Of a stretch of DNA of 34,671 bases, positions 1 through 34,671 are shown one piece after another. The translations under genes and the position numbers were made by a program. Source of the DNA: Actinomycetota bacterium. Its GTDB lineage: Bacteria > Actinomycetota > Geothermincolia > Geothermincolales > RBG-13-55-18. Below the pieces are notes generated by a model. That model did not search any database and was not told where the DNA came from. It saw nothing but the letters and a program-made list of their open reading frames with translations. Position 1 is the stretch's first letter, and every line of letters starts with the position of its first letter. The stretch spans positions 1 through 34,671 of the forward strand of contig JAQVFR010000036.1 in assembly GCA_028697145.1 (NCBI GenBank). The letters run 5' to 3'.

Positions 1-1153
1 CGCGCGCCGCCGCGGCGGCACCGGCGCCCCTGAACAAGGTGCGGCCCATGGAACGGCAGGCGAGAGATATATAACCCTCCCCGGCGCCCTCCTCGAGAAA
101 AGCGCTGTTCGGGACGGCTACCACCGTCACCGGGGGAGTGCTTCCCTCCATCACCTCGCATTCCCGCGCCAGGTTCCCCCCCGCTACCAGGTCGAGATGT
201 GCGCCGAGTATATCCATGCCCGTGGCGACTTCCAGAAGCGGCGTGGTCCTCCAGGGCCCCGGATTGACATCTACGGCGTAGACGGATTCCCATCCCGGGG
301 ACACGGCCAGTTTGACCTCGATCACTCCCAGCAGGTCCAGGGCATCGACGACCTTGTGCGCCATCTCCCGCAGCGCGTATTCTCCCTCCGCCCCGCATCG
401 ACGCGGCGGATAGACCAGCACCGCGTCCTCGTCGTGCCTGGGCATCGCCTCCTGCTGCTCGAACATCCCTGGCACGCAGGTCCTGCCGTCACCGCCACGC
501 AACACGACGGCAACATACTTGCGCCACCCCTCCAGTGCCTCCTCGACCAGCACCTCCCCCGTTATGCTCTCCCGTATCGCCTCCTCGAGCAGCGCGGGAT
601 AATCCTCGAGGTTGTAAGCCAGACCCGCGCCGCGCCCGCCACAGGAAAAGTGCGGCCTTACCACCAGGGGGAACCCCAGTCTATCCGATGCTTCCTGCCC
701 CTCACGCAGGCTGCTCACGGCCTGGAACGCGGGGTTGGCGATGCCGCCGGCCTCGAGGGTCTCGCGCAGCAGGGATCGGTCACCGCAGAGCCAGAGCGAG
801 CGATCGTCCATGTCTGGCGTCCGGACCCCTCCTGCCTCGAACCACTCCTCCCTGGCCAGGCGCAAGGCCAGCAGCCAACCCCTTCTCCCTCCCAACCCGA
901 ACCATATGGAGTCAACGCCGCTGCTTTCCACGATGCGCCGCACGACCTCGGCCGCCGGCGGCTCCACGAAAACATCCCTGGCGCCCCCTCCCACATCCAT
1001 GAGGGTGGCCGGGTTGTCCTCGAGTATCAACACCCGCAGTCCCCGTCGTTCCAGATGCCTGCATCCGCGCGCCGCCAGGTACTGCATGGCGGGCCCCTGC
1101 GAGAGGGTCACCGGACCCGGGCCGACGACCAGCGCGGTTCCGGCCTCCGCCAT
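1..1153 (-). CDS. Divergent CarB-like ATP-grasp protein, partial (runs off the left edge)
   Basis: The reading frame is open from an ATG at 1153 to the window edge (384 codons) and follows pyrC with a single base between stop and start. The translation resembles the N-terminal half of the carbamoyl-phosphate synthase large subunit: a dinucleotide-like start (GPGPVTLSQG, residues 11-20), DNPATLM near 46-52, the ATP-grasp strand VVRPHFSCGGRG at 164-175, and VLVEEALEGWRKY at 201-213. Several positions I remember as metal or ATP ligands in this family look changed: the usual MNPRVSRSSA segment reads VNPGPWRTTP (297-306), and the glutamine before it is a lysine (KLAV, 281). It could be a true but divergent CarB, or a paralogue that has lost catalysis. 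The position in a pyr operon favours a pyrimidine role. The C-terminal half and any carA lie outside the window. Confidence 0.75.
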   Translation of the reverse strand, partial: MAEAGTALVVGPGPVTLSQGPAMQYLAARGCRHLERRGLRVLILEDNPATLMDVGGGARDVFVEPPAAEVVRRIVESSGVDSIWFGLGGRRGWLLALRLAREEWFEAGGVRTPDMDDRSLWLCGDRSLLRETLEAGGIANPAFQAVSSLREGQEASDRLGFPLVVRPHFSCGGRGAGLAYNLEDYPALLEEAIRESITGEVLVEEALEGWRKYVAVVLRGGDGRTCVPGMFEQQEAMPRHDEDAVLVYPPRRCGAEGEYALREMAHKVVDALDLLGVIEVKLAVSPGWESVYAVDVNPGPWRTTPLLEVATGMDILGAHLDLVAGGNLARECEVMEGSTPPVTVVAVPNSAFLEEGAGEGYISLACRSMGRTLFRGAGAAAAAR

Positions 1154-1154
1154 C

Positions 1155-2477
1155 TCAACCACCCCCCACATTGGCCGCCCTGAAGGCTGTCTTGCCGTTC
1201 TTGAGGGTACAGAGCACCTTTCCCTTTACCCTCAAGCCGTGGAAGGGGCAGTTGCGTCCCTTGGAGGCGAAAGCGAATGCGTCCAGGGTCCATTCGCGCT
1301 GCAGGTCGATGAGGACGAGATCGGCGCGCGCGCCCTCGCTGATCCCGGCCCCGTAATCCGGGGGCCGCAAATCCATCACGCCTGCCGGCCCGCTGGTCAA
1401 GAGCTCCAGGAGACGCATGAGGTCGATGGCGCCCGCCTCGACCATTCCCGTGTACAGAACGGGGAGGGTGCTCTCCATCCCCACCATGCCGAAGGGAGCG
1501 AAGTCGAACTCCTTCTCTTTGTCCTCCACGGTGTGGGGGGCATGATCGCTGGCCACTGCGTCTATGGTGCCGTCCGCAGCAGCTTCTCGCAGGGCCTGCA
1601 CGTCCTCGGATGTGCGCAGGGGAGGATTCACTTTGAAAACGGTGTCGTAACCGTCTATGTCGTTCTCGCTCAGGAGCAGGTGGTGCGGCGTGACCTCCGC
1701 CGTCACCGGCACCCCCCTCTCCTTCGCTTCTCTCAGCATACGCACCGAACGTGCGGTGCTGACATGCGCGAGGTGCAGTCGGCTTCCCGTCTCCTCGGCG
1801 AGCAGGAGGTCCCGCGCCAGCATCACCTCTTCCGCCAATGCGGGTATACCCCTCAAGCCCATGGCGGTGGACACCGCGCCCTCGTTTACCTGGCCCCCGC
1901 GCGAGAGCGAGGGTTCCTCCGCATGCGATATTATCAAGCCTCCGAAGGCGGACACGTACTGCAAGGCCATGCGCATAAGCGCCGCGTCCGCCACTCCACT
2001 TCCGTCGTCGGAGAAGGCGCGTACCCGCGCCTCGCTAAGGTGCATGAGGGCCATCTCCGCCAGTTCCCTGCCCTCCCTTCCCCTGGAAATGCATCCTATG
2101 GGATAGAGATCCGCGAGCCCTAGCTCCCCCGCCCTGGCAGCGACCCCCTCCACCATCGTCGCGTTGTCCAGGGGAGGCATGGTGTTGGGCATGCAGCACA
2201 CCGCCGTATATCCGCCGCGCAGGGCTGCTTCCAGCCCGCTGCGCAGGGTCTCGGCATCCTCGCGTCCCGGCTCCCGCAGGTGGGCGTGGAGTTCGAAAAA
2301 GCCGGGTGCGAGGACAAGCCCTTGCGCATCGATGACCTCGCGGCCTTCCGCCTCGAGGTCCGCGGACAGCGCCGCTACCCGCCCCCTCGACACGAGCACG
2401 TCCATGGGTTCATCGATGCGGTTGAAGGGGTCCATGACCCTTGCGCCCTTGACAACCAGGTCAGGCAATCCTCTCAC
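1155..2477 (-). CDS. pyrC: Dihydroorotase
   Basis: Converts carbamoyl-aspartate to dihydroorotate in cytoplasmic pyrimidine synthesis. The 440-residue product has the metal-site signatures of the class I enzyme: HAHLREPG after the first strand, SHAEE, LHLAHVST, TPHHLLLSE, VNPPLRT and SDHAPHT. The residue before the first metal histidines is Glu (FELHAHLREPG) where most family members have Asp, a small oddity. I chose the GTG at 2477 because GGAGGAGG precedes it by a suitable distance; the frame stays open to an ATG at 2570, but that would add an arginine- and cysteine-rich extension inside pyrB. The start overlaps the end of pyrB by 17 bases, which implies translational coupling. The C-terminus (FHGLRVKGKV...) matches the usual amidohydrolase ending. 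Confidence 0.93.
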   Translation of the reverse strand: MRGLPDLVVKGARVMDPFNRIDEPMDVLVSRGRVAALSADLEAEGREVIDAQGLVLAPGFFELHAHLREPGREDAETLRSGLEAALRGGYTAVCCMPNTMPPLDNATMVEGVAARAGELGLADLYPIGCISRGREGRELAEMALMHLSEARVRAFSDDGSGVADAALMRMALQYVSAFGGLIISHAEEPSLSRGGQVNEGAVSTAMGLRGIPALAEEVMLARDLLLAEETGSRLHLAHVSTARSVRMLREAKERGVPVTAEVTPHHLLLSENDIDGYDTVFKVNPPLRTSEDVQALREAAADGTIDAVASDHAPHTVEDKEKEFDFAPFGMVGMESTLPVLYTGMVEAGAIDLMRLLELLTSGPAGVMDLRPPDYGAGISEGARADLVLIDLQREWTLDAFAFASKGRNCPFHGLRVKGKVLCTLKNGKTAFRAANVGGG

Positions 2478-3396
2478 CCCCTTCCCCTCCTCCGAGCAGC
2501 ATGAAGAGCACCGCCATACGCACCGCCACTCCCGCCGCCACCTGGGCGGTGATCGCGGCGTGAGGGGCATCTGCCGCTTCCGCGGCTATCTCCACGCCCC
2601 GGTTCATGGGCCCGGGGTGCATGACCACCACGTTGGGCCTGGCCTTCCCCATGCGGCGCGCGTCCAGCTGGTAAAGCCTTGTGTACTCCTCCAGAGAAGG
2701 GAACCTCCCCTCCTTCTGTCTCTCTTTCTGGATGCGCAGCATGTAGAGCGCGTCGCAGCGCGGCATGACGGCATCGAAATCGTAGCCGGTCTCTACCCCC
2801 TCGAGCGGCACGGGCGGAAGCAGGGTGGGCGGAGCTACCGCCAGCACCTCCATCCCCATGGCCCTGCAGGCCTTTATGCCGGAGCGGGCCACCCGGGAAT
2901 GGAGTATGTCCCCGACGAATGCTATGGTCTTTCCCTCGAGTTCCCCCAACCTGTCCTTGAGGGTGAAGAGGTCGAGTAAGGCCTGGGTGGGATGCGCGTG
3001 CATGCCGTCGCCGGCGTTGAGGATCGCCGCCTGCAGCCACTGGCGCAGCAGCCAGGGCGCTCCCGCCACGGGATGCCTGACCACCACGGCGTCCACGCCC
3101 ATAGCCTCCAGGGTGAGCGCGGTGTCCTTGAGGCTTTCTCCCTTCTCCACGCTCGACGTCGAGGTGGTAAAATTCATCACGTCAGCGCTCAGCCTTTTCG
3201 CGGCGACCTCGAAGGACATGCGCGTTCGCGTGGATGGTTCGTAAAAGAGGTTTACCACGGTCTTGCCCCGCAGTGAGGGCACCTTCTTGATGGGACGCCT
3301 CAGTACCTCCGAAAATGAACGCGCGGTCTCCAGCACGTTCTCCACGTCTTCCCGCTCGAGGTCATCGACGTCCAGGAGATGTTTTCTCTCTGCCAA
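2461..3396 (-). CDS. pyrB: Aspartate carbamoyltransferase catalytic subunit
   Basis: Joins carbamoyl phosphate and aspartate, the committed step of pyrimidine synthesis. The 311-residue product has the carbamoyl-phosphate loop FYEPSTRTRMSFE, the lysine loop SVEKGESLKDT, NAGDG..HPTQALLD, FVGDILHSRVARS and MHPGPMNRGVEI. I chose the TTG at 3396 because AAGGAGG lies six bases upstream and the product then begins MAERKHLLDVDDL, as family members do; longer starts (ATG at 3432) have no well-spaced ribosome-binding site and run towards the terminator. No pyrI is seen in the window. The gene is separated from pyrR by a rho-independent terminator, so its expression must depend on read-through or on a promoter in the short gap. 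Confidence 0.93.
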   Translation of the reverse strand: MAERKHLLDVDDLEREDVENVLETARSFSEVLRRPIKKVPSLRGKTVVNLFYEPSTRTRMSFEVAAKRLSADVMNFTTSTSSVEKGESLKDTALTLEAMGVDAVVVRHPVAGAPWLLRQWLQAAILNAGDGMHAHPTQALLDLFTLKDRLGELEGKTIAFVGDILHSRVARSGIKACRAMGMEVLAVAPPTLLPPVPLEGVETGYDFDAVMPRCDALYMLRIQKERQKEGRFPSLEEYTRLYQLDARRMGKARPNVVVMHPGPMNRGVEIAAEAADAPHAAITAQVAAGVAVRMAVLFMLLGGGEGGERIA

Positions 3397-3460
3397 GCCA
3401 AGCCTCCTTCCCGCCGTGTAGCGCCATATCATCCCTCCGCTCGGCCCCAAACGTGCAGGC

Positions 3461-3487
3461 GAAAAAAAATCCCGTCTCGCGACGGGA

Positions 3488-3488
<1 letters not shown>
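3461..3488 (-). terminator. Rho-independent terminator between pyrR and pyrB, possible second attenuator
   Basis: On the minus strand an eight-base-pair stem (ATCCCGTC / GACGGGAT) with a GCGA loop is followed by eight T residues. The stem begins inside the pyrR stop codon. Its place between pyrR and pyrB parallels the internal attenuators known in Bacillus pyr operons, but I see no clear second PyrR-binding loop here, so control by PyrR is inference. Confidence 0.88.
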
Positions 3489-4207
<719 letters not shown>

Positions 4208-4273
4208 CTACGCATGGCTGGTCAGGTCGATAGCCGATGCGACCGCCTCTCCCGCCCGGCGACGCCCACGATA

Positions 4274-4873
4274 TTATTTTTCGCCACGGCCACGGTAATC
4301 TCGTCCATCCCCTTCGCCGCCCAGGCCCCTGTCCCTGACGAGCTTGCCCAGCACGCCGTTGATGAATTTGCCCGAGTCCTCCGTCGAGAAAGCCTTGGCG
4401 AGCTCCAGGTATTCGTTGATGGTGACGTTGGCTGGTATGTCACCCCGAAACAGCAGCTCGGCGAACCCCAGCCTCAGGAGGTTGCGGTCCACCATGGGCA
4501 TGCGCTCGAGCGACCAGCGGTCCGCGTAGGAGGCGAGCAGCCCGTCGATCTCCTCGCGGTTGCTCATGTACAGATCGACCAGCTCGCGGGAAAACTCCGG
4601 TATCCCCTCGGGGTACTCGAAGCTCTCGGAGGCGAATGACACCAGCCCCTCTATCTCGGCGCTGGTTCCGAGCAACCGGCGCACGTGCTCCAGCGATATA
4701 CCGGGGATATCCTGCGGCGGTACCCGTTCGTCCTCGATGCCCTCCTGCAGCATGCGCAGGAAGTCCTGCGTGACTTTTTCCAGGTCTTCACCGGTCAGGT
4801 CCATCTGATAGAGGATATCGCAGGCCAACATGCGGGCCAGTGTACGCCTGCTGAAGGGCGTGGTCTCGCTCAC
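4274..4873 (-). CDS. nusB: Transcription antitermination factor NusB
   Basis: NusB joins NusE (ribosomal protein S10) on boxA RNA to keep RNA polymerase processive on rRNA operons. The 199-residue product is helical and carries the family core: RTLARMLACDILYQMDL at the start, WSLERMPMVDRNLLRLG, INEYLELAKAFS and GKFINGVLGKLVRD. It is longer than the usual 130-170 residues because of an insert after the first helix and a glycine- and charge-rich tail. The GTG at 4873 follows the asp23 stop codon with no gap, so the two are probably translated together. The order efp-asp23-nusB is also common in Bacillota. Confidence 0.92.
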   Translation of the reverse strand: MSETTPFSRRTLARMLACDILYQMDLTGEDLEKVTQDFLRMLQEGIEDERVPPQDIPGISLEHVRRLLGTSAEIEGLVSFASESFEYPEGIPEFSRELVDLYMSNREEIDGLLASYADRWSLERMPMVDRNLLRLGFAELLFRGDIPANVTINEYLELAKAFSTEDSGKFINGVLGKLVRDRGLGGEGDGRDYRGRGEK

Positions 4874-5206
4874 CTAGAGGGCGTTCACCCCCACCACGTT
4901 CACGTTCACCGCGACGACCTTCCATCCCGTCATGGTCTCGATCATCCCGGCGACCACCCGCTGCGCCTCCTGCGCGAGAGCGATGAAATCCCTGCCGAAT
5001 TCCATGTTCGCGTCGATATCCACAGCGGTCTCTCGCTGATCCGTTTCGATCTTGATGCCCTTGACCAGGTTCTTTTTTTTTCCTTTGTCCTCGGGGTGAT
5101 CCGGTCTCACCGCGGTGCCCCATACTCCCTCCACGCCGGATAGCGCGATGCCCGCGATGAGTTCGAGGACACCGGAGCGCAGCCTGAAATCCCTGCTGTC
5201 CCTCAT
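4874..5206 (-). CDS. Asp23/Gls24 family (alkaline-shock-like) protein
   Basis: A small cytoplasmic protein of the Asp23/Gls24 (DUF322) family, whose members are linked to envelope stress in Gram-positive bacteria and often sit between efp and nusB. The product of about 110 residues shows the family pattern: LELIAGIALSGVEGVWG, then a central charged turn (HPEDKGKKKN), VDIDANMEFG, and a C-terminal strand ending VNVNVVGVNAL. I chose the ATG at 5206 over one at 5227 because AAAGGGTGG at the end of efp is well spaced from it and the longer form would overlap efp. The molecular function of this family is not settled. Confidence 0.88.
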   Translation of the reverse strand: MRDSRDFRLRSGVLELIAGIALSGVEGVWGTAVRPDHPEDKGKKKNLVKGIKIETDQRETAVDIDANMEFGRDFIALAQEAQRVVAGMIETMTGWKVVAVNVNVVGVNAL

Positions 5207-5210
5207 CCCT

Positions 5211-5771
5211 TCAATCCACCCTTTCAACGTAATCGCCGCTGCGCGTATCGATCTTTATCCTGTTTCCCGCTTCGATGAAGAAGGGCACGCTGACCACCAG
5301 CCCGCTCTCCAGGGTGGCTGGTTTACTCCCACCACTCGCGGTATCCCCCTTCACGCCCGGGGCCGTCTCCGTTACCTCCATCTCCACGAAGACGGGAGCC
5401 TCGACCCCGACCGGCTTCCCCTCGTAGAGGGAGATGTCTACCGTAACCCCATCTACCAGGTATTTCGCTGTCTCTCCCACCTCTTCCTCCGAGATGGCCA
5501 TCTGCTCGTAGTTCTCCAGGTCCATGAAGAGGAAGTGCGAGCCCTCCCGGTAAAGGTATTGCATCCTGCGTTTGTCCAGGATCGCCAGTTCCACCTTCTC
5601 CCCTGCGCGGAAGGTCTTCTCCATGACCGCTCCCGTCTTGAGGTTTTTGAGACGGGTGCGCACGAAGGCGCCTCCCTTGCCCGGCTTCACGTGCTGAAAG
5701 AAAACGATGTTGAAGAGGTTTCCGTCCATCTCGATGGTCATGCCGTTCCTGAAATCAGCCGTCGATATCAT
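5211..5771 (-). CDS. efp: Elongation factor P
   Basis: EF-P binds ribosomes stalled on polyproline stretches and speeds peptide-bond formation. The 186-residue length is typical. The KOW-like first domain carries the tip loop HVKPGKGGAFVRTR, with lysine 32 at the site that many bacteria modify; no modification gene is visible in the window. The C-terminal domain has LESGLVVSVPFFIEAGNRI and ends RSGDYVERVD. The ATG at 5771 is preceded by GGGAG at eight bases. A predicted promoter lies about 40 bases upstream, so efp probably heads the efp-asp23-nusB transcript. The proline-rich DUF4388 protein at 25579-29250 is an obvious candidate for EF-P-dependent translation. Confidence 0.96.
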   Translation of the reverse strand: MISTADFRNGMTIEMDGNLFNIVFFQHVKPGKGGAFVRTRLKNLKTGAVMEKTFRAGEKVELAILDKRRMQYLYREGSHFLFMDLENYEQMAISEEEVGETAKYLVDGVTVDISLYEGKPVGVEAPVFVEMEVTETAPGVKGDTASGGSKPATLESGLVVSVPFFIEAGNRIKIDTRSGDYVERVD

Positions 5772-5808
5772 GTCTCGTTCTCCCGTTTTCTATTGCGCTG
5801 CGGGGATA

Positions 5809-5836
5809 ATTCTACCACACAGGAATCAGCGCTTAA
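5809..5836 (-). promoter_or_regulatory. Predicted promoter of efp
   Basis: On the minus strand TTAAGC, 16 bases, then TAGAAT preceded by TGG (an extended -10 form). It lies about 40 bases upstream of the efp start. The -35 match is weak. Confidence 0.5.
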
Positions 5837-5900
5837 CATTCGTTGGGGGATAATGTAGCTGCGTACACGAGCCGGGGCCTTAACGCTCAGAAGCATCGGG

Positions 5901-6000
5901 GCGCTGGGTGGGAGGTAATGGTGACTGTTGTCCTTCGGGGAACAGAACGAACCGGTGTGGGCAGATGGAGGGATTATAGAACGAACCGGTGTGGGCAGAC
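5901..6000. repeat. Dispersed intergenic repeat, uninterrupted copy
   Basis: The gap between pepQ and efp contains GAGGTAATGGTGACTGTTGTC (5912-5932), then CTTCGGGGAACAGAACG, and a 22-base sequence AGAACGAACCGGTGTGGGCA.. repeated exactly at 5944-5965 and 5978-5999. The same blocks in the same order occur at 34458-34575, where a 63-base hairpin interrupts them. No coding potential is evident. Confidence 0.8.
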
Positions 6001-6006
6001 AGAAGG

Positions 6007-7131
6007 TCAGTAATCCGAGGGACCGAGGGAGCGCGGGAGGGTGGTCAGGAATTCCGCTCCGTCCCGCGTGACCAGCACCATGTCCTCCACGCGCACGCCT
6101 CCTGTGCCATGGAGGTAAACGCCGGGCTCGTTGGTGAACACCATCCCCTCCTCAAGGATGTCGTTGCTGGCCCTGCCCACGTAGGGGCGTTCGTGTACCT
6201 CCAGCCCGACCCCGTGGCCGAGACCGTGCCCGAAGGCCTCTCCGAATCCCGCCTTCTCTATGACCTCGCGCGCGGCGCGGTCCACGTCGCCAGCCTTTGC
6301 CCCGGGCCTGGCCACCTCCATCGCCCGCTCCTGCGCATCGAGGACGGCGCGGTGGGCTTTTCTCAGCCTCGGGGGCACCTTTCCGAAGGCCACGGTGCGG
6401 GTCGTATCCGTGCAGTAACCCTCGAAGACCACGCCCCAGTCGATCACCGTCGCTCCCCCCAGCCTTCTCCTGGACGGGCTCGCGTGCACCAGCGCTCCCC
6501 GGCTGCCACCGGCCACGATGGTCTCGAACGAGGGGCCCTCCGCCCCCATATTCCTCGCCGCCGCGTCAACGGCTGCCGCGAAGGCGAATTCCGTTCCGTC
6601 TCCACCAACTTCCTCCAGGGCCTTCACGAACGCCTTCTCGGCGATGCCTATACCCATGGCTATCCTCTTCAGCTCCGAGGGGCTCTTGGTCGCTCTCAGG
6701 AGCGCCAGGGAGCCCTTGAGGGGCACCAGGCCTGCAACTCCCTTTAGGCGGCGCCGCAAGCTCACTACGCCCGCGTACGACAGCGCCGCGGGATCGAAGC
6801 CGAGCCTCAGCCCGCCACGGCGGCGCAGCAGTCCCGCCGCTGCCTCCTCCGCGTTCGTCTCGTATATCACGGGCCTGAGCCCCACCACCTCCAGCGCGGA
6901 CTGTTCGCGATAGCGGAAGTCGGTGAGGAAGAAACCCCCGCCGCGCAGCAGCAGTGCCATGCCGCTCGAGCCGCTGAAACCGCAGAGGTAGCGCACGTCG
7001 GGGAGATGGGTGACCAGGAGACCGTCCAGCCCCTCGCGGGCCATGAACTCGCGATATCTCTTTCTTCTTTTCTCGAACTCTCCCGGGCTCGTCTCGAATC
7101 TCACTGCCGCCACAGCCCCTTCAGTATCCAC
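6007..7131 (-). CDS. pepQ: M24 family Xaa-Pro aminopeptidase / dipeptidase
   Basis: A cytoplasmic metallopeptidase that removes or cleaves next to proline in short peptides. The 374-residue product has an N-terminal creatinase-like domain (about 20-140) and a pita-bread catalytic domain. All dinuclear metal ligands are visible: Asp in VIDWGVVFEGYCTDTTRT (two), His in GHGLGHGVGLEVHERP, Glu in VFTNEPGVY and Glu in GGVRVEDMV. The GTG at 7131 is the longest start; GTG at 7113 or 7104 is equally possible because none has a clearly superior ribosome-binding site. In many Gram-positive bacteria pepQ lies between aroQ and efp; here four prepilin genes separate it from aroQ. Xaa-Pro peptidase versus prolidase cannot be settled from sequence alone. 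Confidence 0.9.
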   Translation of the reverse strand: MDTEGAVAAVRFETSPGEFEKRRKRYREFMAREGLDGLLVTHLPDVRYLCGFSGSSGMALLLRGGGFFLTDFRYREQSALEVVGLRPVIYETNAEEAAAGLLRRRGGLRLGFDPAALSYAGVVSLRRRLKGVAGLVPLKGSLALLRATKSPSELKRIAMGIGIAEKAFVKALEEVGGDGTEFAFAAAVDAAARNMGAEGPSFETIVAGGSRGALVHASPSRRRLGGATVIDWGVVFEGYCTDTTRTVAFGKVPPRLRKAHRAVLDAQERAMEVARPGAKAGDVDRAAREVIEKAGFGEAFGHGLGHGVGLEVHERPYVGRASNDILEEGMVFTNEPGVYLHGTGGVRVEDMVLVTRDGAEFLTTLPRSLGPSDY

Positions 7132-7184
7132 AGCCCCTATCTGTCGCAGCGCAAGCTTATCAACAGATTAACGCCACCGGAGGG

Positions 7185-7202
7185 TGCGGGCAACAGCCCG
7201 CA
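7185..7202. other. Hairpin downstream of the prepilin genes
   Basis: TGCGGGC and GCCCGCA form a perfect seven-pair stem with an AACA-type loop in the gap between the pilX-like gene and pepQ. It has no T-run on either strand, so it is a weak terminator candidate at best. An overlapping outer pairing (GGGTGCG with CGCACCC on the minus strand) competes with it. Nothing else is recognised between 7132 and 7311. Confidence 0.3.
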
Positions 7203-7311
7203 TTCCCGGGCATCAAGCCCCACAGGTGCGCACCCGGGACCGGAGGGAGTGATAAGCTGCGGATGGATGGTAGGGGGATTGTCCGCATGGCGCTTGCCTG
7301 TAAAAACCCGT

Positions 7312-8778
7312 CTACGTCCCCTCGCTCGGGAGCTCCCTCCAGTCCTTGACGGTGATATCGATGGGAAAACCCGCCACGTCCACGTCCGGAGGTCTGTACC
7401 TGACGGCGCACAGGTCGAAGGCGTTCCTGCTGCTCACGTTGATATCGTTCATGGCCGTTACCTGCAGTGAATTCCCCGACCACATGCCCATGTTGATATT
7501 GGCATTGTTACCGGCCCAGACGAAGAAGGCATTGTTCTCCCTAATGACCTGAGGGACGATATCCCACTCGTTGTTGAAGGTGGCGTCGTGCTTGGCGATC
7601 ACCTGACACTGCAGGCTGTTCAGGATGGTGAAGGTGGAAGTGGAGGTGAAGTCGCCCTCGCACACGAAAGTGGCCTTTATGTTCGTCTGGTCCCAGATGA
7701 AGTTGCTGACGCTTATGTTCCCGGTCGCGTATATCACGGCGACGGAGGAACCGGCCGGCACGAATTCGCTGATGCTTCTGCCATTGAGGTTGAGGTCTCC
7801 GTCGACGAAGTTCTTGCCCGTGGATTTGTGCTGCTCCCGGGCCAGGGCCTTGTAGTAGGCAAAATCAGCCTGGGGGATGTAGACGGGTTCGCACCCCGGT
7901 TGGTTCACCCTGTTGCCCAGGAAGATATCCCCGCCCCCTTCCCTGCTGGACAGCGTGCCGCAATATATGTCCCACTTGTCGGTTACTCTAAATATCGGAG
8001 GAATCAGCCAGACGAGCCTGAAATTAGCGGCAGCGCCTATCCTGCCGTCCGAAAACCAGCCGTCGTCTACAAGCAAGTCCACTATCCCCGTATTGGACCC
8101 TCCCACTCTCCCGGTCCTTATGTCCCCAAGAATCTTCGTGTTCAGACCTCCGGCCACCTTGGGCGCGGTCTCAACGTATAACTTTTCAACGGCCTCGACA
8201 TCGCCGTTGAAGGTCAAGCCGTCCCCTATGCTGGCCACGGGCTGATTCCTGATGCTCACGTTCTTCTCGGCCCTTATGGGGCCGTACACGGTCACGGGGA
8301 GATTCAGGTTCACGATATCGTCGAGGGTTATGTTGATGTTGTTCTTGGCGAAGAGGAGGTATTTGCGCATGACGTCGAATGCCTGCATGCCGCTGTAAGA
8401 GACCTCTTCCCGTATCTTGCGGCGGTAGGTCCTCCCGCCGCTTTCGTAACTCCCCTCCGAGATCACGGTGAAGTCCGTCGACGATGTCGGCGTGATCTCG
8501 ATGGTATAATCCCCGCCGAGGATCTCACCGGAGACGGGCCCGGCCTCCAGGTCGTCGTTGACGATCTTGGCGTGAGCCACGTGAAGGGCCGCCTCCGCCA
8601 CCTGGAACGCCCGGTCCTCCGGCTTCAGGTTCGCCACTCCCTGCAGGGAGGAGACCATTACCAGCAGGCTCAGTGCGCCCAGGACCGAGAGCATGAGCAG
8701 GGCGATCAGGACCATGATGAGGGCGAAGCCTTTTTCGTTTCCGTGCTTCTCTCCGCCCGATCCCGTTAACCCTTTCAT
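7312..8778 (-). CDS. PilX-like type IV pilus assembly protein with large C-terminal domain
   Basis: Predicted minor pilin or pilus-associated protein of 488 residues. It begins with a basic leader ending NEKG, followed by FALIMVLIALLMLSVLGALS, a class III signal/transmembrane helix; position five of the mature form is not glutamate, as in PilX/GspK-like proteins. The amphipathic helix EDRAFQVAEAALHVAHAKI follows. The rest is beta-rich with repeated Asn/Gly-containing strands (NITLDDIV, GDLNLNGRSI, GNISVSN, NANINMG), compatible with a beta-helix or polymer-like fold. I chose the ATG at 8778 (AAGGTGG eight bases upstream); a GTG at 8811 overlapping the previous stop is possible. It is last in the prepilin gene set. 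The function of the C-terminal part is not recognised. Confidence 0.72.
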   Translation of the reverse strand: MKGLTGSGGEKHGNEKGFALIMVLIALLMLSVLGALSLLVMVSSLQGVANLKPEDRAFQVAEAALHVAHAKIVNDDLEAGPVSGEILGGDYTIEITPTSSTDFTVISEGSYESGGRTYRRKIREEVSYSGMQAFDVMRKYLLFAKNNINITLDDIVNLNLPVTVYGPIRAEKNVSIRNQPVASIGDGLTFNGDVEAVEKLYVETAPKVAGGLNTKILGDIRTGRVGGSNTGIVDLLVDDGWFSDGRIGAAANFRLVWLIPPIFRVTDKWDIYCGTLSSREGGGDIFLGNRVNQPGCEPVYIPQADFAYYKALAREQHKSTGKNFVDGDLNLNGRSISEFVPAGSSVAVIYATGNISVSNFIWDQTNIKATFVCEGDFTSTSTFTILNSLQCQVIAKHDATFNNEWDIVPQVIRENNAFFVWAGNNANINMGMWSGNSLQVTAMNDINVSSRNAFDLCAVRYRPPDVDVAGFPIDITVKDWRELPSEGT

Positions 8779-8807
8779 CGCCTCATCCACCTTCCATCCA
8801 CTCCCTG

Positions 8808-9350
8808 TCACGCCTGATCGAGGCTGTTCCTCAGGGTAACGGTCCCCTGATATGTCCTCGAGAGCCTCAAGCCCATCGACTCCTTCGAGAAGACCAGCTC
8901 GAAATCCACCCTGTGCACAAGGGTGTTCCAGCCCGGTGTCCCGGGGCTCAACCGCTCTCCCCGCTCGTCGAAATACGCTATCTGCATGCTTTCGACATCC
9001 TCGATCCAGCTGGCGCCGTTGCGGGTGATGCTTCCCTCCTGCAGGGCCAGGGTGACCGAGGTTTTCTCGCTGCCGTCGAGAAATCCGACGAAGGTTATCG
9101 CTTGCTCATTGCTGCCCGCGTCTATGGCCGTGGCCACCCTTATCTGCCTGGTCATCGCGACCACGGCCTCGTTGGCCGCGTTCTCCAGCTTGACGAGGTT
9201 GTAGGATGCCGTCGAGCTCTTCGCGCCGGAGGATATCATCCCCCCGATGCCGACGAGGAGTATGAGCATGATCGCTAGAAACACCAGGAGCTCAGCAAGG
9301 GTGAACCCTTCCTCGCCTCGTGATGTGCTCGCTCCCGTACCCAACAGCAT
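8808..9350 (-). CDS. PilW/PulJ-like minor prepilin
   Basis: A 180-residue prepilin. The leader ends EEG and is followed by FTLAELLVFLAIMLILLVG, the canonical prepilin peptidase site with glutamate at mature position five and a single transmembrane helix. The globular part has a helix (LVKLENAANEAVVAMTRQIRVA) followed by beta strands, including SMQIAYFDERGERL, a pattern typical of the GspJ/PilW family. The ATG at 9350 has GGAG seven bases upstream. It sits 30 bases after the giant pilin gene and just before the PilX-like gene, the usual minor-pilin arrangement. Such proteins prime pilus assembly at the tip. Confidence 0.82.
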   Translation of the reverse strand: MLLGTGASTSRGEEGFTLAELLVFLAIMLILLVGIGGMISSGAKSSTASYNLVKLENAANEAVVAMTRQIRVATAIDAGSNEQAITFVGFLDGSEKTSVTLALQEGSITRNGASWIEDVESMQIAYFDERGERLSPGTPGWNTLVHRVDFELVFSKESMGLRLSRTYQGTVTLRNSLDQA

Positions 9351-9380
9351 CTCGCTTCTCCGTTTTCTTCTCGGGCCTCG

Positions 9381-11423
9381 TCAGGGGTCCACCAGCTCCC
9401 ATCGTGGCGGCGTACCGGGCGATTCGTACCAGTCGTACTCGCCGTGCTTCACGCGGATACCGCCGTCGCTCCACGTCGCATCGGGCATGGTGAATATATT
9501 AGACCTGATCATTACGACCTTAGCGTCCCTGTCCGTTATTACCCCGTAGTCGTTCGTCCAGCTGCTGCCGTCGCCATAGACCTCCAGCGCGGTATCGTCA
9601 TTGAGCGGGAAGCCCATCCCCTTTACCTCGAACAGCGCCCCCCGCGCCGTGGCGGCCTCGCTCCTCCTGGCGCCTGCAAGCGTGGTCGTGGTCTCCTCGC
9701 TCACGTCGTCGCTCACCCAGACGCCCACGCTCCAGTAGTACCTCTCTATACGCACCGCCTTCTGCGGGTCGTAGACGGGAAGCGTGATGGCGGGCCCCAG
9801 GGTTATATCGAAATCCCTCGTCAGGAAGGCCCCCTCCGAGTTGTAGACGAACAACTCCCAGCTCTTCTCGTTGTCGCAGTCGATGAGGTTGAGTTGGACC
9901 GGTATCTGCGTTTCGCCTCCGAGCGTGCAGCCGCCGGTGATGTCGTATATGACGCCGTCCTCGTTGCGGATCTCCACCCTGCGGGCATCGGAGAGGTTGG
10001 TGCCGGTGATGGTCGATGGTATGTCGTAGTAGTTCTCGAAGAACCCGCTTCCGGGATCAGGGCTGAAATCCTCTATCGTGGCCGGCCAGTCCCCCTCGAT
10101 CGTATATGTGCCGCTCAGCGTGGATACGTGGCCCACCACCTCCGCCTGGGTGTTTATCACCTCGATGCGGTAGTCCCCGGGGGGTGCTTCGTTGATATCG
10201 AAGGTCGCCAGTATCACGCATCCGCTGTCGATATAGCCGTTGTTCGGAGCGGTTATCGAGGTGATGACGCCCGGGACGGTAACGGGGTTCTCCTCTACGT
10301 CCTGGACCAGCCTGACGCTGGCGCTCTCGAAATTGGGGATGTTGATGAAGCGTCCTCCCGTCACCCTCAGGTGCAGCGCTCCCCACTCCTTGTGCCCCGT
10401 CTTCGACATGGCTACCGGGCTGAAGGGGCCGTTGGGATCGTTCCCGTAGTCCGATATGATCGGCCTCGGGTACTCGCAGATGAAGCCGTTGTAAAGGTAC
10501 GACGACACGATCTCCTGCCTGACCTTTACCGACCAGTACCCGATGGGCGCTTTGCCGCCCCAGGGGCTTCCGGGAGTCGAGTTGTAGAGCTTCACGGTCC
10601 CCTTGATCACGGTATCTGTACTGGTGACCTTGTTCACCGCCACCGTTACATCGTTGTAATCGGGCCTCGCCAGCTTGACCTCGAAATTCGGTGCGCCGGG
10701 GTCAAAACCCCAGCCCTCGATGGTGACGTTCGCGTCTCTTTCCGGCCAGTGCGCCGCCGCGTCGCTGCTGGTCCCCTGGATGGCCTCCGGGCCGTCAACC
10801 GTTATCCTCGATACCCCAAGGTTGTATATGGCCTCGGAAGCGGTGACGATGGCCTCCGCCTTGTGCTCCAGCACCTCGACCTCATCTCTCATCGCGTAGA
10901 TGTTGACCTGGACTACGAGAAGGTTGATGCTCCTGTTGTCCTTGTCCTTGGGGCGGTCGTTCCCCACCTTCATGGGGCCCCAGGTGCTCTTCATCTCGCT
11001 GACCTGCGTCGCGTTGTCCTGGTAGCAGACCCTGACCCCCGCCCTGAAATCCTTGTTTCCCTCTATGCTCCCGTACGCATAAGCGGGGAGGGTGACCTCG
11101 GGAATGGCATCCCAGTCGGGCCCGGAACCGTTGGCGGGGTTGGCATACTGGGGATTTCTTTCACCCCAGAAATAGTCGTCTATGTCCATCTTTCCCATCT
11201 CGTCGTCGAAAGGAACGTAATAGGGCATGGACTTTATTCGTTCCATGATCGACTGCGCCAGTGCGACCGTTTTGTGCGCGCGGGAGGACGACATGATACC
11301 GGCGAAGGAGGTATCGAACATCCTCACGATGGGGATCAACGCGACCACGAGGATCATCCCTGCCACCAGTATCTCGGCCAGGGTGAATCCCCGCTGATCG
11401 CCTATGCCCCTTCGCGACCGCAT
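9381..11423 (-). CDS. Giant PilV-like prepilin with predicted Ig-like (IPT/TIG-type) extracellular domains
   Basis: A 680-residue prepilin, several times the usual 150-200. Leader MRSRRGIGDQRG precedes FTLAEILVAGMILVVALIP, with the peptidase site at 12/13 and glutamate at mature position five. After a pilin-like helix (SSRAHKTVALAQSIMERIKSM) the chain is almost all beta. Segments near residues 205-320 (VTIEGWGFDPGAPNFEVKLA...) and 465-555 (IEDFSPDPGSGFFENYYDIP, then ITGTNLSDARRVEI) resemble IPT/TIG domains by their G-x-N/G-F turns; this is my reading, not a search result. It would place a long beta-domain stalk on the pilus, probably at the tip, and could act as an adhesin. It follows the gspH-like gene. 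No cell-wall anchor motif is visible. Confidence 0.78.
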   Translation of the reverse strand: MRSRRGIGDQRGFTLAEILVAGMILVVALIPIVRMFDTSFAGIMSSSRAHKTVALAQSIMERIKSMPYYVPFDDEMGKMDIDDYFWGERNPQYANPANGSGPDWDAIPEVTLPAYAYGSIEGNKDFRAGVRVCYQDNATQVSEMKSTWGPMKVGNDRPKDKDNRSINLLVVQVNIYAMRDEVEVLEHKAEAIVTASEAIYNLGVSRITVDGPEAIQGTSSDAAAHWPERDANVTIEGWGFDPGAPNFEVKLARPDYNDVTVAVNKVTSTDTVIKGTVKLYNSTPGSPWGGKAPIGYWSVKVRQEIVSSYLYNGFICEYPRPIISDYGNDPNGPFSPVAMSKTGHKEWGALHLRVTGGRFINIPNFESASVRLVQDVEENPVTVPGVITSITAPNNGYIDSGCVILATFDINEAPPGDYRIEVINTQAEVVGHVSTLSGTYTIEGDWPATIEDFSPDPGSGFFENYYDIPSTITGTNLSDARRVEIRNEDGVIYDITGGCTLGGETQIPVQLNLIDCDNEKSWELFVYNSEGAFLTRDFDITLGPAITLPVYDPQKAVRIERYYWSVGVWVSDDVSEETTTTLAGARRSEAATARGALFEVKGMGFPLNDDTALEVYGDGSSWTNDYGVITDRDAKVVMIRSNIFTMPDATWSDGGIRVKHGEYDWYESPGTPPRWELVDP

Positions 11424-11486
11424 CTTACTTGTCTCCTCCTCGCTCCTCGAGGCCCATATCCTCCAGCGGCTTTTTCCCGGTTGCCG

Positions 11487-12029
11487 TCAATCCACCGTGA
11501 CCCTGCCCAGGGCGTCGATGGAAACGGTCCCCGTCTGGCTTCCGCTGCTCATGACGATGGAGGCCGGCGTGACCTGCATGAGCGTCCCTGTCGGCCTGAA
11601 GGTGACCTCCGCCCCCTCGCCGCTTATCTGAACGTTGCCTCCGATCTGGACGACCCGGCGACCTGACTCCTCCACCACGCTCTCGCTGGATACGGTGAGG
11701 TCCACGGGGGTCATCTCCCATTCGCCGTCCACCAGAACGTTGTGCATGAACTCGTAGCTGTTCGGATTATCGGCATTTCCAGCGGGATAGATGATCATGC
11801 TGTAGGTGACGTTCTCCTGCCGCGCCGCCGTCTTCGCGCGGAAGAGCGCGGCTTCCACCTGCTTCCTGGCGGCGTTCAGTTTGATGCCCCCGCTTATGTT
11901 GGATATGTTGAGCGCTGCCAGGGCCAGTATGATGCCCAGTATTATGATGACGATGGAAAGCTCGGTGAGCGTAAACCCTTCTTCCCGGCGTTTCTTGCCA
12001 GCTCTTCCCTTGGTGACTCGCCGTTCCAT
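11487..12029 (-). CDS. GspH/FimT-like prepilin
   Basis: The first of four consecutive prepilin-type genes. The leader is basic (MERRVTKGRAGKKRREEG) and is followed by FTLTELSIVIIILGIILALA, with glutamate at mature position five. The helix KLNAARKQVEAALFRAKTAA then leads into beta strands (VTYSMIIYPAG, RRVVQIGGNVQISGEGAEV) and the FimT/GspH-like ending TVSIDALGRVTVD. I used the ATG at 12029; an ATG at 12071 would add 14 residues, and neither has an ideal ribosome-binding site. A predicted promoter with unusual repeats lies 96 bases upstream. It could be a minor pilin or, less likely, the major pilin, since no better candidate is present. Confidence 0.78.
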   Translation of the reverse strand: MERRVTKGRAGKKRREEGFTLTELSIVIIILGIILALAALNISNISGGIKLNAARKQVEAALFRAKTAARQENVTYSMIIYPAGNADNPNSYEFMHNVLVDGEWEMTPVDLTVSSESVVEESGRRVVQIGGNVQISGEGAEVTFRPTGTLMQVTPASIVMSSGSQTGTVSIDALGRVTVD

Positions 12030-12112
12030 TGCTAGAGGCCTGCCCTTTCCTCTGTGGCTATTCCCATTCATCCCCAGTCAAAAAATACAAATGCCTTCAT
12101 CTCATTCAATCC

Positions 12113-12261
12113 TTCTATCGGTAGATTCTACCCACGGCCTTTACCGACCTGCAAGAAAATACTATGTAAAGGATGTTACGTAATTGTTACACAGGCTTTA
12201 TATGCTGTTTTTATATTCGTATCCCTGTCCGATAGAAAGAGATGGCAAACGGCCTTTACCG
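12113..12261 (-). promoter_or_regulatory. Predicted promoter region of the prepilin genes with paired repeats
   Basis: The gap from 12030 to 12363 is AT-richer than its surroundings and holds no gene. On the minus strand a candidate promoter is TTGCAG (12154-12149), 18 bases, TAGAAT (12130-12125). The 13-base sequence CGGTAAAGGCCGT occurs exactly twice, at 12261-12249 and at 12146-12134, the second copy lying inside the promoter spacer. Each copy is followed 11-12 bases later by TTCTATCGG (12237-12229) or its reverse complement CCGATAGAA (12121-12113). The arrangement suggests binding sites for a regulator; no known riboswitch was recognised. Confidence 0.5.
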
Positions 12262-12363
12262 CGATATCTAATGCCCCTGCGGAGTCCTTCTCCTTCCTCT
12301 CGATATATCGCGGATTTGTCTACTTTTTACGGCAGCGACCCCGGAGGTTCTGCCCGGTAACGA

Positions 12364-12810
12364 CTACCTGTCCTCGCCTCCCACAATCGCGGCAAGGGCG
12401 AGCAAGGCCAGCTCGTATCCCGCGGCACCCAATCCCGAGATGACCCCCCTCACCACCGGGGACACCACCGACCGGGAGCGCCATTCCTCCCGCGCGAATA
12501 TGTTGGTGATGTGCACCTCTATCACCGGTAGGGACAGGGCGGCGACAGCGTCCCGCAGCGAATAACCGTAGTGGGTGAGAGCGCCCGGGTTTATGATCAT
12601 GCCGCTGGCGATGGTGGCAACCTCCTGCACGTGATCGACGAGCGCCCCCTCGTGGTTGCTCTGGAAGAAGTCTAGCTCCAGTCCCATGTCGAGCGCTATT
12701 TTCTCCAGCCTTCCCCTGATCTCCTGCCAGGTCTCGGTCCCGTACACCTCCGGTTCCCTGCCGCCCAGCATGTTCAGGTTGGGCCCGTTTACAACCGCGA
12801 TCACGGCCAT
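12364..12810 (-). CDS. aroQ: Type II 3-dehydroquinate dehydratase
   Basis: Removes water from 3-dehydroquinate to give 3-dehydroshikimate, third step of the shikimate pathway. The 148-residue product has every family signature: NGPNLNMLGGREPEVYG with the catalytic Tyr, FFQSNHEGALVDHV, INPGALTHYGYSLRDA, EVHITNIFAREEWR and SVVSPVVRGVISGLG. The flexible lid arginine (R18, GGREPEVYG) is present. The ATG at 12810 overlaps the aroB stop by ten bases and is preceded by GGAGTGGGG within aroB, so the two are coupled. It is the last gene of the aroC-aroK-aroB-aroQ run. No U-rich terminator follows it. Confidence 0.96.
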   Translation of the reverse strand: MAVIAVVNGPNLNMLGGREPEVYGTETWQEIRGRLEKIALDMGLELDFFQSNHEGALVDHVQEVATIASGMIINPGALTHYGYSLRDAVAALSLPVIEVHITNIFAREEWRSRSVVSPVVRGVISGLGAAGYELALLALAAIVGGEDR

Positions 12811-13922
12811 GGTTCCCCACTCCTTATATCCTCGACGATATCCTCGACGGCCTCGTTCACGAGTTCACGCGGCACATCCTCCACGAGGCGGGGCGCTTGC
12901 GGGCCTTCCAGCAGCACGAAGCGCTCGCCCTTTCCCCTCTTCTTGTCGGACCGCATGTATACAAGCAATTCCTCCGCATCGACCTCCACCCTCAACGGCA
13001 TCGCGGCCAGCAGTGGCGCGAGCAGCCTGCGATGGACATCATAAAGGCCGCCTTGCGCCAAGCCCATCGATTCCGAAAGGCGGGCCGCCATCATCATCCC
13101 CACGGCCACCGCTTCCCCGTGGAGCAGCGTGCCGAATCCCGCGGCGGATTCGAGGGCGTGCCCGAAGGTATGTCCGTAATTCAGCATGGCCCTGACGCCG
13201 CCCACGTCGCGCTCGTCCTCCCCCACCACGCGCGCCTTGTGAACCGCGCATGCGGCGATAATGTCCTCCAGGCCTGCCGCGCCAGGTTCCCGCCTCCCCG
13301 ACCATGTCTCCACCTCCGCGAGCAGCGCCTCGTCGTAGAGGAAACCATACTTAGCGACCTCCGCCATGCCGCTGCGCATCTCCCTCGCCGGCAGGGTCTG
13401 CAGGACGCCCGTATCGCTGAACACGGCAAGGGGCTGGTGGAAGGCGCCCACGGCGTTCTTGGCCCCGGGGAGGTCCACGCCCACCTTTCCCCCGATGCTC
13501 GAGTCCACCATGGCCATGAGCGTCGTCGGTACCTGGATGCAGCCGATGCCGCGCATATAGGTGGCCGCGATGAATCCAGCCGTATCGCCCACCACTCCTC
13601 CCCCGAAGGAGATCAGCACATCCTCCCTGTTTATCCCGGCTTCGAGCAGAGCGACGTAACCGGCCTCAACCGTGCGCAGGTTTTTGTGCTCTTCTCCCTG
13701 CGAAAACAGGAACCTCGCCACGCTCCCCGCGGCGCCCAGCGCCTCCCCCAGGGCCGCTAGCATGCGCTCGCCGTGTACGGCGAAGATCGTGGGGTGGCTG
13801 ACCAGCGCCACCGTCCGCGGGCGCAGGCGCCTTATCTCCTCTACGAATTTCCCTTCATAGAGACCGTCGCCTACGTAGACCGGGTACCTTCCCCCCGCCG
13901 TCTCGACTCGGACTTCCTCCAT
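12801..13922 (-). CDS. aroB: 3-dehydroquinate synthase
   Basis: Cyclises DAHP to 3-dehydroquinate using bound NAD and a divalent metal. The 373-residue product shows FSQGEEHKNL, the NAD-binding FGGGVVGDTAGFIAATYMRG, VPTTLMAMVDSSIGGKVGVD, the metal ligands in AMLNYGHTFGHALE and LLHGEAVAVGMMMAA, and DKKRGKGERFVLLEG. All catalytic-site motifs look intact. The ATG at 13922 has AAGGAG ten bases upstream. Its first 52 bases overlap the 3' end of aroK in another frame, a longer overlap than elsewhere in this cluster. Linked kinase and synthase genes are common in bacteria. Confidence 0.96.
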   Translation of the reverse strand: MEEVRVETAGGRYPVYVGDGLYEGKFVEEIRRLRPRTVALVSHPTIFAVHGERMLAALGEALGAAGSVARFLFSQGEEHKNLRTVEAGYVALLEAGINREDVLISFGGGVVGDTAGFIAATYMRGIGCIQVPTTLMAMVDSSIGGKVGVDLPGAKNAVGAFHQPLAVFSDTGVLQTLPAREMRSGMAEVAKYGFLYDEALLAEVETWSGRREPGAAGLEDIIAACAVHKARVVGEDERDVGGVRAMLNYGHTFGHALESAAGFGTLLHGEAVAVGMMMAARLSESMGLAQGGLYDVHRRLLAPLLAAMPLRVEVDAEELLVYMRSDKKRGKGERFVLLEGPQAPRLVEDVPRELVNEAVEDIVEDIRSGEPWP

Positions 13923-14428
13923 CTCGCGGCTATCTCCTTCGCCAGTTCTCGCGTGCTCACCTCGTTGGCGTCTACGATCTCGTGCGCTGCCCGCCGGTAA
14001 AGGCGCGCGCGCTCACGCATAAGCCTTGGTACCGCCGTCTCGAGCCCTTCGTCGGAGAGAAGCGGCCGGCCGGAGCTCCCCCGCAATCGCTCCATGGCGG
14101 TGCTCTCCGAGATATCCAGCAGGAAGACGCGGCATCTGCGGCGCAGCATCTCCACGTTCTCCTCCCGCGTCACCACACCGCCGCCGCAGGACAGGACCAT
14201 CCCGCCCGAGGCGAGCTGTTCGGTGAGGGCGTCACGCTCACGCCGCCTGAACCCGTCCTCGCCTTCCCGCGTGAAGATGGTATCGATGCTCATGCCCGCT
14301 TCGCGGGCGATTACCCCGTCCAGGTCCACGAATTCCATGCCCAGCTCCTCAGCCAGCAGTTCCCCGACGGCGCTCTTACCGGCGCCCATGAAGCCGATAA
14401 GCGCGATGCAATCCCCCTCTTTTACCAT
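13871..14428 (-). CDS. aroK: Shikimate kinase
   Basis: Phosphorylates shikimate at the 3-hydroxyl with ATP. The 185-residue product has the P-loop GFMGAGKS (residues 12-19), the shikimate-binding DLD (35-37), GFRRRE, LSCGGGVV and the lid GRPLL. The frame is open back to 14617, but the ATG at 14428 gives the usual N-terminus and begins 41 bases after the aroC stop; its ribosome-binding site (GAGG) is close to the start, so the start is only moderately certain. The protein ends in a basic tail (KSESRRRGEGTRST) that produces the 52-base overlap with aroB. Confidence 0.93.
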   Translation of the reverse strand: MVKEGDCIALIGFMGAGKSAVGELLAEELGMEFVDLDGVIAREAGMSIDTIFTREGEDGFRRRERDALTEQLASGGMVLSCGGGVVTREENVEMLRRRCRVFLLDISESTAMERLRGSSGRPLLSDEGLETAVPRLMRERARLYRRAAHEIVDANEVSTRELAKEIAARWRKSESRRRGEGTRST

Positions 14429-14469
14429 CGCCTCGTCGCCGCTTGTGCGCCGCGGCCTCTTCCCCCCAT

Positions 14470-15627
14470 TCAGAATCCCGCCTGCCTCGTCTCGAGTTCC
14501 CCGAAGCGTTCCCGTATCTCGTACATGCTGTCTCCGCCCGTTTTCTCGATCAGCGCCTGCGCGAGGACAAAGGCCACGCTCGACTCGGCTACTATCGCCG
14601 CCGCGGGAACGGCGCACACGTCCGCGCGCTCCACCGTGGCCTTCACCTTCTCCTTGCTCACGATGTCCACGGTATCGCGAGGCCTGGCCGTGGTCGGAAT
14701 GGGCTTCATCGCCGCGCGCAACACCAGGGGCTCTCCGTTGCTCATGCCTCCCTCTATCCCTCCAGCATGGTTGCTGAGACGGTAGAACCCCCTCGCTGGC
14801 TCGTGTTCTATGACGTCGAACGCTTGCGAGCCCCTCTTCCTCGCGGCCTCGAACCCGTCTCCTATCTCGACGCCCTTAACGGCCTGTATGCTCATGACCG
14901 CGGCCGCCAAGCGGGCGTCGAGCCGCCGGTCCCAGTGCGCATGGCTGCCGAGCCCCGCCGGAAGCCCGAACGCCACCACCTCGAAGACGCCGCCCAGGGA
15001 ATCCCCCTCCTCCCGCGCCGCGTCGACCGCCCTGACCATCCGCCTTGAGGCCCCGCGGTCGAGGCAACGCATCTCGTCATCGTCAGCCCGCATGACCTCC
15101 TCCAGGGTGGGAAAGACTCCCCCCGCTTCCGCCTTCTCCCCCCCGACCTCCAGCACGTGGGAGCACACCGTTATGCCCACTTCGCCCAGGAGGGCTTTGC
15201 ACACGGCACCGACGCATACCCTCGCCACCGTCTCCCGCGCCGAGGCCCTCTCCAGCACGTCCCTGAGATCGTGCGTGCCGTATTTCATGGCTCCGGCCAG
15301 GTCGGCATGGCCCGGCCTGGGGGCGGTCATGGGGGCTATCGTCTTCTCCCCCTCTACGGACATGATATCCTGCCATTTCTCGTATTCGACGTTCCGCACC
15401 AGCAAGGACAGGGGGCTTCCCAGCGTCTTCCCCGCCCTTACCCCGCTGAGAATCTCGACGCGGTCCGCCTCCAGCCGCATACGCGCTCCCCTGCCGTGTC
15501 CAAGCCTTCTTCTTGCCAGCTCGGACTCTACCCGCTCCGCGCGCAGGGAAAGGCCGTGTGGCAGGCCTTCCACGATGGTCACCATCCCCCTGCCGTGCGA
15601 TTCTCCCGCGTCGAGGAACCTCAGCAT
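14470..15627 (-). CDS. aroC: Chorismate synthase
   Basis: Converts EPSP to chorismate with reduced FMN, last step of the shikimate pathway. The 385-residue product carries the family signatures GESHGRGMVTIVEGLPHG, RLGHGRGARM, PRPGHADLAGAMKYG, RASARETVARV and GGIEGGMSNGEPLVLR. The ATG at 15627 follows GGGAGG and gives MLRFLDAGESHG, the normal start; an ATG at 15648 would add seven residues but has no ribosome-binding site. It is the first of the aro run and is separated from the pilus operon by a terminator. EPSP synthase (aroA) and DAHP synthase are not in the window. Confidence 0.95.
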   Translation of the reverse strand: MLRFLDAGESHGRGMVTIVEGLPHGLSLRAERVESELARRRLGHGRGARMRLEADRVEILSGVRAGKTLGSPLSLLVRNVEYEKWQDIMSVEGEKTIAPMTAPRPGHADLAGAMKYGTHDLRDVLERASARETVARVCVGAVCKALLGEVGITVCSHVLEVGGEKAEAGGVFPTLEEVMRADDDEMRCLDRGASRRMVRAVDAAREEGDSLGGVFEVVAFGLPAGLGSHAHWDRRLDARLAAAVMSIQAVKGVEIGDGFEAARKRGSQAFDVIEHEPARGFYRLSNHAGGIEGGMSNGEPLVLRAAMKPIPTTARPRDTVDIVSKEKVKATVERADVCAVPAAAIVAESSVAFVLAQALIEKTGGDSMYEIRERFGELETRQAGF

Positions 15628-15695
15628 AATCCTCCCGTCATCATTCATCTCGATGGCCCGCCTGTGCCCGCCGCCTCAGACGGCATCCGCTCCCG

Positions 15696-15724
15696 GCATC
15701 CCCTCAAACATGCAGCGGGGATGC
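15696..15724 (-). other. Hairpin in the aroC leader
   Basis: GCATCCCC and GGGGATGC form a perfect eight-pair stem around a 13-base loop, about 70 bases upstream of aroC. No T-run follows. A regulatory role is only a possibility; no promoter was recognised with confidence between the pilP-like terminator and aroC. Confidence 0.4.
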
Positions 15725-15746
15725 TCTCCGCCCGACTCCCGGTAAA

Positions 15747-15776
15747 ATCGAAAAGGGGGCGGCCCGTGCCGCCCCC
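15747..15776 (-). terminator. Rho-independent terminator after the pilMNO operon
   Basis: On the minus strand GGGGGCGGC and GCCGCCCCC form a nine-pair GC-rich stem with a four-base loop, followed by TTTTCGATTTT. It begins 16 bases after the stop of the PilP-like gene and separates the pilus operon from aroC. Confidence 0.85.
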
Positions 15777-15792
15777 CTGTCCCTTCAGCAAC

Positions 15793-16536
15793 CTAGATCT
15801 TTCTGAGCTGGTTCACTTTCAGCTCGTATATCTCGTCCCCGCAGAGCACGGTGACCGTCTGCTCGTCCTTTATCTCCTGCACCCTGAAGACCTCTGCGAA
15901 ATCGCTTCCCGCCTTCAGCTTATCATAGCTGCCGTCGTTCACCTTGATATCCGCGTACCTGATACCCCTGATCTCGTAGACGCCCTTGACGAGGACGACC
16001 CTCTGGGGGACGCTGGTGGTCACGGGCAGCTTGCTGGGGGGCGCCGAGGTGGGCGCGCCGGTGGCCGTTCCCTGCTCCGCGGCCTCGTAATCGGGGAAGC
16101 CCAGCATCTGCCATTCCTTGCTCGCCAGGGTGCCGTCGGAATTCCTCAGGTTCGCGACCTCTCCCATGAGGGGGTAGAAGGGATCGTTGAGCACCCACAC
16201 CTCCACGTAGGGTATCTCCCCCAACTGCTGGTCCATCTCCTCCATGTGGATCTGGAACTTCTGCTCCACCACCCTGTTCGCCAGTCCGTCCGAATCTATG
16301 TCTACCTCCGCCTTGTCCTGCAGCATGGCCTGGGAGAGCATCGCTCCGTCTCCGGCGGATGCTCCCGGCCTCGCGGCCATCACCAGGACCGTCATCACCA
16401 CCAGGGCGACGGCCATTCCCATCAACAGCCTTACCTGCCCCCTGGACAACATGTTCTGGGCGGTATCCGTCTCACCCTTAACGGTATCTCTCATTGAGCG
16501 GTTCTCCATATGCTCGCGCGTTTTTCCAGTTCTCAT
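15793..16536 (-). CDS. PilP-like inner-membrane protein of the type IV pilus alignment complex
   Basis: A 247-residue protein with a short cytoplasmic N-terminus, one transmembrane helix near residues 36-55 (VRLLMGMAVALVVMTVLVMA) and an extracytoplasmic part. A charged linker leads through an Ala/Pro/Thr-rich stretch to a small C-terminal beta domain (VVLVKGVYEIRGIRYADIKV, DFAEVFRVQEIKD, TVTVLCGDEIYELKVNQL), which resembles in layout the PilP/GspC homology region. It directly follows pilO (17 bases), the place where pilP sits in Proteobacteria. It lacks the lipobox of proteobacterial PilP and is instead membrane-anchored. The ATG at 16536 has AGGTG seven bases upstream. The PilP assignment rests on position and layout, not on clear sequence identity. 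Confidence 0.6.
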   Translation of the reverse strand: MRTGKTREHMENRSMRDTVKGETDTAQNMLSRGQVRLLMGMAVALVVMTVLVMAARPGASAGDGAMLSQAMLQDKAEVDIDSDGLANRVVEQKFQIHMEEMDQQLGEIPYVEVWVLNDPFYPLMGEVANLRNSDGTLASKEWQMLGFPDYEAAEQGTATGAPTSAPPSKLPVTTSVPQRVVLVKGVYEIRGIRYADIKVNDGSYDKLKAGSDFAEVFRVQEIKDEQTVTVLCGDEIYELKVNQLRKI

Positions 16537-16553
16537 GCTCTCACACCTGCCTC

Positions 16554-17132
16554 TCAACCCGCGGTAGACTGCACCAGGCCTTCGATCCCCTGGTTAGTGG
16601 TGAAGAATGCCCGGAAATCCACCCGGATCTGTAGGTAAGGTAGCCCGCCGTCACTCGCCGCGATATCCAGGAATACCACCTTCACCGAACGCGGCAGCCG
16701 CTCGATGCGGTTGAAGAACTCGACCAGGTTGAAATAGCGGCCGTGGAACACGGTCTCGCAGGTGACGGTATAGTAACTGCCCGCGGACACCGGCACTTTC
16801 GGCGTTATCGAGAAGAAGTCCAGCCCGGCCTCCTCCGCGGCGTAGTCTATCTGCTGGATGATGTCGGCCAACTCCACGTCCTGGGGTATGCGCTCCAGCA
16901 GCACGTTCAGCTGTCTCTGGAACTGTTCCGGATCCTTCTCGAGCTGCCTCAACTGGTTGAGGCGGTTCTGCTCGGACTGTATGCTGCTCTCCGTTTTCTT
17001 TATCTCGTCCTCGACTTCCCCTACCTTGTTCCTCTGCGGGAATACGACGAGGAAGAGCCCGAGGACCAGGATGATTATGCACACGAGCGCGCCCACCAGC
17101 AGCCACAGGCCCGAGCTTGCCCTGATCTTCAT
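16554..17132 (-). CDS. pilO: Type IV pilus inner-membrane protein PilO
   Basis: Part of the PilM-PilN-PilO inner-membrane platform that aligns the pilus machine. The 192-residue product has a transmembrane helix at about 9-31 (LWLLVGALVCIIILVLGLFL), a coiled coil at about 36-75 rich in Glu, Lys and Gln, and the ferredoxin-like PilO domain (AEEAGLDFFSITP, YYTVTCETVFHGRYFNLVEF, LPYLQIRVDFRAFF). Length and layout are standard. The ATG at 17132 overlaps the pilN stop as ATGA, which implies translational coupling. Confidence 0.9.
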   Translation of the reverse strand: MKIRASSGLWLLVGALVCIIILVLGLFLVVFPQRNKVGEVEDEIKKTESSIQSEQNRLNQLRQLEKDPEQFQRQLNVLLERIPQDVELADIIQQIDYAAEEAGLDFFSITPKVPVSAGSYYTVTCETVFHGRYFNLVEFFNRIERLPRSVKVVFLDIAASDGGLPYLQIRVDFRAFFTTNQGIEGLVQSTAG

Positions 17133-18001
17133 TGTCCCTCACCTCCCGCCTCTTCCGCGGGTTGCGTGGCCTCGGCGCCCTCCGCAGCACCGGATTCGGT
17201 GCCGCCCCAGATGGCCAGGTCGGGATTCCATCTGGCGTTTATCACGAAGTTGATGCCCCAGTCGTTGTAGGTTTCCTCCGTTATCTCGCCTGTCTCGGGG
17301 TTCACGACCTGCCTGGGCTCGCTGATGGTCGCCTGGGTCGATTTCTCTATCCAGAGGTCGGTCCATTCCTCCATGTTGTGAAGCCTCACGAAGAACTCGG
17401 CCACCTTGGGGTGGCCCCTGAAATAGTAGTAATACGGGTAGGCGTCGAGGAATCCCCTGGCCTTGAAATCGCTCGCCCTGGGGAGCCACGTCTGCACGCA
17501 CAGCCAGGCCGGCGTCGCGTAACCCTCCATGGTGATATCCGCCGCGGCCGCGGTGTTTGCAGCCGTAACCTGGGCCGATCCACCGGCAATGGCCTCGAGC
17601 GGCTGTGCGTTAATGGTCATGCGGACCAGCCAGATCGCCGGCGCCCTCGGATTAGAGGCGGTGGCCAGCCCCTCGGGCACATACATGGCCAGGTCGTTTA
17701 GCATCTGCGCCCAGGCCACCCTCCCGGCGTTCGCCTGCTTGTAAAGGTCCTCGAGGGCCTGCATCTCCTGTTGCTGTGCCTCGTACTTCTCCATCGGCTT
17801 CGTCTGTTTCTGCAGGTCCGCCAGTTCCTGCTTCCTCTCGTCGAGCGTTTCCTGCTTGCCCGATTTCTGCGCGTTGAACAGCAGGAAAAGGCCCACGATT
17901 ATCGCCACGGTGACCAGTCCCATGAGGATGAACCAGGGGGCGAGGTGAGGCCTTTCTGCCTTTTCCCTGATCTCAGGCGGTAAGAGGTTTATCCTGGTCA
18001 T
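17129..18001 (-). CDS. pilN: Type IV pilus inner-membrane protein PilN
   Basis: The N-terminus MTRINLLPPEIREK is the conserved PilN motif that binds the groove of PilM in the cytoplasm. A transmembrane helix follows at about 23-43 (PWFILMGLVTVAIIVGLFLL), then a coiled coil (KQETLDERKQELADLQKQTK) and the periplasmic-type domain. At 290 residues it is longer than typical PilN (about 180-220); the extra part includes a Trp/Tyr-rich segment (FLDAYPYYYYFRGHPK) and an Ala/Glu-rich acidic tail. It overlaps both pilM (ATGA at 18001) and pilO. The extension is unusual, but the core assignment is secure. Confidence 0.9.
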   Translation of the reverse strand: MTRINLLPPEIREKAERPHLAPWFILMGLVTVAIIVGLFLLFNAQKSGKQETLDERKQELADLQKQTKPMEKYEAQQQEMQALEDLYKQANAGRVAWAQMLNDLAMYVPEGLATASNPRAPAIWLVRMTINAQPLEAIAGGSAQVTAANTAAAADITMEGYATPAWLCVQTWLPRASDFKARGFLDAYPYYYYFRGHPKVAEFFVRLHNMEEWTDLWIEKSTQATISEPRQVVNPETGEITEETYNDWGINFVINARWNPDLAIWGGTESGAAEGAEATQPAEEAGGEGQ

Positions 18002-19059
18002 TCCACCACCTCCCGCAACGCCAGGCCGACACTTACCGCAACGGCGGGCTCGATCTCGGCCAGCTCCTCGGCGGTATATGGCAACCTGCCCAGCTGCACG
18101 TTCTGCAACGGCCTCCCCAGTTCCACCGGAAGCCTGAGGCCCCGGTTCATCTCCTGCATGAGGTTGACCGTCGCGGAGCCGCTTCCCGAGAGTACCACCT
18201 TGCTGAAGGTCCTCTCCTGGGTCTGGGCGATATAGTAGTCGATGGACCTCCTGATCTCTCCCACGAAGTTGAAGATCTCCTGCTGCAGGACCTTATCGGC
18301 CTCCTCGTTCGCCTGCCTTCCGCGCCTCAACGCGTCGGCCTCCTCCCAATCGATATCCAGTCGGTTCACGATCGCCCGCACGAAATCGTCCCCCCCGCGC
18401 AGCAGGAACCTGGCGAAACGCGGCACGTTGTCCTTGAGGATGGCGATATTGGTCATGCCGGCTCCCACGTTGATCAGGCATATCGCCTCGCCCTCCTCGT
18501 AGCCTCCCTGCAGCACTCCGAGGGGGATCAGCGAACGCGCCAGCGCGAATGCCTTGAGGTCGATGGCCGCAAGGGTCAGCCCCGCGGACTTGAGGACCTC
18601 TATGAAGCTCTGGATCATGTCCTTGTGCGCCGCCACCAGCAGAACGGTGAGCATGCGCTCCTCGTCGGCGGTCATGAACTCCTCGATGATATCGAAGTCG
18701 AGGATGGCGTCCTCGATGGGGATCGGGATGAACTCCTGCACCTGGAAACGCAGGGCGTTGTCCAGTTCCTCCTTCTCCATGTACGGAAGCTCTATGGGAC
18801 GCACGATGACCCGCTGGTTGGCGATCCCCAGGATAACCGACTTCCCCTTTATGCCGGTCTTGGCCCACAGCTCCTTCAGCGACTCGGCGAGGGCTACCCC
18901 GTCCTCCACCTCGCCGTCCCGTATCACCCCGTCGGGCATGCGCACGATGCCCAGGTTGGAGAGCGCCGGCTCTCCCTTACCCACGGTGACCTCGGCGACT
19001 TTAACCGAGTTTGTGCTTATGTCCAATCCCAGCGATGCTGCAACCTTTTTAGGACTCAT
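17998..19059 (-). CDS. pilM: Type IV pilus assembly actin-like ATPase PilM
   Basis: A cytoplasmic actin-fold protein that docks on the PilN tail. The 353-residue product begins with the phosphate-1 strand LGLDISTNSVKVAEV, has PIELPYMEKEELDNALRFQV and EFIPIPIEDAILDF, the second phosphate region ICLINVGAGMTNIAIL, and a C-terminal VVLSGSGSATVNL. These are the expected FtsA/PilM motifs in order. The ATG at 19059 lies 22 bases after a small HTH gene and is preceded by a G-rich ribosome-binding site. Confidence 0.94.
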   Translation of the reverse strand: MSPKKVAASLGLDISTNSVKVAEVTVGKGEPALSNLGIVRMPDGVIRDGEVEDGVALAESLKELWAKTGIKGKSVILGIANQRVIVRPIELPYMEKEELDNALRFQVQEFIPIPIEDAILDFDIIEEFMTADEERMLTVLLVAAHKDMIQSFIEVLKSAGLTLAAIDLKAFALARSLIPLGVLQGGYEEGEAICLINVGAGMTNIAILKDNVPRFARFLLRGGDDFVRAIVNRLDIDWEEADALRRGRQANEEADKVLQQEIFNFVGEIRRSIDYYIAQTQERTFSKVVLSGSGSATVNLMQEMNRGLRLPVELGRPLQNVQLGRLPYTAEELAEIEPAVAVSVGLALREVVE

Positions 19060-19081
19060 TTGCTACCCCCGATCCAGCCCT

Positions 19082-19270
19082 CTATCTTTGCGAACCCCTG
19101 GAAAGGTAATCATTGACGTCGCTCTCCTTGATACGATAGTTCTTCCCGACCCTGATGGCGGGTATCTGCCCGCTTTTCACCAGGCGGTAGACCGTCATGT
19201 TGGATACCCTCAAGATATTGGCGACTTCATTGACCGTCAACAGTTTGTTGCTGAACCTGTCCCCTAACAC
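19082..19270 (-). CDS. Small helix-turn-helix protein (excisionase/MerR-like domain)
   Basis: A 62-residue DNA-binding protein made almost entirely of one winged-helix domain: LLTVNEVANILRVSNMTVYR is the helix-turn-helix, followed by LVKSGQIPAIRVGKNYRI, the wing typical of excisionase-like HTH_17 proteins. The GTG at 19270 has GGAGG at four bases. It is the first gene of the pilM operon, directly behind a strong promoter and near inverted repeats, so it may control this operon. Such domains also occur in phage excisionases and BldC-type regulators of Actinomycetota; BldC is a similar size and fold, which makes a BldC-like role the best guess. No integrase is nearby. Confidence 0.85.
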   Translation of the reverse strand: MLGDRFSNKLLTVNEVANILRVSNMTVYRLVKSGQIPAIRVGKNYRIKESDVNDYLSRGSQR

Positions 19271-19301
19271 TTATCCTCCAGTCAGCGACTTCATTCAACC
19301 C

Positions 19302-19338
19302 TTGACCCTCTTTGACAATACCCAACTTCATGGGTCAA
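19302..19338. promoter_or_regulatory. Inverted repeats upstream of the HTH gene (candidate operator)
   Basis: TTGACCC (19302-19308) and GGGTCAA (19332-19338) are perfect inverted copies, with a further TTGAC at 19312-19316 between them. They lie in the transcribed leader, between the predicted promoter and the HTH start. They could be an operator for the HTH protein or an RNA hairpin. Confidence 0.4.
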
Positions 19339-19404
19339 TATACTTCATCGCCAACATCCTCAACCAACTTTAGCATCATTTGATTTATTGCACACTCTAA
19401 TCAG

Positions 19405-19434
19405 ATTCTATGTTTACCTAATTTTAGTTGTCAA
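19405..19434 (-). promoter_or_regulatory. Strong predicted sigma-70 type promoter of the HTH-pilMNO operon
   Basis: On the minus strand a perfect TTGACA (19434-19429), 18 bases, and TAGAAT (19410-19405), in a local AT-rich patch. Transcription would start near 19398, about 130 bases before the HTH gene. Confidence 0.8.
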
Positions 19435-19556
19435 TAATATACACGCTTAACAGCGTTCCCAGCCTGCGCGTTTCCGAGCGAGCGTGCACCGGGCAAACCT
19501 CCATCGCATCACTCCTTCGCATCTCGTCGTCTCTCAAGCCGCTCCTGCAACAGCAA

Positions 19557-19580
19557 GGGCACGGCAACAATGCCGCGCCC
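19557..19580 (-). other. Hairpin downstream of pilC
   Basis: GGGCGCGGCA and TGCCGTGCCC form a ten-pair stem (one G-U) with a TTGT loop, 75 bases past the pilC stop. There is no T-run, so termination here would need another factor. The rest of the 384-base gap 19271-19654 holds the pilM promoter and operator-like repeats described separately; no gene is supported. Confidence 0.4.
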
Positions 19581-19654
19581 TGTCCTCTCGATTCCCACTC
19601 GGGCCTTTCGGGATATCGCCGTCAATCCCTACGCAGCCTTCCGGCTTGCCGTCG

Positions 19655-20875
19655 TTATTCGGTAAACTGGGTTATTAGTGAGAAAATCGGCATGTAAAGA
19701 GCGATGACGATGGTCCCAACTACAACTCCAAGGCCCACGATCATGAGGGGTTCAAGGAGAGAGGTCAGGGCCTCTACCGTCGCAGCGATCTCGGAATCGT
19801 AGAAATCCGAGACCTTGTTCAACATGGTGTCCAGCGCCCCCGTCTCCTCGCCGATGGCCAGCATCTGCGTCACCATGGGAGGGAAGAGGGGGCTCTGCCC
19901 CAGGGGCCTGGCTATGGAATCGCCCTCTTTGACCCCGGCCCGCACGCTATCCACGGCGTCCGCCACCAGGACGTTGCCCACGGTATTGGAGGTTATCTCC
20001 AGGGCCTGCAGGATGGGAACGCCGCTCGCCACCAGGGTGCCCAGGGTGCGCGAGAAACGCGAGAGGGACATCTTGTGGAAAAGCGACCCGAACACCGGCA
20101 GCCTCAGCTTCAGCGCATCGAGCTTCCTGCGGCCGTTGGGCGTCTTCAGCCAGCGGCGCAGGAAAACGATGCCCACGATGAGCGCGATCACGAGGATCGC
20201 GCCCTTCCAGCTGACCAGGAAGTGGCTGACAGTGATGATGATCTTGGTCAGGAAGGGCAGGTTCGCGCCCATGTCGCTGAACATCCTCTCGAAGGTGGGC
20301 ACGACGAAAATGAGCATGACCACCAGCAGCAGAACCGAGATCCCCAGCATGGCTATGGGATAGGTCATGGCTGATTTGATGCGTCGCCGGATCTCGTCCT
20401 CGCTCTCCAGGGTGTTCGCCACGCGCAGCAGCACGTCATCGAGGACGCCGCCGATCTCGCCGGCCTTTACCATGCTCGAATACAGTTCCTTGAACGTATC
20501 CGGGTGCTTGGCGAGGGCTTCCGAGAGGGAGCGGCCCATCTCCACCTCGTGCTGCACGTCTGTAATGATCTCGGTGAGTGCCGGGCTCTCGGTCTGTTCG
20601 GCGAGGATGTTCAGGCATTTCACCAGGGGAAGTCCCGCGTTAATCATGGTCGCGAACTGGCGGGTGAAAACGGTTATGTCCTTCTGCTTCACCTTGGGTT
20701 TGAAGATGTGCAGCTCTTTCTTGGTAAGGGATGCCTTTTCCTCCTCGACCCCGATGATGAAATACCCCATCTCCCGCAGCCGCTGCGAGACCGAGGCTTC
20801 GTTCTCGGCCTCGAGTTTTCCGGAGATGATCTTCCCCTGCCGGTCCCTCACCCGGTAGGAATATGTCTGAGCCAC
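19655..20875 (-). CDS. pilC: Type IV pilus platform protein PilC (GspF family)
   Basis: The inner-membrane platform on which PilB and PilT act. The 406-residue product has two tandem GspF domains. The first starts near residue 70 (FTRQFATMINAGLPLVKCLN) with a transmembrane segment near 172-193, the second near 273 (FSRTLGTLVASGVPILQALE) with transmembrane helices near 220-240 and 375-400. Both GspF signatures are intact. The GTG at 20875 has AAGGAG eight bases upstream. A 263-base gap with possible RNA structure separates it from pilT. Confidence 0.95.
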   Translation of the reverse strand: MAQTYSYRVRDRQGKIISGKLEAENEASVSQRLREMGYFIIGVEEEKASLTKKELHIFKPKVKQKDITVFTRQFATMINAGLPLVKCLNILAEQTESPALTEIITDVQHEVEMGRSLSEALAKHPDTFKELYSSMVKAGEIGGVLDDVLLRVANTLESEDEIRRRIKSAMTYPIAMLGISVLLLVVMLIFVVPTFERMFSDMGANLPFLTKIIITVSHFLVSWKGAILVIALIVGIVFLRRWLKTPNGRRKLDALKLRLPVFGSLFHKMSLSRFSRTLGTLVASGVPILQALEITSNTVGNVLVADAVDSVRAGVKEGDSIARPLGQSPLFPPMVTQMLAIGEETGALDTMLNKVSDFYDSEIAATVEALTSLLEPLMIVGLGVVVGTIVIALYMPIFSLITQFTE

Positions 20876-20939
20876 CCCTAGGTCTCCTTTTCTCCGGCTT
20901 CTACCTGACGCTTCAGGGCCCGTCCTCGATGTTCTGCCC

Positions 20940-20991
20940 CTTAGCCCGGATGCAAAGCAAGTGACATCTTTGAGCTAAACGTTTTTGCATC
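20940..20991 (-). promoter_or_regulatory. Possible structured RNA in the pilC leader
   Basis: Two overlapping eight-base complementarities occur on the minus strand. GATGCAAA (20991-20984) can pair with TTTGCATC (20956-20949). TTTAGCTC (20979-20972), inside that loop, can pair with GGGCTAAG (20947-20940), outside it. They can form either a pseudoknot or two mutually exclusive stems. The linkers are 4, 15 and 1 bases, which fits switching better than a simple H-type pseudoknot. It lies 64 bases upstream of pilC. No known riboswitch class was recognised. Confidence 0.4.
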
Positions 20992-21138
20992 AAGAACGAG
21001 CGCCTTTTAATATATCGTTCGATACCGTCCATTCCTTAAACCCATTTCTCCCCGCCTGAAACTGAGTTCTCGACGGGGGGCGTGAACACCTTCTCTGTGC
21101 GCGCATCCCGCGTCCCGTTCTTCAAACGCATCTACGCC

Positions 21139-22206
21139 TCAGCCGATGAGCCTCACCATCTCGTCGCGGTTGCTGCAGCGTCCCATGGCCACCTCGTGCG
21201 ATATCAAGCCGCGTTTGTACAGAGCGGCGATGGAATGGTCCATGGTCTGCATCTTGTACTGGCCGCCCGCCTGCATGGAGGAATAGATCTGATGCGCCTT
21301 CGCCTCTCGGATGAGGTTGCGTATGGCCGAGGTGGCCACCATGACCTCCACCGCCGGGATGCGGGCCTGTCCATCCTTGGTGGGAAGAAGCTGCTGGGTG
21401 ACGATGGCCTGGATGGTGCTGGCCAGCTGCATGCGGACCTGCTGCTGCTGGTAGGTGGGGAAGACGTCGATGATGCGGTCGACGGTCTGCGGCGCGTCCT
21501 GGGTATGCAGGGTCGCGAAGACGAGGTGGCCGGTCTCCGCCGCCGTAAGCGCCGTGGAGATGGTCTCCAGGTCTCGCATCTCGCCCACCAGGATCACATC
21601 GGGGTCCTGGCGCAGCACGTACTTGAGCGCGTTGGAGAAGGAGTGGGTGTCTCCTCCGACCTCCCTCTGGTTGACGATGCATTTCTTGTGCACGTGCAGG
21701 AATTCGATGGGATCCTCCACGGTGATGATATGCAGGTTGCGCGTCTCGTTGATGATATTGATCATGGCCGCGAGCGACGTCGACTTCCCCTGGCCGGTCG
21801 GCCCGGTCACGAGGATAAAGCCGCGCGGCAGCATGCAGAATTCCTGGATCACCTGGGGGAGGTGCAGTTCCTCCAGGGTCTTGATGCGGTACGGGATGAT
21901 GCGGAAAGCCGCACCGATGCTGTTCCTCTGAAAGTACGCGTTCACCCTGAAACGCGCGCTCCCCGGCACCGAGTAGGAGAGGTCGTACTCCAGGTTGCTC
22001 TCCAACTGTTCCCTCTGCCTCGCGGTGAGTATGCTGTAGACCATGTCCCTGGTGTCGTTGGAGGTCAGGCGGGAATACTCCTCCAGGCGCACCAGGACCC
22101 CGTTGATGCGCATGACCGGAGGGGCGCCCACCGTGAGGTGAAGATCGGAAGCCCCCCTCACCAGGACTTCCTCCAGCAACTCGTTGATATCAAACTTTCC
22201 AGCCAA
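21139..22206 (-). CDS. pilT: Type IV pilus retraction ATPase PilT
   Basis: A hexameric ATPase that depolymerises pili and powers twitching. The 355-residue product has an N-terminal PAS-like domain (ASDLHLTVGAPPVMRINGVL), Walker A GPTGQGKS (135-142), the Asp box TVEDPIEF, Walker B DVILVGEMRD, the His box GHLVFATLHT and the PilT-specific AIRNLIREAKAHQI. The Walker A has Gln where PilB has Ser, a variant common in PilT. I chose the TTG at 22206 because GGAGG is seven bases upstream and the product then starts MAGKFDINELLEE; an ATG at 22233 has a poorly spaced site. It follows pilB after 187 bases with nothing else recognised. Confidence 0.94.
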   Translation of the reverse strand: MAGKFDINELLEEVLVRGASDLHLTVGAPPVMRINGVLVRLEEYSRLTSNDTRDMVYSILTARQREQLESNLEYDLSYSVPGSARFRVNAYFQRNSIGAAFRIIPYRIKTLEELHLPQVIQEFCMLPRGFILVTGPTGQGKSTSLAAMINIINETRNLHIITVEDPIEFLHVHKKCIVNQREVGGDTHSFSNALKYVLRQDPDVILVGEMRDLETISTALTAAETGHLVFATLHTQDAPQTVDRIIDVFPTYQQQQVRMQLASTIQAIVTQQLLPTKDGQARIPAVEVMVATSAIRNLIREAKAHQIYSSMQAGGQYKMQTMDHSIAALYKRGLISHEVAMGRCSNRDEMVRLIG

Positions 22207-22393
22207 GGCCGTTCCTCCTCTCGGAACCTTCATGGCCTTCCGGCCATACCGTCAACGCGCCTGTCGGGCCTATCCTCCTGCCCCATCACAGGGACGCGTC
22301 TTCCACCGTCAATCCTGATGTCCCCCGCCCGTATTTCTCTCCCTATATCGGTTTTTAGCGGGATTTCTTTCACCCCGAAGTCGGTGAGCGGCC

Positions 22394-24058
22394 CTACATG
22401 ATGACCCTCAGCACCTCCTCTATGGAGGTCATGCCGCTCCTGACCTTGATGAAGCCCTCCTCCCGCATGGTTCTCATCCCCTCCGCCCTCGCCGCCGCGG
22501 CGATCTCTACATGGGGGGCGTTCCTGGCCACCAGGTGTTCGATGGCCTCAGATACCTCCAACACCTCGTAGATGCCGATCCTGCCCTTGAACCCCGTGTT
22601 GTTGCACGCGGGACAGCCCCTGGGGTGGTAAAGGACCTTCCCGCCGTTATCCCAGTTGAAACCGACCCCTTCCAGGAACTCCGGGTCGGGCTCATAAGCC
22701 TCCTTGCAGCGGTCGCAGAGCCTGCGGGCAAGCCTCTGCGAGCTCACGCAGTCCACCGCTGATGCGATGAGGAAAGGCTCGATCCCCATCTCCAGCAGGC
22801 GCGTGAGGGCGCTGGGGGCATCGTTGGTGTGCAGCGTGGACAGCACGAGGTGGCCGGTCAAGGCCGATTCGATCGCGATCTGCGCGGACTCCGGGTCGCG
22901 GATCTCTCCGATCATCACGATGTCGGGGTCGCACCTGAGGATGGAGCGCAGCGCGGCGCTGAAGGTCAGTCCCGCCTTGTAATGCACCTGCACCTGGTTG
23001 ATGAGGGGAAGGCGGTATTCCACGGGATCTTCCACGGTGATGATATTATGCTTGATATTGTTGAGCACGTTGAGGGTGGCATAAAGGGTCGTGGTCTTGC
23101 CGCTGCCGGTAGGCCCGGTGACCATGATCGTGCCGTAGGGCTTGCGGAAGCTGCGCGAGTAAACTTCCAGGATATCCTCGCTGAACCCCAGCTCCTCCAG
23201 GCTCATGAGGGAAGCGCTCTTATCGAGTATGCGCAACACCACCTTCTCTCCGTGGATGGTGGGCAGGGAAGCCACGCGCAAGTCGATGGGCTTGCCCCTG
23301 ATATCCACCGATGCCCTGCCGTCCTGGGGGACGCGCTTTTCGGCGATGTTCATGTCCGCCATGACCTTGATCCTGGCCACGACGCCGGGGTGGAGCTGCT
23401 TCGGGTTCCTCCTGATCTCGTGCAGCACACCGTCGATGCGGAATCGCACTCGCACGTCGTTCTCCATGGGCTCGATGTGCACGTCGCTGGCGCGGTCGTT
23501 TACGGCCTCGGAGATGAGCAGGTTCACATACTTGACGATGGGCGCGTTATCCATCTCCGCCTCATCGGAGGCATCCTCGCCGTCCATCTTGAGATCATCG
23601 CTGGAGAAGTCGATCTCCGTGTCAGACTGGCAGTAGCGGCTGATGGCCGCCATGATATCCTCTTTCGTGGCCACCATCGGCTCGATCTGCATACCGGTCA
23701 TGATGCGGATGTCGTCCAGGGCAAAGACGTTGGCGGGATCCGCCATGGCCACGATGAGGCGATCTCCGTTGAAACCTACGGGTATCAGGCTGTAGCGCCT
23801 GGCGATCTCCGCATCCACCAGGGAGCAGGCGCTTATGTCTACGTCGAAATTTGACAGATCAGCGTATTTCAGCCCTATCTGCCGGGCAAGGATAGAGGTA
23901 AGGGCTCCCTCGCTGACCATTTTCATGTCGATGAGCACCCTGCCCAGCGACTCTCCCGTCTCGCCCTGACGCTCCAGCGCCTGCTGCAGCTGCTCCTCGG
24001 TGATGATGCGGTTTCTGATGAGCAGCTGTCCCAGTTTCTCTTTCTTCGGCTTTTGCAT
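22394..24058 (-). CDS. pilB: Type IV pilus extension ATPase PilB with MshEN-type N-terminal domain
   Basis: Powers pilus polymerisation. The 554-residue product contains Walker A GPTGSGKTT (315-323), the Asp box TVEDPVEY, Walker B DIVMIGEIRD, the His box GHLVLSTLHT and a four-cysteine zinc site (CDRC at 448-451 and CPAC at 482-485). The N-terminus has two 24-residue motifs of the L-G-x-x-L...L...L-x-x-Q type, at 8-31 and 37-60, separated by exactly five residues, as in the cyclic-di-GMP-binding MshEN domain; nucleotide binding is therefore likely but untested. The ATG at 24058 is preceded by GGGG/GAGG; a GTG at 24079 would add seven residues. It begins 21 bases after aroE. Confidence 0.95.
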   Translation of the reverse strand: MQKPKKEKLGQLLIRNRIITEEQLQQALERQGETGESLGRVLIDMKMVSEGALTSILARQIGLKYADLSNFDVDISACSLVDAEIARRYSLIPVGFNGDRLIVAMADPANVFALDDIRIMTGMQIEPMVATKEDIMAAISRYCQSDTEIDFSSDDLKMDGEDASDEAEMDNAPIVKYVNLLISEAVNDRASDVHIEPMENDVRVRFRIDGVLHEIRRNPKQLHPGVVARIKVMADMNIAEKRVPQDGRASVDIRGKPIDLRVASLPTIHGEKVVLRILDKSASLMSLEELGFSEDILEVYSRSFRKPYGTIMVTGPTGSGKTTTLYATLNVLNNIKHNIITVEDPVEYRLPLINQVQVHYKAGLTFSAALRSILRCDPDIVMIGEIRDPESAQIAIESALTGHLVLSTLHTNDAPSALTRLLEMGIEPFLIASAVDCVSSQRLARRLCDRCKEAYEPDPEFLEGVGFNWDNGGKVLYHPRGCPACNNTGFKGRIGIYEVLEVSEAIEHLVARNAPHVEIAAAARAEGMRTMREEGFIKVRSGMTSIEEVLRVIM

Positions 24059-24079
24059 TACCTCGCACCCCTGTTCCAC

Positions 24080-24928
24080 CTATGCGGACAAAGCGGCGTG
24101 ATAGGCTCTCCTCATCTCCTGCAGCGGTGCCGGCTTCCCGGTCCACAGCCTGAAGGAGGCGGCTGCCTGGTGAACAAGCATGCCCTCCCCGTCGGCCGTG
24201 CTGGCTTCCCGGGCGGATGCCTCCGCCAGAAAGACTGTATCACCCTTCGCGTAATTGAGGTCGATGGCCCATTTCCCGGCAGCAAAACCCCCGTAATCGA
24301 GGGGGAGTTGTCCTGCCTCCGCCAGGGGAGTGCAGTTCACCGCCACGTCGCACTCCCGCAATACCTGTGAGCCCTCCAGGTCGAACGCTCTTACTGATAT
24401 CTCGGTTGCGGGGGTTGCCCTCTTTAACAAGCCCGCCAATTCCGCGGCCCTCTCCCTCGACCGGTTCATGACGAATATGCGGGCAGCGCCCTCCCCAGCC
24501 AGAGCGAGGGCGACCGCGCGCGCCGCGCCACCCGCCCCTATCAGCAGGACCGAAGACCCCGCCACCGGCACACCGGCCTCTCCCAGAAACGACCTGAATC
24601 CCTCGACGTCGGTATTGTGGCCGATCATGGCGCCGCCTGCGCAAACCACTGTATTCACCGCTCCGAGGATTCCGCTCGGTTCGATCAGCTCGTCCACGAA
24701 GCTCACCGCCTCTACCTTATGGGGTATGGTGACGTTGAAGCCCCTGAATCCCGCCGCGCAAACTCCGCGCAATGCCGTTCCCAGCTCTTGTCTTGATACC
24801 CGAAGCGGCACGTAAACCCAGTTCATCCTGAGAGTGGAAAAAGCGGCGTTATGGAGCGCCGGCGAGAGGGTGTATGCGATATCGTACCCGACGATGCCCA
24901 CCAGCTGTGTCTCACCATTAATATCCAT
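24080..24928 (-). CDS. aroE: Shikimate dehydrogenase (NADP-dependent)
   Basis: Reduces 3-dehydroshikimate to shikimate. The 282-residue product has the substrate motif TLSPALHN (Thr where Ser is usual), the catalytic lysine in FNVTIPHK, GHNTDVEGF, the Rossmann loop GAGGAARAV, the NADP-selecting NRSRERA and the C-terminal GMLVHQAAASFRLWTG. The ATG at 24928 has GGAGG six bases upstream; the frame is open to 25012 but the extension does not fit the family. It lies between the small GTPase and pilB in the same direction, so it may share their transcript. The other aro genes of the window are 9 kb away, beyond the rest of the pilus genes. Confidence 0.95.
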   Translation of the reverse strand: MDINGETQLVGIVGYDIAYTLSPALHNAAFSTLRMNWVYVPLRVSRQELGTALRGVCAAGFRGFNVTIPHKVEAVSFVDELIEPSGILGAVNTVVCAGGAMIGHNTDVEGFRSFLGEAGVPVAGSSVLLIGAGGAARAVALALAGEGAARIFVMNRSRERAAELAGLLKRATPATEISVRAFDLEGSQVLRECDVAVNCTPLAEAGQLPLDYGGFAAGKWAIDLNYAKGDTVFLAEASAREASTADGEGMLVHQAAASFRLWTGKPAPLQEMRRAYHAALSA

Positions 24929-25029
24929 GCCGAGCCTCCGGGTCCACACACCCCCCATCGAACGAGCATGTCCGTTCACAGGCCCTTCGAGAAACCTGCG
25001 CCGAACCGGCATGCTTTGTGGGGAGGGAT

Positions 25030-25575
25030 TTACTTGTCGAGGGTTTTGAGGATATCGTACAGCAGGCCTAGGAGCACTTTCTTCACGTCCTCCTTCTCCA
25101 TGGCGTTGCAGGGTATTATCTGTGTATCGCCGTCGATGTTGAGTTCCTGCCGAATCCTCTCGATGGCTTGCGCGTCGCCTTCATCGCCAATCCTGGTCGC
25201 GCCGACAACGAACGGCGCATCGGACAGGGTGGCAAAGAACTCAAGGATGCGCTTGCCCTCCGCGTATGTATCTGGTCGGCTTGCGTCGAGCATCAGGATA
25301 TACCCCAGCATACCCTCGGACAATATCTGCCACATGAAATCGAAGCGCTCCTGGCCCGGCGTTCCAAACAAATACAGCACGATATCCTTGGAGATGGTGA
25401 TCCTTCCGAAGTCCATCGCGACGGTGGTCTCGGCTTTTACCCTGCGCGTGGAGTCCGAAATAGCCCTTTCCGTCGAGACGATGGAAATCTCGCTTATACT
25501 CTTGATGAAAGTCGTCTTTCCCGCGCTAAAGGGCCCCGTGACTACGATTTTGAAGGATCGCAACTGGCCATCCAC
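25030..25575 (-). CDS. Small Ras-like GTPase of the MglA/CvnD type
   Basis: A 181-residue single-domain GTPase. G1 is GPFSAGKT (14-21), the switch I threonines are at 50-51 (TTVAMDFG), and G3 reads LFGTPGQERF (69-78), with Gly in place of the usual first Asp. G4 is not a normal NKxD; the matching region reads GATRIGD (125-131). These departures occur in the prokaryotic family that pairs with roadblock proteins, such as the conservon GTPases of Streptomyces. The GTG at 25575 lies three bases after the DUF4388 gene. In this context it is probably switched by one or more of the three roadblock proteins upstream. Confidence 0.88.
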   Translation of the reverse strand: MDGQLRSFKIVVTGPFSAGKTTFIKSISEISIVSTERAISDSTRRVKAETTVAMDFGRITISKDIVLYLFGTPGQERFDFMWQILSEGMLGYILMLDASRPDTYAEGKRILEFFATLSDAPFVVGATRIGDEGDAQAIERIRQELNIDGDTQIIPCNAMEKEDVKKVLLGLLYDILKTLDK

Positions 25576-25578
25576 CCC

Positions 25579-28500
25579 TTACAGTCTCTTAATGCCGTCG
25601 ATGATACGCATGATGATGCTCTTCGTTACGGCCTTATCCCGCTTTACCTTGGGAACCGGCTTACCCCTATCTAATTCCTCCACTTCCTCTTCTTCTCCTT
25701 TCGGTTTAACCGGTATCTTTATCTTCTTTGTCGGCTGCGGCGTGGATACTCCCGTAAGCTCGGCCAATTCTCTTTCTAAGGAGTAGGCTCCCACGTCGAA
25801 ATCCTGCGTCTCTTCCAGGGCGTCCTCTACCCTGTCCGCCGCCTCGTAAGCGGGCGCGGAGGCAACTGGAGCATCGAACTGCGAGGGCTCGAAAGCTGCT
25901 GGCGGCCGCTGCTCCGGGGCCACCGTCGGCACGGTTGCGGCGGGTTGCTCGGGCACGGCGGGCTCCACGTATTCGGGAGCGGGTGCCTGGGCCGCCTCCG
26001 GCACGGCGAACTCCGCTTCGGGCGCTGCGGGCTCCGGCATGGCTTGCTCCGGGGCCACCGTCGGCACGGTTGCGGCGGGTTGCTCGGGCACGGCGGGCTC
26101 CACGTATTCGGGAGCGGGTGCTTGGGCCGCCTCCGGCACGGCCTCGGGGCTTTCCGCCAGCCTCTCGAGCAATTCGATGGGCTCGGGCGATTCCCGGGCG
26201 GGCTCCGGCACGGCGAACTCCGCTTCGGGCGCTGCCGCCTCCGGCATGGCCTCGGGGCTTTTCGCCAGCCTCTCGAGCAATTCGATGGGCTCGGGCGATT
26301 CCCGGGCGGGCTCCGGCACGGCGAACTCCGCTTCGGGCGCTGCGGGCTCCGGCATGGCCTCGGGGCTTTCCGCCAGCATCTCAATGATATCGAACGTGCT
26401 GCGCGATTCCTCGAGCGCCTCCGGCACCTGGGCATCTATCGTCTCGCCGGCCGGTCCTTCCATGGTCTCCGGCTCCAGCTGCGCGGTTCCGCCATCGGAT
26501 GGAACCTCCGTCTCCGCCCCGAAGACCTTCTCCAGCTCCTCCAGCGATGCCGGCATATCGTCTTGCGCGGGCAACGCCTCCCCTGCGAGCTCTTCCTCCT
26601 CATAAGCTTCAAGGATCTCTTTTTCCAGCCCGGATATCTCATCCGCAAGGTCCTGCGGCAGGGCTTCGTCGGCAAGGATCTCCTCCTCCAGCGCCGCAAT
26701 CTCCTCCTCGAGCTCCGCGATATCCAGGGCGGGAACACCCTGTTCTGCTTCCAGTATCTCCTTTTCGAGATCCTCTATCTCGTCGCTGAAAAGATCCCCT
26801 CTGCGCTCTCCAATAGCATTCTCGGACTTAGGCACCACCTCGCCGATATCGAAGAAGGTCTCCGCAGGTTCTCCCGGCTGCAGCCCCGGCTCCTCGGGCA
26901 ACGGCAATGCGTCCTCCACAAGCAGGGCTTTCTCGGATGACGGCAAATCCTCCAGCATTACGCTTTCCAGGATATCCGCGGCGGATGCATCGGTGTAAAA
27001 GTCCACGCCGACGGCGTAAGCCGGTTCCTCTTTCCTCGGCTCCGTCTCCTCAGCGTGCGATATTCCACCCGCAGCAAGGTATTCCTCCCCCGCTCTTTCG
27101 GGAATATCCTCGAGCATCACGCTCTCCAGGATGGCAGCGGCCGAGGGGTCGTCGGGCCCCCTGCCGTCATCACCGGCTAAACCGGGCTCTTCCTCGAGGG
27201 ACGTACGGGAGACCTGTGCGCCCCCTACACTGCCATCGCTCCCCTCGAGCTGTTCGAATATCTCGTCCAGGCTCGCCCCCATCGCAGGCTCCGGGTATGC
27301 CGACGCCACCGCTCTTCCCTCCGTCTCGGCCTCAACGCCGCCTCCAGGGGGGTCGCCCGGCATTGTCTCTTCGTCGATTCCGGTCCCATCTGCGGTGGCG
27401 CCCGCCACATGCCTTTCTTCAATCTTCGATTCCGTTTCCGTTGCCGCCAGGTGGCTCTTCCACTCCTCGGGTATCTCCTCCGGTTCCCGCTCCGCTCTCT
27501 CCTTTTCGGCCAGGCTCTCCATCTTGCCGTATTTCTTCTCGAGATATGCCCGCTTCGCCGCCCTTGCCTCGACGCTCTCCTTCGTCATCTTCTCGAAGCG
27601 GTAATGAGGGGCGCGCTCCGGAGGGAGCGCCTCCTTTTCTCCCTCGGCCTCGTCCAGGCCCAGACCCTCCGGAAGAAGTGAACTTATCTTCTTTTTGAGC
27701 TCCTCCAGCTCGGCCTCTTTGCTGTCTATTTCCAGGACCTGCTCGGCCTCCATGGACTCCTCGATGGCGGCTTCTTTCATCTCGAGGATGTGCTCCTCCT
27801 CTTTTTTCTTCTCTTCCTCGAGGACTTTCTGCGCACCCAGCGGCAGCTCCGCTTCCGGCAATATTTCCTTTTGCGATATCTCCCGCTCCCCTTCGGCCGC
27901 CGGTGCCGCGACCTCTTGTTCCTCCGCACCGTCTGCCGCTTCCTCCGTTACCTCGACCTCCAGCGCGGCGGTAACTACCTCCTCGACAAGTATGTCTCCC
28001 TCCGAATCATCGCCTATCTCGATCTCTACGGCCTCCGCCTCGCCTGAATCGGCCGCTGCCTCCACCGCCTCCACCGAACTTGCGGAAACCATCGCCACCT
28101 GCTCGATATCTTCCGTAACTTCCAGCGCTTCATCGCTGATTACGGGCTCCTCCTCCACTGCGAGTCCCGTTTCCACCAACCCGGTCACCGGCACCGGCGC
28201 CGCCGCCTCAACCTCTTTCTCCTCTTCGCCACCGGTCTCGGGGGGAGCCGTCTCGATCTCTCCTTGCGCATCCGCCTCCAGGCGTTCGAACACCTCGCCC
28301 AGGGCGTCCGCGACCTCCCATGGTTCCTCCTCGTAGGCGGCCTGGGCGGCCTCTTTCGCGGCAGGCTCCACCGTTTTCGGCTCCGTGATAATCTCTTCCG
28401 CCGGCTCTTCCGCCTCGGATGCGAAGTCGGGGATCTCCACGAAAGCTGGCGCTGCTTCGCCTACCTCCTCCTCGACTTTCTCCAGTTCCTCCGCCAGCCG

Positions 28501-29250
28501 CTCCAGCCTCAGATCCGCTTCCTGCTCCTCCGAGGCCGGGGTGATGTTCTCCAACAGCCCGGAACCGATAAGTCCGTAGAGGATCTTGCAGGTGTGCAGG
28601 GTGCTCATTCCCGTGAGCTCTACGATCTGCCTGACCGTCTTTTCGCCGTCGATATGTGTGAGGACCATCCATTCCTCGGGCGTCAGGCTTATCTGCGCGG
28701 CCTCTCTGCCCTGCATGGAGGTCATCTTGAAGATCACGTTCAGGTTGGGTATCTTCTTCTCGATGCGGTTCCACTCGTCCAGCCGCCGCGATCCCTCCAT
28801 GATCAGCTCCTCGGTGCTGATGGAGAGGCCGATGTCCTCCTCCGGAAAAACGACCCCCGGCTGGAAATCGAAATCGCCGTCCGTCCACCGCAGCATCTCG
28901 AAGACGGCGTCCTGTATCTGTTCTTCTACGAACACCTCCAACTGTTCTTTGGTAATATATCCCATGCGGATGAGGAGCTGCCCCAGCCGCTGGCCCCGGG
29001 CCGTGGTCTTCTGCAGTTCCAGCGCCTCGTCTACCTGTGCCTTCGAGACGATTCCAGCGTTAAGGAGCTTGAGGCCGAGCGATTGCCGTTTCCAGTTGGT
29101 GGTGGCGAAAAATACCTCGCCGTTACGAAAGCAGATATAACCCCTGGCTTGCCCGCGGGTAAGGTTGAGCGTCCCGTTCTTCTTGCCGAAATTCAGCAAC
29201 TGGAACAGGTCGGGAATGCTGAAATCCTTCAGGCTTCCTTTCAGGGCCAT
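25579..29250 (-). CDS. Giant DUF4388 protein with MshEN-like motifs and a long acidic low-complexity region
   Basis: A 1223-residue protein. Residues 1-50 match the DUF4388 start ([20 protein letters not shown]). Two 24-residue MshEN-like motifs follow at 57-80 and 88-111 with a seven-residue spacer, then a helix-rich part ending in a winged-helix-like segment near 190-235 ([20 protein letters not shown]). From about 245 to 1170 it is a Glu/Ala/Pro-rich, probably disordered region. It holds repeated short motifs: [14 protein letters not shown] near 700 and [14 protein letters not shown] near 760, several LEEEI/LEKEIL heptads near 800-890, and Pro/Glu/Ala repeats at 960-1115. The C-terminus is basic ([11 protein letters not shown], then a Lys/Arg-rich end). 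It looks like a scaffold linking roadblock/GTPase signalling to other partners; no enzyme domain is seen. Confidence 0.85.
25911..26356. repeat. Coding tandem and interspersed repeats in the DUF4388 gene
   Basis: Two families are visible. About 95 bases starting at 25911 recur at 26046 (offset 135 bases, 45 codons) with at most a few differences. About 106 bases starting at 26143 recur at 26251 (offset 108 bases, 36 codons). Both offsets keep the frame. The encoded repeats are Pro/Glu/Ala-rich. The near-identity at DNA level points to recent duplication or ongoing slippage. Confidence 0.9.
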
Positions 29251-29423
29251 ATGATCACATCACCCGCCGCGAGCGCATCCGCCGGGAGGAAGCACGCGCC
29301 GCGCTTCGTCCCGCATTTGCCCTCGTATGCTATGCTTCCGTTCCGTTCCCCCACGCCACGCTCCTTCAACGGTCCTGGCCGCGCCCGGGCCGTTTGGCCA
29401 GGTGCAAACGCGCCATGCCCCTT

Positions 29424-29822
29424 TCAATCATATTCGATGCGGAATTCCACCTTAATGATCTCGGCGATCTTTTTTGCCGCGCCCTTGACGTCGTATAAGA
29501 CCAGTCCGAGCTTGCTCCCCTTGCGGACCAGCGCGGTCAGTACCGCGTCCTCCCCGGCGGCCATAAGAAAAACGTATCCGGAATTGCCCTCCACGAACAC
29601 CTGCGCCAACTCCCCTCTCCCCAACTCCTCTGATGTCCTCTCCCCCAGGCTGAGGAGGGCGGCAGACATGGCGCCAAGCCTGTCCTCCTCGAGGGTATTG
29701 GGCAGGACCGATGCCATTACCAGGCCGTCCATGCTGACGACAGCCGCGGCATCGACCTCGGCAGATCTCGAGACCAACTCGTTAAGGGCATTCCTCAGCC
29801 TGTCCTCCCTAGATTCCGCCAA
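29424..29822 (-). CDS. Roadblock/LC7 domain protein (first of three along the sequence)
   Basis: A 132-residue protein of the roadblock/LC7 fold, which includes MglB and other GTPase regulators. The core reads AAAVVSMDGLVMASVLP, a helix (LGAMSAALLSLGERTSEEL), strands AQVFVEGNSGYVFLMAA and AVLTALVRKGSKLGLVLYDV, and a final helix. It begins at a TTG (29822) with AGGAGG eight bases upstream. It follows another roadblock gene by 48 bases, and 173 bases without a recognised feature separate it from the DUF4388 gene. It is the longest of the three and ends in a short acidic strand. Confidence 0.85.
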   Translation of the reverse strand: MAESREDRLRNALNELVSRSAEVDAAAVVSMDGLVMASVLPNTLEEDRLGAMSAALLSLGERTSEELGRGELAQVFVEGNSGYVFLMAAGEDAVLTALVRKGSKLGLVLYDVKGAAKKIAEIIKVEFRIEYD

Positions 29823-29870
29823 GAAACCGACCTCCTATGTATTGTCCAGAAAAAACGTGTTCTCTCGCCC

Positions 29871-30245
29871 TCACTCGAAGAGCCTTGCCAATTCCTCCGC
29901 GGTGCGCTTCCCTTCCATAAAAACCACGCCCATCTTCGCTTCGGCTCTAACCAGCAGTGACAGCAGCGCATCGGGCCCGCAGTGAACGAGCAGGAGATAT
30001 CCCATGTCCCCTTTAATATACACCTGCTCGAGTTCCCCCCTCTTGAGGTCGCGGGCCGCCCTCTCGCCCATACCGAGTACGGAGGCAGACAGCGCTCCTA
30101 TCATCTCCTCATCCGCTTCGTCGGAGATATCCGAGGCCAGCGCCATGGCATCCGAGCTGATCAGAACCGCCGCCTCGATCTCCGGCAGGTTGGAGCGCAA
30201 GTCCATGAGGATGGAGTTCATTCTCTCGATTCTGTCCGAAGTCAA
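29871..30245 (-). CDS. Roadblock/LC7 domain protein (middle)
   Basis: A 124-residue roadblock/LC7 protein with IEAAVLISSDAMALASDI (the usual Asp-Gly turn replaced by Asp-Ala), the helix IGALSASVLGMGERAARDL, strands LEQVYIKGDMGYLLLVHC and ALLSLLVRAEAKMGVVFM, and the closing helix RTAEELARLFE. It starts at a TTG (30245) with AGGAGG five bases upstream. It resembles the neighbour at 29424-29822 more than the third, which suggests a local duplication. Homo- or heterodimers with its neighbours are likely for this fold. Confidence 0.85.
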   Translation of the reverse strand: MTSDRIERMNSILMDLRSNLPEIEAAVLISSDAMALASDISDEADEEMIGALSASVLGMGERAARDLKRGELEQVYIKGDMGYLLLVHCGPDALLSLLVRAEAKMGVVFMEGKRTAEELARLFE

Positions 30246-30310
30246 TCTTACCTCCTGAAAGAACGACAGGTCACCGCCTCCCTATAGGGGGAGACGCCAT
30301 TTCCGCCCCA

Positions 30311-30664
30311 TTACAGGGACGTCTCGATCGCGGGAAGATACTTGCGGATGTCATATCTCGCCTTTCCCAGGTTCGCCCCCGAGGGCAGGATAGACACGAG
30401 AATCGCATCCGTGCCAACGGCGCTCATGAGGATGGCGCCCTTCTCAAACTCGAACATGGCCTGGGCCATCGGCCCCTGGGCCAGCTCCAGCCCTATCACC
30501 TCGGCGGCGCCCAGGGAACTGGGCGCTATCGCGCCGACGGCCTCCAGCTGGCTTGCGTCTTCACCCGCCGTCTCGATTATGAAGCCGTCTCTCCCTACCA
30601 CCAGCGCTGCACGCACGGTTCCGGTGGCAACCAATTCCTCCAGGACTTTTCTCAGATCGGGCAA
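30311..30664 (-). CDS. Roadblock/LC7 domain protein (promoter-proximal)
   Basis: A 117-residue roadblock/LC7 protein: RAALVVGRDGFIIETAG (with the Asp-Gly turn), the central helix around ASQLEAVGAIAPSSLGAAE, AMFEFEKGAILMSAVG and AILVSILPSGANLGKARYDI. It starts at a TTG (30664) with AGGAGG nine bases upstream and is the first gene after the 30810-30838 promoter. It is the most divergent of the three, with a shorter C-terminus, and may have a distinct role such as dimer partner or GTPase-facing subunit. Confidence 0.85.
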   Translation of the reverse strand: MPDLRKVLEELVATGTVRAALVVGRDGFIIETAGEDASQLEAVGAIAPSSLGAAEVIGLELAQGPMAQAMFEFEKGAILMSAVGTDAILVSILPSGANLGKARYDIRKYLPAIETSL

Positions 30665-30729
30665 TCCACAACACCTCCTGCCCCGGGGAGAAAGGGATCT
30701 CTCTCCTCTCTTTCCTCTTATATCCGGTC

Positions 30730-30857
30730 GGTAATGACGTTTACCACCACTCTAAACTCTTATCGTCATTACCTTATCGCGTTTTTAATCCCGTTACTGA
30801 TGTTGTTTGATTATACTAAAGTTAAATCTTGGCTCCAATGAATAGATATCGTCATTT
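30730..30857. promoter_or_regulatory. Three copies of a TATCGTCATT-type motif flanking the roadblock promoter
   Basis: GGTAATGACG (30730-30739) and CGTCATTACC (30764-30773) are perfect ten-base inverted copies 24 bases apart, in the transcribed leader. TATCGTCATT also occurs at 30761-30770 and again at 30847-30856, just upstream of the -35 element. The spacing around the promoter suggests regulator binding sites; the leader pair could also form an RNA hairpin. No gene is present in 30665-30954. Confidence 0.5.
30810..30838 (-). promoter_or_regulatory. Predicted promoter of the roadblock-DUF4388-GTPase genes
   Basis: On the minus strand TTGGAG (30838-30833), 17 bases, then a perfect TATAAT (30815-30810) in an AT-rich patch. 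The leader to the first roadblock gene would be about 140 bases. Confidence 0.75.
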
Positions 30858-30929
30858 CCTGGTTTTTCTTGACCTGACACCGCCCGGCAACATCTCACTT
30901 CCTCATACTTGCTTCCGTGCATCAACATA

Positions 30930-30952
30930 GGCTCCGCCACCTGCAGGGAGCC
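30930..30952 (-). other. Hairpin just after the ferredoxin gene
   Basis: GGCTCC and GGAGCC pair around an 11-base loop three bases after the ferredoxin stop. No T-run follows, so it is only a weak terminator candidate for the hydrogenase genes. Confidence 0.3.
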
Positions 30953-30954
30953 CG

Positions 30955-31245
30955 TCAGAACATGGCGGCGCATTTTAGCTGCGCCCGGGCGTCCGCGGGC
31001 CCGTAACGCTCTGTTCCATCCCCCGCCTCCACCGCGATCGCATCCGCGCGGCATGCCACCTCGCAGCTCAGACACCTGATGCAGCTCTCCTCGCATGCTA
31101 CACGGGGATAGCCGTCGTCCCCACGAACGAACACCGGGAACTCCAGGCCGTCTACCTGCGGACAGATGTCAACGCATTCGAAACAACCCACGCATCTGTC
31201 GCGGTCTATCCTTATCAGGGGCTCAACCTTCTCCACGTACTCCAA
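30955..31245 (-). CDS. 2x[4Fe-4S] ferredoxin-type protein
   Basis: A 96-residue electron carrier with two cluster motifs: CVGCFECVDICP near residues 18-29 and CIRCLSCEVACRADAI near 55-70. Both C-x2-C-x2-C-x3-C sets are complete. I placed the start at a TTG (31245) because GGGAGGAG is correctly spaced; a GTG at 31254 is too close to the same site. It lies 34 bases after the hydrogenase large subunit, so it probably carries electrons to or from that complex. Confidence 0.85.
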   Translation of the reverse strand: MEYVEKVEPLIRIDRDRCVGCFECVDICPQVDGLEFPVFVRGDDGYPRVACEESCIRCLSCEVACRADAIAVEAGDGTERYGPADARAQLKCAAMF

Positions 31246-31279
31246 CCCTTTCACTCCTCCCGCTCAGAACAGCGACATA

Positions 31280-32599
31280 TCAATGCACGCCACAGGGGAT
31301 ACAGGGGGCGAAAGCACGTATGGCCGTCTCCAGGAGGACCAGGGCTCTTTCGCCCGTATCCGCGCTACCCAGGACGGTTCGCGCGCTTTCCAGCACCGCC
31401 CTTTCCAGGGACTTGAGGTTGAACTGCAGCGGCGTGGTGATCGATAACCGCTTCACCAGGCCGTCCTCGTCCAGGACCAGACCGTAGAGCAGCGTCCCTT
31501 CCGGACCCTCAACCGCTCCCTCCCCGCTACCTCCGGAAGGGTTCAGCGTCCGGCGCATCATCTCTCCGCCGGGCAGAGCGAGGAGTTCTACCATCCTCTC
31601 CCAGGCATGGATCATCTCCAGGATCCTGGCCGCGTGTCCTATCATGTTGCGGTGCAGTGGGAACCCCCAGTGGGCCTTGACCTCCTCCAGTTCCTCGTCG
31701 GCCAGAGCCGTACCGTAGCCTCCGTTAACGTTCAGACGCGCCAGCGGGCCGACCCTCACCTCGCCCACTCCGGACAGCTCCACACTCCTGATATGCGAAT
31801 GGGGCGAGTTGTCCTCCCGCAAACGCTCGGCGGCCTCTTCGAGGCCGAAGGCCTCCTTCGCCTCGCCTCCCGCATCGACGACCGCCAGGGCCGTTCCCGT
31901 GATCGCCATCCCGCCTTCCCCCCGGAGCGACAGGGATGGCGCCTCATCCGTGCCCAGTGCGTTCACGGCCTCCTCGTTCCTGCGCAGCAAGAGCTTGACG
32001 AGACGCCCAGTCTCGATAAGAAACGGCCTGGCTTCGTTGAGCCGGTCGATCAGCGCCCTTCTCGTATCCGCGGATATGTCCCTGACCGCTCCGCCCGGCA
32101 GGAAATTCACGGGGTGCACGGCCCTGCCCCCGGCTTCTTTCAACACGCTGGTCCCAAGGGACTTGAGCTCCATGAGCCTCTTGACCGTCTCCTCATCGAC
32201 GCGATGGATGCTGATAATGTTACGCAGACCCGGATCGGATGAAGGGAAGAGAAGATCGGGAAGGCTGTGCACGGTAAGGGATACCGCGTGCCGCTCGAAC
32301 AGCTGACCCCAAAGGGCCAGTTCGCGGAGGCGAAGGGCTTCCGGCGGCACCTCCACCCCCAGCGCATTCTCCACCGCGGTGGCGGCGGCGAGTTGGTGAA
32401 AGAGAGAATCGCAGCCGCAGATGCGGGATACGATGGGGCAGAGCCCGTCGATGTGCGATCCTCTTGCTATCTGATCGAAGCCTCGGTACCCGAAAGCCTG
32501 GAAACGCGCGTCCCGCGGGTTTTCGGCCTCGTCGAGGACAATCTTCACGCTGGCGTTCCCCATGATCCGGGTCAGAGGATCTATCAGGATCTCCGGCAT
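31280..32599 (-). CDS. Divergent NiFe hydrogenase large subunit-like protein (MvhA type)
   Basis: A 439-residue protein whose overall layout fits group 3 (F420-non-reducing, Mvh-like) large subunits: IDPLTRIMGNASVKI, RGFDQIARG, SRICGCDSLFHQLAAATAVENALGV, HSLPDLLFP, GGYGTAL and a C-terminal FAPCIPCGVH. Key places differ from the usual motifs: TRIEGH is TRIMGN, RGFE is RGFD (39-42), the first cysteine pair is C-G-C (61, 63) instead of C-x-x-C, and DPCxxC is APCIPC (433, 436). The protein ends exactly at the His where maturation peptidases normally cut, so no cleavable tail exists. It may be an active but unusual hydrogenase or a related redox or sensory protein. The ATG at 32599 has AAGGTG upstream. 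Confidence 0.85.
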   Translation of the reverse strand: MPEILIDPLTRIMGNASVKIVLDEAENPRDARFQAFGYRGFDQIARGSHIDGLCPIVSRICGCDSLFHQLAAATAVENALGVEVPPEALRLRELALWGQLFERHAVSLTVHSLPDLLFPSSDPGLRNIISIHRVDEETVKRLMELKSLGTSVLKEAGGRAVHPVNFLPGGAVRDISADTRRALIDRLNEARPFLIETGRLVKLLLRRNEEAVNALGTDEAPSLSLRGEGGMAITGTALAVVDAGGEAKEAFGLEEAAERLREDNSPHSHIRSVELSGVGEVRVGPLARLNVNGGYGTALADEELEEVKAHWGFPLHRNMIGHAARILEMIHAWERMVELLALPGGEMMRRTLNPSGGSGEGAVEGPEGTLLYGLVLDEDGLVKRLSITTPLQFNLKSLERAVLESARTVLGSADTGERALVLLETAIRAFAPCIPCGVH

Positions 32600-32641
32600 T
32601 GTATCACCTTTACGGTCTCCACGATCTCATCACCCCTCGCC

Positions 32642-33544
32642 CTATTCCCTCTCTCCCAGACGATAGAGGAAGGGCGCGCTGCCCCCGGGCCTGCGACGCC
32701 TCAACAACGCCTCCGCCAGGCAGTACCTGAAAAAGGAATGTGCGGGGTCCTTTATCGCGTCCTGCACCTCGTGTGGTTTTTTGCCCGTCGCCCTCGTCAG
32801 GCGCCGCAAGGTCTCCGCCCGGGGATCAAGCGCCGGGTGCTTCAGCACCGCGTCGCTGGGGCCTCTGCATCCGTCGCATGGTATGCCCGATTCGCTCACG
32901 CATACCGCCCCGCATCCATCCCTGGTGAGGGGCCCCATGCACAGGAATCCCTGCTCCAGCAGGCACTTCTTCTCCGCAGCCTCGGCATCGGTGGTTCTGT
33001 GCGGGCCCGCCTGGGGGAGGGACACTCCGGAAACCGCGCACTCCGAGCAAACACTCGATCCCTCCCGTGATGGCAACGTGCCCGACAACGAGAATTCCAG
33101 AAAAGACCTCATCAGCTCCACCGGTGGCGGACATCCCGGCAGGTAGGCGTCTACCCTCACGTACGAATCAACGGGGAGCAGGCGGCGCACTCCCTGCGGC
33201 TCTCCTTCGAAGGACGCATCGGCCCCGAAACGGCGCCGCATCATCCTTTCCTCCGAGAACATATCCGCCAGGCCCGGCACCCCCCCATAACATGCGCAGG
33301 TCCCCAGGGCGACCAGGAATTCGGATCTCTCGCGCGCCTGCTTGGCCTTACGGTAATCGTCTCCGTTGCGGATGACGCCCTCGACGAGTACCATGTCGAC
33401 CTCCGGTATGCCCTTCCGGTCTACGACAAAGGGGGCGAAGGGCACGCTGTTCTCGCTGATCAGCGAGAAGAGATAATCCTCCATGCTGAGGAAAACCATC
33501 TGGCACCCGAGGCACGAGCCGAGGGACACCATTGCCAGCCGCAT
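32642..33544 (-). CDS. NiFe hydrogenase small subunit (MvhG-like)
   Basis: Electron-transfer subunit of 300 residues. The proximal cluster cysteines are C11 and C14 (GSCLGCQ), C83 (GTCACYGG) and C138 (LPGCPPP). A C-terminal ferredoxin-like part adds eight cysteines: C166, C169, C194, C202, C211, C215, C223 and C226, with the MvhG-like CLLEQGFLCMGPLTRDGCGA and IPCDGCRGP. That is enough for two more [4Fe-4S] clusters. No Tat signal is present, so it is cytoplasmic. The ATG at 33544 has GGAG six bases upstream and begins three bases after the preceding gene. Unlike the large subunit, its cluster ligands look complete. Confidence 0.9.
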   Translation of the reverse strand: MRLAMVSLGSCLGCQMVFLSMEDYLFSLISENSVPFAPFVVDRKGIPEVDMVLVEGVIRNGDDYRKAKQARERSEFLVALGTCACYGGVPGLADMFSEERMMRRRFGADASFEGEPQGVRRLLPVDSYVRVDAYLPGCPPPVELMRSFLEFSLSGTLPSREGSSVCSECAVSGVSLPQAGPHRTTDAEAAEKKCLLEQGFLCMGPLTRDGCGAVCVSESGIPCDGCRGPSDAVLKHPALDPRAETLRRLTRATGKKPHEVQDAIKDPAHSFFRYCLAEALLRRRRPGGSAPFLYRLGERE

Positions 33545-33547
33545 CTT

Positions 33548-34036
33548 CTACTCCAGGTTCGTTACAAGCATCACAAGGCAGGCTCCTGGACCCGTGTGCT
33601 CGGTATGGAGGTCTACCCTGCGTTCGAATATCTTCTCCAGCATGCCTGCCGCATAACCATGTACCGTCTGGCAGGCCACGCCGCCCATCCTGACCCCCGC
33701 CGCTAGACAGGCGTCACGCACCGGACATTCCTCGAAAAGGAGCCTGATGAACATCTCCTCGACCTCGTATACCCAGAAATCGTCGTCTTCCTTGTTTTTC
33801 CATAGAGTGACCTTCCACACATCCTCACTGCTCGGGAAGACCCACTTCAAGGCACGCTCGATATCGTCCGTGCTGTCATGGGCGGCTGCCTCCTTTAGCC
33901 CGAGGTCCTTCCCCGCGAAATACATCAGCTGGGGCGCGGACTTGCCGGTTACCTCCAGGCCCGCCTGATTCATGATACCCAGGGTCTCGGATATGGCGCG
34001 TATACGCTCCTCCAAGGCCCGTTCCTCATCCGTCAT
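33548..34036 (-). CDS. V4R-like cysteine-containing protein, first gene of the hydrogenase group
   Basis: A 162-residue protein of uncertain function. The C-terminal part (CPVRDACLAAGVRMGGVACQ, then HGYAAGMLEKIFERRVDLH and TGPGACLVMLV) resembles the V4R (4-vinyl reductase-like) small-molecule-binding domain, which also has a Cys...G-Y/F-x-x-G-x-x-E...C layout; this is pattern recognition only. Cysteines at 104, 110, 122 and 153 could bind metal. The N-terminus (ALEERIRAISETLGIMNQAG) is helical. I used the ATG at 34036 (GGAAGGG nine bases upstream); the frame is open to 34135. It lies three bases before the small subunit, so it is co-expressed and may act as sensor, chaperone or partner. Confidence 0.65.
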   Translation of the reverse strand: MTDEERALEERIRAISETLGIMNQAGLEVTGKSAPQLMYFAGKDLGLKEAAAHDSTDDIERALKWVFPSSEDVWKVTLWKNKEDDDFWVYEVEEMFIRLLFEECPVRDACLAAGVRMGGVACQTVHGYAAGMLEKIFERRVDLHTEHTGPGACLVMLVTNLE

Positions 34037-34271
34037 GCGTCGATACCCTTCCCGACCGATTTCGAGTCCGCAGCGCGCGAAAAGGCCTTTCAACCAGATC
34101 GTGCGGCCATGCGGTGGGCATTGTTTTGTGGGCATCCTCGTCTTCGGCCGCTCTCCGCAGCCCTCCTACAAGTGATACTTCGGCCTTTTCTCATTAAACA
34201 TGAACAGCAACCCATAGGCCATAGCCGTAGCCAGGGTCTTCCTTGATTTCATGTATTTCAGGGGGATTTCA

Positions 34272-34356
34272 GGGGTCAGGTCTTGTTTTTTGCATACCGC
34301 GGTATGTTGCCTGTTGGCAACTGGGGTTTTATCGCGTTCGTGCAAAACGTGACCCC
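34272..34356. repeat. REP-like palindromic element 1
   Basis: Starts GGGGTCAGGTCTTG and ends TGCAAAACGTGACCCC, imperfect terminal inverted repeats. Inside are the 14-base palindrome CATACCGCGGTATG and a TTGCC/GGCAA hairpin. It is non-coding. The GGGGTCAGGTCTTG end resembles, from memory, sequences flanking REP-associated tyrosine transposases. Confidence 0.6.
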
Positions 34357-34457
34357 CATGGCTTGTGTCCGAGGTGGTTCATGTTATTCCCAGCGTTGGT
34401 CTGGAAGGGGAGTGGTCTCGAACGGTAGGGGTGGCTGTCTATTCGACGCCTGGTCTC

Positions 34458-34671
34458 GAGGTAATGGCGACTGTTGTCAGGTCTTGTCATTTCACGCCTC
34501 CGGCTCCGCCTGCGGCGCAAAACGCAAGACCAGACCCCACCCTGCGGGGAAAAGAACGAGCCGGGGCGGGCAGACGGATGGGCGATTGAGCGAACGCCGG
34601 GTGCTCAGACCGGCAGGTTATGTATCGTTACGCCGGGCTTGAGGTAATGGGGGTTGGGGCCAGGATAAATC
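34458..34671. repeat. Dispersed intergenic repeat, interrupted copy plus a partial further copy
   Basis: GAGGTAATGGCGACTGTTGTC (34458-34478) and CTGCGGGGAAAAGAACGAGC onward (34542-34575) match the 5912-5999 copy with few differences, in the same order, but are split by the element at 34476-34538. A third partial copy of the first block (CTTGAGGTAATGGGGGTT) begins near 34638 and runs to the edge. No gene is recognised from 34037 to 34671. Confidence 0.75.
34476..34538. repeat. REP-like palindromic element 2, inserted in the dispersed repeat
   Basis: Starts GTCAGGTCTTG and ends CAAGACCAGACCCC, so the ends are inverted copies with one difference. The middle is GC-rich with the stem CCGCCTGCGG. 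Comparison with 5912-5950 places the inserted segment at about 34479-34541 (63 bases). Confidence 0.65.

Follow-up and report, generated by a model that had tools for sequence, protein, structure and literature searches.

What might a run of roadblock, scaffold and small GTPase genes control next to the pilus ATPase genes of an Actinomycetota genome? The window, which is the whole stretch of 34,671 nucleotides that was analysed, carries these genes in one co-directional run on the minus strand. Three roadblock/LC7 proteins with TTG starts come first: RB1 (117 aa, 30311..30664), RB2 (124 aa, 29871..30245), and RB3 (132 aa, 29424..29822), all called from open reading frames and Pfam Robl_LC7 matches (E 1.8e-12 to 2e-18). 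They are followed by a PATAN (DUF4388) scaffold of 1223 aa (25579..29250; PF14332, E 2.5e-37, 128 bits against a cut-off of 25), and by a Ras/MglA-type small GTPase of 181 aa with a GTG start (25030..25575), assigned by Pfam (Ras, E 3.8e-6; ATP_bind_1, E 2.7e-15), motifs and tree. The run continues with aroE for shikimate dehydrogenase (24080..25012; Pfam), pilB for the pilus extension ATPase (22394..24079), pilT for the retraction ATPase (21139..22233; TIGR01420, 482.7 bits), and pilC for the platform protein (19655..20875). T2SSE and T2SSF matches were obtained among the pil gene products, and PilB scored 664 bits with its model TIGR02538, just below the cut-off of 675.65. The scaffold stop and the GTPase start are separated by 3 nt, the GTPase and aroE by 17 nt, and aroE and pilB by 0 nt. 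PilM, PilO, and other pilus genes lie farther downstream of pilC, and the type IVa pilus set of PilB, PilT, PilC, PilM, and PilO is complete. The original prediction of three roadblocks, a 1223-residue DUF4388 protein and a GTPase leading through aroE into pilB-pilT-pilC was borne out by the reading frames and by Pfam. The arrangement is not a chance one, since its order recurs in relatives. Between positions 24000 and 31500, no RNA element was found at the gathering score. The sigma-70 scan gave 3 sites (2.0 expected), terminator-like sites numbered 14 (6.1 expected) and were mostly within genes, and the PHROGs search returned no match.

Conservation was analysed in 396 genomes of the phylum Actinomycetota, to which the window is assigned by named loci of identical gene order and by the GTPase tree. 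The GTPase, called at 177 bits or more, is present in 55 of them, and the next match has 162 bits. Of the 54 relatives carrying it, 50 have pilB on the same strand at a distance of at most 10 kb; in three of the other four, the contig ends there. The PATAN gene was flagged by script directly upstream of the GTPase in 42/54 relatives. Nine of the 12 unflagged loci lie on contigs that stop short of the PATAN head, and the remaining three comprise one PATAN-roadblock fusion and two PATAN frames that overlap the GTPase frame (stop-to-stop ORFs). In two relatives, pilB is preceded by a PATAN-like gene and no GTPase was found. The GTPase, one near-universal roadblock and the PATAN scaffold are, as judged from these sequences, kept beside pilB-pilT-pilC in most GTPase-carrying genomes of the phylum. 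Linkage to the pil genes, whose loss in relatives was to count against the original prediction, was therefore retained. Because the gene order is kept (50/54 relatives), the pilus-control reading is well supported, and the module very probably controls the type IVa pilus. PilM occurs in 215/396 genomes and 168 of these 215 have no GTPase (hand count), which indicates that pili can manage without it.

The module might also act elsewhere in the cell and stand beside the pil genes only by old linkage, as aroE may do. Further shikimate genes occur in the same run as aroE, with no evident link to pili, and aroE, a neighbour kept in relatives, is probably outside the module in function. The sequence stretches around 31 PATAN-GTPase loci of Chloroflexota, Aquificota, and Caldisericota contain pilB, pilT, or pilC in no case (0/31), so the module is not inherently pilus-specific. 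However, many families of the phylum retain the block order ahead of pilB, whether aroE falls within the block or precedes it, and binding of PATAN proteins to PilB is known in cyanobacteria from the available text of two studies (PMC7690835, PMC9090330). Such hitch-hiking is thus improbable. Alternatively, the pili that the module controls could serve DNA uptake or secretion-like functions, and not movement and polarity. Thermus uses the same PilB-PilT-PilC machine to take up DNA, according to the accessible part of PMC11731258, and nothing at the locus demonstrates twitching. The PilT-family ATPase fits retraction and movement, yet it is compatible with uptake as well; this alternative is rather unlikely.

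The GTPase has a P-loop (GPFSAGKT) that fits GxxxxGK[ST]. Its G3 region (LFGTPGQERF) contains GTPGQ, and its G2 region (ETTVAMDFG) has a Thr where Group 1 has its Arg finger; G71, T72, and G74 are invariant across the alignment. In MglA Groups 2-5, GTPGQ in G3 and Thr instead of the Group 1 Arg finger have been described (PMC4316618, available portion), and by these motifs the GTPase is of the Groups 2-5 type. Group 1, the classical MglA, was rejected; the TVPGQ motif and the intrinsic Arg finger are absent. Group 5 was not assigned because the G4 motif [NT]KxD is missing, the corresponding residues being TRIG in the window and TRxD-like in many relatives. Alternatively, the locus might be a variant of the conservon, the actinobacterial G protein system, in which a histidine kinase would relay the signal to gene expression. 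The phylum is shared, and roadblock, GTPase, and the GTPGQ motif are all present. However, neither a histidine kinase nor a CvnC-like protein was matched by Pfam among the 30 window proteins scanned, and the GTPases of named Streptomyces and their kin fall into a separate clade (26 rows, support 100/100) whose branch is long (length 1.47). The conservon reading is largely refuted by the gene content and is very improbable. The tree is poorly resolved at depth within the phylum, so only the separation from the conservon-type clade was drawn from it.

The three roadblocks are the sole Robl_LC7 matches found in the 2.98-Mb genome. All three are present as predicted, but the triplet is a local lineage expansion in which a single copy, RB3, is near-universal; relatives outside the order mostly have one or two. 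RB3 lies two genes upstream of the GTPase, within the four-gene distance by which MglA-type GTPases and roadblocks are paired. The Asp-Gly pair of MglB-type proteins coupled to Groups 2-5 occurs in RB1 and RB3, and RB2 has Asp-Ala. RB1 matches the Thermus MglB model (NCBIfam NF052242) weakly, with 24.9 bits against a cut-off of 200. One genome carries a single ORF in which a roadblock is joined to PATAN.

The scaffold of the original prediction could be resolved into four parts. The PATAN/DUF4388 domain with a helical insertion (residues 4-161, 28768..29241) was delimited by PF14332 and AlphaFold2, which modelled residues 1-240 with a mean pLDDT of 90.9. A winged-helix part follows (residues 166-238, 28537..28755; VIA-align matches). 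By composition, residues 246-1160 (25771..28515) form an acidic low-complexity tether with internal repeats, 23% Glu and a net charge of -200, the length of which varies greatly among relatives. The last 15 residues (25582..25626) form a conserved amphipathic helix, according to alignment and HMM, which is common to Actinomycetota scaffolds and to the PATAN-GTPase pairs of Chloroflexota and Aquificota. A strict pattern for this helix was found in 9/22 complete class-range members, 19/26 other Actinomycetota, and 32/39 named loci, and in 8/8105 other ORFs. Some of the misses are broken assemblies or N runs, and some are a real variant (KGSVKKIIDDLKKM). An HMM of 29 non-actinobacterial PATAN C-termini, made after the strict pattern, was searched against 3924 actinobacterial ORF ends, 52 of them labelled PATAN ends. 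Ranks 1-29 are all scaffold C-termini, with modest E-values (0.0008 to 0.32) and with close relatives counted repeatedly; they include seven unlabelled 3' scaffold fragments and one roadblock fusion. The class variant ends reach only E of about 5.

The helical insertion carries two tandem 24-residue MshE-type motifs, located by profile, curated model and superposition: motif I (residues 57-80, 29011..29082) and motif II (residues 88-111, 28918..28989), with a spacer of 7 residues (5 expected). In the model of the head, they form a four-helix bundle. A profile of 27 PATAN heads matches MshE (5htl) with an E-value of 2.2e-10, and the match is confined to profile columns 51-119. The curated model NF053729 ('cyclic di-GMP-binding domain, MshE-related') gave 49.4 bits for the window scaffold (cut-off 38) and matched 27/27 window-type heads at E<=1e-9; among 34 more distant PATAN relatives, four of them actinobacterial, none was above threshold. 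Key motif residues are present at 18/22 positions, compared with a maximum of 12 in 300 shuffles. Superposition of the PATAN model on c-di-GMP-bound MshE covers 60 residues at 1.7 A, with 43% identity and a middling Z of 6.5 (VIA). Foldseek gave nothing at E<=0.001, the N-terminus of Xanthomonas PilB being rank 12 (E 0.97), so the match rests on the profile search, NF053729, and the VIA superposition.

Motif II opens with Arg, one of the residues expected at the first position of both motifs (R, K, or L), but motif I opens with Ser; therefore, only homology to the MshEN-type motif is claimed, and c-di-GMP binding is predicted. The bundle may instead be a structural relative that packs on the MshE-type bundle of PilB as a protein contact, with no c-di-GMP bound. 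Across most class members, the first residue of motif I is Ser, Pro, Ala, or Thr. Many PATAN proteins retain the fold but have an eroded motif, erosion is also seen in several pilus-linked Actinomycetota, and the adjoining PilB has the same kind of bundle. However, nearly all class members keep the Gln that closes each motif and the Gly at the third place, which are ligand contacts in MshE (available text of PMC5013675 and PMC11731258), and the curated NF053729 threshold was passed. The genome has six GGDEF matches, two MshEN matches (both pilB-type), and no PilZ match, and hence few other known c-di-GMP receptors. A bundle for protein contact only is accordingly doubtful, and binding of c-di-GMP by the PATAN head seems reasonably probable from the sequence. 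GGDEF genes next to PATAN-GTPase pairs were also considered as a sign of c-di-GMP coupling. This idea was rejected after a phmmer search with one GGDEF query, which gave 2/31 loci outside the phylum, 2/37 control GTPase loci without PATAN, and 0/48 actinobacterial loci.

The best reading of the locus is a GTPase- and c-di-GMP-gated regulator of PilB, with predicted c-di-GMP binding and PilB contact. By analogy with MglB on MglA, the roadblocks would set the nucleotide state of the GTPase, which would work through the scaffold; contact between GTPase and scaffold is likely. The C-terminal helix on its long tether would probably be a docking or membrane-anchoring element. The PATAN head may meet PilB, the proposed target, as Synechocystis PATAN proteins do, and this contact is slightly favoured. 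The bundle within the head would bind c-di-GMP, and PilB might be engaged only if the GTPase state and the c-di-GMP level agree. The tether could let a single anchored scaffold extend to PilB at the base of the pilus or collect it there. Taken as a whole, control of the pilus motor through the scaffold has a probability of roughly 0.6; spatial (polar) control is more tentative. More speculative still is a tethered coincidence switch, in which the head would read c-di-GMP and grip PilB, and the helix, up to roughly 1200 residues away, would read the GTP state of the GTPase or the membrane; pilus extension would then be permitted only at sites where the two signals coincide. In a form lacking the c-di-GMP motif, the head-tether-helix plan would provide GTPases of this type with a general PATAN effector in several phyla.

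If this is true, Ras-like control of type IV pili would be hard-wired in the Actinomycetota, in which small GTPases are known mainly from conservons, and c-di-GMP would reach the pilus motor through a second receptor besides PilB itself. For the PATAN domain, about whose biochemistry little is known, this would supply a GTPase partner, a ligand that can be tested, and a defined docking motif at the C-terminus, all open to testing in the Chloroflexota and Aquificota relatives as well. The retention of this arrangement in much of the phylum suggests a mode of pilus control that has not been described.

The original prediction that such a module had not been described holds in part: the proximity of PATAN genes to genes for MglB or for MglA of Groups 1 and 5 had already been published (PMC4316618, which cites Makarova 2006), but the available text of that paper does not mention pilus linkage, the c-di-GMP motif, or the C-terminal helix, and no paper was found in the literature searched for an actinobacterial PATAN-GTPase-roadblock-pilB module. 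New in anatomy, at the level of sequence, are the PATAN-embedded MshE-type motif, the conserved C-terminal helix behind a variable tether, and the roadblock-PATAN fusion. The MglA-MglB system of Myxococcus xanthus and Thermus likewise combines a small GTPase and a roadblock with an output on the extension ATPase, through SgmX in Myxococcus, with FrzS and SopA also acting on PilB (PMC11580455, accessible part). However, the GTPase here belongs to the GTPGQ type and lacks the Group 1 Arg finger, a PATAN scaffold would take the place of the TPR protein SgmX as effector, and the genes lie inside the pil locus. The PATAN-CheY regulators of Synechocystis, of which PixE binds PilB1, also direct a PATAN domain to the pilus motor (PMC7690835, PMC9090330, as far as their available text goes), whereas no receiver domain was found here by Pfam, and the MshE-type insertion, acidic tether, C-terminal helix, and GTPase partner are present instead. 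Conservons (CvnA-D) have the phylum, roadblock, and GTPase in common with this locus (PMC13343842, available part); however, no CvnA or CvnC was seen here and the GTPase clade is separate. The MshEN domains of MshE, PilB, and PilF share the four-helix bundle with two 24-residue motifs (PMC5013675, PMC11731258, accessible text). In contrast, the scaffold has its bundle, with the longer spacer and the initial Ser of motif I, inserted in the PATAN domain of a non-ATPase, with no match to the MshEN C-terminal subdomain.

The original prediction had placed three roadblock proteins, a DUF4388 scaffold and a small GTPase (25030-30664, minus strand) in one run leading through aroE into pilus ATPase genes, and all of these genes were found there on a single strand. 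In transcription order, a NiFe-hydrogenase-like set with a ferredoxin is followed, after a gap of ~290 bp, by the roadblock genes RB1, RB2 and RB3, the 1223-aa DUF4388 (PATAN) protein, the GTPase, aroE, pilB, pilT and pilC. Further 3' of pilC lie pilM, pilN (identified by position alone), pilO and shikimate genes. The successive genes from scaffold through GTPase and aroE to pilB are spaced by ≤17 nt. Apart from RB1, RB2 and RB3, no Robl_LC7 protein was found in the genome.

The four ORFs 5' of the roadblocks (31280-32599, minus strand, with 30955-31254, 32642-33544 and 33548-34135) encode hydrogenase-like large and small subunits, the ferredoxin and a 195-aa protein with no Pfam or NCBIfam match. 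This set is kept ahead of the roadblocks in the class. The models nearest to the subunits are VhuA and VhuG, with scores far under the cut-offs. The L1 motif of the large subunit is RICGCDSLFH, in which Asp stands where the second Cys is normally found. The same Asp is present in most relatives in which the motif was found, so the metal site may be altered.

A GTPase profile built from 17 aligned rows was searched over 396 Actinomycetota genomes and matched 102 at E≤1e-20; 55 of these (counted by hand) reached at least 177 bits, the next match scoring 162 bits. The loci of all 54 relatives at or above 177 bits were examined. Linkage to pil genes, on which the prediction had been staked, was borne out, with pilB on the same strand within 10 kb of the GTPase in 50/54. 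At three loci without pilB (L059, L171, L184) the contig stops 1, 210 and 2 bases past the GTPase; the fourth, L182, is a true exception and resembles a second, separate copy in L172. The block usually includes aroE, which lies ahead of the roadblock or, as in the window, separates the GTPase from pilB. Six Actinomycetota loci (L153, L154, L155, L156, L158, L163) have an extra pilB-like gene between aroE and roadblock. PilM is present in 215/396 genomes and in 47 of the 55 GTPase genomes (hand count); pili can therefore do without the module, which is optional. Two loci (L064, L065) carry aroE, a PATAN-like gene and then pilB-pilT-pilC, with no GTPase found, a possible loss of the switch.

Among the best 80 matches in named genomes, a scan that may leave out records close to the window's genome, Coriobacteriia and other Actinomycetota MAGs have the GTPase beside pilB (L067, L086, L093). 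In the GTPase tree, L067 was nested inside genomes of the phylum (support 100/98). None of 31 Chloroflexota, Aquificota and Caldisericota loci with PATAN and GTPase had pilB, pilT or pilC in the flanks examined, some of them short; in one Aquificota locus, the opposite strand carries a pilM match. Thus, the PATAN-GTPase pair is widespread, and its tie to pil genes is seen, among the loci examined, in Actinomycetota only.

The three roadblocks of the prediction are all present in the window, but only RB3 belongs, with PATAN and GTPase, to the near-universal set; the other two are extras. All three occur in families f1 and f3, RB3 is joined by an RB2-like copy in several further families of the class, and the remainder have RB3 only. 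In the window, RB2 and RB1 share 37% and 32% identity with RB3, respectively. One relative (G248, L160) has a single 696-aa open frame containing a roadblock (residues 34-161), a PATAN head (residues 187-415) and the C-terminal helix. This fusion fits physical association of roadblock and PATAN; a stop lost through sequencing error is also possible.

The PATAN head is homologous to MshE. An AlphaFold2 model of scaffold residues 1-240 (35-row alignment, mean pLDDT 90.9) showed an insertion formed by helices 57-64, 70-82, 89-95 and 101-120; a helical insertion of PATAN was reportedly noted by Makarova in 2006. A PDB search with a profile of 27 heads, 26 from the class and L052 from another, matched MshE (5htl, E 2.2e-10), PilB and PilF, solely at columns 51-119. 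VIA superposition of model residues 51-114 on 5htl (MshE with c-di-GMP) gave Z 6.5 and 1.7 Å over 60 residues at 43% identity. The MshE-related c-di-GMP motif NF053729 (NCBIfam) matched the window head at 49.4 bits (cut-off 38) and 27/27 rows at E≤1e-9; in a second, 35-row alignment, which takes in four other Actinomycetota, two with pilB in view (L086, L093), it matched the window only. By strict count, the window's two tandem motifs retain 18/22 key residues, the maximum in 300 shuffles being 12. At least 15 are retained in many, not all, other Actinomycetota. Departures from the MshE motif are Ser first in motif I, a spacer of 7 residues, and Val or Tyr at some hydrophobic positions. From sequence and model, we infer that the PATAN insertion is the MshE bundle, an identity not stated in the passages seen of papers that name both MshEN and PATAN (for PMC7690835, those on PATAN). 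The winged helix that follows (28537-28755, residues 166-238) superposed best on a GATOR1-KICSTOR complex chain, presumably NPRL2 (Z 10.6, 2.2 Å over 70 residues, 13% identity); this modelled likeness may reflect a common fold only.

The tether downstream of the winged helix has ~915 residues, 23% Glu, 9% Pro, a net charge of -200 and internal repeats. In five assemblies (G001, G013, G016, G017, G025) the contig breaks inside the repetitive tether, leaving head and GTPase on different contigs. Scaffold lengths, measured as stop-to-stop ORFs, some broken, span ~320-1442 aa in Actinomycetota, against ~215-340 aa for the other phyla examined. Despite this range the final 15 residues are alike, the window's resembling QKSLVNRLINRIRSL (Anaerolineae) and TRGLLRRLVDKIRGI (Aquificota). 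An HMM of 29 non-actinobacterial PATAN ends placed scaffold ends at ranks 1-29 among 3924 actinobacterial ORF ends; rank 30 was unrelated. A PATAN protein with no GTPase at its locus (L055) is without the helix. Because the helix accompanies the GTPase even without pil genes, it probably serves for docking to the GTPase or the membrane.

Genome-wide there are 6 GGDEF and 2 MshEN matches, and no EAL or PilZ match at E≤0.001. The MshEN matches are the window's pilB and a second pilB-type ATPase on another contig (L187, G000:C35:10000-23755), which lies among metabolic genes, apart from other pilus genes. These counts make c-di-GMP signalling, with few known receptors, likely in this organism. 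A possible further input to the pili is a chemotaxis cluster elsewhere in the genome (L186, G000:C33), with an MCP, CheB and two CheW-domain proteins, of which one has 716 aa.

The likely pilus-control module is real and conserved, is made of parts of known kinds, and is probably undescribed. A polarity role, also raised in the prediction, is more conjectural than pilus control. The roadblocks would control the nucleotide state of the GTPase, the PATAN head would bind c-di-GMP, and the scaffold would contact PilB, which its tether might capture. In the mainly open-access literature searched, DUF4388 occurs only in work on nitrite reductase; the passages seen on PATAN, c-di-GMP and MglA hold nothing on a GTPase-roadblock-PATAN-pilB module; and those on roadblocks, type IV pili, Actinomycetota and MglA concern conservons only.

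The GTPase has a Ras/MglA fold (model pLDDT 88.7). Superposition on MglA (6h17) gave Z 19.4 and 2.8 Å over 168 residues, and Ras scored equally. G1, G2 and G3 agree with MglA Groups 2-5; G4 does not match [NT]KxD, so the GTPase is assigned to no particular group. In one relative (G015, L062:4396-4887) the GTPase is degenerate-looking, with GKAS in G1 and GTQGM in G3, and still lies between PATAN and aroE-pilB; its sequence is that of a possible pseudo-GTPase. The conservon-type GTPases, from the actinobacterial G protein system of roadblock, GTPase and kinase, form a clade of their own in the tree, apart from the window-type GTPase.

Follow-up and report, generated by a model that had tools for sequence, protein, structure and literature searches.

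A probably soluble, group 3c-related hydrogenase-like cassette with a changed active site in Geothermincolia

Background

To our knowledge, the departures from H2 chemistry in the hydrogenase superfamily (complex I, MBS and Ehr) all come from its membrane-bound group 4 side. The MBS/Mbx sulfane reductase of Pyrococcus retains a hydrogenase-type core from which NiFe cysteines and the relay Glu have gone, and its substrate is a different one; in both MBS and complex I, a hydrophobic cavity remains next to the proximal cluster where the NiFe site was lost (PMC7684303). MBS keeps two of the four NiFe cysteines and carries its proximal cluster on three Cys. The Ehr complexes, which are related to group 4 and likewise reside in the membrane, possess no Ni/Fe-coordinating residues (PMC6349859).

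The closest described relatives of the proteins analyzed here are group 3c hydrogenases, MvhA/MvhG and VhuA/VhuG (PDB 5odc). Hydrogenases of groups 1, 3b, 3c and 3d, as well as an mvhD/hdrABC cluster, were reported by Merino et al. from the actinobacterial clades concerned (PMC7325909); the part of that paper considered here contains no description of the present variant. This variant was not found described in the searched literature, mostly papers available without subscription, and neither was an association of V4R with a hydrogenase-like pair.

Results

Four-gene cassette and its neighbourhood

The window, i.e. the whole analyzed stretch of 34,671 nucleotides, is a contig of a draft genome of an Actinomycetota bacterium (JAQVFR010000036.1). 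It harbors the following genes, given in the order of transcription:

33548..34135, minus strand: V4R/Bet3-fold protein, 195 aa as open ORF (AlphaFold model and Foldseek)
32642..33544, minus strand: small subunit, 300 aa, MvhG/VhuG-like (PF01058 and VhuG model)
31280..32599, minus strand: hydrogenase-derived large subunit, 439 aa, intact ORF with ATG start (Pfam/NCBIfam)
30955..31254, minus strand: 2[4Fe-4S] ferredoxin, 99 aa (Fer4 matches)
29424..30664, minus strand: three Roadblock/LC7 genes at 30311-30664, 29871-30245 and 29424-29822, downstream neighbours outside the cassette (Pfam Robl_LC7)

The order of the first four genes is fixed in 20/20 loci, with the ferredoxin gene present in all 19 cassettes where the contig extends far enough. 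Wherever contigs cover them, mltG and the Roadblock genes enclose the cassette, and the conserved neighbourhood also holds alaS, ruvX and aroE. No membrane or antiporter subunit genes occur in this conserved neighbourhood. An upstream neighbour of 880 aa, considered as a candidate HdrA, is AlaS, and the cassette's upstream neighbours are housekeeping genes. Consensus promoters were not found, and terminator-like sites were seen. Further downstream in the window, a DUF4388-type protein of 1223 aa (25579-29250, minus strand) contains in-frame repeats within about 25850-26500, and its length varies strongly among relatives.

Four genomes (G021, G026, G028 and G030) have a cassette-free site in which mltG is followed directly by Roadblock genes, and in G015 mltG and DUF4388 share a small contig and no cassette separates them; no cassette was detected in two others (G002 and G025), which are uninformative because their contigs end beside mltG. 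Of 296 genomes of the phylum, 20 yielded the V4R-fold protein, and all 20 carry the large subunit. Because the cassette-free sites keep Roadblock and the V4R-fold protein occurs only in carriers, we conclude that the four genes travel as a unit and that the Roadblock module is independent of the cassette. A functional link to Roadblock/GTPase signalling drawn from adjacency alone is weakened by the same cassette-free loci.

The dN/dS values of the cassette genes (0.07-0.24) lie within the range of alaS, ruvX, mltG and aroE. Judged by these rates, the cassette is under purifying selection and is not decaying, despite C-terminal erosion in the large subunits of three carriers.

Large subunit and its active site

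The large subunit matches PF00374 with 50 bits, and among NCBIfam models it comes nearest to VhuA (206.6 bits, where the curated cut-off is 800) and ShyA. Canonical relatives in the phylum also stay below 800, which makes this cut-off a weak criterion. The AlphaFold model (pLDDT 91.4) has the group 3c large-subunit fold: the closest solved chain is MvhA 5odc_F, with TM 0.93 and E 3e-35 in Foldseek and 28% sequence identity. The codons of interest, taken from the alignment and the site table, are listed below.

32563-32561, minus strand: Met13 (relay Glu lost)
32419-32417, minus strand: Cys61
32413-32411, minus strand: Cys63 (variable position)
32410-32408, minus strand: Asp64, GAT
31501-31499, minus strand: Glu367 (Arg in canonical enzymes)
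31429-31427, minus strand: Leu391 (cyanide-pocket Thr/Ser lost)
31309-31307, minus strand: Ala431 (Asp of DPC lost)
31303-31301, minus strand: Cys433
31294-31292, minus strand: Cys436
31285-31283, minus strand: His439

The original prediction, made from the window only, pointed to altered active-site motifs, and these are real: RICGCDSLFH, RGFD, TRIMGN and a terminal APCIPCGVH-stop are all found in the ORF. Their reading needs some revision. By homology to the Desulfovibrio enzymes, Cys61 and Cys433 presumably match the pair of terminal nickel ligands, and one of the two Cys that bridge Ni and Fe falls at position 64. In the Candidatus Solincola family the L1 motif is RxCGxDS, where position 63 can be C, G, P, V or L, Asp64 is invariant in all 14 sequences checked and His68 stays in register. 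L1 is thus CxxD and the fourth cysteine is missing, with CxxC kept in L2. The C-G-C-D noticed earlier is present, but it does not represent a displaced CxxC: position 63 is free, and what is conserved is the replacement of Cys by Asp at position 64. The C-G-C is a chance feature of the window's species and one relative; as a four-thiol motif, C-x-C is ruled out by the variability of position 63. Similarly, RGFD does stand in place of RGFE, but the swap is conservative, D or E at this position being the rule within the orthologue clade. We take this residue to be a Mg-binding carboxylate by homology, and not a proton relay; the relay Glu is the E of TRIEGH, here Met13.

Relay Glu, DPC Asp and cyanide-pocket Thr/Ser are missing in all 22 orthologues examined, and the Arg over the active site is replaced in the Solincola family. 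Erosion goes further in some members of the cassette clade, since the large subunit of G023 (L051) lacks the last Cys and His and those of G004 (L045) and G008 (L015) lack the final His.

The maturation tail, reported as absent from the window's protein, is indeed missing there and in 22/22 orthologues. As certain true hydrogenases are tail-less too, this absence alone is a weak sign of a non-hydrogenase. Among archaeal relatives, L073, L074, L077, L080, L082, L085 and L088 combine canonical CxxC and DPC with only 4-6 residues past the final His, and are therefore nearly tail-less.

Orthologues and order of losses

A search of 197 genomes retrieved large-subunit orthologues with 39-73% identity within the same GTDB family and about 28-46% in other families of the class. 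When canonical group 3 relatives of the phylum and of archaea were included in the tree, all 22 examined orthologues grouped in a single clade (support 99/96) of Geothermincolia lineages that include Candidatus Solincola and Candidatus Geothermincola. The loss of the DPC Asp and the Thr391 to Leu replacement each require a single change and characterize the clade as a whole, and Asp64 is likewise a single change on the tree. The site was therefore altered first, and the exchange of Cys for Asp followed in the ancestor of the Solincola family, whose sister families keep CxxC. The tail-less state spans the entire clade, CxxC members included. Glu13, missing from every orthologue, is also lacking in certain archaeal relatives. 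Outside the class, a non-exhaustive scan by two short peptide patterns revealed no CxxD; relatives there have CxxC and DPC where readable.

Partner proteins

The small subunit and the ferredoxin had been described as intact, and wider comparison agrees: all 12 cluster cysteines of the small subunit, enough for three [4Fe-4S] clusters as in group 3c, are invariant in 20/20 sequences. Those of the proximal cluster (C11, C14, C83 and C138) retain the normal C-x-x-C spacing.

The first protein of the cassette probably starts near 34036, where homology begins. Its model (pLDDT 74) matches PoxR, MopR and Bet3 with Foldseek probability 1.0 and TM about 0.45, and Pfam V4R is hit weakly in 8/16 members (best E 0.0094, below the gathering score). 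We tentatively assign it to the V4R/Bet3 fold from this moderate-confidence model and these weak matches. Phenols or palmitate are ligands of V4R-related domains, which often bind Zn as well (PMC10933270). The cassette protein shares the fold of V4R, Bet3 (TRAPPC3) and PoxR-MopR domains and differs in being stand-alone and partnered with a hydrogenase-like pair. Its invariant residues C137, C155, H159, H180 and C186 might coordinate Zn in the manner of PoxR and Thor-TRAPPC3, an analogy that is suggestive only.

Maturation genes

Among the 31 genomes of the class, HypD tracks the canonical [NiFe] large subunit exactly (24/24 versus 0/7; Fisher p 4e-7) and shows no association with the cassette. 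The absences of HypE and HypF coincide with those of HypD; in a few fragmented HypD-positive genomes, one of the two fell below the cut-off. Five of the seven genomes without HypD keep the large-subunit orthologue. These carriers without HypD, HypE and HypF are the window's genome G000 (97.6% complete), G016 (99%), G018 (99%), G019 (95%) and G017 (82%). HypC is missing from the same five and present in 5/5 control genomes tested. The hydrogenase-derived protein is the only NiFe-type large subunit found in the window's genome.

On this gene content, the large subunit is evidently independent of HypCDEF, the set on which Fe(CN)2CO depends. Two observations lead us to infer that it contains no Fe(CN)2CO: five carriers have no HypC, D, E or F, and the cyanide-pocket Thr is lost throughout the clade. 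The absences were scored on draft genomes, and gaps explain them less well, since the whole Hyp set would need to have dropped out jointly from five genomes belonging to three families.

HypA is uninformative as evidence for nickel, being present in 29/31 genomes (the only match in G018 is a fragment with stops) and located in G000 beside unrelated metabolic genes. As HypA is kept in most genomes and the adjacent gene in G000 reads as HypB, the large subunit may nevertheless have a nickel site. In the vicinity of hypA/hypB in the window's genome (L105, G000:C24, about 10000-11000) we noticed a repeated unit, translated AFYRNVCVPGQARLRRDWRWTLLRRRRRNRF, broken by a run of N.

MvhD, found in 30/31 genomes, does not discriminate between the groups either. 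In G016:C7, G020:C28, G024:C28, G013:C310 and G027:C244, frames of about 800 aa with FlpD/MvhD domains run through one in-frame TGA, which suggests selenocysteine.

Discussion

Compared with group 3c enzymes, the cassette shares the large-subunit fold, the best profile matches and the ligands of the small-subunit clusters, and differs in lacking the L1 CxxC, the DPC Asp, the relay Glu, the cyanide-pocket Thr and the tail, in its apparent freedom from HypCDEF, and in having a V4R-fold partner instead of adjacent MvhD/Hdr genes. From Ehr it differs in its relation to group 3c and in the lack of adjacent membrane genes; shared with Ehr is the departure from canonical Ni/Fe-coordinating residues. 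Compared with MBS, its genes are of soluble types and three Cys plus Asp are kept. Because its proximal cluster keeps four Cys, the mechanism of MBS cannot simply be transferred to it.

We propose, with a probability of roughly 0.55, that the cassette encodes a soluble, group 3c-derived and ferredoxin-linked redox module which has lost Fe(CN)2CO, and with it ordinary H2 chemistry, and which processes or senses a small molecule of probably hydrophobic nature. Electrons would move between the ferredoxin and the small subunit with its three [4Fe-4S] clusters, which would in turn donate electrons to the remodelled large-subunit pocket (Cys61, Cys433, Cys436 and Asp64) or accept them from it. The pocket perhaps holds a single metal ion, or else forms an empty cavity beside the proximal cluster. 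A small molecule that the V4R-fold partner binds or delivers would there be reduced, oxidised or sensed; its hydrophobic nature is a guess suggested by the fold of this partner alone. The part of the proposal that denies the large subunit an Fe(CN)2CO hydrogenase function is very probably right. Granted that, an enzyme would be slightly favoured, a sensor would be a lesser though substantial prospect, and other functions would make up the rest. A more specific version, a soluble ferredoxin-linked metalloenzyme with one metal ion on three Cys and Asp, no need of the Fe(CN)2CO pathway and a hydrophobic substrate supplied by its dedicated V4R/Bet3-fold partner, is rather doubtful in all its details.

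Of the three options originally offered, a sensor and a repurposed protein come out favoured over an unusual hydrogenase. The sensor is a less probable but credible rival: the hydrogenase-like pair and the V4R-fold protein would sense the redox state of ferredoxin or a small molecule and signal to Roadblock, DUF4388 and a Ras-like GTPase, possibly with control over the type IV pili whose genes lie downstream. H2-sensing hydrogenases are known, V4R/PoxR domains are sensors, and the cassette adjoins Roadblock, DUF4388 and GTPase genes across the class. This adjacency is weak evidence, however, as alaS, ruvX, mltG and aroE belong to the same neighbourhood, the Roadblock/DUF4388 module stays in cassette-free genomes, and 290 bases separate the ferredoxin gene from the first Roadblock gene in the window. 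A working hydrogenase with an altered, Hyp-independent site, e.g. Ni or Fe on three Cys and Asp, could account for the conserved fold, small-subunit clusters and Cys61, Cys433 and Cys436, and for HypA being kept in most carriers. We regard it as very improbable given five carriers without HypC, D, E and F, relay Glu, DPC Asp and cyanide-pocket Thr lost in 22/22 orthologues, the Arg replaced in the Solincola family, and two lineages (G023; G004 with G008) that lack C-terminal site residues as well.

Those same eroded C-termini would fit a degenerate hydrogenase that serves as a structural scaffold or simply decays. The dN/dS values resembling those of housekeeping neighbours, the invariance of the 12 cluster Cys and the fixed order of four genes make degeneration very improbable. 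Finally, the window comes from a draft genome, so the CxxC codons could in principle contain a sequencing or assembly error; with the same Asp shared by 14 genome sequences, several of which belong to isolates with names of their own, and two changes needed to obtain a Cys codon, we practically discount it. Named once more, our preferred reading is the ferredoxin-linked redox module without Fe(CN)2CO.

Conclusions

Taken together, comparison of genomes shows a single Geothermincolia clade with a fixed cassette, intact Fe-S ligands, a changed active site and independence from HypC, D, E and F. Labelling such genomes as group 3c H2-oxidisers is unsafe. The clade keeps intermediate states (four Cys without Hyp, then Cys to Asp), so the order of losses is testable. 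If our proposal is true, the cassette represents a soluble, group 3c-derived counterpart of the membrane-bound systems, and would mean that a hydrogenase was independently converted to a different reaction.
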